A DNA stretch of 64,000 nt from Yersinia ruckeri ATCC 29473 (GTDB lineage: Bacteria; Pseudomonadota; Gammaproteobacteria; Enterobacterales; Enterobacteriaceae): positions 2,263,908 through 2,327,907 of the forward strand of contig NZ_KN150747.1 of assembly GCF_000754815.1 (NCBI RefSeq), read 5' to 3'. A program made the position numbers and the translations under genes. This document shows, piece after piece, positions 1-64,000 of this stretch. The notes beneath the pieces were generated by a model, which was not told the origin of the DNA, did not search any database, and saw only the letters and a list, made by a program, of their open reading frames with translations. Every line of letters starts with the position of its first letter. The stretch's first letter is position 1.

Positions 1-202
1 GAACACTGCAAATAAGCTGATTTCCATAAATTCCGAGTAGGTATCGTGTGTTAGGATTATCGTACTCATCAAACTCCATGTCATTACTACAGTTCACTGC
101 CCATTGAAGCCGATCTTTAAACGTTTTCTTTCTTAACCTGTAAAGATCATCAGACCTCATATCCATTAATTCTTCATAACTGACATCGAAAATTTCTAAC
201 AT
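1..202 (-). CDS. Acyl-homoserine-lactone synthase (LuxI family), N-terminal part
   Basis: The minus strand from ATG at 202 reads into the left edge as 67 codons beginning MLEIFDVSYEELMDMRSDDL. This fits the N-terminus of LuxI-family autoinducer synthases, which make N-acyl-homoserine lactones from S-adenosylmethionine and acyl-ACP. The family's N-terminal block is visible: L-R-K-K-T-F-K-D-R-L-x-W near residues 23-34, with the conserved Arg, Phe and Trp, then the D-x-Y-D segment near 46-48. The catalytic C-terminal half lies outside the window. In Yersinia and Serratia such genes usually sit next to a convergent luxR gene, which would also be outside. The family call is firm; the acyl-chain specificity cannot be told. 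Confidence 0.88.
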   Translation of the reverse strand, partial: MLEIFDVSYEELMDMRSDDLYRLRKKTFKDRLQWAVNCSNDMEFDEYDNPNTRYLLGIYGNQLICSV

Positions 203-1148
203 TTATTTTTCCCAATAATTAATACTACTGGCATTTAACATATATGCTTGAATTTTATCATTCAAAAAGCGGATTGTCTCGCTTAGAAATCCTTGAATGT
301 TCATTTCTATTTACTTGATAAGACATATGCGTAGTACTCATCATAAATTATATTTATGCGAGCTATATAGTGCAATAAATTATAAATGATATTTTTTAAC
401 TACAAAAGACAATGGCGTTGATTAATAACTAATCAAAAATAATATTTTCATGCATTCTTTAAAATAATCTAATAAATAAATTACTATCAAGACAAGAATG
501 CATAGATATGATTATAAAACGATACTTTTTTCCTAAAGAGAGGATAGCCAGTAGTGACTAGCGCTTTTCTAGAGATAAAAAAAGTGAAGTAATAAGCAAT
601 TGTATTTAAGTGACTTTTTTTGTCTCTGGCTCCGCCTGGCTAGGGAATGGCTTTATTACTGAACTTGCGCCAATGTAGAATGTGAATATTTTTAGCAGAG
701 AATGTCGACTGTGAGAAATCGATAGGGTTAACACATAACATACTCTCATTAAGAATGAGAATACTATTTTCGCAAGCTTAATTTTATGCGTTTATGCTAT
801 GAAATGTTTGCCAATGATATAGGTATGGTTTAGCCCTGTGTCATTCTACTTTGCTGTCGTTGGCCAGGTTTATCATGAGTAACGGTGTTTGTTTGAATAA
901 ACGTTTAATCCATTGTGATAATAATCGCAGAGTGAATTCTGTGGAGGTGCAACTGGCGTCACAGCACGATAAAACTACCGAATAAGTCCGCTGATAGGCG
1001 GAGTGCGGTTTTATGATATCTGACATGGACAACAAGGAGAGTAGGTTATCTGATAGCGACACCTCACGGAACGGGAGATTATTTTAGCGAGGAAAGGCCG
1101 TCTAAATAGAAATTAACAGCCTCTCCCAAATTCAGTGCTGATTAGTTT
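203..1148. other. AT-rich intergenic region without a recognised gene
   Basis: About 950 bases separate the LuxI start from the bglA stop. Most of it is strongly AT-rich. A 60-70 codon open frame on the minus strand (841-1062) has no convincing ribosome binding site and no family I recognise, so I do not call it a gene. The promoter of the LuxI gene must lie in the first part, but I could not point to a clear lux box. Short inverted repeats occur around 985-1010. Confidence 0.5.
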
Positions 1149-2696
<1,548 letters not shown>

Positions 2697-2797
2697 TTAG
2701 CGGTTTAATAGTTTGTTTTTGCTGAAAATCGTCATTGCGCCTAAGCTGGGAAGGCAATAACAGTGTCTTAAACATAAACATGGAGGCGTTGCGTTTG

Positions 2798-4969
2798 ATG
2801 CGTGTATCAACTTTAGTTTTAGCCATGAGTATGGCACTTACAGGGCAGGGGCACTCTACTGAAACGCTCAGCAGTGACCCAAATAATAAATCGCGGTTGA
2901 GTGGGAAAACGGATGTTAAAAGTCCAAATCCCTTTGTTAGCCGTAGTTCGTTGCCTTTTTCTGCGCCACCTTTTGATCTGATTAAAGAAAGTGACTATGA
3001 GCCGGCGATCGATCTTGGTATCGCTGAGCGTTTGGCAGAAGTGGATGCCATCGCCAATAATCCGACGCCGCCAACCTTTGAGAATACTTTTGTGACGCTG
3101 GAGAAGTCGGGCGCGATCCTGACTCGAGTCATAAATGTTTTTGGCGCAATGACGTCTGCCCATTCCAGCGATACGTTGCGGCAAATAGATGAAACCACAT
3201 CGCCAAAACTGGCGGCGTTAAACGACGCCATCATGCTGAATAGTAAACTTTTTAAGCGGGTCAAGACCGTTTATCACCAACGGGATACTCTCGGCCTTGA
3301 TGATGAGTCACTTCGCTTGGTGAACGTGATCTATCACAACTTCGTGCTGGCTGGAGCCAATCTTTCTGATGCAGATAAAATCCAGCTTAAAGCGCTTAAT
3401 CAAGAAGCGGCCAGCTTGAGCACTCAGTTTACTCATAGATTATTGGCGGCGACTAAAGAGGGTGCGCTAGCCATCAATGAGAAAGCGGCGTTGGCCGGAT
3501 TATCCAAAGCCGAGTTGGCCGCAGCGGCGCAGGCAGCTCATGATCGACAGTTGGGTCAGCAATGGCTGTTGGTGTTACAAAATACCACCCAGCAACCAGC
3601 ATTACAGAATCTGAGCGATCGAGACACACGGAAAGCACTATTTGATGCCTCGTGGAACCGGACAGAGAAAGGCGATGTTCATGACACGCGGAACATCATT
3701 TCTCGCCAGGCAAAAATTCGCGCCGAACAGGCTCAGCTATTGGGATTCCCGAACTATGCTGCTTGGAAGCTACAAAACCAGATGGCAAAAACGCCAGATG
3801 CGGCACTGAGCTTTATGCGAAATATTGTTCCGGCTGCGACGGCGCGAGCAGAGCGTGAAGCGAAAGATATTCAGGCTGTTATCGATCGACAAAAAGGTGG
3901 ATTTAAACTCGGGCCAGAGGACTGGCAGTTCTACGCTGAACAGGTGCGTAAGGACAAATACGCATTAGATGAATCGCAGATTAAACCCTATTTTGAATTA
4001 AATAATGTGTTGAATAATGGGGTGTTTTACGCAGCTAACCAGCTGTTTGGTATCCGCTTTAAAGAAAGAAAGGATTTGCCAGTTTATCATCCAGATGTGC
4101 GAGTGTATGACGTGATTGATAACGATGGTCAACCGCTGGCATTATTCTATACCGACTACTTTAAGCGTGATAATAAAGGTGGCGGAGCCTGGATGAGTAA
4201 TTTTGTCGATCAATCTAAGTTATTAGGCAGTAAACCTGTGATTTATAACGTGGCTAATTTTAGCAAACCAGCCACCGGTCAACCTGCATTGTTAACCTAT
4301 GATGAAGTTATCACGTTATTCCATGAATTTGGTCATGCCCTGCATGGCTTTTTCGCCAATCAGCAATATCCAAGCCTATCTGGAACCGCTACGGCACGTG
4401 ATTTTGTTGAGTTTCCGTCGCAGCTAAATGAATACTGGGCCAGCGATACCCAAGTGTTTTCCCATTATGCGAAACATTACCAAACCGGCGAACCTATGCC
4501 ACCGGCATTGGTGGATAAAATCCAAAAAGCCGATAAGTTCAACAAAGGCTATAGCATGACGGAGTTGCTGTCAGCCGCCTTGTTGGATATGCACTGGCAT
4601 ACGCTAAGTGCTAGCCAGCCGCCACAGGATGTTGATTTATTTGAGAGGGAATCGCTACGGCGTGACAACATCGATCTGAGCTATGCGCCACCACGTTATC
4701 GTTCCAGCTATTTCCAGCATATTTGGGGCAACGGTTATGCCGCCGGTTACTATGCTTATCTTTGGACAGAAATGCTGGCTGATGATGCCTTTGAGGGGCT
4801 GAAGGAAAATGGTGGATTAACTCGTGAAAATGGCCAGCGTTTACGTGACAAGATATTGTCACGCGGTAATAGCCAGGATCTGGAAAAACTGTATATCGAC
4901 TGGCGGGGCAAGGCACCCGAGATTGAACCTATGTTGATAAACCGTGGTTTAAAAGAGACTAACCCATAA
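2798..4969 (+). CDS. dcp: Peptidyl-dipeptidase Dcp with predicted signal peptide (M3)
   Basis: This zinc metallopeptidase of family M3 removes dipeptides from the C-terminus of peptides. It aligns with E. coli Dcp over almost its whole length. The zinc site HEFGH is at residues 509-513, with a downstream Glu ligand in the EFPSQLNEYW stretch. I place the start at the ATG at 2798, behind GGAGG at 2782-2786. This gives 723 residues against about 680 in E. coli. The extra N-terminus is a hydrophobic segment (residues 1-20) ending near GQGHS/TE, then a low-complexity linker, so a periplasmic location is likely here. Starts at 2735 and 2780 would bury the signal peptide. Confidence 0.93.
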   Translation: MRVSTLVLAMSMALTGQGHSTETLSSDPNNKSRLSGKTDVKSPNPFVSRSSLPFSAPPFDLIKESDYEPAIDLGIAERLAEVDAIANNPTPPTFENTFVTLEKSGAILTRVINVFGAMTSAHSSDTLRQIDETTSPKLAALNDAIMLNSKLFKRVKTVYHQRDTLGLDDESLRLVNVIYHNFVLAGANLSDADKIQLKALNQEAASLSTQFTHRLLAATKEGALAINEKAALAGLSKAELAAAAQAAHDRQLGQQWLLVLQNTTQQPALQNLSDRDTRKALFDASWNRTEKGDVHDTRNIISRQAKIRAEQAQLLGFPNYAAWKLQNQMAKTPDAALSFMRNIVPAATARAEREAKDIQAVIDRQKGGFKLGPEDWQFYAEQVRKDKYALDESQIKPYFELNNVLNNGVFYAANQLFGIRFKERKDLPVYHPDVRVYDVIDNDGQPLALFYTDYFKRDNKGGGAWMSNFVDQSKLLGSKPVIYNVANFSKPATGQPALLTYDEVITLFHEFGHALHGFFANQQYPSLSGTATARDFVEFPSQLNEYWASDTQVFSHYAKHYQTGEPMPPALVDKIQKADKFNKGYSMTELLSAALLDMHWHTLSASQPPQDVDLFERESLRRDNIDLSYAPPRYRSSYFQHIWGNGYAAGYYAYLWTEMLADDAFEGLKENGGLTRENGQRLRDKILSRGNSQDLEKLYIDWRGKAPEIEPMLINRGLKETNP

Positions 4970-4982
4970 CCCATATGACAGA

Positions 4983-5012
4983 GGGGCATGAATGTGTGCC
5001 CCATTATATTTT
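4983..5012 (+). terminator. Likely terminator of dcp
   Basis: GGGGCA (4983-4988) and TGCCCC (4997-5002) form a hairpin with an 8-base loop, followed by a T-rich run (attatatttt). It lies 14 bases after the dcp stop codon. Confidence 0.65.
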
Positions 5013-5300
5013 ATGGATAATTAATCGCCATATTTGAGAAGTGATCCACAGGGATGAAGGGGAAAACTCCCATTGGTTTATTCTGTTTATTGGGGGAATA
5101 ATGGCATTAAATTGTGGTATAGAAACATAGATTGTTATTTCGTCATGCGGCTTCTCATAAAATTGGTTTTCCTGCAATAATAAACATATTGCAATGGGTG
5201 ATTTTATTGGTGTATACCACTATAAATTTAAGATAACATCACACTATCACCTTCATTTAAATCACATTGTGGTTAATAATATTTAAATCCCGCCATGAAA

Positions 5301-5327
5301 TAAAGTTCAAAAATAAACATCTGATAA
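5301..5327 (+). promoter_or_regulatory. Sigma-28 (FliA) class 3 flagellar promoter
   Basis: TAAAGTTC at 5301-5308, an 11-base spacer, and TCTGATAA at 5320-5327 match the FliA consensus TAAAGTTT-N11-GCCGATAA with one mismatch in the -35 and two in the -10 element. It sits 35 bases before an ATG at 5363 that opens the remnant of a chemoreceptor gene, the kind of gene this sigma factor normally drives. Confidence 0.75.
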
Positions 5328-5362
5328 GAACCCTATACAATTATTACTGTAGTGTGGTTTTA

Positions 5363-6018
5363 ATGTTTAAAGAAATGAAGATAAGCGTTGATTTATCGCT
5401 ATTTTGGCATTGACAGAAAAAGGGCGGCGATTACGCAGGAATAATATGAGCGTATTGGCCAGAAAGAATGGTACTAATATTGCGGATATTACCAATAATA
5501 TTGTGGCGATTAATCAAAGTTCGGAGAAGATATCTAATATTATTGGTGTGATCGACTCTATCTCGTTTCAGAGCAATATACTGGCATTGAATGCAGCGGT
5601 AGAGGCGGCGAGAGCAGGGGAAGCGGGTAAAGGTTTTGCCGTCGTTGCGTCGGAGGTTCGTAATCTGGCACAACGCAGTGCTGTCTCAGCCAAAGAAATT
5701 AAAGAGCTGATTGAAGACTCGGTGCATAAAATCAAACAAGGCTCTGATATGGCGGCTCATTCCAGTGAGGATATGAAAATATTGCTTGATGAGGTTGATC
5801 AAGTTAAAGATTTTGTCGGCAGCATTGCGATGGCTTCTGATGAACAGAGTCGCGGTATTGAGCAGGTTAATATTGCCATTGCGCAATTAGAACAAATTGC
5901 GCAACAAAATGCAGCATTGGTTGAGGAAGCCTCTGCGGCAACTGATTCTCTGGCCGATCAGGCTGATACTCTGGATGAAGTGATGCAGATTTTTACTCTA
6001 TCTAAAACGATGCAGTAA
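5363..6018 (+). pseudogene. Methyl-accepting chemotaxis protein, internally deleted
   Basis: The 3' part (open from about 5404, with an internal ATG at 5446) encodes the cytoplasmic signalling domain of a chemoreceptor: the hairpin tip with [16 protein letters not shown] and [18 protein letters not shown], then a helical return strand and an Ala/Glu-rich methylation-type region. The ligand-binding domain, both transmembrane segments and HAMP are absent. Upstream in another frame, ATG 5363 begins [14 protein letters not shown] and stops at 5411, resembling the first residues of a receptor. I read this as the two ends of one gene joined by a deletion of several hundred codons. A 191-residue soluble fragment from 5446 could still be made. 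No CheR/CheB pentapeptide is seen at the C-terminus. Confidence 0.75.
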
Positions 6019-6567
6019 GCCGGCGCTGGTAGAATGGGTACGCTCTTGCGTCAGACGTATAGCTAGATATATTCTGCCAGCCATCTTATTGACAGCATCT
6101 GCGGTAATAGGCCAATCGATTTTTTGCTGTGGAAAGACCCTATGACTTTCCCTTCCACTAAACAGACTACGTCGCTGGGCGTGTCTGACGTGCGGGTTGT
6201 TTTGGGTTCATTGATTCACGTTATGTCATCAGACAATTTTTATACAAATCGATTTTTATTTATTAATTATGGCTTGATGGATTAGCCATAACACTGTCTT
6301 GCATTATAATCCGATTACTTTACTTATATAATGGAGAAATAAGTTATTTAAAATAAACTTGTCGATTGTTTCACAATTATCTTACATGATTTTCTGATGG
6401 TTGTTCTATTCATTTTTTTTAAATGTTAGTTTACTTGTAAGCCAACACCAATGACACTTTTCTTCAACTGCTGGATGGTTTATTTATTGGCTGTTATTAA
6501 TCGATAATAAAAGAGTTGTTGCTCTATTTTAATCTCGTCAGAATATTCTAATAATAGCAGGTTAAAA
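6019..6567. other. Intergenic region upstream of the 2HCT transporter
   Basis: About 550 bases, AT-rich towards the right. There is an imperfect hairpin, ATGGCT...AGCCAT, around 6268-6290. No gene or clear operator was recognised. The promoter of the transporter, presumably under DcuR control, should lie here. Confidence 0.4.
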
Positions 6568-7929
6568 ATGAAAAAAATAAATCAGGATGTAATTTTTTCT
6601 AACCGTGATTCTGCTGAAAGTGATGGTGTCAAAACGTGGCCCATGAAAATTTTCAGTGGTATTTATGATAAAAATGTTAACGCAGTACCCTTAGTCCTTT
6701 TTCTCGCTATTGCTGCAATTGTCGTTATCTCCTCCTATTCTGGTCTATTACCTAAAAATATGATCGGCGGTCTGGCAGTTATTATGACGCTGGGCTTTGT
6801 TTTGTCACATATCGGGCGCAGTATTCCATTGTTAAAAGATATTGGTGGCCCGGCAATATTGTGTTTGATGGTGCCTTCAGTCTTGGTTTACTTCGGTGTA
6901 TTTCAGACTAATACATTAGATACCGTTCATTTGCTGATGAAAGAAGCCAACCTGCTCTATTTTGTCATCGCCTGTTTGGTGGTTGGCAGTATTTTGGGTA
7001 TGAATAGAGTAGTGTTGATTCAGGGGATGATGAGAATGTTTATTCCTCTGGTCGTGGGGACTGTTGCGGCGGTTGCTTCAGGCCTGTTGGTCGGGAAGCT
7101 TTTTGGTTATAGTTTCTACCATACTTTTTTCTTTATTATTGTCCCGATTATTGGTGGTGGCATCGGTGAGGGTATTCTACCGTTATCACTCGCCTATTCA
7201 GCCATTTTGGGTGAGTCCCCAGATATTTATGTGGCACAGTTAGCGCCAGCTGCGGTGGTCGGTAATATTTTTGCAATTATTTGCGCGGGGGTACTGGCTC
7301 GAATAGGCTCTCACCGCAAAGACATAAATGGCGACGGTATGCTGATCCGTAAAGCCGAAGACAATGCATTATTTACCTCGCAGGAAGGGCCACAACAAGC
7401 CGATTTTCAACTGATGGGTGGCGGTTTGCTGATGATTTGCGCCTTCTTTATTGTTGGCGGGTTATTTGAAAAGCTGGTGCATATTCCCGGTCCGGTATTA
7501 ATGATCCTGATTGCTGTGCTGTGTAAATACTGCCAGGTCATTCCGGCCAAAATGGAGTTGGGGGCACACAGTTGCTATAAGTTTGTCTCTACCACGTTGG
7601 TTTGGCCGTTAATGATCGGTTTGGGTATGCTTTTTGTTCCGTTGGAAAGCGTTGTTGCCGTATTTTCTATCGGTTATGTCGTTGTATGTGGCGCTGTTGT
7701 ATTATCTATGGCAACTATTAGCTTCTTTATCGCCCCTTACCTGAATATGTATCCAATAGAAGCCGCTATTGTGACCAGTTGCCATAGCGGCCTTGGTGGT
7801 ACCGGTGATGTCGCTATTTTATCGGCATCTAATCGAATGTCTTTGATGCCATTTGCGCAAATAGCGACGCGGATTGGCGGAGCATCTACGGTTATCGGCG
7901 CGACGTTATTGTTGGGCTGGATTATTTAA
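6568..7929 (+). CDS. 2-hydroxycarboxylate transporter (2HCT family symporter)
   Basis: This inner-membrane protein of 453 residues belongs to the 2HCT family of sodium- or proton-coupled malate/citrate symporters (CitS, MaeN, CimH). Two inverted structural repeats each carry the family's Gly-rich re-entrant loop: GGGIGEGILPLS near residue 197 and GLGGTGDVAILSASNRMSL near 410. The GEG version of the first loop is closer to the MaeN/CimH branch than to Klebsiella CitS (GNGAG), so malate or a broad dicarboxylate/citrate range is more likely than strict citrate. About eleven hydrophobic segments follow a 35-residue polar N-terminus. It converges with dcuR, which suggests control by DcuSR. No citrate lyase genes are nearby. 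Confidence 0.88.
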   Translation: MKKINQDVIFSNRDSAESDGVKTWPMKIFSGIYDKNVNAVPLVLFLAIAAIVVISSYSGLLPKNMIGGLAVIMTLGFVLSHIGRSIPLLKDIGGPAILCLMVPSVLVYFGVFQTNTLDTVHLLMKEANLLYFVIACLVVGSILGMNRVVLIQGMMRMFIPLVVGTVAAVASGLLVGKLFGYSFYHTFFFIIVPIIGGGIGEGILPLSLAYSAILGESPDIYVAQLAPAAVVGNIFAIICAGVLARIGSHRKDINGDGMLIRKAEDNALFTSQEGPQQADFQLMGGGLLMICAFFIVGGLFEKLVHIPGPVLMILIAVLCKYCQVIPAKMELGAHSCYKFVSTTLVWPLMIGLGMLFVPLESVVAVFSIGYVVVCGAVVLSMATISFFIAPYLNMYPIEAAIVTSCHSGLGGTGDVAILSASNRMSLMPFAQIATRIGGASTVIGATLLLGWII

Positions 7930-7935
7930 AGCGTT

Positions 7936-7986
7936 TCTAACAGGCTCACCTTGCCGCAGATGTTTGGTGAGGGGGAGCTTGTTAGA
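7936..7986. terminator. Imperfect hairpin between convergent genes
   Basis: TCTAACA (7936-7942) pairs with TGTTAGA (7980-7986), with further inner pairing of CTCACC and GGTGAG. There is no good T-run, so its role as a bidirectional terminator is only likely from its position. Confidence 0.4.
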
Positions 7987-8027
7987 CCTTCATAATATTA
8001 TCCGCAGTGCTGTTTATCCGAGTATTC

Positions 8028-8747
8028 TTATTCGCAGTATTGTTGTAATGCTCTGAGCTGGTCGGGAAGCAGACGGTAGAGATAAACTGGACGACCAGTA
8101 GCACCATAGAGTACATGAATACTGAGCACGGCAGTCTCAGAAAGAAAAATCAGATACTTACGACAAGATACCCTGGAGACGCCAATCGCCGTTGCCAGTT
8201 GTTCAGTTGAAAATTCACTACTTTGATTTGCCACAATCCATTCACAGACGGTGCGTAGCGTCTGACTGGTCAAACCTTTTGGCAATTTTTTGCGCTCACC
8301 ATTATTACGACTATCGCGGCGTAACAGTTTATCAATATCCGCTTGGGCGTAGTTATCGCGCTTCTCCAGTAGGCGATGCTGGTGCCGATAGACCGAGAGT
8401 GCCTCTTCGAAACGAGAGAACTGGAAAGGTTTGATCAGGTAATCAACCACACCGTACTGCAAAGCCTTCTTAATGGTATTGACATCACTGGCGGAGGAAA
8501 TAACGATGACATTGGTGTGTTCGCTAAATTCACGCAGCGTCGGTAGCAAGTCCAGTCCGTTGTCTTTCCGCATAAAAACATCGAGTAAAACCAAATGAAT
8601 GGGTGTCACGGAATGCATCAATTGCTCGCGGGCTTCCTGTAATGAAGACACCACACCACAGCAGAAAAAGCCGTTAACCTGACTTAAATAACATTTATTC
8701 AGCTCAGCCACCATGGCGTCGTCGTCTACTATCAACACATTAATCAT
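8028..8747 (-). CDS. dcuR: C4-dicarboxylate response regulator DcuR
   Basis: A CitB/DcuR-family response regulator of 239 residues, close to E. coli DcuR over its full length. The receiver domain (about 1-120) has the acidic pocket D8-D9-D10, a phospho-acceptor Asp in LLDVFM and the late Lys in IKPF. The C-terminal helix-turn-helix includes the conserved ISRVSCRKYL-type sequence (here VSRVSCRKYL). Phosphorylated DcuR activates fumarate/malate respiration and C4-dicarboxylate transport genes in E. coli. The start overlaps the dcuS end by 8 bases, so both are one transcript, and the gene converges on the 2HCT transporter. Confidence 0.93.
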   Translation of the reverse strand: MINVLIVDDDAMVAELNKCYLSQVNGFFCCGVVSSLQEAREQLMHSVTPIHLVLLDVFMRKDNGLDLLPTLREFSEHTNVIVISSASDVNTIKKALQYGVVDYLIKPFQFSRFEEALSVYRHQHRLLEKRDNYAQADIDKLLRRDSRNNGERKKLPKGLTSQTLRTVCEWIVANQSSEFSTEQLATAIGVSRVSCRKYLIFLSETAVLSIHVLYGATGRPVYLYRLLPDQLRALQQYCE

Positions 8748-10371
8748 GATTTACCGCACTGGTTTTATAAGGAATTTTAATGAAAAATTGAGTGTGGATA
8801 CCCGCCTCAGATTCAAACTCTAGTGTACCAGCCACAGCCTCAAGACTGCGTTGAACCAGCGTCAAACCAATTCCGCGCCCACTGCCTTTGGTTGAGAATC
8901 CTTCGTGTAAAATTTTGTCTTGCTGCTCAGTGGTAATACCTGGTCCGTTATCACTGACTTCACAATGTAATACCTCACCTGTGTGGTAAAAACTGATATT
9001 AATTTCTTTTTGCGGCATGTCCTGCATCGCATCCAGCGCATTTTCAATCAGATTTCCGAGCACAGTAATTAAGCTTATGGTTGTTTGTTCATCTTGAGTA
9101 TCAGGTAATCGACTGTCTTCACTGATCAATAGGGTAATGCCAAGATCCCGTGCCCGATTAATTTTTGCTAATAAGAAACCCGCAATCACTGGCGACTTTA
9201 TTTTAAACAGCAATGAACCTATCTCTTCCTGATGATTGTCGGCAGTTTTAAGGATATAGTCTTCCAACTGCGTATAATGTTTCATATGTAGCAGGCCGAG
9301 AATGACATGAAGTTTATTCATAAACTCGTGGGTTTGAGTCCGCAGGGCATCGGCATAATTGGCCATGCCGGTTAACCGTTGCATCAAATGGCTAATTTCA
9401 GTTTTATCGCGAAAGGTAGCAATGGCACCAATAATATCGCCATTCACTACCACCGGAACGGTATTTGCTAATAATATGCTACCGTTAAAATTAATTTCTT
9501 CGTCGCGCCGAGCTGTCCCTGTATCCAAAACCTGCTGTAGATTTAACCTGTTTGGCCAATATTTGCTGGTATTGTCCAATAATAAATTCGCCAGCGGACC
9601 ATTCTGCTTAAATAATCGTTTAGCTTCATGATTGACCAGTGTGATGCGGCAGTGGGTATCGACAGCAATAACCCCTTCCTTAATAGATTGCAACATCGCA
9701 TCCCGCTGTTCAAATAGATTGGTTATTTCATAGGGCTCAAAGCCAAACATGATTTTCTTTAAGGCTTTTACCAGAAACCAGGTGCCGAGAGTACCGACCA
9801 GAATCCCGAATATAATCGTCCAGGGAACGCTCCAGAGATTTTCATGAATCACCGACTGAATGTTGATCAGTGATACACCCACCGCCACTACACCAATCTG
9901 CTGGTGCTGTGCATTAAAAATCGGCGTAAAAACACGCAGGGCAGGAACTAATGTTCCACGATTAATTGCACTGTTTTCCTCACCGATTAAAGCTGGTTGT
10001 AGATCGTCTCCGACAAAATGCTGGCCGATCATCATTGGATTAGGGTGGGAATAGCGAATACCCTGCATATCGGTTACAACAATAAACAGTAATTCATTAC
10101 TCTTACTGACACTGTCAGCGAACGCCTGAATTTGGTTTCTGTCGGACTGATGGTTTAACCCATTAATGACTATAGGAGACAATGCCAGGGTTCGAGCAAC
10201 AGCAAAGGATTTCTCCTTTAGATTATCTTGTGCGACATGGCTGATTTGTATAAAAAATAGTGTATGTACCGCTAATAAAACCGAAATTATGACGATAGAT
10301 ACCATCAGAGTGACTGAGGTGCTGAGCCGTAGTGGCACTTTCTGTCTGTGTGTGGGTTTTACAACATCCAT
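8740..10371 (-). CDS. dcuS: C4-dicarboxylate sensor kinase DcuS
   Basis: Membrane histidine kinase. From the ATG at 10371 (GGAG six bases before it) it has 543 residues, the same as E. coli DcuS. The order is TM1 (about 17-42), periplasmic PASp/sCache domain with ligand residues in IRYSHP and ALRVFTPI, TM2 (about 182-204), cytoplasmic PAS, an SpoOB-type dimerisation helix with the phospho-accepting His at about 348 (THEFMNKLH), and a HATPase with NLIENALDAM, DNGPGI and GRGIGL. It senses fumarate, succinate, malate and similar acids. A TTG four codons upstream is a weaker start. The dcuB and fumB genes seen beside it in E. coli are absent; two other carboxylate transporters flank it instead. 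Confidence 0.94.
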   Translation of the reverse strand: MDVVKPTHRQKVPLRLSTSVTLMVSIVIISVLLAVHTLFFIQISHVAQDNLKEKSFAVARTLALSPIVINGLNHQSDRNQIQAFADSVSKSNELLFIVVTDMQGIRYSHPNPMMIGQHFVGDDLQPALIGEENSAINRGTLVPALRVFTPIFNAQHQQIGVVAVGVSLINIQSVIHENLWSVPWTIIFGILVGTLGTWFLVKALKKIMFGFEPYEITNLFEQRDAMLQSIKEGVIAVDTHCRITLVNHEAKRLFKQNGPLANLLLDNTSKYWPNRLNLQQVLDTGTARRDEEINFNGSILLANTVPVVVNGDIIGAIATFRDKTEISHLMQRLTGMANYADALRTQTHEFMNKLHVILGLLHMKHYTQLEDYILKTADNHQEEIGSLLFKIKSPVIAGFLLAKINRARDLGITLLISEDSRLPDTQDEQTTISLITVLGNLIENALDAMQDMPQKEINISFYHTGEVLHCEVSDNGPGITTEQQDKILHEGFSTKGSGRGIGLTLVQRSLEAVAGTLEFESEAGIHTQFFIKIPYKTSAVNHD

Positions 10372-10435
10372 GCCATGCTCCAAGAATAGCCAATATGCAA
10401 TTAGGTCTGCGACTGAAGGCTATTTTATTAATTAG

Positions 10436-11122
10436 CTCAATCTATTACATTAGTGTAATTAAGAACGATTTGCTGTGACTCAACATCTGATAATGTTATC
10501 TGAGGGCAGAGAGGAAGGGGGACAACTTATAGTTGGCTTGCCTCCGTAGGTAATCAAATCCACTCGTTAATAACAGCAACAAATTTTTTTCACTATATCA
10601 TATGGGATGTGGTATTGGGGGTTATTTTACTTACTAAATAGGCCGAGGAGACTAAAAATCTGATTATTCCTTATCAGTTATTTGAGATGTTATTTATTGT
10701 GAAAAATAATGGATGGTTGGGTTCCGATAGTCATTTTTTCTTATTCTCATCTGGCTTTCTTAATTTGATTACTTCCCATTACCTTTGTTGAGATAATAAT
10801 TTATTAAATAAATTAGGTGTGATAATTATTGGGTTGAAGTGTTATTGGAGTGGCGTGTGTGGCTTTCAATAAATAATAGATGGGTATCACATGGTTTTGT
10901 TTATGAAGAGTTTTTTATCTTATATGGCGGATTTTTCTCAGTGCGGTCAACAGAATAAAAGAAATCAATCCAGATCGAAAAAATGATAGCGTCACCTTTC
11001 CATACTTTGATCTTCTAATCGGTATCATATCAAGGGGAGTATCTATAGTCAGAAATAAAAGTCAGAAATAAATTTTTTTGTTGAGTAACGTCTAGCTGAA
11101 ATCTGGCGAGAAAGAAAAGCTG
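10436..11122. other. AT-rich intergenic region before the repeat element
   Basis: The dcuS promoter must lie at the left end. The rest is AT-rich and holds no recognised gene on either strand. Confidence 0.4.
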
Positions 11123-11318
11123 ACTAAAGTAGGCTGAGGTTAATGACAAAGTGCTCGCTGCGGTGAAAACCAGCAGATCGTCAAGACGCCGTGAATACGT
11201 CCTTGTCGGCTCGTTCCGCGCCATCCGTGGCGTGGATGCTTGACTCTTCTACCGGTCTTCCCCACCAGAGATCGCAGGATCGCGGTTTGTCAGCAGTCTG
11301 AGCCTACTAAAGTAGGCT
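11123..11318. repeat. Short palindromic repeat, copy 1, split by an insert
   Basis: The segment 11135-11180 plus 11269-11300 matches, in inverse orientation, the uninterrupted copy at 24144-24245: shared blocks are the stretch around GACAAAGTGCTCGCTGCGG and the stretch GATCGCAGGATCGCGG with TTTGTCAGCAGTCTG. The right tip is a palindrome, AGCCTACT-AA-AGTAGGCT (11301-11318), and the left tip reads ACTAAAGTAGGCT (11123-11135). The structure (about 100-bp core, inverted ends, intergenic, no ORF) is that of a miniature palindromic repeat. I cannot name the family. Confidence 0.75.
11181..11274. mobile_element. Second small element inserted in the palindromic repeat
   Basis: About 90 bases missing from the other copy lie between two AGATCG hexamers (11175-11180 and 11269-11274), which may be a target duplication. 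The insert has its own dyad: TCAAGACGCC at its left end faces GGCGTGGATGCTTGA further in. The motif with GCCGTGAATACGTCC and GCGCCATCCGTGGCG recalls a short intergenic repeat common in Yersinia and related genera; that is from memory and unverified. Confidence 0.6.
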
Positions 11319-11451
11319 TAATATCGATGTTATTCATTAAAATAGAATGACTGTCTGCCTGATGGTGTAATGGGATTTTATAGTAAAGCCCCGTAACTCA
11401 ATGTTATCAGTGAGCCTATAAAATAAACCACATAATTTTTTTGGAGCAATA

Positions 11452-12864
11452 ATGACATTTACGAAAGGACGCTTAGGGAAAATAAATTTAATTTTACTTA
11501 TTGGTATATCTATTTGGCTTTATCCAACACCGGATGCCGTAGATCCTAAAGCGTGGGGATTAATGGCTATATTTGCAAGTACAGTCATTGGATTAATTAT
11601 CTCTCCTTACCCTTTAGGAGCAATGGCAATATTCAGTTTGACTGTTTCTGTGGCAGCAGGGCTGGTTGGAATAAAAGAAATTCTGGCTGGATTTAGTGAG
11701 CCGATTATTTGGATGATTGCTTGTGCATTTTTTATTTCTCGAGGCTTTATTAAAACGGGGTTTGGCCGGAGAGTGGGGTATTTTTTTATCCGTAAATTTG
11801 GTCATAGCTCATTGGGATTGGCGTACGGATTGATACTGACAGACCTGATTTTTGCACCGGCAATGCCGTCTACGTCAGCCCGATGTGGCGGTATTGTTAC
11901 GCCTATTTTTCGCTCCATTTCGGAAGCCTATGGTTCAACCCCAGAAAAGGGAACAGAACGGCAAATTGGTGCCTTTCTCATGCAGTGCGTATTTCAATGC
12001 AATGCCATCACTTGTGCCATGTTTTTAACCTCGATGGCTGGAAATCCCATGATAGCCAAATTAGCCAGCGAGATGGGAATGACAATAACCTGGGGAAGTT
12101 GGGCGCTGGCTGCTAGCGTTCCAGGGATTATTTCATTGGCTATTATCCCGTTATTGCTTTATCGCTTTTATCCGCCGGTATTAAAGAAGACGCCGGAAAT
12201 GAGAGCGATTGCTGATAAAAAATTGAAAGAAATGGGTTCGATGAGCCGTCATGAGTGGGTTGTTCTCGGTGTGTTTATTTGTTTGATCGTGCTGTGGGTT
12301 TGCGGCGCAACGTTTAATATAGATGCTACTTTGACCGCCTTTATCGGACTCACCGCCTTACTCTTGACCGGAACGCTAACCTGGGATGACGTCGTTGCCG
12401 AAAAGGAAGCCTGGCATGCCATGATTTGGTTCTCAGTACTACTGACTATGGCGAGTCAATTAAATAAATTAGGCTTGATAAAGTGGTTGGGAGAGATAGC
12501 TGTCTCATGGGTGGATGGTATGAACTGGATTCCCATGTTGGGAATACTACTATTGGCCTACTACTATATTCATTATTTTATGGCGAGTGCGATAGCCCAT
12601 ATTAGTGCCATGTATGCCGTATTCGTTTCTATTGCTATTTCAGCTGGTGCGCCGCCGATGCTAAGTGTTCTGGTATTTGGTGTTTTCAGTAACCTGTATA
12701 TGGCGACGACGCATTATTCTGGTGGGCCAGCACCCATATTGTTTGGGTGCAACTATGTACCATTGAGTACCTGGTGGAAAGTGGGTTTCTTGCTAAGTTT
12801 GGTGATCATTCCTGTCTGGCTGATTATTGGTGGCTTATGGTGGAAAATGATTGGTCACTGGTAG
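11452..12864 (+). CDS. DASS-family di/tricarboxylate transporter (CitT/TtdT type)
   Basis: A 470-residue inner-membrane protein of the divalent anion:sodium symporter family, in the branch of CitT, TtdT and plant 2-oxoglutarate/malate translocators, many of which are antiporters with succinate. Visible features are 11-13 hydrophobic segments, the substrate-site region MPSTSARCGG near residue 142, and the second-half counterpart with HYSGGPAPILFG near 423. The ATG has GGAG seven bases before it (tttttttGGAGcaataATG). The substrate (citrate, tartrate, malate, succinate) cannot be told, since neither lyase nor tartrate dehydratase genes are nearby. dcuS on the other side of the repeat suggests a C4 acid. 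Confidence 0.85.
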   Translation: MTFTKGRLGKINLILLIGISIWLYPTPDAVDPKAWGLMAIFASTVIGLIISPYPLGAMAIFSLTVSVAAGLVGIKEILAGFSEPIIWMIACAFFISRGFIKTGFGRRVGYFFIRKFGHSSLGLAYGLILTDLIFAPAMPSTSARCGGIVTPIFRSISEAYGSTPEKGTERQIGAFLMQCVFQCNAITCAMFLTSMAGNPMIAKLASEMGMTITWGSWALAASVPGIISLAIIPLLLYRFYPPVLKKTPEMRAIADKKLKEMGSMSRHEWVVLGVFICLIVLWVCGATFNIDATLTAFIGLTALLLTGTLTWDDVVAEKEAWHAMIWFSVLLTMASQLNKLGLIKWLGEIAVSWVDGMNWIPMLGILLLAYYYIHYFMASAIAHISAMYAVFVSIAISAGAPPMLSVLVFGVFSNLYMATTHYSGGPAPILFGCNYVPLSTWWKVGFLLSLVIIPVWLIIGGLWWKMIGHW

Positions 12865-12966
12865 TGATGACTTCCACATTGGTTATGTTGGCCATGACAC
12901 CAGCCAGACTTATAACCTGCCAGGTCAGTAGATAATCTAATCTAGCGTCAGTTATTGTCTGGTGAA

Positions 12967-13167
12967 CTATCTGATAATCGGTTTCGGGGGGGCAGTTTCA
13001 ATACATTCTGGCAAACCTTCTTGACTAAAACGGATTGCATCGAGATTGAGAGAGTATTCACAGGGCTGGCAGTATTGTAATTCAGACTTTGTTACGCAGC
13101 CACTTGCGCCGGATTTTGGGGGGCGATTTCTTAGGTGTTGATAAAGTTGATGGAACAGTCTTTTCAT
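12967..13167 (-). CDS. Small four-Cys protein behind a Fur box
   Basis: A 66-residue product with ATG at 13167 and a weak AAGG some 8 bases before it. It has a basic N-terminus (MKRLFHQLYQHLRNR) and four cysteines at 24, 33, 36 and 55, including a CQPC motif. It has no signal peptide or membrane segment that I can see. I do not recognise the family. The case for a real gene rests on a near-perfect Fur box 40 bases upstream of its start, which has no other nearby gene to serve, and on unbiased amino-acid composition. CxxC plus iron control would fit a metal- or redox-linked role, but that is speculation. Confidence 0.5.
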   Translation of the reverse strand: MKRLFHQLYQHLRNRPPKSGASGCVTKSELQYCQPCEYSLNLDAIRFSQEGLPECIETAPPKPIIR

Positions 13168-13206
13168 ATGGGTACCTTATTTAGCGGAGTGCTAGGTTTA
13201 TCTTGA

Positions 13207-13221
13207 TGATAATGATTCTCA
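13207..13221 (-). promoter_or_regulatory. Fur box
   Basis: TGATAATGATTCTCA matches the 7-1-7 Fur consensus TGATAATNATTATCA at all but one position. It lies 40 bases upstream of the small ORF at 13167 and more than 600 bases from prtA. Confidence 0.75.
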
Positions 13222-15307
<2,086 letters not shown>

Positions 15308-15332
15308 TGGTATTCGATTAAATACCGCCACT

Positions 15333-15360
15333 GGCTGATTAATTCGATCAGCCTTTGTTT
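15333..15360 (+). terminator. Terminator between prtA and inh
   Basis: GGCTGAT (15333-15339), loop TAATTCG, ATCAGCC (15347-15353) and then TTTGTTT form a classical intrinsic terminator 25 bases after the prtA stop. Partial readthrough here would keep the exporter genes at a lower level than the protease. Confidence 0.8.
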
Positions 15361-15612
15361 ATCACTCGCACTAGAGTATAAAACTCGACATTTTTATCAT
15401 GCGGTAAGTGAAATAATACGAGAAAAAAGTGATGTTTATTTGTGGTAATGGGATAGCTTGGTTTATAACGGATAATCTGATTATTTCTCCGATTTATCTA
15501 TAAATTGTGTCCATTCCTTTCTGATCGACCGTCACTGACTGTTTGATGACAGCAATGATCAGCCGTCGGTACCAGAGCCTATTTAGACGCCGTTAACACA
15601 GGAGTTTTTACG

Positions 15613-16026
15613 GTGAAGCAGTCATTCCTTCAATCCTATCGGCAATTATTCGGTGCCATATTGGTAGTATTAACCTTAATGAGTTCGGGAGAAATTATGG
15701 CCAGCAGCCTGGTATTACCCAAAGTTGGTGATTTAAGTGGTCAGTGGCAACTGCAACTTAATGTTTCCGGGGCAAAAATCTGTGATATAGAACTGAAAAA
15801 TACGCCCATTACCCCCGATCTGATTTGGCATGCCAGCGGCGATACGGATTGTCTGTCTCAGTTATTGGGGAGTGCGCCACAAGGATGGCGACCGACACCG
15901 GATGGCATTATGTTGACGGATGAAACCGGTAGCGCAGTGGCGTTTTTTGAGCGGGCGCAAAATGGCTATGAGAATACATTGCCTGATGATGCGGGTGTCA
16001 TTGTGCTACGTCGAGTACAGGAGTGA
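15613..16026 (+). CDS. inh: Periplasmic serralysin inhibitor Inh
   Basis: A 137-residue member of the Inh/AprI family, an eight-stranded barrel that inserts its N-terminal residues into the serralysin active site and protects the periplasm from unsecreted enzyme. The start is GTG at 15613 with AGGAG upstream. Residues 1-30 are a signal peptide ending near IMA/SSLVLP, so the mature protein starts with the short Ser-rich trunk needed for inhibition. The two conserved cysteines C57 and C80 can form the family's disulphide. It lies between the protease and its exporter, the standard order in Serratia, Erwinia, Pseudomonas and Yersinia ruckeri. Confidence 0.92.
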   Translation: MKQSFLQSYRQLFGAILVVLTLMSSGEIMASSLVLPKVGDLSGQWQLQLNVSGAKICDIELKNTPITPDLIWHASGDTDCLSQLLGSAPQGWRPTPDGIMLTDETGSAVAFFERAQNGYENTLPDDAGVIVLRRVQE

Positions 16027-16129
16027 TTTCTGACCGACGTATTCCCGTGATTTCCCCTGTATTTGTTAGAACCGGGCGTGAAGTCAAAAAGCGATCTTAG
16101 GCTTGCCAGAAAGCCGTTAAAGGAAAGAT

Positions 16130-17872
16130 ATGGATCCTCATCCAATTCGCAATGATGACCGGTTATGGGAAGCGCTTGGTGCCTGTCGCCAAAGTTTCTA
16201 CGGTGTCGGTATTTTCAGTGCCATCATCAATATTCTGATGTTGGCACCTTCACTGTATATGTTACAGGTTTACGATCGGGTTTTAGCATCAGGTAATGAA
16301 ATGACATTGTTGATGCTGACATTATTAATGGTGGGATTGTGCCTTTTTATGGGGGCGTTGGAATGGGTTCGCAGCCTGGTTGTCATCCGCCTCGGTACCC
16401 GACTTGATTTGCGTCTGAATCAACGAGTGTTCAACGCGGCTTTTGAACGCAATCTGCGCGATAGCGACTCCAAAGCGGGTCAGGCATTAACGGATTTGAC
16501 TTTGTTACGTCAGTTCGTTACCGGTAATGCTTTGTTTGCATTTTTTGATGCGCCTTGGTTTCCGCTGTTTCTCTGTGTGGTTTTTCTACTGCATCCGTGG
16601 TTGGGCATGCTGGCACTGGGGGGAGCGATATTTTTAATTATTCTCACCTGGCTAAACCAGCGGGTTACGCGTCGTCCTTTGGCCGAAGCCAATAAATTGT
16701 CAATGCAGGCCACCCATCAAGCCAATACGCATTTGCGCAATGCCGAAGTCATTGAAGCCATGGGGATGTTGGGGAATATGCGTCATCGCTGGCTGTCTCA
16801 GCATTATGGGTTTATCCGACTACAAAATCTGGCTAGTGAACGTTCGGCGGCAATAAATGCACTTTCAAAAAGTTCGCGCATTATTCTGCAATCGCTGATG
16901 TTGGGGCTGGGCGCATTGCTGGCGGTCAAGGGCGAAATTACCGCCGGGATGATGATCGCCGGTTCGATTTTGGTTGGCCGTGTGCTGAGTCCTATTGATC
17001 AACTGATTGGTGTATGGAAACAGTGGGTTGCCGCGCGTCAGGCCTGGCATCGCCTGCATTTGCTATTGCAAAGTCACGCCCACCGTGATGAGGCCATGAT
17101 TTTGCCTGTACCCACGGGTAATCTCAGTGTTGACCATCTCAGTTTCCGCCCTGATACCGCCCAGCCGCCGCGGTTGTATAATATTCACTTTACTTTACGT
17201 GCTGGTGAAACCCTGGGGATACTTGGTGCATCGGGGTCTGGAAAATCTACCTTGGCACGTTTGTTAGTGGCGGTACAGACGCCGAGTCAGGGAACGATTC
17301 GTCTGGATGGTGCCGATATGAATCAGCTAGATAAGGACGTATTCGGTGCTTATGTCGGCTATCTCCCGCAGGATATCCAGTTATTCAGCGGTACGCTGGC
17401 AGAAAATATTGCTCGCTTTGCTCATCCTGATGCTGAAAAAACGGTGGCTGCCGCTAAATTGGCGGGTGTGCATGAGCTAATTCTTTCATTGCCTCAGGGC
17501 TACGATACGCTGCTGGGTGAAGGGGGGGCCGGGCTATCTGGCGGGCAACGCCAGCGAGTGGCGCTAGCCAGAGCAGTCTATGGCGATCCTTGCCTGCTGG
17601 TATTAGATGAACCGAATGCCAGCTTGGATATGGAAGGGGATCGTGCGTTGTTGATGGCGTTGGAGGCTCTACAACAACGCGGCTGTACCATTGTGTTGAT
17701 TACTCACCGGCCAGCATTGACTGCTCGGGCGCATAAGTTATTGATCCTCAATCAGGGATCGCAACAGCGCTTTGGCAGTGTCAGGGAGGTGATGACTGAA
17801 CTGCAACAGATGAGCGCAGCCAATCAATCTGCGTTGAAACCTGAACCGCAAACCGTAGAAATCCAAGGTTGA
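16130..17872 (+). CDS. prtD: Type I secretion ABC transporter PrtD
   Basis: The inner-membrane ATPase of the protease exporter, 580 residues, as usual for PrtD/AprD. An ABC transmembrane domain occupies about 20-300. The nucleotide-binding domain follows with Walker A GASGSGKS at 366-373, signature LSGGQ at 469-473 and Walker B LLVLDEP at 489-495. There is no N-terminal C39-like domain, as in other serralysin exporters. It recognises the C-terminal signal of PrtA and works with PrtE and PrtF. The next gene, prtE, begins 27 bases after its stop. Confidence 0.95.
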
Positions 17873-17898
17873 ACGACGATAAAAGAGAATCAACTGAT

Positions 17899-19230
17899 AT
17901 GTCCAAACCACAAAATCAAACGCAGCAGGCATTTTTGCAAGAAGTACAGTGTAGCGAAAACAGGGCGTTGTACTGGGGATGGGGTTTGGTATTGGCTGGA
18001 TTCGGTAGCTTTATGCTGTGGGCGCTACTGGCTCCGCTGGATAAAGGCGTACCGGTGACCGGTACGGTGGTCGTTTCGGGCAATCGTAAAGCCATTCAAC
18101 ATCCAGAAGGTGGCATCGTTGAACGTATTCGTGTCCACGATGGCGATCGGGTTGAAGCGGGAGAAGTGTTGTTGACGTTGAACGCAGTAAGAGCCCGCTC
18201 TGCCAGCGATGGGTTGACTGCGCAATATCATCAATTACTGGCTAATGAAGCGCGGCTGTTGGCCGAGCAAAAGGGTGAAACGCAGTTGCTCAATACACCA
18301 CATCTAGAACTGGCCAGGCAACAACCTGGTATGGCCGATATTCTGGCGTTGCAACAGCAATTACTGAATAGCCGTCAACAGGCGTTGCAGTTGGAAATGG
18401 ATGGCTTGCGCGCCAACATTGCCGGATTACAGGCCACGATGAATGCGCAACGGCGGGTTCTCAGCAGTAAAAATCTGCAAAAACAGGCACTTTCCCAACA
18501 ATTAGCCGGTTTGCAATCTCTAACGGAAGAGAATTATGTACCGCGCAACAAAATGCTGGAAACCCGACAACGGTATGCCGAACTTAATGGCGAAATAGCT
18601 CAGCTTAGCGGCGAAATCACCCGTGCCGAGCGGGAAATTCAGCAACAGAATTTTCGTATCAGTCAACGTCAGCAAGAATATCAGAAAGAGGTCAATACTC
18701 AGTTGGCCGAGTTACAGTCCACGTTAACCTCGGTAATTAGCCAATTGGAAAGTGCTGATTTTGATTTAGCCAACGTGCAAATGCGTTCGCCGGTCGCCGG
18801 TACCGTGGTGGAAATGAAAGTCTTTACCGAAGGTGGTGTGATTGCTGCTGGGCAGTCATTAATGGAAATCGTACCGGATAATCAACCGCTGTTTGTTGAT
18901 GCACGGGTGCCAGTAGCTATGGTGGATAAAATCCAAACGGGTTTACTGGTTGAACTGCAATTCACCGCGTTTAATCAAAGTACGACGCCTAAAGTAGAAG
19001 GCACCGTGAAACTGCTCTCAGCCGATCGCTTGCTGGATGAGCGCACCGAAGAACCTTACTACAGTATGCGAGTGGAAGTTAGTGAAACCGGGCGGCAGAA
19101 GCTCGATGGCCTGGACGTCAAACCCGGTATGCCAGTTCAGGGGTTTGTTCGTACCGGAGAACGGACACTGATGAATTATTTGTTTAAACCCTTGATGGAT
19201 CGCCTACATATGGCATTAACGGAAGAGTAA
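17899..19230 (+). CDS. prtE: Type I secretion membrane-fusion protein PrtE
   Basis: A 443-residue HlyD/PrtE-family adaptor that bridges PrtD and PrtF across the periplasm. It has a short cytoplasmic N-terminus, one transmembrane helix (about 21-43), a lipoyl/barrel-sandwich part beginning with PVTGTVVVSGNRK, a long Leu/Gln/Glu-rich coiled-coil hairpin (about 95-285), the returning lipoyl half (MRSPVAGTVVEM) and a beta-barrel C-terminus. The ATG at 17899 follows AAGAGA; the frame stays open into the prtD stop, but the TTG there is a poor start. Confidence 0.94.
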   Translation: MSKPQNQTQQAFLQEVQCSENRALYWGWGLVLAGFGSFMLWALLAPLDKGVPVTGTVVVSGNRKAIQHPEGGIVERIRVHDGDRVEAGEVLLTLNAVRARSASDGLTAQYHQLLANEARLLAEQKGETQLLNTPHLELARQQPGMADILALQQQLLNSRQQALQLEMDGLRANIAGLQATMNAQRRVLSSKNLQKQALSQQLAGLQSLTEENYVPRNKMLETRQRYAELNGEIAQLSGEITRAEREIQQQNFRISQRQQEYQKEVNTQLAELQSTLTSVISQLESADFDLANVQMRSPVAGTVVEMKVFTEGGVIAAGQSLMEIVPDNQPLFVDARVPVAMVDKIQTGLLVELQFTAFNQSTTPKVEGTVKLLSADRLLDERTEEPYYSMRVEVSETGRQKLDGLDVKPGMPVQGFVRTGERTLMNYLFKPLMDRLHMALTEE

Positions 19231-19240
19231 GGATCGCAGG

Positions 19241-20587
19241 ATGCCCTTAAAGTTATGCGTTATTTTTCTCACCTTGTTACTGCTGCCGCTGTGCAGCAAT
19301 GCATTAGGATTATTGGACGCTTGGGAGTTAGCGGTACGCAACGATCCGCAATATCGCGCCGCAGGCTATGAACGGGATGCCGGTCAGGAGGAAGCCTCTC
19401 TGGGATTGTCCGGTTTGTTACCGACGGTGCAATATACTTATGGCGTAAACAGCAATGACTCGACGGTCAGCCAGGCCGACAACCGTAGCAGTAATCAGGT
19501 TAGGCGGGACTATGATAGCTACGTTTCGGTCTTGTCTTTGCGTCAGCCGCTGATTGATTACGGTGCCTATGCCCGTTATCGCCAGGGTATAGCCAGAAAA
19601 TTGTTTGCTGACCAGCGTTACCGGGATAAAAGCCAGGAACTGATGGTCAGATTGTATCGGGCCTACAGCAATGCCTTACTGGCTCAGGAAAAACAGACTT
19701 TATTGGCAGCACAGCTCCGTGCTTATCAGGAACAGATCCAATTGAATCGCCGTTTACTGACGGCGGGTGAGGGAACGCAAACCGATATTGATGAAACCGA
19801 AGCTCGCTATACCTTGACGCAGGTGCAACTGATTGAGCAGCAAGATACGCTGGACAGCCAGTTGACCGATCTGGAAAACATTATTGGCCGACCGGTAAAT
19901 CTGGCTGAATTACGCCCATTAACGCTGGAAAGCCTGCCGCAGAATCTCGACGATGGCCGTACATTGGCGCAGTGGCGGGAACTTGCCATTCGGTATAATG
20001 CCCGCCTTGCCGGCCAGCGGGATAATCTGGATGCCAAGCACGACGAGATAGAAAACAGTCGCAGTGGACATTTGCCAACCTTACAACTGGTTGCTTCATC
20101 CCGTCATTCCCGTTCGGAATCCGAACAAAATTACAATCAGAAATATGATACGCAGAGCATTGGCTTGCAGTTGAACGTGCCAATTTATGCTGGTGGTAGC
20201 GTATCCAGCGCAACGCGTCAGGCGACAGCCTATTACCAGCAGTCGCAGGCGGAATTAGATCAGGAAACCCGGCAAGTTCTGGCGGAACTAAAGCGTCAAT
20301 TCAACTTGAGCCGCAGTGGTGCAGCTAAAATTCGAGCCTGGCAAATGGCGGTAGCTTCTGCCCAAAAAGTCTTGATTGCCACCAGTCGTAGCGTCTTGGG
20401 TGGGGAGCGTATCAACTTGGATGTCTTGTTGGCAGAACAGCAGTTATTCAACTCGCGGCGCGATTTGGCCGAGGCTAAATACGGTTGGTTACAGTCGTGG
20501 CTGGAATTGCGTTACAACGCCGGTACCTTACAGGAGAATGACCTGCTGCAACTGGCCGCGTGGTTTGAACCAGAAAATCCCAGATAA
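19241..20587 (+). CDS. prtF: Type I secretion outer-membrane channel PrtF
   Basis: A 448-residue TolC-family outer-membrane protein with a signal peptide (residues 1-21, ending SNA/LGLLDAW) and two internally related outer-membrane-efflux repeats rich in Gln, Ala and Leu. The typical repeat motifs GEGTQTDIDETEARY (about 176-190) and GGERINLDVLLAEQQLF (about 387-403) are present. It starts 10 bases after prtE and completes the exporter, so the system does not depend on the general TolC. Confidence 0.94.
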   Translation: MPLKLCVIFLTLLLLPLCSNALGLLDAWELAVRNDPQYRAAGYERDAGQEEASLGLSGLLPTVQYTYGVNSNDSTVSQADNRSSNQVRRDYDSYVSVLSLRQPLIDYGAYARYRQGIARKLFADQRYRDKSQELMVRLYRAYSNALLAQEKQTLLAAQLRAYQEQIQLNRRLLTAGEGTQTDIDETEARYTLTQVQLIEQQDTLDSQLTDLENIIGRPVNLAELRPLTLESLPQNLDDGRTLAQWRELAIRYNARLAGQRDNLDAKHDEIENSRSGHLPTLQLVASSRHSRSESEQNYNQKYDTQSIGLQLNVPIYAGGSVSSATRQATAYYQQSQAELDQETRQVLAELKRQFNLSRSGAAKIRAWQMAVASAQKVLIATSRSVLGGERINLDVLLAEQQLFNSRRDLAEAKYGWLQSWLELRYNAGTLQENDLLQLAAWFEPENPR

Positions 20588-20724
20588 AGACGCTGAAATA
20601 AAAGGAAAACTGCGTTTCCTCGTTTTCATCTTGGATTTATCTACTATTTAGGTTTGTTAATCTGATTTTTTAATCTATATCAACATTATAAATGCGATTA
20701 TCAGGTTATTATGCCACGGATCCT

Positions 20725-20745
20725 GATGGGGCGCGTTTCCCCATC
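20725..20745 (+). terminator. Hairpin after prtF
   Basis: GATGGGG (20725-20731) and CCCCATC (20739-20745) form a perfect 7-bp stem with a 7-base loop, about 140 bases after prtF and 48 bases before a small ORF. No T-run follows, so it could be a weak terminator or a leader structure of the small ORF. Confidence 0.5.
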
Positions 20746-20792
20746 GGGCGAATATCATCAGTTAATATATCGATTGTCAGAGGAGAGGCTAG

Positions 20793-20888
20793 ATGCACTC
20801 AGCAGCCGATTATATCACCCTGGGGTTAATTGCGCTTATTTTTGGCGCCTGCATGTACGGTCTATTTGTTACGCCTAAGCAAAAATAA
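20793..20888 (+). CDS. 31-residue single-span membrane peptide
   Basis: ATG at 20793 follows a very strong ribosome binding site, AGAGGAGAGG at 20780-20789. The product starts MHSAADYITLGLIALIFGAC, so residues 8-26 form one hydrophobic helix, and it ends with a positively charged tail (TPKQK). It has the build of KdpF, CydX and other regulatory or accessory membrane peptides but resembles none I know. A GC-rich inverted repeat (GCCCTACTCG/CGAGTGGGGC, about 20897-20919) follows the stop. It could be the last gene of the prt transcript or have its own promoter. Confidence 0.6.
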   Translation: MHSAADYITLGLIALIFGACMYGLFVTPKQK

Positions 20889-20919
20889 GTCTTTGCGCCC
20901 TACTCGGTTCGAGTGGGGC

Positions 20920-21529
20920 AATCACCTTATGGGTCAAATAACATTTTCCCGCACTTCAATGCCAGCATAGATAATACTTTTTCAGTTTATTCATCGGTAT
21001 GACTTAAATGATTCCCGTATAATTATATCTGTGGAGCAAATGTTATCAGTAGCATAATAATGCCAAAAAACCATAGAATAAATTTGACTAAGAACGGAGA
21101 GTTTACTGATAAAATAATTTATCAACGACGATAATAATTAATCGAGCTGAACTATAGTTAATCTATTCTAATTAAAGTATCAGTAGCACGATAAGTCATA
21201 TAACTTGGTTTTTACACAATATTAGTACTGATTTTCCTTTATGTATTAACCGTGCTGGTGCTTATTACCTTGCTGCTCTTAGGATTGTATCCGCAAACCC
21301 AACTGACTTTAGCCTATGACGGCAAGATATTACCCGCCGAATACGGTTATCCCGATAAGATTATGTATACCAATCCCATTGGGTACAAAAAACCTATATA
21401 TATTCAGTCAATTATCGTCACCAATACTGACCTCGGAGGCTTTTGGGAAAACTAGGGTGACAACGAATTTGACGGCCGTTAGCCTTTTTTCCTATGCCTC
21501 TTTTCACTCCGTTCTAAAAGGATCATTCC
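20920..21529. other. Intergenic region with a possible gene remnant
   Basis: The frame 21204-21455 on the plus strand stays open and reads as a hydrophobic segment followed by a polar tail (AYDGKILPAEYGYPDK and onward to GGFWEN). Only GTG/CTG/TTG starts are available and none has a ribosome binding site. It may be the 3' remnant of a small membrane or exported protein. I do not recognise it and do not call it a functional gene. The rest is AT-rich. Confidence 0.3.
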
Positions 21530-21868
21530 ATGAAAAAACATATTGTTGTGTTGTTTTGTAGTTGTATGGCATTGGGCATGGGTATCGCCCATGCAGAAGA
21601 TGCCATGAGTAGTGCTCCGGTTAAAGATATGAGCATGAAGCAGGATGAAATGCATAAAAAGGAAATGATGAAAAAGGATGATATGCACAAACAGGAAATG
21701 ATGAAAAAGGACGAAATGCATAAAAATGACATGATGACAAAAGATGGTGTGCATAAAAAAGAAATGATGAAGAAGGACGAAATGCACAAAAAAGAGATGA
21801 TGAATAAAGACAGTATGAAAAAGCCAGTTCCCGAAGGGGAAATGAAGAAAGCCACAACGTCGTATTGA
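21530..21868 (+). CDS. Periplasmic MxKDx-repeat protein
   Basis: A 112-residue protein with a clear signal peptide (residues 1-22, ending AHA/ED). The mature part is almost wholly five copies of an 11-residue unit of the type MHKKEMMKKDE, rich in Met, Lys, His and acidic residues, then a short tail. This is the composition of the 'pentapeptide MXKDX repeat' family, for which no firm function is known. Met/His-rich periplasmic repeats often bind copper or silver; here that is a guess. The start has AAGGA upstream. The 33-base DNA repeats come from the protein repeats and are not a CRISPR. Confidence 0.85.
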   Translation: MKKHIVVLFCSCMALGMGIAHAEDAMSSAPVKDMSMKQDEMHKKEMMKKDDMHKQEMMKKDEMHKNDMMTKDGVHKKEMMKKDEMHKKEMMNKDSMKKPVPEGEMKKATTSY

Positions 21869-21872
21869 TGGC

Positions 21873-21904
21873 AAGCCGATCGGGCAATGCGCGATCGGCT
21901 TTAT
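21873..21904 (+). terminator. Terminator of the MxKDx gene
   Basis: AAGCCGATCG (21873-21882) pairs perfectly with CGATCGGCTT (21892-21901), followed by TTATT. It lies a few bases after the stop codon. Confidence 0.8.
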
Positions 21905-21969
21905 TCATGACAGGCGATAAATGTGGTGTCACACGCGATTATTTGCACTGGATGCTTAAACCCAGGGTA

Positions 21970-22872
21970 TTAGGCTCGTCGGGTACGCCAGACGCGGATT
22001 ATTATGCCAGGGCGTGAAAACATCACCAAATTCCCTAACAGAATGAACACCAAACCTAATACGGCATTACCATGCCATTGATAGCCTTCGTAAAATGTCG
22101 ATAGACTCAGTGCCACGAGAGGGAATAATAACGTGCTATATGCCGCGGCATTGGCACCGATACGCCCAACCAGACTGAAATAGAGCGCAAAAGCAATAGC
22201 TGAGCCGAAAATAGCCAGATAAAACAATGCCACGAGATAATGGGTTGACCAATCCAGACTAAAACTATCGTACTGTGTCCAGGCAATGATGCCCATAATT
22301 AGCGTTCCATAACCCATGGCGTAAGTATTGGTTGAGAGCACATCTAAACCGTGGCGCTGATGACGGCTACTGATCATATTTCCCAGCGAAAATCCATAAG
22401 TGCCCAGCAGGCTCAGGCCAATACCTTTGAGCAATGCTGGCTCCAATTGTGCCGCTGTAAGATCGTGCCAGAATAACGCTACAATGCCAGTTAAACCCAG
22501 CATACTGGCCGGAATAAAGTTGGGATTCAGACGTTGGCGGAAGAATATCAGGCCATTTATGGCATTAAACAGTACCGCCATAGAGAAAATAACCGATTCC
22601 AGCCCACTACTGATATAAGCTGCTGCCTGATAAAAACAATAGAAATTAAAACCGAATACGCACATTCCCTGCACAATACAGAATAAGTGATCCTGCAATT
22701 TAATTCGCCGCAGACGGCGGCTTACTAGCAAAATAACCCACATGGTGCTAGTGGCAATGAGAAATCGGTAAAAAATGGATTGGATGACCGGCACTCCACC
22801 TTGTTGCAGGGTAATGGCGATCCAGGTGGTGCCCCAAATCAAGACGACGGCAGTATAAAGCAAGGCATTCAT
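21970..22872 (-). CDS. EamA/DMT-family transporter
   Basis: A 300-residue inner-membrane protein with about ten hydrophobic segments in two EamA repeats (about 1-130 and 145-285), the pattern of drug/metabolite exporters such as YedA and RhaT-like proteins. The N-terminus LIWGTTWIAI is the usual first helix of the family. The substrate is unknown. It is divergent from an AraC-type regulator 181 bases away, which probably controls it. Confidence 0.85.
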   Translation of the reverse strand: MNALLYTAVVLIWGTTWIAITLQQGGVPVIQSIFYRFLIATSTMWVILLVSRRLRRIKLQDHLFCIVQGMCVFGFNFYCFYQAAAYISSGLESVIFSMAVLFNAINGLIFFRQRLNPNFIPASMLGLTGIVALFWHDLTAAQLEPALLKGIGLSLLGTYGFSLGNMISSRHQRHGLDVLSTNTYAMGYGTLIMGIIAWTQYDSFSLDWSTHYLVALFYLAIFGSAIAFALYFSLVGRIGANAAAYSTLLFPLVALSLSTFYEGYQWHGNAVLGLVFILLGNLVMFSRPGIIIRVWRTRRA

Positions 22873-23053
22873 CGCTATTCTCGTTTATAACATGATGAAT
22901 GCAGTATGACTTGCCAGCAATATTCGCGCTTTCAGCTTTTTGCCAGCACTTGCATAATCTTGCGCATTTATTGGTTGGGATAATCGTGAATATCTGGTTT
23001 GATCTTGGTCAACTGAGTACACTGTTATTTCAGTTTTATAAGGAGTCGCCCCG

Positions 23054-23932
23054 GTGAAATCCGCTAATTATCAGGCTTTCGATACCCTGAGAGGCCATAA
23101 GGCACAGTTACAAAACTCGGTGCGGTTAGGGTCGGGCATTCAACTGGCGGCCTGGACGAACAGTAGGGATTGCGTGACACTGGATAATCCTGATCATCAT
23201 ACCCTGAGTTTATACGTAGCCGATGGTTATGAGTGTTACCACAAAACGGCGGGAGGATGGAAAAACGGTGGTGGACCTGATCGGTTTTGTATCATGCCAA
23301 AAGACAGTTATTCCAGTTGGGATGTGCGCACCGATCTCTCATTTGTGCATCTGTATTGTACTGATGATCATTTGCACGAACTGGCCGAAAAAATCTGGGA
23401 TCGCAGCCCGACCTCGCTACAAGTTGATGAGCGGGTATTTGCCGATGATAAACAAATCACGCTGCTATATCGACAGTTTTTACTGAGTTGTGACTGGCAG
23501 GATCGTGCCAATCAATTGACCTTGAGCAGTGCCAGTACCTTATTGCTAACTCATATGTTGCGCCATTATACGCAGTTACAATGGGCATTGCCGCAGGTCA
23601 CTGGCGGCTTGGCACCCAGTGTATTGAATCGGGTGAAAGACTATATAGACAGTCAACTTTCGGAACCTTTGCTACTATCCGATTTGGCCGCGCAGGCACA
23701 GTTAAGCGAATTTCATTTCGCCCGTATGTTTAAACAGAGCACCGGTCTGGCTCCTCATCAATATGTGATGAAATTACGTCTGGAAAAGGCGCAGTCGCTA
23801 CTGCGCTATGGAACATTACCGTTGATCGATATTGCGCTGGTTTGCGGTTTCAGTTCAGCCAGCCATTTCAGTCACCGTTTCAAAAGTACCTTTGGCTATA
23901 CCGCTTCGGCGTTACGGCAGGAATACCGCTGA
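23054..23932 (+). CDS. AraC-family transcriptional regulator
   Basis: A 292-residue regulator with a cupin-like N-terminal part (about 1-185) and a C-terminal AraC DNA-binding domain with two helix-turn-helix motifs (about 195-290: LLLSDLAAQAQLSEFHFARMFK and IALVCGFSSASHFSHRFK are the two units). The start is GTG at 23054 after AAGGAG. It is divergent from the EamA transporter, which is its most likely target. The effector is unknown. Confidence 0.88.
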   Translation: MKSANYQAFDTLRGHKAQLQNSVRLGSGIQLAAWTNSRDCVTLDNPDHHTLSLYVADGYECYHKTAGGWKNGGGPDRFCIMPKDSYSSWDVRTDLSFVHLYCTDDHLHELAEKIWDRSPTSLQVDERVFADDKQITLLYRQFLLSCDWQDRANQLTLSSASTLLLTHMLRHYTQLQWALPQVTGGLAPSVLNRVKDYIDSQLSEPLLLSDLAAQAQLSEFHFARMFKQSTGLAPHQYVMKLRLEKAQSLLRYGTLPLIDIALVCGFSSASHFSHRFKSTFGYTASALRQEYR

Positions 23933-24143
23933 TACTCGGTTCTGCATAATAATATTCATTGTGGATATCTCAGAGGTCTGCAAAGGATCGGGTTTTAAAT
24001 ATGCAGGGCAACTCAGGCAGACTATCGTGGTTAATAGGCCAAATAGGGATATCGAGAGGTTCGCGATCATCAATACAGAATAGCCAACAGTTAACCAGAT
24101 AGTCGCCCTATGGTTATCCAAGGATAACGTTAACAACAAAGAG
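23933..24143. other. Intergenic region
   Basis: No gene recognised between the AraC gene and repeat copy 2. Open frames crossing here on both strands run through the repeat and look like chance. Confidence 0.4.
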
Positions 24144-24245
24144 CCACTGAAGTGGTCAGACTGCTGACAAACCGCGATCCTGCGATCTCTGCCGGTTTTC
24201 ACCGCAGCGAGCACTTTGTCATTAACCTCAACCACCAAAGTGGTG
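24144..24245. repeat. Short palindromic repeat, copy 2, uninterrupted
   Basis: About 102 bases, in inverse orientation to copy 1 at 11123-11318. The tips are small palindromes, CCACT-GA-AGTGG (24144-24155) and CCAC-CAA-AGTGG at the right end. The core blocks (CAGACTGCTGACAAA, CCGCGATCCTGCGATC, CCGCAGCGAGCACTTTGTC) equal copy 1 with few changes. It shows the element without the second insert. Confidence 0.75.
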
Positions 24246-24484
24246 TTGACCGGATCTTCAAATCCACATCGAGCTTATTTAGTGTAGGTGAAAGCCGCGC
24301 TTCGCTGTTTTCTAGGTTGTGTGGGGACGGATACTTTATTATGGAGGGAGAGAGGGTTTATGATTTAAACATTATCTGGATTCAATAGCAGTGCTTAATA
24401 CGATAATCCAGAGATGGTTAAATAAAAAAGTGAGCATGGAAATAAATTATCTTTTTTTATCTTTGCAGCACGCGAAATGCAAGA

Positions 24485-24502
24485 GTGTCATTATACTGTA
24501 AT
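24485..24502 (+). promoter_or_regulatory. Pho box upstream of phoH
   Basis: GTGTCAT (24485-24491), four bases TATA, then CTGTAAT (24496-24502) form two direct repeats with 11-base spacing, as in PhoB sites (CTGTCAT-N4-CTGTCAT), with one mismatch in each half. E. coli phoH is PhoB-controlled, which supports the call. Confidence 0.65.
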
Positions 24503-24891
24503 CATCTGGCGGTAATTTTCACACGGTGTACAGCTTAGGCTGTTATTTATCACTGCGAGGATCGCTAATGGTAAAGTCCTGGTTAGGGCTATTAAGGCAA
24601 GAGCACTTATTTCACCCCCAAACTCGTTGTAACGAGGGTCGACTCACCGTCTCTCAATTATTGGTTCAAAATCTAACTTCTCCCTCTGATATTTTATGTT
24701 TATCCCGGATGTTTCTCCCCTGCGTTAGTGTATTCAACACATCCCTAAAGGGATGGAGTTGTTTGCGTTATATGCATTTTTCATTGGCTATTATTGGCTA
24801 CGAAGGAAGCCAAAAACCTAATCCGTATGTGAAACATAATCGCGCAGGCAGTCACTGCTGCGGTAGGTGAAACAAACTGTAAGGTGCCATT
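24503..24891 (+). other. Long leader of phoH
   Basis: About 390 bases lie between the Pho box and the phoH start. It contains small hairpins, such as CTCGTT-GT-AACGAG around 24623-24636 and the GCAGGCAGTCACTGCTGC stretch just before the gene. An ORF of about 100 codons from 24568 lacks any family resemblance. The region may be a structured 5' leader, may hold a second promoter, or may encode an RNA; I cannot decide. Confidence 0.4.
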
Positions 24892-25680
24892 ATGGGAAGA
24901 CAAAAAGCAGTGATCAAAGCTCGTCGTGAAGCGAAACGTGTGATAAGACGTGATTCACGTAGCCATCGTCAACGTGAGGAAGAAAATGTGACATCGTTAG
25001 TTCAAATGGGCGGTGTTGAATCCATTGGGATGGCGCGGGATAGTCGTGATACTTCTGCTATTGTGGCGCGAACTGAAGCTCAGAGTCATTACCTGGAAGC
25101 GATAGCCAGTAAGCAACTTATTTTCGCCACTGGCGAGGCGGGTTGCGGCAAAACCTATATCAGTGCCGCGAAAGCAGCGGAAGCATTAATTCACAAAGAA
25201 ATTGATCGGATTATTGTTACCCGGCCAGTTTTGCAGGCAGATGAAGATCTGGGTTTTTTACCCGGTGATATCTCTGAGAAATTTGCACCTTATTTCCGCC
25301 CGGTCTATGACATTCTACTGCGCCGTTTGGGATCATCATTTATGCAATATTGTTTGCGACCGGAAATTGGCAAAGTGGAAATTGCTCCTTTTGCTTATAT
25401 GCGTGGACGGACGTTTGAAAATGCAGTGGTCATCCTGGATGAAGCACAGAACGTGACGGCCAGCCAAATGAAAATGTTTCTGACTCGCCTAGGAGAGAAC
25501 GTAACGGTAATCGTTAATGGCGATATTACCCAGTGTGATTTACCTCGTGGCGTCAAATCGGGTCTGAGCGATGCGATGGAACGTTTCTCTGAGGATGAGA
25601 TGATAGGAATTATCCGTTTTGATAAACAAGATTGTGTTCGCTCGGCGTTGTGTCAGCGGACGTTAAACGCATATTCCTGA
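24892..25680 (+). CDS. phoH: PhoH-family phosphate-starvation ATPase
   Basis: A cytoplasmic ATPase of the PhoH family, 262 residues. The N-terminal 50 residues are very basic. The P-loop domain has Walker A GEAGCGKT at 81-88 and Walker B VVILDEAQ at 179-186, plus the family's NGDITQCDLP block that follows in superfamily 1 helicase-like folds. The biochemical role is still unclear; in E. coli the gene belongs to the phosphate-starvation regulon. A TAAGG ribosome binding site precedes the ATG. It converges with chaA over a shared terminator. Confidence 0.92.
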   Translation: MGRQKAVIKARREAKRVIRRDSRSHRQREEENVTSLVQMGGVESIGMARDSRDTSAIVARTEAQSHYLEAIASKQLIFATGEAGCGKTYISAAKAAEALIHKEIDRIIVTRPVLQADEDLGFLPGDISEKFAPYFRPVYDILLRRLGSSFMQYCLRPEIGKVEIAPFAYMRGRTFENAVVILDEAQNVTASQMKMFLTRLGENVTVIVNGDITQCDLPRGVKSGLSDAMERFSEDEMIGIIRFDKQDCVRSALCQRTLNAYS

Positions 25681-25711
25681 TGCGGTAATGTTCTGTCGGT
25701 AAATTAATGCC

Positions 25712-25742
25712 AAAAGGGCAAGCGCTATGCTTGCCCTTGTCT
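25712..25742. terminator. Bidirectional terminator between phoH and chaA
   Basis: AAGGGCAAGC (25714-25723) pairs perfectly with GCTTGCCCTT (25729-25738), loop GCTAT. A-run on the left and T-rich bases on the right allow function on both strands. Confidence 0.8.
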
Positions 25743-25760
25743 ATCCAAACGGATCTGAAA

Positions 25761-26870
25761 CTACAGCATAATAGTCATCATGTAGGCGGCAAATAATGCC
25801 AGATGAGCGGTGCCATTCAGGACATTGGTTCTGCCACTGGAGAATGAAACCTGACACAACACCAATACGCTGACCATCACGACCATGTGTGGGGCTTCCA
25901 GGCCAAAGGTCAATTCCTGCCCGGTTAATACCGCAATCAGCGTCACCGCAGGTACTGTGAGAGAGATTGTTGCCAGCACTGAGCCGAAGAACAGGTTCAT
26001 GGCGCGCTGTACCTGATTGGCCAATACCGCTTTTAATGCCCCCAAACCTTCAGGTGACAGAATCAGCAAAGCGATAAGAAAACCAGTAAATTTGGCGGGA
26101 GCATTCAGCTCAGTGAGCAGACTTTCCAACGGATTCGCGTCAAATTTGGTCACGGCAATAACAGCCATCAAATGCACCAATAACCAAAATGTATGCCATA
26201 GACTGCTGTGGGAAGAGGGTTTACCGTGGTGAGGATCGGTAGGATCATCACCTTCATCTTCGTGTTCATACACAAACAGGCTTTGGTGTGTTTTGGTTTG
26301 AATTACCAGAAACACGCCGTACATCGCAGCGGAAATTAATGCGGCAACCAGTGATTGCGCCACGCTGAAGTTACCACCTGGAAAAGTCGCGGGCAGTACC
26401 AATACAATGATAGCCAGAGGAAAGATCGCCATCAGGTACTGCTTGATACCGACCAGATTGACGTGTTGGGTGGCGAATTTACGGCCACCTAGCAGTAGCG
26501 ATATACCAACCAGCCCACCCACGACAATCATAATAATAGAATATAGAGTGTCTCGCATCAGCGCGGGTGCCGCATCCCCAGTAGCCATTATTGCGGAGAT
26601 TAAGCTGACTTCCAGTACCACAACGGACAGACTGAGAATCAAGGAACCATAGGGTTCACCCAAACGGTGAGCCAGAACGTCGGCATGGCGAACCACGCTG
26701 AAAGCGCTGCTAAGAATGGCCACTAGGGCAATAAGATTGATAACAATGATGGCGGTAAAGTTGCTGGTATTTCCCCATGAGCTGAGGATAACTAACGCGA
26801 TGACGGGCAGAATAAGAGAATATTCGTGATGGCGGGATTTAGATCGGCCAGGATCTTGCTGAGACTTCAT
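25761..26870 (-). CDS. chaA: Sodium-potassium/calcium:proton antiporter ChaA
   Basis: An inner-membrane cation/proton exchanger of 369 residues (E. coli ChaA has 366). It has about eleven membrane segments in two halves, each with the CaCA alpha-repeat acidic motif (GEPYGSLILSLSVVVLEVSLI near residue 72 and LILSPEGLGALKAV near 267), and an acidic, His-rich cytoplasmic linker (HEDEGDDPTDPHH near 201). It exports Ca2+, Na+ or K+ at alkaline pH. GGAG precedes the ATG. Confidence 0.94.
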   Translation of the reverse strand: MKSQQDPGRSKSRHHEYSLILPVIALVILSSWGNTSNFTAIIVINLIALVAILSSAFSVVRHADVLAHRLGEPYGSLILSLSVVVLEVSLISAIMATGDAAPALMRDTLYSIIMIVVGGLVGISLLLGGRKFATQHVNLVGIKQYLMAIFPLAIIVLVLPATFPGGNFSVAQSLVAALISAAMYGVFLVIQTKTHQSLFVYEHEDEGDDPTDPHHGKPSSHSSLWHTFWLLVHLMAVIAVTKFDANPLESLLTELNAPAKFTGFLIALLILSPEGLGALKAVLANQVQRAMNLFFGSVLATISLTVPAVTLIAVLTGQELTFGLEAPHMVVMVSVLVLCQVSFSSGRTNVLNGTAHLALFAAYMMTIML

Positions 26871-27100
26871 TTCAGGTGCGCTCCTTATTATTTTATAGCT
26901 CTAAAAGTAGCGTTAAGTCCGTTTGACGTACATAAAGTGACTATTTACAAAAAAAAGAGGCCAATACTAGCAAATAACAAGAGGTTGGTAGTATTTATTT
27001 ACCTATTTTTTAACACGAGCCAATCTAGTCCGCCAACTCATTTAAGGATGGACATATCAGGGCGATATGTCCAAGACCGGGCAGAAATTTATCTTGTCGA

Positions 27101-27937
27101 TCAGCTATCGAGATTATCCATCACATCATGGCGTTTCTGATGATAGGCTTCTTCGGTCATCCCTTCGCGCCAGTAAGGTACGGCGTAGAGTTGTTCGCGC
27201 TCACAACCTTTTTCACGACGCAGATAACGGCGCAGTAGCACCACCAATTTATCTTCGCCTGCCAACCAAAACATGACATTTTCCGTCGGTAAGTCGAATG
27301 AACAGAATTGAGTGACGATTTCATCCGTTTTCTCTGTTCCACCAATGATCCAGTTCAGTTCGATACCGACCGGTTTTTTCAGATCAATTCTGTCCTGATC
27401 GCTATCAATGCGAATGATGACCTGGCCTTCAACCTGCGCTGGCAGGGATGCCAGCAATGCAGCGATGGCGGGTAGTGAGGACGGGTCGCCAACCAGATAA
27501 TAATGTTGCGCCGCAGGCAGCATTGGGTGCGGGCCGCCGGGATTGCTGATGCCAATCCAATCATTTTCCTGTGCATTACGGGCAAAATCGACCGCAGGGC
27601 CATGATGGTCGTGGATGGCAAATTCAATGTCTATTTCACCGACGGCAGGACGTATGGCTCGCACTGTGTAGGTGCGTACCACGGGGCGTCTTTTTCCTTC
27701 CGGCCAAATCGGGCCTTTATCACTGAATACCGGTAATGTCGGTTGAGTTTGCCCAGCTTGCGGAAGAAATAATTTCAAATGAGCCCCTGCGCTATCGGTA
27801 GGATAATTGGCTAGAGAAGGGCTATAAAAGGTAATACGACGTAGATGCGGGGAGATATCTGATACTTTTTTGACCTGAACCAAACGGGGCGGTGGCGCAC
27901 GATAAGGGGGGTTGTTTACAATAGCGTCAGTGGTCAC
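27101..27937 (-). CDS. Siderophore-interacting FAD reductase (ViuB/SIP family)
   Basis: A 278-residue cytoplasmic flavoprotein of the siderophore-interacting protein family, which releases iron from ferric siderophores by reduction. The N-terminal FAD-binding barrel has the RTYTVR motif near residue 88 (R-x-Y-T/S) and the C-terminal NAD(P)H-like domain contains GDPSSLPAIAALL near 150. A Fur-like site with an overlapping promoter lies upstream, as expected for iron uptake. No siderophore receptor or synthesis gene is close by. Confidence 0.9.
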   Translation of the reverse strand: MTTDAIVNNPPYRAPPPRLVQVKKVSDISPHLRRITFYSPSLANYPTDSAGAHLKLFLPQAGQTQPTLPVFSDKGPIWPEGKRRPVVRTYTVRAIRPAVGEIDIEFAIHDHHGPAVDFARNAQENDWIGISNPGGPHPMLPAAQHYYLVGDPSSLPAIAALLASLPAQVEGQVIIRIDSDQDRIDLKKPVGIELNWIIGGTEKTDEIVTQFCSFDLPTENVMFWLAGEDKLVVLLRRYLRREKGCEREQLYAVPYWREGMTEEAYHQKRHDVMDNLDS

Positions 27938-28024
27938 GTTCTCATCCTTTTCATTGTATTCAATATTCAGTCATGCAGAGATGGGCTGTTTCAATGAGAG
28001 GATTATATCACCGAGTTATGTGAA

Positions 28025-28039
28025 TGATAATTATTTACA
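28025..28039 (-). promoter_or_regulatory. Probable Fur box and promoter of the SIP gene
   Basis: TGATAATTATTTACA has a complete left half of the Fur 7-1-7 motif and a weaker right half. On the minus strand it overlaps a -35-like TTATCA, followed 17 bases later by a perfect TATAAT. The site is about 90 bases before the SIP start. Confidence 0.6.
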
Positions 28040-28121
28040 TATATTTAATGCGCTGATAAATAATGATGTCAGATGTTTTTTGCCAATCATGACTCGGAGC
28101 AGGGACTGGCACCGCTGAAAT

Positions 28122-29879
28122 TCAGTCTAAATTGTTATTATCTGGTGGGAACTGGATACGAACTTCAGTTCCACCTGTTTCTCGTTGTCGAATTTCGCAC
28201 TGCCCGCCCAAACTGTGGGCGCGATCGTGCATAATCATTAATCCATAATGGTTAGGACGCGCGCTGCTGTCGCCAATACCTAAACCGTTATCCTGCACCA
28301 CCATCACCACTTTCTCTTGTTCGCGAAACACTTGAATACTGACCTGAGTACATTGAGCGTGCTTATAAATATTATTCAGCGCCTCGCGGGCGACCTGTAC
28401 CAGATGAATAGCTTGATGTGCGGGGATCAACTCTGGCGGAAGCTGATAATCAAGCGTAACCGGTACGCCGATTCGGTCGCTAAACTCTGCCGCGCTGGCT
28501 TCCAATGCCGCATTCAGCGTGGCTTCGTTGAGTTTTAACCTGAAGGTGGTGAGTAATTCGCGCAACTGCCGGTAGGCAATATTTAGCTCCTCACGCATTT
28601 GTTGCATCAATACCTGGCTGGGTTCGGGGAGATCTTTTGCATGCTGTTGTAGACAACTGATCTGAATTTTCAGGCAAGAAAGAGATTGAGCGATCGAATC
28701 ATGCAGTTCACGGGCAATCGCGGAGCGTTCGTTCATTAGCAATAACTGTTGCTGATGTCGGGCCTGATTCTCCAGCGCCAGCGTGCTGGTTAACTGTTCG
28801 ACCAGCATATGGATCAACTGTTGCTGATCAGTATTAAGCGGTTGGTCAACGGGCTGTCTGGCCAATAGCAGACCATATTGCTCCAGTTTGTCACTCAGGC
28901 TCCAACTTAGCGATTCCCACTGGTAACTCGGCGTCAGGGCATGCTCCAGATCGGCGCTACTGATAATGGAACTTTGTGCCGTATTGAGCGGATTATGATA
29001 GCTATCACCCGCGCTACCATACAAACAGATCTGAATATTTTTCAGTGGCGTTAGGGATTGTAATTGCTCGATAACCGGGGTTAAACGCTGCGCCAGAGGC
29101 TGATGGGTATGCAATTCCTGGCTGCTGCGATACAGGAAAGCCAACACCTGATTTTTTTGTTGCAAATCAGCGGTTTTTTCTTCAACCCGTTGCTCGAGAT
29201 CGGTATAAATCAGCGACAGCTCCTGCGACATGCGATTTAAGGCCATTCCCAACGTTCCCATTTCGTCTCGATTATGGGTCAGGGTGTAGCGTCGACTGAA
29301 ATCACCACGGGCAATGGCATTCGCCATGGCAATGAGCTGTAGCCAAGGGCGCAGTAACCGACGGCGCAGATAGAAGGTTGTGGCGAGCAACAGCACCAGC
29401 GTCAGGGCAATAAACACCCATTGAATCACCGATACCCGCACGATTCGTTGTTCGGTTTTATGGTCGATAGCCAGCACCAGAGCATCAAGTTGGTGAACAA
29501 AATTGGCCACCTGTGGCGCGACATCTTCAGCACGCTGCGCCTGCTGTAAATCCGGTTTCAGGATTTGGCTCCAGTACTGATTGAGCTGTAAATAGGGTTT
29601 GGTCAGGCCTTCTCGTTGCAGGGATTGTTGTAGGTCTATGCTGGTTTTATCCCGCTCCAACGCGTCGATATAGGGTAAATCATCACGCTTTAACGGTACC
29701 ATTGATAGCAAACGATAGCTTTGCATCCGCAGCGAACCCGCTTTGTTAATCGCATGGGCATTGCCCTGAATACTGTGAGCCATCCACGAAGAAATACTCA
29801 TACCGGCCAGACCCAACAAACTCAGTAACAGCATCATCAGGGCAACCTGATTAACCAGGGGGATCAGGTAGCGTTTCAT
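28122..29879 (-). CDS. narX: Nitrate/nitrite sensor kinase NarX
   Basis: A membrane histidine kinase of 585 residues (E. coli NarX has 598). After TM1 (about 9-32) the periplasmic P-box NKAGSLRMQSYRLLSMV at 45-61 is the nitrate-sensing motif, in the NarX version rather than that of NarQ. TM2 (about 150-172), HAMP, a central signalling module, and an HPK7-type transmitter with phospho-accepting His393 (ARELHDSIAQS) and ATP-binding DNGLGI follow. In E. coli narL directly follows narX; here the downstream gene is the siderophore reductase, so the partner must lie elsewhere. Confidence 0.94.
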   Translation of the reverse strand: MKRYLIPLVNQVALMMLLLSLLGLAGMSISSWMAHSIQGNAHAINKAGSLRMQSYRLLSMVPLKRDDLPYIDALERDKTSIDLQQSLQREGLTKPYLQLNQYWSQILKPDLQQAQRAEDVAPQVANFVHQLDALVLAIDHKTEQRIVRVSVIQWVFIALTLVLLLATTFYLRRRLLRPWLQLIAMANAIARGDFSRRYTLTHNRDEMGTLGMALNRMSQELSLIYTDLEQRVEEKTADLQQKNQVLAFLYRSSQELHTHQPLAQRLTPVIEQLQSLTPLKNIQICLYGSAGDSYHNPLNTAQSSIISSADLEHALTPSYQWESLSWSLSDKLEQYGLLLARQPVDQPLNTDQQQLIHMLVEQLTSTLALENQARHQQQLLLMNERSAIARELHDSIAQSLSCLKIQISCLQQHAKDLPEPSQVLMQQMREELNIAYRQLRELLTTFRLKLNEATLNAALEASAAEFSDRIGVPVTLDYQLPPELIPAHQAIHLVQVAREALNNIYKHAQCTQVSIQVFREQEKVVMVVQDNGLGIGDSSARPNHYGLMIMHDRAHSLGGQCEIRQRETGGTEVRIQFPPDNNNLD

Positions 29880-29943
29880 TCAGTGGATTCCTCGCGATAA
29901 TCATCCCTACTACCTTAGCGTTTTTGTGGATAAAGCGTTAGTA

Positions 29944-30111
29944 CTAATGGCTTTTCATCCCGGCGGCGGTCATCATCATGCGAAACAGCATAGAAACCAT
30001 CAGCAGTGCCAGCACGCTGCCACACCATATCAAGATCAGCCAGCCCAGTTTTTTCCACCAAGGGGCGACATGGCTGTTAGCTTCCACGCGCGTTGACGTT
30101 TTTTTAAACAT
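29944..30111 (-). CDS. Small DUF2474-type protein of the cio operon
   Basis: A 55-residue protein from ATG 30111, too short for many gene finders. It starts MFKKTSTRVEANSHVAPWWK and then has a single membrane helix (about 22-45) with the WWKKLGWLILIWCGSV pattern known from DUF2474 proteins encoded after cioAB. It is probably an accessory subunit of the oxidase, comparable to CydX. It follows cioB at 58 bases. Confidence 0.8.
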   Translation of the reverse strand: MFKKTSTRVEANSHVAPWWKKLGWLILIWCGSVLALLMVSMLFRMMMTAAGMKSH

Positions 30112-30169
30112 AGTCTTTCCTGTGACTCAAGCGAGAAGATGTGGGCTGGCATCACCAGCCCGTAGAAAA

Positions 30170-31177
30170 TCAGTGATAGCCTTGATCATGATTAATCTTG
30201 CCGCGGAACACGTAATAGCTCCAGAAGGTATAAACCAGAATAATTGGGATAATAAACAGTGCGCCAACCAGCATAAAACCGAGGCTTTGCGGCGGTGCGG
30301 CGGCGGCCCAAAAGGTGATGGATGGTGGGATCAGATAAGGCCAGATACTGATGCCTAATCCGCTGTAACCGAGGAATACCAATAACAGTGTCAATAGGAA
30401 AGGAGCATAGTGACCACGTAATTGCACGCTGCGCAACAATGCCCAGGTTGTCAGCAATACCAGTATTGGAACCGGTAGGAACGCGTAGAGATTAGGTAAA
30501 CTGAACCAACGTTCGGCAATCTGAGGGTGAGCCAGCGGCGTCCATAGGCTGATAATTCCGATCACTAATAACATCAGTAAGGTGAGCGGCGTAGCCAGGC
30601 GCAGCATGGCATTTTGCAGGTGCCCTTCAGTCTTCATCACCAGCCAAGTACAGCCGAGTAGGGCATAGGCGATCACTAAACCCAAACCTGAAAACAGAGC
30701 GAACGGAGTCAACCAGTCAAAAGGCCCACCGGTATAAGCGCGGCCGGTTACCTCGAAACCGTTAATAAAAGCGCCAAGCACCACGCCTTGGGTAAAGGTT
30801 GCCAGCAGAGAACCACCAATAAAAGCCTTATCCCAAATATGCTGCTTCTCCGGGCTGGCTTTAAAGCGGAATTCAAAGGCCACACCACGGAAAATCAGCC
30901 CGAGCAGCATGAGTGTTAATGGAATGGTCAAAGCATCCAGAATCACCGCATAAGCCAGCGGGAAGGCACCGAATAACGCCGCACCGCCCAAGACCAGCCA
31001 GGTTTCATTACCGTCCCAAACCGGTGCTACGCTGTTCATCATCAAATCGCGATCACGACTGTCCTTCACCAATGGGAACAACATACCGATACCCAAATCA
31101 AAACCGTCCATCACCACATACATCATGGTACTGAATACAATAATGACAAACCAAATCAGTGGAAGATCCATACCCAT
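30170..31177 (-). CDS. cioB: Cyanide-insensitive bd-type oxidase subunit II
   Basis: Subunit II of a bd-type quinol oxidase, 335 residues, with about eight to nine membrane helices. The N-terminus MGMDLPLIWFVII and the following MDGFDLGIGMLFPLV match Pseudomonas CioB much better than E. coli CydB or AppB. It starts two bases after the cioA stop, so translation is probably coupled. Confidence 0.92.
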   Translation of the reverse strand: MGMDLPLIWFVIIVFSTMMYVVMDGFDLGIGMLFPLVKDSRDRDLMMNSVAPVWDGNETWLVLGGAALFGAFPLAYAVILDALTIPLTLMLLGLIFRGVAFEFRFKASPEKQHIWDKAFIGGSLLATFTQGVVLGAFINGFEVTGRAYTGGPFDWLTPFALFSGLGLVIAYALLGCTWLVMKTEGHLQNAMLRLATPLTLLMLLVIGIISLWTPLAHPQIAERWFSLPNLYAFLPVPILVLLTTWALLRSVQLRGHYAPFLLTLLLVFLGYSGLGISIWPYLIPPSITFWAAAAPPQSLGFMLVGALFIIPIILVYTFWSYYVFRGKINHDQGYH

Positions 31178-31179
31178 AT

Positions 31180-32613
31180 TCAGCTCCTACGGCTCTGAGT
31201 GTTGTTGTCGTCGAGGCTATCACTGACTGCGGACAATGGCCGCGATGGTGTCCGCGTTTGGCCAGGGCCACCTTGCTCTGGATAATCTCCTTCATGTTTT
31301 ACTGGCCCTTTACGAATCAGGCGCATCATATAGGCGTAACCCACGCCGAATACCGAACAGTAAACCAGTAAAAAGGCCAGCAAGGTGATGCTCATATGGA
31401 TTTCACCGTGACCGGAAACCGCATCCTTGGTGCGCATCAAACCATAAACCACCCAAGGTTGGCGGCCCATTTCAGTGGTAAACCAACCCGCCAGCAGGGC
31501 GATCAATCCAGACGGACCCATCCATAGGATGAAATGCAGGAATGGGCGACTGTGGTACAAATTGCCGCGCCAGCGCAGCCATAAACTCCAGACACCCGCC
31601 AGAATCATCAACATCCCCAAACCCACCATAATGCGGAATGCCCAGAATACGGCTGGCACATTAGGGCGATCTTCTGGCGGGAAGGATTTGAGCGCCGGAA
31701 CCTGTTTATCCAGACTGTGAGTCAGAATCAGACTACCCAGATAGGGAATTTCCAGCGCATAGTGATTTTTTTCCTGTTCCATATCCGGCCAGCCGAATAG
31801 CACCAGCGGTGTCGCTTCACCCGGATGATTTTCCCAGTGTCCTTCAATGGCGGCGATTTTTGCCGGTTGATATTCCAGGGTGTTTAAGCCGTGGGCATCG
31901 CCAATCATCGCCTGAAGCGGCGACACAATCAGTGCCATCCACATCGCCATTGACAGCATTTTTCGCATAGCGGAAGTATCGCGCCCGCGTAACAAATGCC
32001 AAGCCGCCGACGCGCCGATGAAGAAGGCTGAGGAGAGGAATGCGGCGGTGGTCATATGGAGCAATCGGTATGGAAAGGACGGGTTAAAAATCACTTTTAT
32101 CCAGTCCAATGGCACCACTTGCCCATTCACCACTTCAAAGCCTTGCGGCGTTTGCATCCAGCTATTGGATGCCAGAATCCAGAAGGTCGACATCAGAGTG
32201 CCGAGCGCCACCATACAGGTAGCAAAAAAATGCAGGCCGGGGCCGACACGATTCCAACCAAATAGCATAACGCCGAGGAAACCCGCCTCAAGGAAAAATG
32301 CAGTCAAAACCTCATAGGTCAGCAGTGGGCCGGTGATGCTGCCAGCAAATTCGGAGAAAAAGCTCCAGTTGGTACCGAACTGATAGGCCATCACCAGGCC
32401 GGATACCACGCCCATACCAAAGTTAACGGCAAATATTTTCGACCAAAAATGGTACAGATCGCGATAATCCTGATTTTTGGTTTTCAGCCACAAACCTTCC
32501 AGTACCGCCAAAAAGCTGGCTAATCCAATAGTGATCGCCGGAAAAATAATGTGAAATGAAACGGTGAAAGCGAACTGGATTCTGGCCAGTTCAAGCGCAG
32601 TTAACCCAAACAT
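31180..32613 (-). CDS. cioA: Cyanide-insensitive bd-type oxidase subunit I
   Basis: Subunit I of a terminal quinol oxidase of the cytochrome bd family, 477 residues, closely matching CioA of Pseudomonas. It carries the haem ligands in the first helix (FHIIFPA, His at about 21) and later GFWM-like and GWFTTEMGRQPW motifs, and the quinol-binding Q-loop is short, as in the CIO branch. Such oxidases reduce O2 in the presence of cyanide, nitric oxide or sulphide. AAGGGG precedes the ATG. The divergent regulator ydcR begins 292 bases away. Confidence 0.94.
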   Translation of the reverse strand: MFGLTALELARIQFAFTVSFHIIFPAITIGLASFLAVLEGLWLKTKNQDYRDLYHFWSKIFAVNFGMGVVSGLVMAYQFGTNWSFFSEFAGSITGPLLTYEVLTAFFLEAGFLGVMLFGWNRVGPGLHFFATCMVALGTLMSTFWILASNSWMQTPQGFEVVNGQVVPLDWIKVIFNPSFPYRLLHMTTAAFLSSAFFIGASAAWHLLRGRDTSAMRKMLSMAMWMALIVSPLQAMIGDAHGLNTLEYQPAKIAAIEGHWENHPGEATPLVLFGWPDMEQEKNHYALEIPYLGSLILTHSLDKQVPALKSFPPEDRPNVPAVFWAFRIMVGLGMLMILAGVWSLWLRWRGNLYHSRPFLHFILWMGPSGLIALLAGWFTTEMGRQPWVVYGLMRTKDAVSGHGEIHMSITLLAFLLVYCSVFGVGYAYMMRLIRKGPVKHEGDYPEQGGPGQTRTPSRPLSAVSDSLDDNNTQSRRS

Positions 32614-32783
32614 GCGAACCCCTTATCAAACATGGTGCTTCCTTATAATCTTCATAGCGGTGTAACGCGATAACGTTGCAGGTGATAGGTATCACGGTAA
32701 AATAAACAGCGCCGGGCTGGCACAATCGCATCCTTCAGATAGGTATTCCTGTGGGTAGTAACTGAGATCCCTATGCGGCAGTA

Positions 32784-32800
32784 CATTGATTTTATCAATG
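32784..32800. promoter_or_regulatory. Palindrome between cioA and ydcR
   Basis: CATTGAT-TTT-ATCAATG is a perfect 7-3-7 dyad. It resembles an FNR/Anr half-site pair (TTGAT...ATCAA), but the spacer is three bases rather than four, so FNR binding is doubtful. It could be an operator for the divergent MocR regulator. Confidence 0.4.
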
Positions 32801-32905
32801 CCGATACGGTTATTTCTGGCTAGCAGGCTTGGCAGTAAGTTAACCACAGGTTAAAGTAGGTATAATAGTGACAGTTAATGCAATATTACCTATAACAGAT
32901 AAGCT

Positions 32906-34345
32906 ATGACTCGATATGAACAGTTAGCTAGCCAGATACGATCCCAAATCCAGTCAAAAGTATGGCAGGCGGGAGACAAATTGCCCTCGCTGCGGGAAAG
33001 CTGTAAACAATCCGGCTTGAGTCTGATGACCGTAGTTCAGTCCTACCAATTGTTGGAGAGTCAGGGTTGGATCGTCGCGCGGCCACAATCGGGTTACTAC
33101 GTGGCCTCACGTCCAACGCAATTACCGCAGCCGCAACGTGGAACCCAACTTCATCTTTCGGAACAAGTGGATATTAATGCCTTTATCTTCGAGGTATTAC
33201 AGGCGGGAAAAGATCCGTCGATTGTGCCTTTCGGTTCGGCATTTCCCGATCCCAGTCTATTATTGCAACCCCGTTTATCGAAAGCGTTAGCCAGCGTGGC
33301 CCGTAAAATATCGCCGCAAAGTTCGGTCACCAATCTACCACCGGGTAACGAGAGCCTGCGACGGAATATTGCCCAGCGTTACGCTGCCAGCGGCATGAAT
33401 GTTTCGCCAGAGGAAATTGTGATCACCGCCGGGGCGATGGAATCGTTAAGCCTGAGTCTGCAAGCGGTTACCGATCCGGGAGACTGGGTCGTGATTGAAT
33501 CACCGGCATTTTATGGCGCATTGCAGGCCATCGAACGCCTACGGCTAAAAGCTATCGCGATTACCACTCATCCACAGTTGGGCATCGATTTGGATGCGCT
33601 GGAGCAGGTGATTGGACAATATCCGATTAAAGCCTGTTGGCTGATGACCCATTTCCAAAACCCGTTGGGATCGACGATGCCGTGGAGCCACAAGCAACGG
33701 TTGGTTAATTTGTTGCAGCAAAACAATATCTCACTGATAGAAGATGATGTTTACGGCGAGCTGTATTTTGGCGCGCAGCGCCCTTTACCGGCCAAGGCGC
33801 TGGATCAGCACCGTCAGATTCTACACTGCTCTTCATTTTCTAAATGTCTGGCTCCGGGTTTTCGCGTGGGCTGGGTGGCGGCAGGGATTCATGCTCAGCG
33901 TATTCAGCATCTGCAATTGATGAGCACGGTTTCAGCCAGTGTACCGACGCAGCTGGCTCTGGCGGATTACCTGACGCAGGGGGGTTACGATACCCATTTA
34001 CGCCGCTTACGCCGGGTGATGGAACAGCGCCTTAATAGCATGCATCAGGCGGTGGTCGACGCTTTCCCGAGAAACGTTAAGATCAGTCACCCTGGCGGCG
34101 GCTATTTCCTATGGCTGGAAATGGAACCGCCATTCAATACCAATGAACTGTATTTACGTGCGTTGGAACAAGGAATTAGCATTGCACCGGGACGGATGTT
34201 TACCACCGGTAATAAGTTTGATCATTGTTTCCGCCTCAATGCTTCTTTTCCCTGGAGCGGTCACAGCGAGCAGGCAATTAAAACGCTGGGGCAGTTGGTC
34301 TATCAGCTCAGTGGGCAGTCCAGCGCTGGAAAACCCGTGCGTTAG
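32906..34345 (+). CDS. ydcR: MocR/GntR-type regulator with aminotransferase domain, YdcR
   Basis: A 479-residue fusion of a GntR winged helix (1-70; PSLRESCKQSGLSLMTVVQSY is the recognition part) and a fold-type I aminotransferase-like domain with the PLP-binding lysine K313 in SSFSKCLAPGFRVGW. It follows E. coli YdcR through its whole length. MocR proteins sense PLP or amino acids and usually control a divergent gene; here that neighbour is cioA, not the ydcSTUV transporter seen in E. coli. It ends at a strong terminator. Confidence 0.9.
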   Translation: MTRYEQLASQIRSQIQSKVWQAGDKLPSLRESCKQSGLSLMTVVQSYQLLESQGWIVARPQSGYYVASRPTQLPQPQRGTQLHLSEQVDINAFIFEVLQAGKDPSIVPFGSAFPDPSLLLQPRLSKALASVARKISPQSSVTNLPPGNESLRRNIAQRYAASGMNVSPEEIVITAGAMESLSLSLQAVTDPGDWVVIESPAFYGALQAIERLRLKAIAITTHPQLGIDLDALEQVIGQYPIKACWLMTHFQNPLGSTMPWSHKQRLVNLLQQNNISLIEDDVYGELYFGAQRPLPAKALDQHRQILHCSSFSKCLAPGFRVGWVAAGIHAQRIQHLQLMSTVSASVPTQLALADYLTQGGYDTHLRRLRRVMEQRLNSMHQAVVDAFPRNVKISHPGGGYFLWLEMEPPFNTNELYLRALEQGISIAPGRMFTTGNKFDHCFRLNASFPWSGHSEQAIKTLGQLVYQLSGQSSAGKPVR

Positions 34346-34369
34346 ACCGGCCACTATTCAGTAGCAAAG

Positions 34370-34401
34370 AACCGGGTGCCAAAAGTGACCCGGTTTTTTT
34401 T
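34370..34401 (+). terminator. Terminator of ydcR
   Basis: AACCGGGT (34370-34377) pairs with ACCCGGTT (34388-34395), followed by a run of T. A strong intrinsic terminator. Confidence 0.9.
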
Positions 34402-34718
34402 GGCGATATCAGCTTGTTTCGTCGCTTAACTCTGTGACTCATTCAAACGTTTTTAGCCCGTGTAACGTCACTTTCTCTCCGAATGCTTGCCGGCGTACCT
34501 TTTCCATTAATCTGAAATCCCACCCAATAAGCGCACTAAATTAACGCACTCTCTGCTCAGATATAGGGCAATCACACGCGCAATTGTTTGTTTTGTGTTG
34601 CGCAAGTGTGATCAGGTAGAGCAAAAATAGAACTTTCTTGAGCTTTGAATAGTATTTCATCTTTCATTGCGTAGATTCGCCACTGTTCTAGTTAAAATTC
34701 ATTATGAATGCTTGTATC

Positions 34719-34734
34719 TTGCATAACTATGCAA
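34719..34734. promoter_or_regulatory. Palindrome in the ast control region
   Basis: TTGCATAACTATGCAA is a near-perfect 16-base dyad about 55 bases upstream of the -24 element. It fits the size and AT-rich centre of an ArgR box, but GCA replaces the usual GAA, so ArgR or NtrC cannot be separated by eye. Confidence 0.4.
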
Positions 34735-34787
34735 AATAAAGCCTTGATTTTAAGTAAAAAAACAATTCATTCACATTTTGAGCGGTC

Positions 34788-34803
34788 TGGCACAAAAGCT
34801 GCT
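34788..34803 (+). promoter_or_regulatory. Sigma-54 promoter of astCADBE
   Basis: TGGCAC-AAAAG-CTGCT matches the -24/-12 consensus TGGCAC-N5-TTGCA/T with one mismatch and the correct GG-to-GC distance. Nitrogen-controlled (NtrC, sigma-54) transcription of astC is established in enteric bacteria. Confidence 0.8.
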
Positions 34804-35012
34804 CTACACTTTATATCAAGTGAATTTGTTTCATTATGAATTGTTAATAGGGTAATCGTGCAGGGCCGGTTTGATTTCTCAACCAGCAATATCTGTTCGA
34901 GGAGTCACATTTTTACGCTGGCTATTTTCGCCGCAATCGCTGGTGGGAAAAGCGCCAATAGAGAATGCCCGAATTCAATGATAATGCCGGAAATGACAGA
35001 CCGGTATCGTGA

Positions 35013-36284
<1,272 letters not shown>

Positions 36285-36314
36285 GACTCACGCAGTAAGC
36301 AAAGGACCTTGATT

Positions 36315-38836
<2,522 letters not shown>

Positions 38837-38861
38837 GTAGCAAGTCGTGCTGGAGAGACCG

Positions 38862-40205
38862 ATGGCAGGATATGAATTAAATATGGATGGTTTGGTTGGG
38901 CTGACTCACCATTACGCCGGTTTATCCTTTGGTAATGAGGCGTCAACCACCCACAAAAACAGCTTGTCTAACCCGAAACTGGCGGCTAAACAGGGCCTAT
39001 TAAAAATGAAGGCGTTAGCGGATTTGGGTTATCAGCAAGGCGTATTACCGCCGCAAGAACGACCTTTCCTGCCACCGTTGCGCCAGTTGGGATTTAGCGG
39101 CTCGGATCAGCAGGTGTTAAGTCAGGTTGCACGGGAAGCGCCACGTTTATTGTCGGCTGTCAGTTCGGCCTCGTCGATGTGGACAGCCAATGCCGCCACT
39201 GTGTCGCCTTCAGCCGATAGCGCCGATGCACGGGTGCATTTCACCGTAGCCAATCTGAATAACAAATTTCATCGAGCTATTGAAGCCGATACCACGGCAT
39301 CTATTCTGCAACGAGTATTCCATCACCCGCATCACTTTATGCACCATATGGCACTGCCCGGAGTTGAGCTGTTTGGTGATGAAGGGGCGGCTAACCATAA
39401 CCGTTTGGGCGGCGACTATGCGCAACCCGCCATTCAGGTGTTTGTTTATGGCCGACAGGGAATGGCACAGGGAAACGCGCCTGGCCGCTATCCGGCACGA
39501 CAAACCTATGAAGCCAGTCTGGCGGTGGCACGATTGCACCAGCTTGATAGCAGCCGCACGGTATTTCTCCAGCAAAATCCTGAGGTGATTGATCTGGGCG
39601 TTTTCCATAACGATGTGATCGCAGTGAGTAACCAACAGGTGTTATTCCATCATCAACAGGCCTTTTTGGGCGGCAACAGTGCACTGAGCGAGCTGCGGCA
39701 AAAAATGGCCAATATTGAACAACCATTAGTGGCGATTGAAGTGCCAGCCAATCGAGTATCGGTGAAAGATGCGGTAGCTACCTACCTGTTTAACAGCCAG
39801 TTACTCAGTAAGCCGGGAGGGAAAATGTTGCTGGTGATCCCGCAAGAAGCGCGGGATCACGCCGGCGTGTGGCGTTATTTATCCGAACTGATAGTCAGCG
39901 GTGGGCCCATTGATGAAATCAGCGTATTCGACCTACGAGAAAGTATGCGCAACGGCGGCGGCCCAGCCTGTTTACGGCTGCGGGTGGCGCTGAACACCAC
40001 GGAGCTCAAGGCGGTGAATCCACGGATCATGATGACGTCTGCACTTTTTGTCACTTTGAATGATTGGGTCGATCGCCATTATCGGGACCGATTACAACTG
40101 AACGATTTGGCCGATCCCCAGTTATTGCAAGAAGGACGGCAAGCGTTGGATGAACTGACACAGATTTTGGATCTCGGCTCAGTTTACAGCTTTCAGAAGA
40201 TTTAA
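38862..40205 (+). CDS. astB: Succinylarginine dihydrolase AstB
   Basis: Second enzyme: splits succinylarginine into succinylornithine, CO2 and ammonia. It has 447 residues from the ATG at 38862 (GGAGAG five bases before). It shares the amidinotransferase-fold triad: E174, H249 and C370 correspond to E174, H248 and C365 of the E. coli enzyme. The GTG five codons upstream is not needed. Confidence 0.96.
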
Positions 40206-40233
40206 ACGGGTAACTGGATGACAAGGAGCAGCC

Positions 40234-41313
40234 ATGTTGGATCTGTTAACACTGACATTATCTGGCGACCAACTTGCCAACCCTGGCGGAGAAAATGCCA
40301 CTTTACGCTGGCATTGGCTGGGTGAAGGCATACTTGAATTGTGCCCATTGCAAGGCTATCGGCAAGCGGTGGTGTTATCTGCCGGAATTCATGGTAATGA
40401 AACAGCACCGATTGAAATCCTCAATCAACTGGTGAATGAATTGTTGTCTGGTCAGCGTCAGTTGGCGGTAAGGTTATTGATTTTATTCGGGAATCCGGCA
40501 GCCATTCGCGCCGGTAAGCGTTACCTCGAACATGATGTTAACCGCATGTTTGGCGGGCGATATCAACAGTTCCCACCATGTCTTGAACGGGAACGCGCGC
40601 AGCGGCTAGAACAAGCGGTCGCCGATTTTTTCTGCACGGAAGGAGCGCAGCAGCGTTTACATTACGATTTGCACACGGCAATTCGCGGCTCCTATCATAG
40701 CCGTTTTGGTTTATTGCCTTATCAGATGCGACCTTATTCAACGGAATTATATCGCTGGTGTCAGGATATCGAACTGGATGCCTTGGTGATGCATACCACC
40801 GCTGGTGGAACCTTTGCCCATTACAGCAGCGAACACTGGAGCGCTGATAGTTGTACTCTGGAACTGGGAAAGGCGCTACCTTTTGGTACGAATGATTTGG
40901 CGCAGTTTACCCCCATCATCAGTGGGTTACAGGCATTGGTCAGCGGTGAGTCACTTCCCACTCGAACGCTGACAACACCGATGGTTTTGTATCGGGTGGT
41001 GACGTCGATCATTAAAAAAGATGCGAATTTTCGCCTGCACGTCGCTGATGAAACCCTCAATTTCACGCGCTTTGTTCACGGACGTTTACTGGCCGAACAG
41101 TCCGGCGAAGAATATCGAGTGGCACATCCTTATGAATGGATACTGTTTCCCAACCCCCACGTGGCCCAAGGGCTGAGGGCGGGTATGATGCTGGTAAAAA
41201 TGGAAGAGCAGACGTTGCTGCGACAAACCTGCGATGGAGTGGCAATGAGGCGGGAGACTGAATCGTCCGACGCCAATAAAGTGGCACGCCCAACCAGTCT
41301 TGGAATGGGATAA
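40234..41313 (+). CDS. astE: Succinylglutamate desuccinylase AstE
   Basis: Last enzyme: zinc hydrolase releasing glutamate and succinate. Zinc ligands H53 and E56 (GIHGNETAP) and H147 (YDLHTAIRG) are present, with the catalytic Glu in CTLELGKALPFG. It has 359 residues, roughly 30 more than in E. coli, because of a polar C-terminal tail after the conserved GLRAGMMLVKM. AGGAG lies before the ATG. The tail is rich in Arg, Ser and Thr and unlikely to be catalytic. Confidence 0.94.
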   Translation: MLDLLTLTLSGDQLANPGGENATLRWHWLGEGILELCPLQGYRQAVVLSAGIHGNETAPIEILNQLVNELLSGQRQLAVRLLILFGNPAAIRAGKRYLEHDVNRMFGGRYQQFPPCLERERAQRLEQAVADFFCTEGAQQRLHYDLHTAIRGSYHSRFGLLPYQMRPYSTELYRWCQDIELDALVMHTTAGGTFAHYSSEHWSADSCTLELGKALPFGTNDLAQFTPIISGLQALVSGESLPTRTLTTPMVLYRVVTSIIKKDANFRLHVADETLNFTRFVHGRLLAEQSGEEYRVAHPYEWILFPNPHVAQGLRAGMMLVKMEEQTLLRQTCDGVAMRRETESSDANKVARPTSLGMG

Positions 41314-42031
41314 TGAATAAAGATAACTAATGGATTTAATGATTAAACCTAATCACGTAGTTTAATATAACTGTTGGTAAGACTCTTATATAACCCCTCT
41401 TATGAGTGCATAACATGATTACTCTTGATTAAAGGCAGTGATAAAAACTGGATAAATAAACTTATAGAGCATAATCCTAAAGCACTATTAGATTGATGTG
41501 GTGGGCTAATAATTATTATCTACAATTGTTAATGTTAACCTTGCACTTTATAGAACTATTATTTTTTTGCATGCCAATCTCATTACCTGAGCTGTTAACG
41601 CCAGTCATGGTTAATTATTCAGGTTCCAGCAAGAAGTAGGCTGATTACTCCCTTTAATCCGATGAATAACGATAAGGTTCGTTTATAGCCTTCATTTATT
41701 CACCACCATCAACAATGCGTGCAAAAAGAAACAAAGAGAAACACTAGCGCACTAATTTGGTGCGTGCATAGCATTATGGTTATATGGGAACAATAAAAAA
41801 TGATAATAATCAATGTGTTAAAAAAAGTTCCGAAAATAATATTTTGTTACAATTTGAAAGCTGTTTTTGCCGATGTTTCTATCATTTTTTCGTTTTATCT
41901 TCTTTCGCTTAATGCTAATGTCTCTTGGCTTTACATTTGCCGTGTCTATTAAAAATAAAAAATTAACCAGAATGTGACTCAATTCTATTTTGTCGCTATG
42001 AGTTAACTTTATATAAAATTCAAGGAAAATA
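41314..42031 (+). promoter_or_regulatory. Long AT-rich upstream region of the porin gene
   Basis: About 720 bases with no gene on either strand. The stretch around 41840-41865 (ATTTTGTTACAATTTGAAAG) resembles OmpR-binding sites of enteric porin genes, which carry GTTACA-type motifs with AT-rich flanks. The mRNA leader is AT-rich. I did not find a recognisable MicF sequence. Confidence 0.4.
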
Positions 42032-43129
42032 ATGATGAAACGCAGTGTGCTGGCCTTGGCCGTCTCTTTAAGTTTGATTCCTTCTCTGTCAAATGCAGCT
42101 GAAATCTATAATAAAGATGGCAATAAACTTGACCTGTATGGTCGCGTTGCCGCTAAACATCTTTTCAGCAAAGATAAAGATAACGATGGCGACAAAACTT
42201 ATGTTCGTTTAGGTTTTAAAGGCGAAACTCAAATTAACAGCCAACTGACCGGTTTCGGCCAGTGGGAATACAATATTCAGGCTAACCATGCTGAATCTCA
42301 GGGCGATAAAGGCAATAAAACCCGTCTGGGCTTTGCTGGTCTGAAATTTGCTGAATACGGTTCACTGGATTATGGCCGTAACTACGGCGTTGTGTATGAC
42401 GCGCTGGCGTATACCGATATGTTCCCTGAGTTCGGTGGCGACTCTATGTCCTTCACTGATAACTACATGACAGGGCGCTCTACCGGTCTGCTGACTTACC
42501 GTAACAGCAATTTCTTCGGTTTGGTTGAAGACCTGAACATTGCCTTGCAGTACCAGGGTAACAACGACGAAGGTGCATCGACTGACACCAATATTCGTTC
42601 AATCCAGAAAGCCAACGGCGACGGTTACGGCCTGTCTGTTGACTACCAGAACATCGCGGGTTCAGGTATTGGTGCAGCGGCGTCATTCTCTTCTTCCAAC
42701 CGTACACTGGGTCAAAAAACACTGGCTAACAGCGCCGGTGGTGATAAAGCTCAAGCATGGGTAACCGCGCTGAAATATGATGCTAACCAGGTTTATCTGG
42801 CCGCCATGTACGGCGAAACGTTGAACATGACACCATACAAATCATTGATCGCCAATAAAGCGCAGAACATTGAATTGGTTGCTCAGTATCAGTTCGAAAA
42901 CGGCATTCGTCCTTCCCTGGGCTACGTACAGTCTAAAGGTAAGAATCTGATTGGCGTTGAGGGTGGCGATGCAGACTTGTTGAAATATTTTGATATCGGT
43001 GTGACTTACTACATCAACAAAAATCTGTACACCTATGTTGACTACCAAATCAACCAGTTGAACGATGATAACAAGCTGGGCTTGAGCACTGACGACGTCG
43101 TTGCCGCTGCACTGGTTTACCGTTTCTAA
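42032..43129 (+). CDS. General porin of the OmpC/OmpF/PhoE family
   Basis: An outer-membrane trimeric beta-barrel porin for small hydrophilic solutes, 365 residues. The signal peptide ends [20 protein letters not shown], the mature start typical of enteric porins. The constriction loop 3 has PEFGGDSM near residue 132-139, and the protein ends with the BAM signal LVYRF (terminal Phe). Two adjacent ATG codons follow AAGGA; the second (42035) is equally possible. Which of OmpC or OmpF it represents cannot be told by eye. It has its own terminator. Confidence 0.93.
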
Positions 43130-43179
43130 GTTGTTAAAATTGTGATTGTTACCCTTTTCTGTGTCGGAAATTGGTGCAT

Positions 43180-43206
43180 AAAAAGCGGGGATATCCCCGC
43201 TTTTTT
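43180..43206 (+). terminator. Terminator of the porin gene
   Basis: AAAAGCGGGGATATCCCCGC followed by TTTTTT: perfect palindromic stem with a T-run; it can also serve hutG on the other strand because of the A-run. Confidence 0.92.
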
Positions 43207-43232
43207 ATCCACTACAATTCGTGAAATACATC

Positions 43233-44048
43233 TTAATCCCGCACTCGCTGTTGTTGTCGCCCCCACAAAATCATGCTACCAATCAGTTGCTTCAGTAAGG
43301 TTTGTAACACTTCGGCTCGAACCGCATTAAAATCGTAAGGTTCAGATTCAGACATGTAGTTTAACTGAGCTAATTCCAGTTGCACTGCGTATTGTTGTAA
43401 CGGGGGCTGACCATAGGCATGAGTGATATAACCGCCTTTAAAACGGCCATTCAGAATATGAGTAAAGGTGGTTTGTTGTTGGCAACAGGCAATCAAACGC
43501 GCGCTTAATTCCTCGGCACAGCTGACGCCACCGTTGGTGCCCCAGTTCAAGTCAGGTAATTTACCGTCAAACAGCCGTGGAATAACCGAGGCGATCGAGT
43601 GGGCATCCAGTAATAGCGCATAACCGTGTTTGGCTTTCAGCCGATCCAGTTCTTGCTGCAATTGCTGGTGATAAGGGTGCCAGATTTCGTCCAAATAGCT
43701 CTGTCGCTCGGTGGCAGACGGCGTTTTTCCTGCAATGAAACACGGCCTGCCGTCAAACAGCGTATCGGGAAACAAGCCGGTAGTGGCGGAGGAATACAAC
43801 GGTTGATCGTCAGGTGGACGATTCAGATCCACCACCAGCCGAGAATAATGACCAATCAGCATACTGGCACCCATTTCTTTAGCAAATGAGTAAAGGCGTG
43901 GAATATGCCAGTCAGTATCAGAGAGTGGTCGGGCGGCATCGCTTAAACCGGCGGCAACTGCCGGTGTTAGACGAGTACCGGCGTGAGGAATGCTGATTAG
44001 CAGCGGTAATTCACCCGCATGAAAACTGATAGGTTCGGTGAGGGTCAT
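43233..44048 (-). CDS. hutG: N-formylglutamate deformylase HutG
   Basis: Hydrolyses N-formyl-L-glutamate to glutamate and formate, the last step of the five-step histidine pathway. It has 272 residues from the ATG at 44048, which overlaps the hutI stop as ATGA and has GGAG nine bases before. It belongs to the FGase family (PF05013 type): [10 protein letters not shown] near the N-terminus and LDAHSIASV in the middle hold the metal-binding residues. Together with HutF it shows the HutF/HutG route rather than the formamide-releasing HutG route. Confidence 0.93.
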
Positions 44049-45265
44049 GGACGTATTTCTCCTTGATAAACCACGGTAGCGGGGAGTTGTCCGCCCAACC
44101 AATAAGATAACTCTGCGGGGCGAGACAGTGGCCAGTGTACCCAGTTAGCCAACTTGTCGACTTCCAATGTACCCTGCGTGGCCTCGATACCTAGCGCCTG
44201 AGCGGCGTGGCAGGTGATACCGGCTAGAGCTTCTTCCGGCGTCATGCAGAATAAGGTACAGGCCATATTCAGCATCAGACGCAAAGACAGAACCGGTGAA
44301 GTGCCAGGATTAGCGTCGCTGGCCAGTGCCATGGGTACGCCGTGCTGGCGGAACCAGGCAATCGGTGGGCATTGGGTTTCCCGCAGTATGTAGTAGGCAC
44401 CCGGCAACAGTACCGCCACGGTACCGGCAGTAGCCATGGCGCGGGCATCGTCTTCGCTGGCGAACTCCAGATGATCGGCTGACAACGCATGGTATTTGGC
44501 CGCCAGGGTGCTACCACCCAGTGCAGATAGTTGTTCGGCGTGGAGTTTCACCGGCAGCCCAGCCAGTCTGGCCGCAGAGAAAACTCGTTCCACCTGCGCT
44601 GGCGAAAAGGCCAGATGCTCACAGAATGCATCCACGGCATCGGCCAGCTTTTCTTTGGCGACCAGCGGGATAATGGTATGACAGACCAGATCAATATAAT
44701 CATCAGCGCGGTGGGTATATTCCGGTGGCAATGCATGGGCAGCCAGACAGGTGGTTTTGATTTCCACCGCCAGCATCTCACCGAGGCGGCGAGCAACCCG
44801 CAGCATTTTCAACTCGCTGGCGACATCCAGACCGTAGCCGGATTTTATTTCTATGCAGGTAACGCCTTCTGCCAGCAACGGTTTGATCCGTTGTAGTGCC
44901 TGCGCGAATAATGTTTCTTCCGAAGCTTGACGGGTAGCCTGAACGGTGGAAATAATCCCACCCCCTTGAGCAGCAATCTCGGCATAGCTGACACCATTAA
45001 GCCGCTGTTCAAATTCGTCGCTGCGATCGCCACCAAAGATCAAATGAGTATGACAATCGATCAATCCTGGAGTGATGATCCCACCGGGAAAGATCACTTC
45101 CTGCTCGGCTTTGATGGCTGGCAGAGCAGCGTATTCGCCAATCCAGATAATCTTGCCATCGGTAACGGCAATTGCTCCGTCGTTGATGATGTTGTAGTGG
45201 CCATCGCGCATGGTGACGATATTGGCTCCAGACCACAAACTGTCACAGTGAATTACAGACGCCAT
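44045..45265 (-). CDS. hutI: Imidazolonepropionase HutI
   Basis: Third step of histidine degradation: 4-imidazolone-5-propionate to N-formimino-L-glutamate. It has 406 residues and belongs to the amidohydrolase superfamily, with the metal site [10 protein letters not shown] near residue 70, a distal His pair (KLHAEQ near 245) and an Asp in SDANPGT near 320. ATG 45265 has GGAGGA five bases before it; an operator-like site lies just upstream. It forms an operon with hutG. Confidence 0.95.
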
Positions 45266-45295
45266 CTTTGTCCTCCGCCGAGTGTGGCGATATGG

Positions 45296-45307
45296 TTGTA
45301 TAGACAA
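45296..45307 (-). promoter_or_regulatory. HutC-type operator before hutIG
   Basis: TTGTATAGACAA resembles the HutC operator core (CTTGTATGTACAAG): both TTGT/ACAA ends are intact with one centre difference. It lies about 30 bases before the hutI start. Confidence 0.6.
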
Positions 45308-45389
45308 TCAAAGACAACCTAGCCTATAAATTCAACCTCGGCAACTGGCAAGACACAGCAATTTGCGCTATCACACCTTTAATCTGTTA

Positions 45390-46157
45390 TCAGGATGTTA
45401 CTGTCCCTTGTGGCGTGAAACGGCCGAATAATTGATAGCGGGAACCGGGATAAAGTAATTGCGCGGAGGTGACCACGGCTTTACCAAACCAGGTGCGCCG
45501 CCGAATCAGCAGACAGGGTTCATTTTCTTTTAATGCCAATAGGTCACGCTCTGCTGGTGCTGGCATGACGGCTTCGACAATATGCTCGCCTTCGGTCAGT
45601 GGCGCCGCCTGCGTTAGGTAGCTGTACGGGGTAATTCGACTGAAATCCTGCTGCATATAGTCCGGTGCAGTCTGTGGGTTAACGCAGCGGTTTTCTACCT
45701 GTACCGGTATATCATTCTCAAAATGCACTATCTGGGAATAAAATAGCTGTTGTCCCGTCTGAATGCCCAATGCGCTGGCTTCTTCTGCACTGGCGGGGCG
45801 CGCTTCCAACTGCAAAATCTGACTGCTGTGACGATGGCCTCGGGCGGCAATTTCATCGGCAATATTATGCACCGCCAGCAATGCGCTGTGGGCTTTGGCT
45901 TCAGCAACAAAAGTACCCACACCTTGCATGCGGATCAGAAAACCCTCGCTGGTCAGTTCACGCAAGGCGCGATTGATAGTCATTCGGCTGACACTCAGTT
46001 CCGCCACTAATTCGCTTTCGGATGGAACCCGCTGGTGAGGTTGCCAGGTACCAGAACGAATTTGGCGGATGATGGCCTGCTTGACCCTAAGGTAAATAGG
46101 GGCAGGAGCGTCACTCATTGCGCTGGTCAGTTGTAATAGAGACTGTTGTTCAGCCAC
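45390..46157 (-). CDS. hutC: Histidine utilisation repressor HutC
   Basis: A GntR/HutC-subfamily repressor that releases its operators when urocanate binds. From GTG 46157 (GAGG eight bases before) it has 255 residues; an ATG at 46118 (MSDAPAPIYLR) is the alternative. The frame stays open to 46232, but that would translate through the operator. The winged helix (about 15-85) has VPSESELVAELSVSRMTINRALREL, and the UTRA effector domain fills the C-terminal 150 residues. It lies between hutIG and hutFD, both of which have matching operator sites. Confidence 0.93.
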   Translation of the reverse strand: MAEQQSLLQLTSAMSDAPAPIYLRVKQAIIRQIRSGTWQPHQRVPSESELVAELSVSRMTINRALRELTSEGFLIRMQGVGTFVAEAKAHSALLAVHNIADEIAARGHRHSSQILQLEARPASAEEASALGIQTGQQLFYSQIVHFENDIPVQVENRCVNPQTAPDYMQQDFSRITPYSYLTQAAPLTEGEHIVEAVMPAPAERDLLALKENEPCLLIRRRTWFGKAVVTSAQLLYPGSRYQLFGRFTPQGTVTS

Positions 46158-46219
46158 GGCGTTAACCTCGTCAAAGAAACAATAATAAGATAAGTCTACG
46201 GTTGAATTTAGCGTATGTA

Positions 46220-46233
46220 TATGTATATACAAG
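46220..46233. promoter_or_regulatory. HutC-type operator between hutC and hutF
   Basis: On the minus strand CTTGTATATACATA has a complete left half and centre of the HutC operator. It sits in the 146-base divergent region and could control both hutC and hutFD. Confidence 0.55.
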
Positions 46234-46303
46234 TAAGCGGTTTAATTTATTGATGTAGCGATGTCTTGCTGTGTTAACTGTTCTCACAACCTTGGGATGA
46301 CTT

Positions 46304-47674
46304 ATGCCAGCTTATTTTGCCAAACGTGCCTTCTTATCTGACGGATGGGCAACCAATGTGCAGTTAGAGGTCGATCAGCACGGTATTATCCAGCAGATAA
46401 CGGTGGGAAGTCGGGAAGAGGGCTGCCTATTACTCAACGGGCCAATAGTACCGGGAATGCCGAATCTTCATTCCCATGCCTTTCAACGCATGATGTCAGG
46501 ATTGGCCGAAATCGCTGGCGATCCGCAAGACAGTTTCTGGACATGGCGAGATCTGATGTACCGATTGGTGCAACGCTTAACGCCGGAACAGGTTGGCATC
46601 ATTGCCCGGCAATTGTATATCGAAATGCTGAAGGGCGGTTATACCCAAGTGGCTGAATTCCACTATCTGCACCATGCTCCCGATGGTAAACCTTATGCTG
46701 ACGTTGGCGAAATGACCGCGCAGCTGAGTCAGGCTGCCGAACAGGCTGGAATAGGTATGACGCTGCTCCCGGTGTTGTATCGCTATGCCGGTTTTGGCGG
46801 GCAGCCAGCCCAACCGGGGCAGCGACGTTTCATTCAGGATACTGATAGCTATTTACACCAGCAGCAAGTGATTGCCAACCAGTTGAAAAACCAGCCATTG
46901 CAAAATCAGGGGCTGTGTTTCCATTCTCTGCGAGCGGTGGAGCTGACGCAGATGCAACAGGTATTGGCGTCTTCCGATCAGGCATTACCGGTACATATCC
47001 ACATTGCAGAGCAACAAAAAGAAGTCGATGACTGCCTAGCGTGGTGCGGGCAGCGGCCTGTGGCTTGGTTGTATGAACACGTAGCAGTAGACCGCCGTTG
47101 GTGTTTGGTGCATGCCACACATCTGGATCAGAGCGAGTTATCGGCATTAGCGGGCAGTCAGGCCGTGGCTGGGTTGTGCCCGACCACCGAGGCCAATCTG
47201 GGGGACGGTATCTTCCCCGCAGTGGAATATATCCGGCAACGAGGACGTTGGGGCATCGGCTCTGATAGCCATGTTTCGCTCAATGTAGTGGAAGAATTAC
47301 GTTGGTTGGAATACGGTCAGCGCCTGCGTGATCAGCGGCGTAATCGTTTAACCTCAGAAATACAGCCAGCGGTTGCCGACTTACTCTATTCGCAAGCGTT
47401 ATCTGGCGGTGCGCAGGCCTGCGGCAGTCAAATCGGTGCGTTGGCCGTGGGGTATCGGGCAGATTGGTTGGTATTGGATGGCGCTGACCCTTATATCGCC
47501 GGTACACCCTCCGCCTCTCTGTTGAATCGGTGGTTGTTTGCCGGTGACAAAAGCCAGATCCGCGATGTTTACGTCGGCGGAAAACCGGTGATTATTAGTG
47601 GATTCCATCCGCTACAACAGCAAAGTGCCGCGGCATTTCTGGCGCTGCTAAAAGACTGTCAGCAGGAGCTATGA
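46304..47674 (+). CDS. hutF: Formimidoylglutamate deiminase HutF
   Basis: Converts N-formimino-glutamate to N-formylglutamate and ammonia, the fourth step in the five-step pathway. It has 456 residues and is an amidohydrolase with the zinc site MPNLHSHAFQR near residue 55, then HIHIAEQ near 232, and the late Asp in GSDSHVSLN near 322. GGGA lies before the ATG. It is co-transcribed with hutD (stop/start overlap ATGA). Confidence 0.94.
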   Translation: MPAYFAKRAFLSDGWATNVQLEVDQHGIIQQITVGSREEGCLLLNGPIVPGMPNLHSHAFQRMMSGLAEIAGDPQDSFWTWRDLMYRLVQRLTPEQVGIIARQLYIEMLKGGYTQVAEFHYLHHAPDGKPYADVGEMTAQLSQAAEQAGIGMTLLPVLYRYAGFGGQPAQPGQRRFIQDTDSYLHQQQVIANQLKNQPLQNQGLCFHSLRAVELTQMQQVLASSDQALPVHIHIAEQQKEVDDCLAWCGQRPVAWLYEHVAVDRRWCLVHATHLDQSELSALAGSQAVAGLCPTTEANLGDGIFPAVEYIRQRGRWGIGSDSHVSLNVVEELRWLEYGQRLRDQRRNRLTSEIQPAVADLLYSQALSGGAQACGSQIGALAVGYRADWLVLDGADPYIAGTPSASLLNRWLFAGDKSQIRDVYVGGKPVIISGFHPLQQQSAAAFLALLKDCQQEL

Positions 47675-48246
47675 TGAGTGTGACATTTTTTGATTACGCC
47701 GATTTACCGGTAAGTCGTTGGCGTAATGGTGGCGGTGAAACCCGTGAAATTGCCTGCTGGCCGGTGGGAGGGAACGATTTTGGTTGGCGTGTCAGTATCG
47801 CGACTATCGAACAAAATGGGCCATTTTCGGCCTTCCCGGGTGTTGATCGCTCAATTATGTTGCTGGGCGGCGAAGGTGTCAGACTTTACAGCGTTGATCG
47901 AATAGATCATTACCTGTCTAAACTTTATCGACCTTTTTCGTTCCCCGGGGATGTACCGCTGGAGGCTAGGTTATTGGGCGGCAGCAGTCAGGATTTTAAT
48001 GTGATGACTCGGCGCGGATGCTGGCAGGCTGGTGTCACGGTGATCTCCACGACCCAGACATTGCCCGCAAACCATGCCGGAGTGGTGTATGCCGTGCGTG
48101 GTGAATGGCAGATTGTGCATGCTGAAACTCGCCAGTTATTGCCACAACAGGGATGCTGGTGGATGCCGGTAGTCAAGGCTGGGCAACTGGTTCCCAGCAC
48201 CGCCGATAGCCAATTAATCTGGGTTGATTTATGGCCAGAACGTTAA
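47671..48246 (+). CDS. hutD: HutD-family protein
   Basis: A 191-residue bicupin-like protein of the HutD family, found with hut genes. It starts with the family's WRNGGGETREIA motif (about 17-28) and GWRVSIATI. Its exact role is unsettled; a governor function limiting hut activity by binding urocanate or formylglutamate has been proposed for the Pseudomonas protein. Two ATG codons are possible (47671 or 47674). Confidence 0.9.
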   Translation: MMSVTFFDYADLPVSRWRNGGGETREIACWPVGGNDFGWRVSIATIEQNGPFSAFPGVDRSIMLLGGEGVRLYSVDRIDHYLSKLYRPFSFPGDVPLEARLLGGSSQDFNVMTRRGCWQAGVTVISTTQTLPANHAGVVYAVRGEWQIVHAETRQLLPQQGCWWMPVVKAGQLVPSTADSQLIWVDLWPER

Positions 48247-48295
48247 ATTGGCGTTGAAAATAGACGGCTAAAACCAGGCGTTGACAGCCCTTCAA

Positions 48296-49201
48296 TCACG
48301 AGCCTAATTCGCGTTGTAGACGCTGTTGTAATTCATCAGCAAACCATCTGACGCGCGAAGAAAGCGTCTGTTCTGATTTAAACAGCATCCAGGCATGGTA
48401 GGTATCCATTCGCCAGTCTGGCAGCAGGCGTATTAGTTTTCCTGCGGCCAGGGCTTCTCGAGCGATATAATCCGGCAAATACGCAATACCGGTGCCAGCT
48501 AATGCCGAACTCATTAATGCAACGCTATTATTGGCGCGAAAACGGCAGTGTACATCGATATCCATTTTTTGTTTTTCTTTGCGAAATGGCAGAGAAATCG
48601 TGTGGGCGGGGCCACGGAAAAAAATATAGTCATAGCGCGGCAAATCTGCCGGTTTTTCAATATTGGGATACTGCTGTAAATATTCCGGTGTAGCGTAAAG
48701 GCCCCAGGTAATATCAATCAGGGGCTTGAGTAGCGAATGGTCGGGTGGGGTGCGGCCAATAACAATGGCAATATCGCAATGATCTTCTGCCATATTCACG
48801 GGTCTATCGGTTAAATCAAGATCGACATTGACGTGAATACTCCCAGAAATAAAGTTATTCAGCACTGGCATAATATACTGACAGCCAAAACTTACGGGTG
48901 CCACCAAACGCAAATGACCTATCGGTTCTTCATGAAAATTGCGGATAAAGCGTTCCGCATTTTTTGCCTCATTCAGAATACGCTGGCAGTACTGATAATA
49001 ACTCAAACCGACTTCTGTCACTTCAATTTTGCGGGTTGTGCGCTTGAGCAAGGGGGTGCCCAAGCGGATTTCTAACTGCGCAATCTCGCGGCTAACCGAC
49101 GATTTTGATAACTGTAATGACTTTGAAGCCTCGGTAAAACTCATGGTTTCTACCACGCGGGCAAACACCACCATTGCAGTGAGATTTTCAATGTTACTCA
49201 T
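48296..49201 (-). CDS. LysR-family regulator
   Basis: A 301-residue LysR regulator: winged helix at about 1-60 (FTEASKSLQLSKSSVSREIAQLE), then a periplasmic-binding-protein-like effector domain of the CrgA/AaeR-like subgroup (GHLRLVAPVSFG). The ATG at 49201 has GGGGA before it. It converges with hutFD; no evidence ties it to histidine. Its target and effector are unknown. Confidence 0.88.
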   Translation of the reverse strand: MSNIENLTAMVVFARVVETMSFTEASKSLQLSKSSVSREIAQLEIRLGTPLLKRTTRKIEVTEVGLSYYQYCQRILNEAKNAERFIRNFHEEPIGHLRLVAPVSFGCQYIMPVLNNFISGSIHVNVDLDLTDRPVNMAEDHCDIAIVIGRTPPDHSLLKPLIDITWGLYATPEYLQQYPNIEKPADLPRYDYIFFRGPAHTISLPFRKEKQKMDIDVHCRFRANNSVALMSSALAGTGIAYLPDYIAREALAAGKLIRLLPDWRMDTYHAWMLFKSEQTLSSRVRWFADELQQRLQRELGS

Positions 49202-49332
49202 CAACGTCCCCAACATCTCGAACCAGAATAATGAGTGACCTTAGCACAGAAACTGTATATGAAAATCATGACAGCGGTTTTGCAGGGAGATTACTGACCG
49301 GCTGCCATTTTCTCGATGTAGTACCTTGGAAA

Positions 49333-50112
49333 TTAATAGTAATCGCCGTGGCGGTAATCCCAGGTAGTGAAAATATCAGACATCATTGACATGATTTTGT
49401 CCACATCCAGTCCTTTGCGGATCAATACTGGGCACGGAGTGACTTTACGCTCGCCTTTTTGCTCTGGCACCAATTTGCCGTCAGCATCGACCATAGAAAC
49501 CATCACGCCTTGCTCGTAGCGGGTTTTACTCCCTTCACTTGGCTGAATTGATTTCACATAATCATTGGCACCAATAATCAGATCGGCACGCTCTTCAATA
49601 CGATCACCGATACCTTCGACCAAACCCCGGTTACCTTTACCTGAAGGGTTAGCAGAACTGGCGAAAGAGAACTTAGCGTGGTTTTCCCACAATTCTTTCG
49701 CTAAAATCTCACCCGGCTTACCGAATTTAATCACAAAGCAACTGGTTTGGCGGCCATCCATCATCAATTCTTTTGAACCGTCGTCTGGAATGCGAGCCAA
49801 CGCGTCTTCTTTCCACGGTAAAATACAGCCCAGCAATACATCAGCATCCCAGTGTTGTTGATACAATTGTTCGATTTCTGCATTCAATTGCGCCAACTCT
49901 TTTAACTGTTCTAATGAACCGCACAGAACGACCCCCGGTTTGTTACGATTACGTTGTTTGGCTTCAAACTTGCGTTCCAGACCCGCTTTGTCGGAGGTCA
50001 TAATGATATAGCCCACTTTGGTAGGGCAAACAATCATACCACCATTATTTGACAATATTTCAATCGCTTCCGGCTGTAAACCACCGTTCCATTGCACTTT
50101 TTTAGTGTTCAT
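49333..50112 (-). CDS. Unusual Sua5/YciO/YrdC-domain protein
   Basis: A 259-residue protein with the Sua5/YciO/YrdC fold: an N-terminal PTKVGYIIMTS strand-loop, the KQRNRNKPGVVL segment corresponding to the K-R-x-x-K-P motif, and SSANPSGKGNRG for S-x-N. The family makes threonylcarbamoyl-AMP for tRNA modification or, within HypF, carbamoyl-AMP. The protein is longer than TsaC (190) or YciO (206) because of inserts around 90-130 and a C-terminal extension ending WDYRHGDYY. It is therefore probably not the housekeeping enzyme. Function unknown. Confidence 0.8.
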   Translation of the reverse strand: MNTKKVQWNGGLQPEAIEILSNNGGMIVCPTKVGYIIMTSDKAGLERKFEAKQRNRNKPGVVLCGSLEQLKELAQLNAEIEQLYQQHWDADVLLGCILPWKEDALARIPDDGSKELMMDGRQTSCFVIKFGKPGEILAKELWENHAKFSFASSANPSGKGNRGLVEGIGDRIEERADLIIGANDYVKSIQPSEGSKTRYEQGVMVSMVDADGKLVPEQKGERKVTPCPVLIRKGLDVDKIMSMMSDIFTTWDYRHGDYY

Positions 50113-50544
50113 CAGAAATACCTTTTATACAAATTCTGGGTTGATTCGAGCCGTATTGAGCGGGCGAAAAATCGGTTATTGAGACTTTCGTAACCTTGCC
50201 GATAAATCATGGTGACTCATTCGGCTGAAGATATTTTAGACACTTCCTGTTACGACAGGCATGAATGAATCCTACCCAATTTTTTCAGTACCGCAATAAC
50301 ACTAACCAAAAATGCAGTATTGTTCCATTGCTGCAACAATAGATGTAAATATCGGCTATGGCAGTGGAGGATTTGGCTAAAAACAGTGTCCGGTTATTCT
50401 TTGGGAGCACAGTTTTTCGCTGAGTATGATGGCTGAATAAATCGCGATCCGGTGGCTGATTCCTACCACCGGATCGCTGGATAGGTAAACAAGAACCCAG
50501 CAGTTGGGGATCCTTGTTTCAAGCAAAAGTTGAGCAAAGCTATT
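50113..50544. other. Intergenic region with two hairpins
   Basis: About 430 bases between the nickel permease stop and the Sua5-type start. CGATCCGGTGG (50445-50455) and CCACCGGATCG (50466-50476) form a perfect 11-bp stem. Nearer the permease, AACAAG-AACCC pairs imperfectly with GGGGATC-CTTGTTT (about 50489-50519) and is the likely end of the hydrogenase transcript. No gene was found. Confidence 0.5.
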
Positions 50545-51570
50545 TTAGCTCAATAGGCGATCATAGCCTTTAAGACGATAATTCAGCGCTGAAACACCCC
50601 AGAACACCACGAAAATCGCTATGGCAGCGTAGCCGACACTGCCCATATTGTCGTTCAATCGTTCAACAATACTCCAGATTCCGCTGTGTAAATCCAGCTT
50701 GTCAGCCATCAACCCCAGCGCTTCTAACCCACCAATAAATAGCGCTATCACAACGCTGGTGGCGGTGATGGTCATGTTGTAGTAAAGCTTACGCACCGGC
50801 TTGTCGAATGCCCAGCCGTAGGCACCGACCATGACAAAATTATCCAATGAATCGACCAACGCCATGCCGCTGGCAAACAGCGCGGGAAACACCAGAATGC
50901 TCCACACTGACATACCGGAAGACGCGCCTGCGGCTGAAATACCCAACAGGCCGATTTCTGTTGCGGTATCAAAGCCTAATCCAAACAAGAATCCGACCAG
51001 ATACATCTGCCAACTTTTGTTCACCAGATTAAACGCAAAACTGAAGAGTCGGCTCATCACGCCACCCTGAATGGCATTCAGCTCTTGGTTTTCAGTGAAG
51101 GATTTACCCTGTTTAACTTGCTGAAAACGAAGATAAACATCGCGCAAAATAAGGGCGTTGAGTAACGCCATCATGAGTAAAAATAATGCAGAAACCAACG
51201 TACCAATGGTGCTGCCATAATCATGTAACCAGCCGATTTTGTTGCCGAAAACCAGCGAGGTTGCGGCAATGGCCACGCAGGCCAAAACCACAATACTGGA
51301 ATGTCCGAGGGAGAAAAAAGCGCCGACGGCCACTGGGCGTTGCCCTTGTTGCATCAACTTGCGAGTGACATTATCTATTGCGGCAATATGGTCGGCATCT
51401 ACCGCATGGCGCAGACCGTAACCGTAAGCCAGTAAAGCGGCGGCAATGAGCGGCGCACTGTGGCGAAATAGCGTCAGTGCCCAGCCCCAGGCCAGTAAAT
51501 TGATCAATACTAGCCCGACTAACAGCCAGAAAGCATTGCGGTGCGTGTAAAAGAAATCGTGCTTAATCAT
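50545..51570 (-). CDS. NiCoT-family nickel permease
   Basis: A 341-residue inner-membrane nickel/cobalt transporter with eight or so membrane helices. The family signature RHAVDADHIAAIDN is in helix II (about 54-67), followed by LGHSSIVV near 88 and LGFDTATEI near 197. It starts eight bases after the hypF stop with AGGA before the ATG, so it is the last gene of the hydrogenase transcript. The context makes nickel the physiological cargo, for HycE maturation. Confidence 0.93.
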   Translation of the reverse strand: MIKHDFFYTHRNAFWLLVGLVLINLLAWGWALTLFRHSAPLIAAALLAYGYGLRHAVDADHIAAIDNVTRKLMQQGQRPVAVGAFFSLGHSSIVVLACVAIAATSLVFGNKIGWLHDYGSTIGTLVSALFLLMMALLNALILRDVYLRFQQVKQGKSFTENQELNAIQGGVMSRLFSFAFNLVNKSWQMYLVGFLFGLGFDTATEIGLLGISAAGASSGMSVWSILVFPALFASGMALVDSLDNFVMVGAYGWAFDKPVRKLYYNMTITATSVVIALFIGGLEALGLMADKLDLHSGIWSIVERLNDNMGSVGYAAIAIFVVFWGVSALNYRLKGYDRLLS

Positions 51571-51577
51571 GGTATTC

Positions 51578-53905
51578 CTACTTTATTTCACTGAAGGTTG
51601 TATGGTGTGCGGCATCCGGCGCGGCGGTTTGACGGCGAGCGCAGGCGATGAGTGCCTGACCGAGTGCAAGCCCACCGTCGCCTGCAGGGATGTTGTGTGG
51701 CATGAGGACATGAAGAGGAGCCAAGTGATGGTGCAAACGTTGACGAAGTAACCGGTTATGTAATACGCCACCCGCCAATGCGACGGTGTGAATACCGGTT
51801 CGGGCACTGTGATAATGCGCGAGGGCGGCAAACCCCTGCGCCAATGCATCATGAAAAGCGAAAGCACGTGCCGCAGGCGCGGCTGACCAGTCCAGCCATT
51901 GCTGCCAGAAGGTGGCTAAATCCAAAAAAGTGCCATTCGCGCAATGCGTCAGAGGGATCGAAATCGGATGTTGTACGCCATCGGCCAGATGTGCTAACGC
52001 TTCAAGGCGGCAAGCGGCTTCACCTTCCCAACTGAGTGTGTCTGGCGCGCAACCGAGCACGGTCGACACCGCGTCAAATAAGCGCCCACAAGAGGAAGCC
52101 AAGGGGGAATTGACCCCTGCCATGATGGCTTTGGATAAAGGTTGCCATGGATGGGCAAGCAGTACCTTGGCTTCAGGGCGTGCCTGCCAATTCGGCACAA
52201 AAGCCTGCCACTGGGCCAACAGATTACGCCAAGGTTCCTGTGATGCTCGATCGCCTCCGGCCAAAGCCACGGCGGGTAATCCGCCGAGATGTTCACAGTG
52301 AAGATAATTGACCTGAAAACACTCGCCGCCCCACAGTGCGCCGGGTGCTGCATAACCCAGACCATCGAGTGCCAGCCCGATGACGTGACTGCCATCCAGC
52401 GGCCACTGATGCTCCCCCAGACAGGCGGCAATATGTGCATGATGATGAAGCACATCGACATCCGTGGTTTCAGGTTGTTGTTGGCGTTGATGACTGACAT
52501 AGGCCGGATGCGCATCATGGACGATAACGCGTGGCGTGCAGTGATAAAGCTGCTGAAAATGCTCAATGGCCTGCTGCTGTTGACGGGCGATATCGCTGCG
52601 GTTAAGTGAACCAAAGTGCGCGCTGAGGATGGCCTGATTGCCTTTCACCAGGCAGAACGTGTTTTTGAGGTCGCCACCCAGCGCCAATAGTGGCGGTTGG
52701 CATGCAAAGCCAGCGGGTAACCTGAGAGCATCCGGGACGTAACCCCGCGCGCGGCGAAGGACTTCGTTGCCCTGTGGTGACCAGCGCACCAGCGAGTCAT
52801 CGACCCGCTGAACAATATCGCGGTTGTGCAGCAACCACAGGTCGGCAATATCAACGAGTTGACGCCGTGCATCGTTATTGGTGATTACTGGTGCGCAATC
52901 GGCGCTATTTCCTGATGTCATGACCAGCGGAGTTTGCATGGCCTGCATGAGCAAATGATGCAGCGGGGTAAACGGGAGCATGAGACCGACTTCATCTAGA
53001 TTCGGTGCAATCGCAGCACACAACGGCGAGGATGCGCGGTGCCGAGTCAACACAATCGGAGCCGCAGGGGATTGCAATAGGTCACGTAGGGCGAGCGACC
53101 GATGGTCATCGCTGCACTGCGCCAGCCAGTTGATGCTCGGCAGCATGACGGCCAACGGCTTGGTAGGCCGTTGCTTACGTTCGCGTAGACGCACGACGGC
53201 GGTTTGTTGCGTGGCATCGCAGGCCAGATGAAAACCACCCAGCCCTTTAATCGCCACGATTTTTCCTGATCGGAGTGCTGCAACGGCGGATTGAATAGCG
53301 TCAGCATCCTGCGTCAGAATAGTTGCATTTTGACGTGAAGCGCTGATCTGCGGTCCGCATTGTGGGCAGGCTACAGGCTGCGCATGAAAGCGTCGATCAG
53401 CCGGATTTTGATATTCCTGCTGACATGCAGGACACAGCGTAAATGCTGCCATGCTAGTCGCTGCGCGGTCATAGGGCATCGAGTGAATAATCGTAAAGCG
53501 TGGACCACAATGTGTGCAGTTGGTAAAAGCGTAGCCAAAACGACGATCATCAGGTTGAGTGATATCTTTCAGGCATGCAGGGCAAGTGGCGGCATCGGGT
53601 GTTACCTGCGTCTCCATCTGGCTCTGCTGACTCGTGGTAATGGTAAAATCTTGCGGTGGAGTGAGCCAGTCAAAAGATTCAAATAGGATTTGGTCAATAC
53701 GCGCCAATGGTGGGCATTCGCGTTGTAATTCTTCGATAAAAAGATCAATGTTGACCGACTGAACCAGTCTGATGTCTACGCCTGAACCGTCGTTACACAC
53801 TTCTCCGCTAAGCCGTAGCTTATTAGCCAGTTGCCAGATAAAGGGTCGAAAACCCACCGCTTGAACCTTGCCGCGGATGCGAATGTGTAGAGCGGAATCA
53901 GACAT
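51578..53905 (-). CDS. hypF: Carbamoyltransferase HypF
   Basis: Makes the thiocarbamate on HypE from carbamoyl phosphate and ATP, the source of the cyanide ligands of [NiFe] hydrogenases. It has 775 residues with an acylphosphatase domain ([15 protein letters not shown], 8-22), two CxxC...CxxC zinc fingers (CPACLKD...CTHCGP and CPACQQE...CPQCGP, about 109-185), a YrdC domain (about 205-385) and a Kae1-like domain with [13 protein letters not shown]. It is slightly longer than in E. coli (750). In E. coli it also follows hydN; here fdhF and an ERIC element lie between them. Confidence 0.95.
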
Positions 53906-53914
53906 AAAAACCTC

Positions 53915-54031
53915 ATACCCTTCATATTTCGAGCTACAGATGCGTTAGCTGCACGCGCGAATCCAAACACATGACTCATGTCAGCACTTACTGACTGGCT
54001 GCCTTTCTGTAACTCGAATTATTTTGGCTAT
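53915..54031. repeat. ERIC-type intergenic repeat
   Basis: About 117 bases between fdhF and hypF. The left end ATACCC-TTCATATTTCGAGCTAC with GATGCGTTAGCTGC and the right end CTGCCTTTCTGTAACTCGAATTATTTTGGCTAT match the two arms of ERIC elements as I remember them, with the central part diverged. ERIC elements are transcribed and can affect mRNA stability. Confidence 0.7.
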
Positions 54032-54069
54032 CAATGTCGCTATTTAACGATAAGCGCTAATCAGAAAAA

Positions 54070-56241
54070 CTAAATCTCAACCACTGGAATCACATCTTCA
54101 ACGGCACTGCGCAGACGGGCTTTCATGTCGCTATAACTTTGCTGGGCGAAGTTTTCGGCCCAACGCTGATCAGCGATATGCTCGACTTTGACTGCACAAT
54201 ATTTGGTTTCCGGCGTTTTGGAGATCGGATCCAAATTTTCCTGCGTCAGTTCGTTACACGCACCAATCCACCATTGATAAGTCATGTACACCGCGCCGAG
54301 ATTGATGCGCTCGTTGTAATTGGCGCGTGAAATGACTTTACCGCGGCGTGAGGAGACCCAGACCAACTGCTGATCGCGAATACCCAGCACCTGCGCATCC
54401 TGTGGGTGCATCTGCACAAAGCCTGGTTCGTCGGCCAGTGTTTGCAAGGCGGCACAGTTACCGGTCATTGAGCGGCAGGAATAGTGACCGACTTCGCGCA
54501 CGGTACAGAGCACCAACGGGTAATCGGCGTCCGGCACTTCGGCTGGCGCGCGCCACGGCGCAGCAAAAAGCTGGCCTTTACCCGATGGAGTATCGAAGTG
54601 ATTGTCCTGATACAAAAATGGCGTTCCAGGGCTGTCTAGCGTGGTGCAAGGCCACTGAATATGCCCCAGCGTACCCATTTTCTCGTAGGTTGCACCGTAG
54701 AACAGTGGACATAGTTCACGCATTTCATCCCAAATTTCCTGGTTGTCGTTATAGTGCATCGGATAACCCAGCTCACTGGATAGTAGGCTAATAATTTCCC
54801 AGTCACGTTTGATGTTGTATTTCGGCTCAATCGCTTTCTCAAAACGTTGGAAACCGCGATCGGCACAGGAGAACACGCCTCCGTGTTCACCCCAAGAGGT
54901 GGCGGGTAGAATGACGTCGGCCTGCTCTGCCGTTTTGGTCATGAAAATGTCCTGAACTATCACCAACTCCAATGCTTCAAAGCCCTTACGTACCAGACTT
55001 AAATCGGCTTCGGTCTGCAACGGATCTTCCCCCATGATGTAGTAGGCTTTAACGTGGCCTTCCAACGCCAGATGCGGGATTTCGGTAATACGATGGCCGA
55101 CTTCGGTATCCATTTGATTAACATCAATGCCCCATGCGTCGGCAAATTTCGCTCGAACTAGAGGGTCGGTAACCGACTGATAGCCAGGGAACTCATTCGG
55201 CAAGACGCCCATATCACAGGCACCCTGCACGTTATTTTGCCCCCGCACCGGACCGACGCCAACGTTGGCTCGCCCGATATTACCGGTCAGCAATGCCAAC
55301 CCAGCCAGACCTTTCACCACGTCCACCGCCTGACCAAACTGGGTAACACCCATGCCCCACATGATGGTGGCAGAAGGCGCGGCAGCGTAAGTTCGCATCG
55401 CTTGACGAATTTGTTGTGCCGAAACACCCGTCTGTTCCGCGACGGCTTCAGGTGAATAGTCGGCTACGTTTTTGCGGTACTCATCGAAGCCTTCGGTGTA
55501 TTTGGCGACATAGTCGTAGTCATACAGATTTTCTTCGATCAGCACATACGCGAAAGCATTGACCAATGCCATATTGCAGCCGTTGGTGATTTGCAAATGC
55601 TGGTCGGCGATGCGGGCGGTTTCGATACGGCGTGGGTCACAGACAATAATCTGTGCGCCTTTTTCTTTGGCTTTGATCACGCGACGGGCAACGATCGGGT
55701 GGGAATCGGCGCAGTTATAGCCGATCACCAACAAGCATTTGGAGTTTTCAATATCGCCGATGGAGTTACTCATCGCGCCGTTGCCGAGCGTGGCTTGCAG
55801 GCCGGCAACTGACGGGCCGTGACACACACGGGCACAACAATCAACATTGTTCGTACCGATCACCGCCCGGGCAAATTTCTGCATCACATAGTTGGTTTCA
55901 TTGCCAGTACCACGGGACGAACCGGTATGCATAATCGAACGTGGGCCATATTTTTGTTTGATTTCTTTTAGGCGTTGCGCCGTATAACGGATGGCTTCAT
56001 CCCAACTGACCGCTTCAAATTTACCGCCTTTATGACGGCGAATCAGTGGTTGCGTCAGGCGCGGTGTGAGCAGTTTGGTATCATTAAGGAAATCCCAGCC
56101 GTAATAGCCCTTCAGACAGAGCTCCCCTTGATTGGTGACACCTTCAGCCGCTTCTGCACGAACGATTTTGCCGTTATCCACAACCAGATTCATTTTGCAT
56201 CCGGCCCCGCAGTAAGGGCAGACAGTGGTGATTTTTTTCAT
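54070..56241 (-). CDS. fdhF: Formate dehydrogenase H, cysteine form
   Basis: The molybdopterin enzyme of formate hydrogenlyase, oxidising formate to CO2. It has 723 residues (E. coli 715) and aligns throughout. The [4Fe-4S] ligands are C8, C11, C15 and C42, with K44 as the electron-relay lysine. At the active site the sequence is DCCARVCHGPSV: residue 140 is Cys, codon TGT at 55822-55824, where E. coli has selenocysteine encoded by UGA. H141 and the distal R are kept. The enzyme is thus made without the selenium machinery, usually at a lower turnover. It starts 23 bases after hydN. Confidence 0.95.
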   Translation of the reverse strand: MKKITTVCPYCGAGCKMNLVVDNGKIVRAEAAEGVTNQGELCLKGYYGWDFLNDTKLLTPRLTQPLIRRHKGGKFEAVSWDEAIRYTAQRLKEIKQKYGPRSIMHTGSSRGTGNETNYVMQKFARAVIGTNNVDCCARVCHGPSVAGLQATLGNGAMSNSIGDIENSKCLLVIGYNCADSHPIVARRVIKAKEKGAQIIVCDPRRIETARIADQHLQITNGCNMALVNAFAYVLIEENLYDYDYVAKYTEGFDEYRKNVADYSPEAVAEQTGVSAQQIRQAMRTYAAAPSATIMWGMGVTQFGQAVDVVKGLAGLALLTGNIGRANVGVGPVRGQNNVQGACDMGVLPNEFPGYQSVTDPLVRAKFADAWGIDVNQMDTEVGHRITEIPHLALEGHVKAYYIMGEDPLQTEADLSLVRKGFEALELVIVQDIFMTKTAEQADVILPATSWGEHGGVFSCADRGFQRFEKAIEPKYNIKRDWEIISLLSSELGYPMHYNDNQEIWDEMRELCPLFYGATYEKMGTLGHIQWPCTTLDSPGTPFLYQDNHFDTPSGKGQLFAAPWRAPAEVPDADYPLVLCTVREVGHYSCRSMTGNCAALQTLADEPGFVQMHPQDAQVLGIRDQQLVWVSSRRGKVISRANYNERINLGAVYMTYQWWIGACNELTQENLDPISKTPETKYCAVKVEHIADQRWAENFAQQSYSDMKARLRSAVEDVIPVVEI

Positions 56242-56264
56242 GTTTTTACTTCCTCTATCTGGGG

Positions 56265-56810
56265 TTAAAACAGCAACGGTGAAGTGCTGTCGAGCGCAGC
56301 GCGGCGGCGTTTTTCTGCGTTCATTTCTTGTAATTGATTACGATCGATGGCGAACAGCGCATTGGTCGGACAGATGTCGATACAGGCTGGACCTTCAGCA
56401 TGGGCATGGCACAGGTCACATTTGTGTGCTTCGGCTTTATCGGATGTTGCGCTTATTGCCGCACCGTTTTGGCGGAATATCGGTTTGGTAACCACCTCCA
56501 TTGCGCCGTAGGGGCAGGCGACCACGCAGGTTTTACAGCCGATGCAACGTTCTTGCATCACCTGAATGTGGTCGTCGATACGGGCAATGGCTCCATTTGG
56601 GCACACATTGGCGCAAGGAGCGTCTTCACACTGGCGACACATGACGGCGGTGCTGAGATTGACACCTTTGATCACGTGTAAGCGCGGGGCAAAGGTGCTG
56701 GCATTAAGTAGTGAGATATCCTGTGAATCGCTATGTGCCATCACACAGGCAATTTCACAGGTACGACAGCCGATGCATTTTTTGGGATCGGCAATAATGA
56801 AACGGTTCAT
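56265..56810 (-). CDS. hydN: Electron-transfer ferredoxin HydN
   Basis: A 181-residue protein with four [4Fe-4S] clusters in the pattern of HydN/HycB/DmsB: CIGCRTCEIAC, CRQCEDAPCANVC, CIGCKTCVVAC and CDLCHAHAEGPACIDIC. It carries electrons from FdhF and is needed for full formate dehydrogenase H activity. It is followed by fdhF, unlike in E. coli where it is followed by hypF. Confidence 0.93.
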   Translation of the reverse strand: MNRFIIADPKKCIGCRTCEIACVMAHSDSQDISLLNASTFAPRLHVIKGVNLSTAVMCRQCEDAPCANVCPNGAIARIDDHIQVMQERCIGCKTCVVACPYGAMEVVTKPIFRQNGAAISATSDKAEAHKCDLCHAHAEGPACIDICPTNALFAIDRNQLQEMNAEKRRRAALDSTSPLLF

Positions 56811-56849
56811 GATTTCGTCTCTTGGTAAAGGGTTCTGACCATCGGCTAT

Positions 56850-56864
56850 ACATAAACCATGCCA
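56850..56864 (-). promoter_or_regulatory. Possible sigma-54 promoter of hydN
   Basis: On the minus strand TGGCATGGTTTATGT has a good -24 box (TGGCA) and the right distance to a -12 element, but the -12 reads ATGT rather than TTGC. Formate-regulon promoters are sigma-54/FhlA-dependent, which is why I list it. It lies about 40 bases before the hydN start. Confidence 0.4.
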
Positions 56865-56896
56865 ATGCTAGAATTAAATTTTTATTGCTTTTATTC

Positions 56897-56938
56897 AGTG
56901 AGTTACGAACGGGTATTCTTGCGGTGACGAAACTCACT
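56897..56938. promoter_or_regulatory. Inverted repeat between hycI and hydN
   Basis: AGTGAGTTACG (56897-56907) and CGAAACTCACT (56928-56938) are inverted repeats with one mismatch and 20 bases between them. There is no T-run, so a binding site (for instance FhlA upstream activation) or an mRNA hairpin is more likely than a terminator. Confidence 0.5.
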
Positions 56939-56992
56939 ACTGACGTGATGTCAGATCTGTCACCGCATCGACAATTGTGTCGACTGCCGCGG

Positions 56993-57478
56993 TCAGCCGC
57001 TTTCAGCCTGAAAAAGGGCGATACCCAGACCGATTTCCAGATCCGGTAACCGCTGGTGGATACAGCAGACTGCCTGCTCAACGACGGCACTCATCGGGTA
57101 GTAAAACGCCACAACGTCAGGCTGGATGCCGACAAAGGTGATCTGTGGGATATCTTCACGCAACTGTTGCATCAGATAGGTTAGTGGCAAGTTGTGCGTG
57201 GTCATCATGAACATTTCGCCAATGTCCTTTTCGTCGATAATACGCATCTCTCCGGGAGCCAACCCCATGTCGGTGGCATCGACAATCACCAAGTGTTGCG
57301 GCTGTAACTCACGTAAAAAACCGATGTCATTTTCCGGTGCCGCACCGCCATCAACCACCGTCCAACCAGCGAGTGGTTGTTCAGCACATAATTCGGCCAA
57401 TCGAGGGCCAGCACCGTCATCACCCATCATGCTGTTACCGACACATAATAGGGCGTAGCGCGAGGTAAAATCAGGCAT
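56993..57478 (-). CDS. hycI: Hydrogenase 3 maturation endopeptidase HycI
   Basis: Cleaves the C-terminal tail of pre-HycE after nickel insertion. It has 161 residues. The M52 protease fold has GNSMMGDDGAG (14-24, with the nickel-binding Asp), VDATDMG near 66 and MTTHNLPL near 92 (His ligand). It overlaps hycH by 8 bases. Confidence 0.94.
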   Translation of the reverse strand: MPDFTSRYALLCVGNSMMGDDGAGPRLAELCAEQPLAGWTVVDGGAAPENDIGFLRELQPQHLVIVDATDMGLAPGEMRIIDEKDIGEMFMMTTHNLPLTYLMQQLREDIPQITFVGIQPDVVAFYYPMSAVVEQAVCCIHQRLPDLEIGLGIALFQAESG

Positions 57479-57953
57479 CGTATCTCCGAACCATCAGGTA
57501 CATAGCAGGATCGTTTTCAATCTGTTGTAACAGCGTAATCAGCTGTTCGCTCCAGCCTTGTTGTTGCACGTTCATCTGTGGAAGGGCATCGCGCAACGCC
57601 AATGCCAGACAATGTGTGTGGCTGCTATCGATAGTGATTTCGCCAAAACGCTGTACGCCGGTGAGCTTGCGTTGCGCTTCACCATGTTCCGGCAGGAGAT
57701 TAATCCATAATCCATAAGCGTCGAGAGGACATTCGAGGCGCGATTTAAGGCAGTCAATCACACCGAGATGATGGCCAATCGCCAGGCTGTAATAAACCAC
57801 TTCCTGTACCTTGGGCGAACTGCGCTTTTGTGCATTTTTCTCATCAATAAATTTGCCGCTTAAGGAATAGAACACCACCTTATTTTTGGGCGGTTGCCAG
57901 CCAGGACAGGGTTGATGCTGTGCGTAGCGTTGGTCATTTCCTAACGTCTTCAC
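57471..57953 (-). CDS. hycH: Formate hydrogenlyase maturation protein HycH
   Basis: Assembly protein acting on the large-subunit precursor of hydrogenase 3. The conserved part ([38 protein letters not shown]) matches E. coli HycH. With the GTG at 57953, coupled to the hycG stop, it has 160 residues, about 24 more at the N-terminus than E. coli HycH (136). No better start is seen close to the conserved region, so the extension may be real. Confidence 0.9.
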
Positions 57954-58747
57954 AGGCGAACCTCGCCGCTCAGAACCTGCTGATAAATGTGTTGCAGATT
58001 GCCAATAATTTCATTGAGCCGCCTATCGCCTTGTTGGGCGAGATAGTCTGATATGCGTTGTTCAATGGGCTGTAAACCGGGTTCGGCGATCATGTTCATA
58101 AACTGATCGGCAATCTGGCGACCATAGCGATAACCCGCCATGCGACGTGCTTCACGATCGAGTAACACCCGCAGCGGCTGCGGTAAGTCGGGATGCAATA
58201 AGGTGGCGGGTTCGGCGGCGGTCTCGTTGTGTTGCTGGCCGTTGATTTTTTGATCGAGCAAACCGAGTGCCATGGCGAAGCCATAAATAGTGGCGGCTGG
58301 CGTTGGCGGACAACCTGGAATATAAACGTCAACCGGCACGATTTTGTCCGTGCCACCCCAAACGCAGTACAGGTCATGGAAGATCCCACCGCTGTTGCCA
58401 CATGCACCATAAGAAATAGATATTTTGGGATCGGGTGCGGAATCCCATGCCCGCAGCGCCGGTATGCGCATCGCGCGGGTGACGGCACCGGTAAACAGCA
58501 GAATATCGGCATGGCGTGGCGAGGGGACGACTTTGATCCCGAAGCGTTCAGCATCGAACAGCGGAGAAATTGCGGCGAAAATCTCGATTTCACAGCCGTT
58601 ACAGCCGCCGCAGTCTACGCGGTAAACATAGGCGGAGCGACGAATGCTGGTCAGCAACGTGGATTTTAGTTTGGCAATACTTTCGTCAATAGTGACGGGA
58701 ACCGGCAGGCCATTTTCGTCACGAGGCCCAATTAGCGTCTGGCTCAT
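57950..58747 (-). CDS. hycG: Hydrogenase 3 small subunit HycG
   Basis: NuoB-like small subunit with one [4Fe-4S] cluster next to the [NiFe] site: [20 protein letters not shown] and IPGCPPTPA hold the ligands. It has 265 residues from ATG 58747, which overlaps the hycF stop. The C-terminal extension of about 80 residues beyond NuoB is the usual one for HycG. Confidence 0.95.
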
Positions 58748-59301
58748 CAATAGGCCTCCGTGGTCATATGTCGACCGAGATCAATGCGGTCACTGGAAGA
58801 AAGGCTGTGCCTACTTTTGCATGTCGGACAGGTTTCGTACTGCACGCGACGATCGGCCATTTGTTGATCACTCAACGCGGCACTGTCCTGTAATAGGCTC
58901 AGTGCGAAGTCGATTTCTTTTTGCACGGCATAGGGTTTGCCGCATTCACGGCAGGCACAAACCGGAAAATCGGCCGTTTCGAACAAGTCTTCTTTGCGCC
59001 ATACTGCCAGCTCAAATTCCTGCGACAGGTGTATTGCTGCGGTTGGGCATACTTCCTCGCAGCGGGCACAGAAAATGCAGCGCCCTAAAAACAGCGACCA
59101 ACGGAGACTTTCGCCATCTTCGGCTGGAGTCATGGTCAGCGCGTTGGAAGGGCAGGCATTAGCGCAAGCTCCACAGCCGATACATTGCTGTGCGTTATAT
59201 TCAGGTTTCCCGCGAAAGTTTGCTGCCAGATCCAGCGCTTTGAACGGATAGGCCACGGTTACCGTGCCAGTTTTTAGCACTTTTTTAATCAGCTTTATCA
59301 T
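58747..59301 (-). CDS. hycF: Hydrogenase 3 ferredoxin-like subunit HycF
   Basis: A 184-residue NuoI-like protein with two [4Fe-4S] motifs, [16 protein letters not shown] and [16 protein letters not shown], plus C-terminal CxC and CPTC motifs (CACRECG, CPTC) that may bind zinc or a further cluster. It links HycB to HycG in electron transfer. Confidence 0.94.
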
Positions 59302-59314
59302 GATGAAGCGTTCC

Positions 59315-61039
59315 TTAAAGTGGCGAATTCTTGCGTTCTATGCCGTAACGCTCGATCTCTTTGTAAGGCACGACAATCGTTGTTTTCTTACGCACGTCGA
59401 CGACGGTCATACGGTCGGTGCAGGAATAACAAGGGTCGAGGCTACCGATGATCAAGGGGGCATCGGACACCGTATTGCCACGCAACATGTAGCGCAGGGT
59501 TGGCCAATTGGCGTAGGTCGCGGCTCGACAGCGCCAGCGGAACAACTTCTGATTGTCGCCGGTCATGCTCCAGTGAATGTCGTCGCCGCGTGGTGCTTCG
59601 GCAAAACCAAGGGCGAAGCGGTGGGGGATATAAGTAAAACCTTCTACCATTAGCGGTCCACTCGGCAGGCTTTGCAGGCCGAACTCGATCATATTCAGCG
59701 CGTTAAAGACTTCATGAATGCGGACTTTCAGGCGCGAATAAACGTCGTTACCGGTTTCGCTATACAACTCAAACGGTAGTTTGGCGTAACCAGCGTAAGG
59801 GTGATCGTGGCGCATATCGCGGCGATGGCCGCTGCCGCGCACCATCGGACCTACATTGCTGAAATCGCGAGCCACTTGAGGGTCCAAAATGCCGACGCCG
59901 ACGCTGCGTTGCTCGGTATTCGCCGTACTCAGTAAAATATCGACCAACTGATTAAAGTCGCGGCGCATGCTGCCAGCTAATGCGATGGTCTGGATCATGT
60001 CATCTTTTAAGATATCGCGACGCATGCCACCAATCAGATTCATGCCGTAGGTTTTACGTGCGCCGGTCAGGATTTCCGCCATCTTCATTGACTGTTCACG
60101 AATGCGGAAAAACTGCATAAAACCGGAATCAAAACCAACAAAGTGGCAGGCCAACCCCAAGTTGAGCAAATGACTGTGTAGACGTTCGACTTCTAGCAGA
60201 ATGGAGCGAATCATCTGCGCCCGTTCTGGCACCACGATGCCCATCGCATTTTCCACTGACGAGGTGTATGCCACGCTGTGCGTAAAGCCGCAGATGCCGC
60301 AAACACGATCGGACAGGAACGTCACTTCGTTGTACCCCATCCGGGTTTCGGCCAGTTTTTCCATACCGCGATGAACGTAAAACAGGCGGTAATCGGCGTC
60401 GATAATGTCTTCACCGTCGACAAACAGTCGAAAGTGTCCCGGTTCATCAGAGGTAACGTGTAGCGGGCCAATCGGCACAATTTTGCTGCCTGCTTTGGCC
60501 TCGGAAATAAACGGATAGGTTTCTTCGTCGGTGGTTGGCGCGGGGCGCTGGCGATAATCCATCGAATCTTTACGCAACGGATAGAGATCGTCAGGCCAGT
60601 CATCTGGCAGTACCAGCCGGCGTTCGTCTGGCAAACCCACGGGACGTAATCCGTACATGTCGCGGACTTCGCGTTCGCCCCAGACAGCCGCCGGAACCCG
60701 CGGCGTGACCGACGGAAATTCCAGCGAAACCGGGTCCACTTCAGCGCGCACGGTTATCCAGCACTTCACACCTTGCTCCATCGACATCACGTAATACAGC
60801 GCGTAGTTGCCGCATAGCGTGCGTTCGTCATTGCCAAATAGTACCGACAACCAGCCGCCCTGCTGGTAATACAGCCACTCAACCACGTCGGGTAGGGCGT
60901 TCAGTTTGATGGTCACCGTTACCTGCGTATCGGTCTGCCATTCACTGCCCTGTACCGCTGATGGAAACTGTTTGGCCAGCGCTGCCAGATAATGATGACC
61001 AACAGGGTGCTGATTTAATGCGGTATTGAATTCACTCAT
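59315..61039 (-). CDS. hycE: Hydrogenase 3 large subunit HycE
   Basis: The [NiFe] catalytic subunit producing H2, 574 residues (E. coli 569). The N-terminal 170 residues are a NuoC-like domain and the rest NuoD-like. Both active-site motifs are intact: RVCGICGFTHS (L1) and DPCYSCTDR (L2). The tail after CTDR starts MTVVDVRKK and ends ERKNSPL, the piece removed by HycI between Arg and Met. All catalytic residues I can check are present. Confidence 0.96.
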   Translation of the reverse strand: MSEFNTALNQHPVGHHYLAALAKQFPSAVQGSEWQTDTQVTVTIKLNALPDVVEWLYYQQGGWLSVLFGNDERTLCGNYALYYVMSMEQGVKCWITVRAEVDPVSLEFPSVTPRVPAAVWGEREVRDMYGLRPVGLPDERRLVLPDDWPDDLYPLRKDSMDYRQRPAPTTDEETYPFISEAKAGSKIVPIGPLHVTSDEPGHFRLFVDGEDIIDADYRLFYVHRGMEKLAETRMGYNEVTFLSDRVCGICGFTHSVAYTSSVENAMGIVVPERAQMIRSILLEVERLHSHLLNLGLACHFVGFDSGFMQFFRIREQSMKMAEILTGARKTYGMNLIGGMRRDILKDDMIQTIALAGSMRRDFNQLVDILLSTANTEQRSVGVGILDPQVARDFSNVGPMVRGSGHRRDMRHDHPYAGYAKLPFELYSETGNDVYSRLKVRIHEVFNALNMIEFGLQSLPSGPLMVEGFTYIPHRFALGFAEAPRGDDIHWSMTGDNQKLFRWRCRAATYANWPTLRYMLRGNTVSDAPLIIGSLDPCYSCTDRMTVVDVRKKTTIVVPYKEIERYGIERKNSPL

Positions 61040-61082
61040 TACAAAGCCTCTTCCCGTCGTCGCGGGATAAAAAAAGGTCAGG

Positions 61083-62036
61083 TCAGCCTGCGACCAGCCA
61101 GGATACCAGTGCCAGAAACGCTAGCCCGAACCCCGCCCACGTGGTACGGGACGTTTTGAGAAAGCGCAGACGGGCAACGCTGTTTTCGATCAGCGATACC
61201 AAAAAAATGGCGATCAGCAGTTTCAACAAACACAGCACCACGGCGACAAGCAGCGATAGCGGCGTGATGTGCTCTGCCAGCCCGAAAGGGAAAAACAGGC
61301 CAAGAAAAAGTTGCAACACCACCCATTGCTTTAGACTTATGCCGATTTTCAGCACGCCCAACGCCGCACCGGAATATTCCGTCAGCGGACCTTCCTGCAA
61401 TTCCTGTTCAGCTTCCGCCATATCAAACGGCAATTTGCCCATCTCGATGTAGGTCGCAAAGGCACAGGCCAGACCCGCTAGAATCAATGTCAGGGACGAT
61501 GATTGTGGCCAATACCGCACGCAACTGGCGATGGCGCTGAGTGAGGTCGAACCCGCGACCAGCGCCGCGATCCAAAGCCCCAGCAACAAAATAGGCTCAA
61601 CCAAAATACCGAGCACTGCTTCACGGCTGGCACCGATGCCAGTGAACGTGCTGCCGGTATCCAGCCCCGCGATGGCAAAAACAAAACGCACCACGGCGAA
61701 CAGATAAATAACGGTGATGACATCCCCCGCGGCGCCGATCGGTGATGCCAGTGTTACCATCGGTAGGGCGGTGGCAATCACCAGTAATCCGCCAGTTAGC
61801 AAGTACGGCATACTGCGAAATGCCACACCGGATGCCATGGGTGCTACGCTTTGTCTTTTCAGTAACTTGGCGATATCACGGTATTCCTGTAAGACGCCTG
61901 GCCCTTGTCGGTTGTGCATTCGGGCACGCATCACGCGACTCAATCCAGTAAACAGCGGTGCCACGGCCAGCAGCGCAATAGCTTGAATCAGCGCCAGTGG
62001 CCACAGCGAACCAGCCAGTAAGAAGGGAAGATTCAT
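61083..62036 (-). CDS. hycD: Hydrogenase 3 membrane subunit HycD
   Basis: A NuoH-like inner-membrane subunit with 317 residues from ATG 62036 (AAGGA seven bases before). It has about eight membrane helices and the conserved RARxHNRxGPGVLQEYRD, ASREA and FIEMGKLPFD-type motif (here YIEMGKLPFDMAEAEQELQEGPLTEYSG). It anchors the hydrophilic arm to HycC. It starts 10 bases after the end of hycC. Confidence 0.94.
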   Translation of the reverse strand: MNLPFLLAGSLWPLALIQAIALLAVAPLFTGLSRVMRARMHNRQGPGVLQEYRDIAKLLKRQSVAPMASGVAFRSMPYLLTGGLLVIATALPMVTLASPIGAAGDVITVIYLFAVVRFVFAIAGLDTGSTFTGIGASREAVLGILVEPILLLGLWIAALVAGSTSLSAIASCVRYWPQSSSLTLILAGLACAFATYIEMGKLPFDMAEAEQELQEGPLTEYSGAALGVLKIGISLKQWVVLQLFLGLFFPFGLAEHITPLSLLVAVVLCLLKLLIAIFLVSLIENSVARLRFLKTSRTTWAGFGLAFLALVSWLVAG

Positions 62037-62046
62037 AGTCATTTCC

Positions 62047-63991
62047 TTAGGCAAAAGCCACGACCAGCAACACGGCCAGTTCGATAAAAGCCAGTCGACG
62101 GCAGCATGCGCCCAGCCATCCCTGATGTAGCGTAGAAACCAGAGCAACAGGCGTCACTTGACGGCGCAGGCGGTACAGTGGTGCAAACATCACGCGCAGC
62201 GGCTGAGTGAAACCCGTGGCGGTGACCACCATGTCAGCAGAATGTCCGTAGCCACAGGCCCAGGCATCCCCCCGTTGACGGTTTGCCAGACGGGTTCCGC
62301 GCAAGAGATGGGCGATAATCCAAGGTAAGAGCGGCATCGCCAGCAACAACAGCGCCAGCATCGGCGCAGAGACGGCTGAAGATGAGGAAAACACCACACC
62401 GTGCTGCGTGCTTTGCAATAATGGCGACTGTAGAACAGCGGTGGCAATCAGTGAAAACTGCGGGATAATCCACGGGGAAGCGACACCAAAAATTACGCAC
62501 AGCGCGGCAAGCATGATGCTGCTCAGCGTCATGACGAGAGGTGCTGGCGTGGCATCTGACGCTGCCTGACTGCGTGGCATCTGACGCTGCCTGACTGCGT
62601 GGTGTACCGAGGAAGGTGACGCCGAAGACTTTGGCAATACACATCAATGCCAGCGCACCGGTGAGTGCCAGACCGACCGCCAGCAGCGGCCCGAGCAGCC
62701 GAGTGATAAACATCGGACTGCTGCTGAGCTGAAACAACGATTGATACAGCAGCCATTCACTGGCGAAGCCGTTCAGCGGGGGCAGCGCTGCCATTGACAT
62801 CAGCGCAATGAGCATCGCGATAGTCGTCCATGGCATCCGGTACGCGATGCCGCCGAGTTTTTCCATATCCTTAATACCGGTTTGTAGCTCAACTTCTCCG
62901 GCTCCCAAGAAGAGCGTCGTTTTAAACAGACCGTGGTTGAACAGATGAAACAGTCCGGCCAGCAGAGCCAACGAGGCCAATTCCGGTCGCTTCAGTGCCA
63001 CCCCGACCATCGCGCCGCCAATACCCAGCAGAATAATCCCAACGTTTTCCAGCGTGTGATACGCCAATAGCCGACGGATATCGTGCTCCATCAGGGCGTA
63101 AAGCCCACCAAGAAACGCCGTCAAGATCGCCAATAGCAAAACCACCACCCCCCACCACAGCGGCGGTGCCCCGAGCAAATCCAGCCCGATTTTAATCACA
63201 CCGAGAATACCGACTTTCATCAGGGCAGAAGAGAATAAGGCAGCGGCATGAGCGGGCGCACTAGAATGTGACTGCGGCACCCAAGCGTGCAGCGGAATGA
63301 TCCCGGCATACAGCCCGAAACCGATCAGCGCCAGCAAAAAGGCGACAGATTTTACCCCGCCGGAGAACTCAGTGTGACGAAGGCTCTCAAAACTCAAACT
63401 ATCAAAACCTTGGCTACCACTGGCGTAATGCAACACCGCGAAGGCCAAAATCAGACTGATTGTGCCGAATCGGCCAGACAAAAACTGATTCAGCGCCGCC
63501 CGACGGCTTTTCTCGTCATCGGCTTGCAGGATCAGGAAATAAGCACACAGCGCGGCCAGCTCCATCATCAAGATAAGCTCAACGGCGTTAGCGGAGATGA
63601 CCGCGGCTGTCAGCGCAGCCATCAGCAGATGACACAGCAGACCAGTACGTGCGCGTTGGCACCGATGGGTATTTGCCAGCCATGCGCAGGAGTACAAACT
63701 ACAAAACAGAGATGTCACCGATATCGCCAGCAGTAACAGCGCATTCAGCCGGCTGAATTCGGCAGAAAAATGTACCAGTGGCAAGCGTATCTGTTGTGCC
63801 GTGCCAGCCAGTAATAATTGGGTTGCGGCAAGGATCCCAGCAAGGGAGGCCACTGCGCCACCGAGACCTGAAATCAGGCTGCTGACTTTGACTCTGTCAA
63901 CCAAAAGCCAGCCGACTATGCCACTCAACAACCAGAGTACTAATGCCAGTGTCAGTAATGAGGCAGGGTGCAACGCGAATAACGCTGTCAT
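62047..63991 (-). pseudogene. hycC: HycC, frameshifted by a 25-bp tandem duplication
   Basis: A NuoL/M-like membrane subunit of formate hydrogenlyase. Codons from ATG 63991 match HycC up to FLGTPRSQAASDAT near residue 467, including the helix motifs VGILG, LLAYHTLENVGIILLG and MAALPPLNGFASEW. Then the second copy of a 25-bp repeat shifts the frame, and translation runs out of frame to a stop at 62234 (585 residues). With one copy removed the frame continues as DATPAPLVMTLSS and ends in frame at 62047, giving 639 residues that match the HycC C-terminus. The last 170 residues, with several membrane helices, are lost or altered. Confidence 0.93.
62547..62602. repeat. Exact 25-bp tandem duplication within hycC
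   Basis: Copy 1 is 62547-62571 and copy 2 is 62572-62596, identical in all 25 bases (each begins GCGTGGCATCTGACGC and ends CTGCCTGACT on the plus strand), followed by GCGTGG, the first six bases again. The unit is not a multiple of three. Confidence 0.97.
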
Positions 63992-64000
63992 GGTTTGACC
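63992..64000 (-). other. Probable 3' end of hycB
   Basis: The nine bases before the hycC start would allow an upstream frame ending ...AAA CCA TGA, a stop overlapping the hycC ATG. hycB is expected here from the gene order, but nothing more can be said from nine bases. Confidence 0.3.

What the first reader, a model, noticed from the sequence alone, without database searches (positions are those of the whole stretch)
62047..63991. Formate hydrogenlyase gene hycC knocked out by a perfect 25-bp duplication
Two identical adjacent 25-base units (62547-62596) shift the hycC frame. Deleting one unit restores a frame that matches the HycC family before and after the site (FLGTPRSQAASDAT then PAPLVMTLSS). 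All other hyc genes look intact, so the event is recent. Without a full HycC the membrane arm of hydrogenlyase should fail. Because tandem repeats of this size are lost by slippage or RecA-independent recombination, the defect may revert and act as an on/off switch for gas production.
Basis: partly seen in the sequence, partly recalled or inferred. Interest (0 to 1): 0.85.

Follow-up and report, generated by a model that had tools for sequence, protein, structure and literature searches.

The report
Gas-making gene broken by small duplication
In this fish-pathogen genome a 25-base stretch copied twice side by side throws a formate-to-hydrogen enzyme gene out of frame; it looks like a real and recent loss of function, but nothing seen here shows that it works as an on/off switch.

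Summary
Two identical adjacent 25-bp units (62547-62571, 62572-62596) plus six further matching bases lie inside hycC, the antiporter-like membrane subunit of formate hydrogenlyase (FHL). All 19 enterobacterial hycC relatives aligned lack 25 bases there. The piece before the array matches E. coli HycC 6-441 of 608, and the piece after it, in another frame, matches 454-603. The gene as it stands therefore loses the last antiporter helix and the ND3-like C-terminal part.

The genome is Yersinia ruckeri with a pYR3-like plasmid. The array looks like slippage between 6-bp direct repeats 25 bp apart. The other hyc, hyp, fdhF and fhlA genes look full length, but an IS3-family element sits between hypE and fhlA, just beyond the window. 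The literature reports the FHL cluster absent from another Y. ruckeri lineage.

A recent, ordinary loss of a dispensable pathway fits best. The proposed switch has precedents elsewhere, but no sibling chromosome, reads or one-copy/two-copy mixture could be examined, so it stays untested. An assembly artefact is not excluded.

The parts
62234..63991 (-). hycC as it stands: 585 codons to a premature stop; about the last 112 residues are out of the family frame
   Evidence: the out-of-frame piece 62237-62545 has no Pfam match at E 0.1
62606..63991 (-). piece of hycC before the array (antiporter-like part)
   Evidence: matches E. coli HycC (7z0s_C) 6-441 of 608, E 4.8e-116; PF00361
62547..62571 (-). 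25-bp unit
62572..62596 (-). 25-bp unit, identical to the other
62597..62602 (-). six further bases matching the start of the unit (third copy of hexamer GCGTGG on the + strand)
   Evidence: hexamer at 62547, 62572, 62597 and nowhere else on the + strand of 62401-62750
62050..62544 (-). piece of hycC after the array, in another frame (last antiporter helix and ND3-like part)
   Evidence: matches E. coli HycC 454-603 of 608, E 1.8e-30; no stop inside
61083..62036 (-). hycD
   Evidence: 317 of 317 residues align to 4 of 4 relatives at 87-91%
59315..61039 (-). hycE, large [NiFe] subunit
   Evidence: 574 of 574 residues align to 4 of 4 relatives at 93-96%; only PF00374 match in the genome lies inside it
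58747..59301 (-). hycF
   Evidence: NF009053 over its cut-off
57950..58750 (-). hycG (start codon not settled)
   Evidence: NF005012 over its cut-off
57471..57953 (-). hycH
   Evidence: NF011664 over its cut-off
56993..57478 (-). hycI
   Evidence: TIGR00142 over its cut-off
56265..56810 (-). hydN
   Evidence: NF007658 over its cut-off
54070..56241 (-). fdhF, formate dehydrogenase
   Evidence: TIGR01591 over its cut-off
51644..53884 (-). hypF (matched stretch)
   Evidence: TIGR00143 positions 1-740 of 741, no stops (G000:C1:2315551-2317791)

Best explanation
A loss-of-function allele of hycC in a Yersinia ruckeri strain. Slippage between two 6-bp direct repeats 25 bp apart duplicated one 25-bp stretch. 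Because 25 is not a multiple of three, the family frame is lost after about residue 473, so the last antiporter helix and the ND3-like region (ND3 loop, lateral helix, last helix) are not made. The membrane arm then cannot couple to the soluble arm, and FHL should be largely inactive. Shown: the array, the frame break, its absence from 19 relatives, and full-length or near full-length matches for the other genes. Inferred: the slippage origin, the recency, the loss of activity, and that the pathway is dispensable in this species.
For: Array and frame break. 19 of 19 aligned relatives lack 25 bases; 12 of 12 of these read to their stop give 634 residues. Pieces match consecutive parts of HycC. 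Residues 500-608 of E. coli HycC are ND3-like and carry the ND3 loop (PMC9474812 passages). E. coli hycC deletion: 7% H2 production (PMC5061711 passages). Slippage form: third matching hexamer. Dispensability: FHL cluster absent from the YRB lineage (PMC10174560 passage); one wound isolate acidified glucose without gas (PMC4184584 passage). A single NiFe hydrogenase here and in print (PMC2847712 passages).
Against: No activity data and no reads. The insertion may be an assembly error. PMC2847712 says that the small Y. ruckeri chromosome shows relatively few frameshifts and pseudogenes, so general decay is not expected. The wound isolate's genotype is unknown, and the IS element may be harmless.
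Confidence: 0.8

Rival explanations
1. Sequencing or assembly artefact: the second unit does not exist in the cells and hycC is whole.
For: No reads were available; the 25-bp units are short and identical.
Against: The chromosome is one 3.67-Mb contig. Short-repeat errors tend to collapse copies rather than add them (recalled). Perfect tandem units of 20 bp or more are few in the 503-kb sample: 2.
Confidence: 0.08
2. Reversible switch: the duplication is gained and lost often enough that populations hold gas-producing and gas-free cells.
For: Intragenic tandem duplications drive capsule phase variation in pneumococcus (titles of Waite 2001 and 2003 in the reference list of PMC4022640; those papers not seen). 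The rest of the operon looks full length.
Against: Only one allele was seen in one genome. Only two units are present, unlike the many-copy repeats of classical contingency loci (recalled). The duplication is absent from 19 of 19 relatives, and 0 of 19 have two identical bounding hexamers. The FHL cluster is wholly missing from another lineage. For insertions of up to nine bp PMC4022640 expects reversion at no more than about 1e-5; a rate for 25 bp is not known here.
Confidence: 0.06
3. Function is kept in spite of the break, by translational frameshifting or by separate translation of the C-terminal part as a split HycC.
For: The frame after the array is open upstream to 62637 with possible starts, a 196-aa ORF. 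ND3 is a separate subunit in complex I (PMC9474812 passages).
Against: The break falls before residue 454, inside the antiporter-like fold (1-485), not at its junction with the ND3-like part. No recoding signal was searched for with a dedicated tool and none is known to me in this family (recalled).
Confidence: 0.03

Closest known systems
HycC of E. coli formate hydrogenlyase-1 (PDB 7z0s/7z0t chain C)
   Same: Both pieces match it in order; the operon is of the same hyc type.
   Different: The E. coli chain is one polypeptide of 608 residues; here the frame is broken by the array.
hycC of Rahnella, Hafnia psychrotolerans, Erwinia oleae, Pantoea and relatives
   Same: Closest homologues found, 51-80% protein identity over the part before the array (19 loci).
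   Different: 19 of 19 lack the 25 bases.
Tandem-duplication inactivation in pneumococcal capsule genes (Waite and colleagues 2001, 2003; cited in PMC4022640)
   Same: Short tandem duplication inside a reading frame.
   Different: There phase variation was observed, by the cited titles; here only one allele in one genome is known, and the gene is metabolic.
Hyd-4 (hyf) clusters of other Yersinia species
   Same: A HycE homologue at 75-76% identity in 18 of the 24 other genus members searched.
   Different: In 3 of 3 loci examined an antiporter-like gene only about 29% identical to HycC lies beside it and no hycD match was found in the roughly 1.5 kb of flank held.

Membership tests
hyc-type formate hydrogenlyase (FHL-1) cluster | hycA-I with hydN, fdhF, hyp genes and fhlA nearby | tested here: met
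   hycA scores 176 bits against a cut-off of 180; hycB, hycD and hycE reached no NCBIfam cut-off in the rows shown and rest on similarity to relatives.
hyc-type formate hydrogenlyase (FHL-1) cluster | uninterrupted hycC | tested here: not met
pseudogene by tandem duplication | derived perfect duplication that breaks the family frame | tested here: met
long-decayed pseudogene | further stops, frameshifts or clearly raised divergence | tested here: not met
   No stop in either piece; pN/pS 0.19-0.29 against 4 relatives. A small excess divergence after the array (74.8% against 78.4% mean identity to 12 relatives; relatives among themselves 83.1% and 83.6%) may be noise.
phase-variable (contingency) locus | both alleles found in one population or among siblings | not testable with these tools
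   No second Y. ruckeri chromosome was found in the collections searched; no reads.
phase-variable (contingency) locus | repeat conserved at the same place in relatives | tested here: not met
   0 of 19 relatives.

The most novel reading that the evidence does not exclude
The two-unit array is one state of a slippage-driven switch of fermentative gas formation and formate disposal in Y. ruckeri, which would be a phase-variable hydrogenase membrane subunit.
Probability: 0.06. Interest if true: 0.6.

Novelty: new member of a known kind. Interest (0 to 1): 0.22.

Why it matters
It would explain absent or weak gas formation in this strain and is a clear case of a slippage-born gene loss in a fish pathogen. 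It also warns that gene presence/absence surveys can score this FHL cluster as present although one important subunit is broken. If both alleles were found in one culture it would become a rare case of metabolic phase variation.

Tried and rejected
Chance match: rejected.

Long decay: rejected on present data.

A second hydrogenase that could stand in: PF00374 gave one place in the genome, inside hycE. The HycE protein also hit a place at 28% identity, which I take to be complex I NuoCD (label recalled).

Sibling alleles: sought in plasmids, genome contigs, 25 genomes of the genus, 295 of the family and viral contigs (no hit). No second Y. ruckeri chromosome was found, so fixation or polymorphism stays open. 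The tools note that records very near the window's own genome may be left out.

Literature on this allele: none seen in the listings, nor in the passages opened. PMC4016151 lists a gas test in its methods, but the passages I saw give no result. PMC4849013 passages did not bear on it. One search found no paper; some searches gave only general precedents. PMC7384014 (a Pectobacterium FHL-2 paper) was seen only as a listing.

Not run: structure prediction, and a dedicated search for frameshift signals.

Full report
WHAT IS THERE. Window 62547-62602 holds a perfect tandem array: two full 25-bp units plus six further matching bases. It lies inside hycC on the minus strand, which starts at 63991 and, as it stands, reads 585 codons to a stop at 62234-62236. 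In 20 first-order Markov randomisations of the window the largest perfect tandem unit was 10 bp (periods 8-100).

BACKGROUND. In 503,093 bases of this genome (window, its flanks and 20 sampled stretches; periods 8-500) there are two perfect tandem units of 20 bp or more: this one and one of 41 bp. Two lie between 10 and 19 bp (16 and 13 bp), and an 8-bp unit is repeated 17 times at one place. The 41-bp array lies between ORFs, before one whose product looks like CydA (recalled). The 16-bp array overlaps only an 81-aa frame that I do not take for a gene. The 13-bp array overlaps no ORF of 80 aa or more. Among these four arrays of 10 bp or more, the hycC one is the only one that breaks a recognisable gene. 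Scaled up, about 15 perfect units of 20 bp or more may exist in the genome (inference).

WHICH ORGANISM. The chromosome contig has 3,672,847 bases and a second contig 99,962. The first 15 kb of the second contig match Y. ruckeri plasmids at 99-100% identity, among them LN681230 and CP071804, which are pYR3 of clonal complex 2 strains (PMC10174560 section 6 part 1).

IS THE EXTRA UNIT DERIVED? In the genus, 4 of 24 other genomes gave weak DNA matches (67-68%). Of 70 homologous loci the 19 enterobacterial ones were aligned, and 19 of 19 lack exactly 25 bases here. The other 51, from more distant organisms, were not aligned at the site. Twelve of the 19 were read to their stop, and all twelve give 634 residues. 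The extra unit is therefore derived on the Y. ruckeri side.

EFFECT ON THE PROTEIN. The piece before the array matches formate hydrogenlyase subunit 3 residues 6-441 of 608, and the piece after it, in another frame, matches 454-603. In E. coli, HycC has 16 TMHs. Residues 1-485 are antiporter-like, and 500-608 are ND3-like with the ND3 loop (PMC9474812 passages). By position the broken gene loses the last antiporter helix and the ND3-like part (inference). An E. coli hycC deletion keeps 7% of H2 production (standard deviation 53% of that value) and 18% of formate production (PMC5061711 passages). Strong loss of FHL is expected here, not shown.

HOW IT AROSE. The + strand hexamer GCGTGG stands at 62547, 62572 and 62597 and nowhere else in 62401-62750. 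Slippage between two such hexamers 25 bp apart would leave exactly this form. In the relatives' single-copy sequence the two corresponding hexamers are identical in 0 of 19, so the substrate may be peculiar to this lineage. The origin is inferred from form.

HOW OLD. Neither piece has a stop. pN/pS against four relatives is 0.19-0.24 before and 0.22-0.29 after the array. Mean identity to twelve relatives is 78.4% before and 74.8% after; relatives among themselves have 83.6% and 83.1%; L020 against the others has 77.6% and 78.8%. The slight excess after the array, about six residues of 165, may be noise or early relaxation. The allele is young on the scale of species divergence and cannot be dated.

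THE REST OF THE PATHWAY. hycF-I, hydN, fdhF and hypF in the window, and hypA-E and fhlA beyond it, reach family cut-offs over all or nearly all of their length. hycD and hycE align end to end with four relatives. hycA scores 176 against a cut-off of 180 and hycB reached none in the rows shown, but the DNA there aligns with relatives. Beyond the window, at L106:6063-7297, a 1,235-bp IS3-family element lies between hypE and fhlA. Five of five relatives have 101-147 bases between these genes, against 1,345 here. Seven copies of at least about 1.2 kb, this one included, are listed at 100% identity in the genome, with a partial copy on the plasmid contig and two short diverged matches. The element is therefore probably a recent arrival. 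Whether it disturbs fhlA expression is unknown.

DISPENSABILITY. The FHL cluster is absent from the YRB lineage (PMC10174560 passage). One wound isolate of Y. ruckeri made acid but no gas from glucose (PMC4184584 passage); its genotype is unknown. Against general decay, PMC2847712 reports relatively few frameshifts and pseudogenes in the species. In the part of its table that I saw, the type strain is listed with a partial set of hyf-named genes and fdhF, without mention of a break.

JUDGEMENT. A recent ordinary loss of function is best supported (0.8). An artefact (0.08) cannot be excluded without reads. The switch (0.06) has precedent in pneumococcal capsule genes, but there is no evidence for it here, and the missing cluster elsewhere speaks mildly against it. 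Retained function (0.03) is unlikely.

Noticed in passing
L106:6063-7297 (G000:C1:2333063-2334297, beyond the window's right end): An IS3-family element between hypE and fhlA; seven copies at 100% listed identity in the genome.
   Followed up: partly
window 55822-55824: fdhF has a cysteine codon (TGT) in the context VCH, where E. coli FdhF has selenocysteine (recalled); a tRNA-Sec gene is nevertheless present in the genome.
   Followed up: partly
L147:14559-14697 (G000:C1:474559-474697): A perfect 8-bp repeat (CATTACGC) in about 17 copies between two ORFs (157 aa on -, 205 aa on +); by form a likelier site of copy-number change than the hycC array.
   Followed up: no
window 21635-21810: A 33-bp repeat, about 5 imperfect copies, inside a 112-aa ORF (21530-21868, +) that encodes a Lys/Met/His-rich protein with a signal-like start.
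   Followed up: no
G000 against 24 other genomes of the genus: A HycE homologue at 75-76% is found in 18 of 24; three loci examined look hyf-like, whereas the cluster here is hyc-like and closest to Rahnella and relatives, which raises the question of separate acquisition.
   Followed up: partly
G000:C2 (99,962 bp): pYR3-like plasmid contig, about 4 kb shorter than the 103.9-kb records it matches.
   Followed up: no
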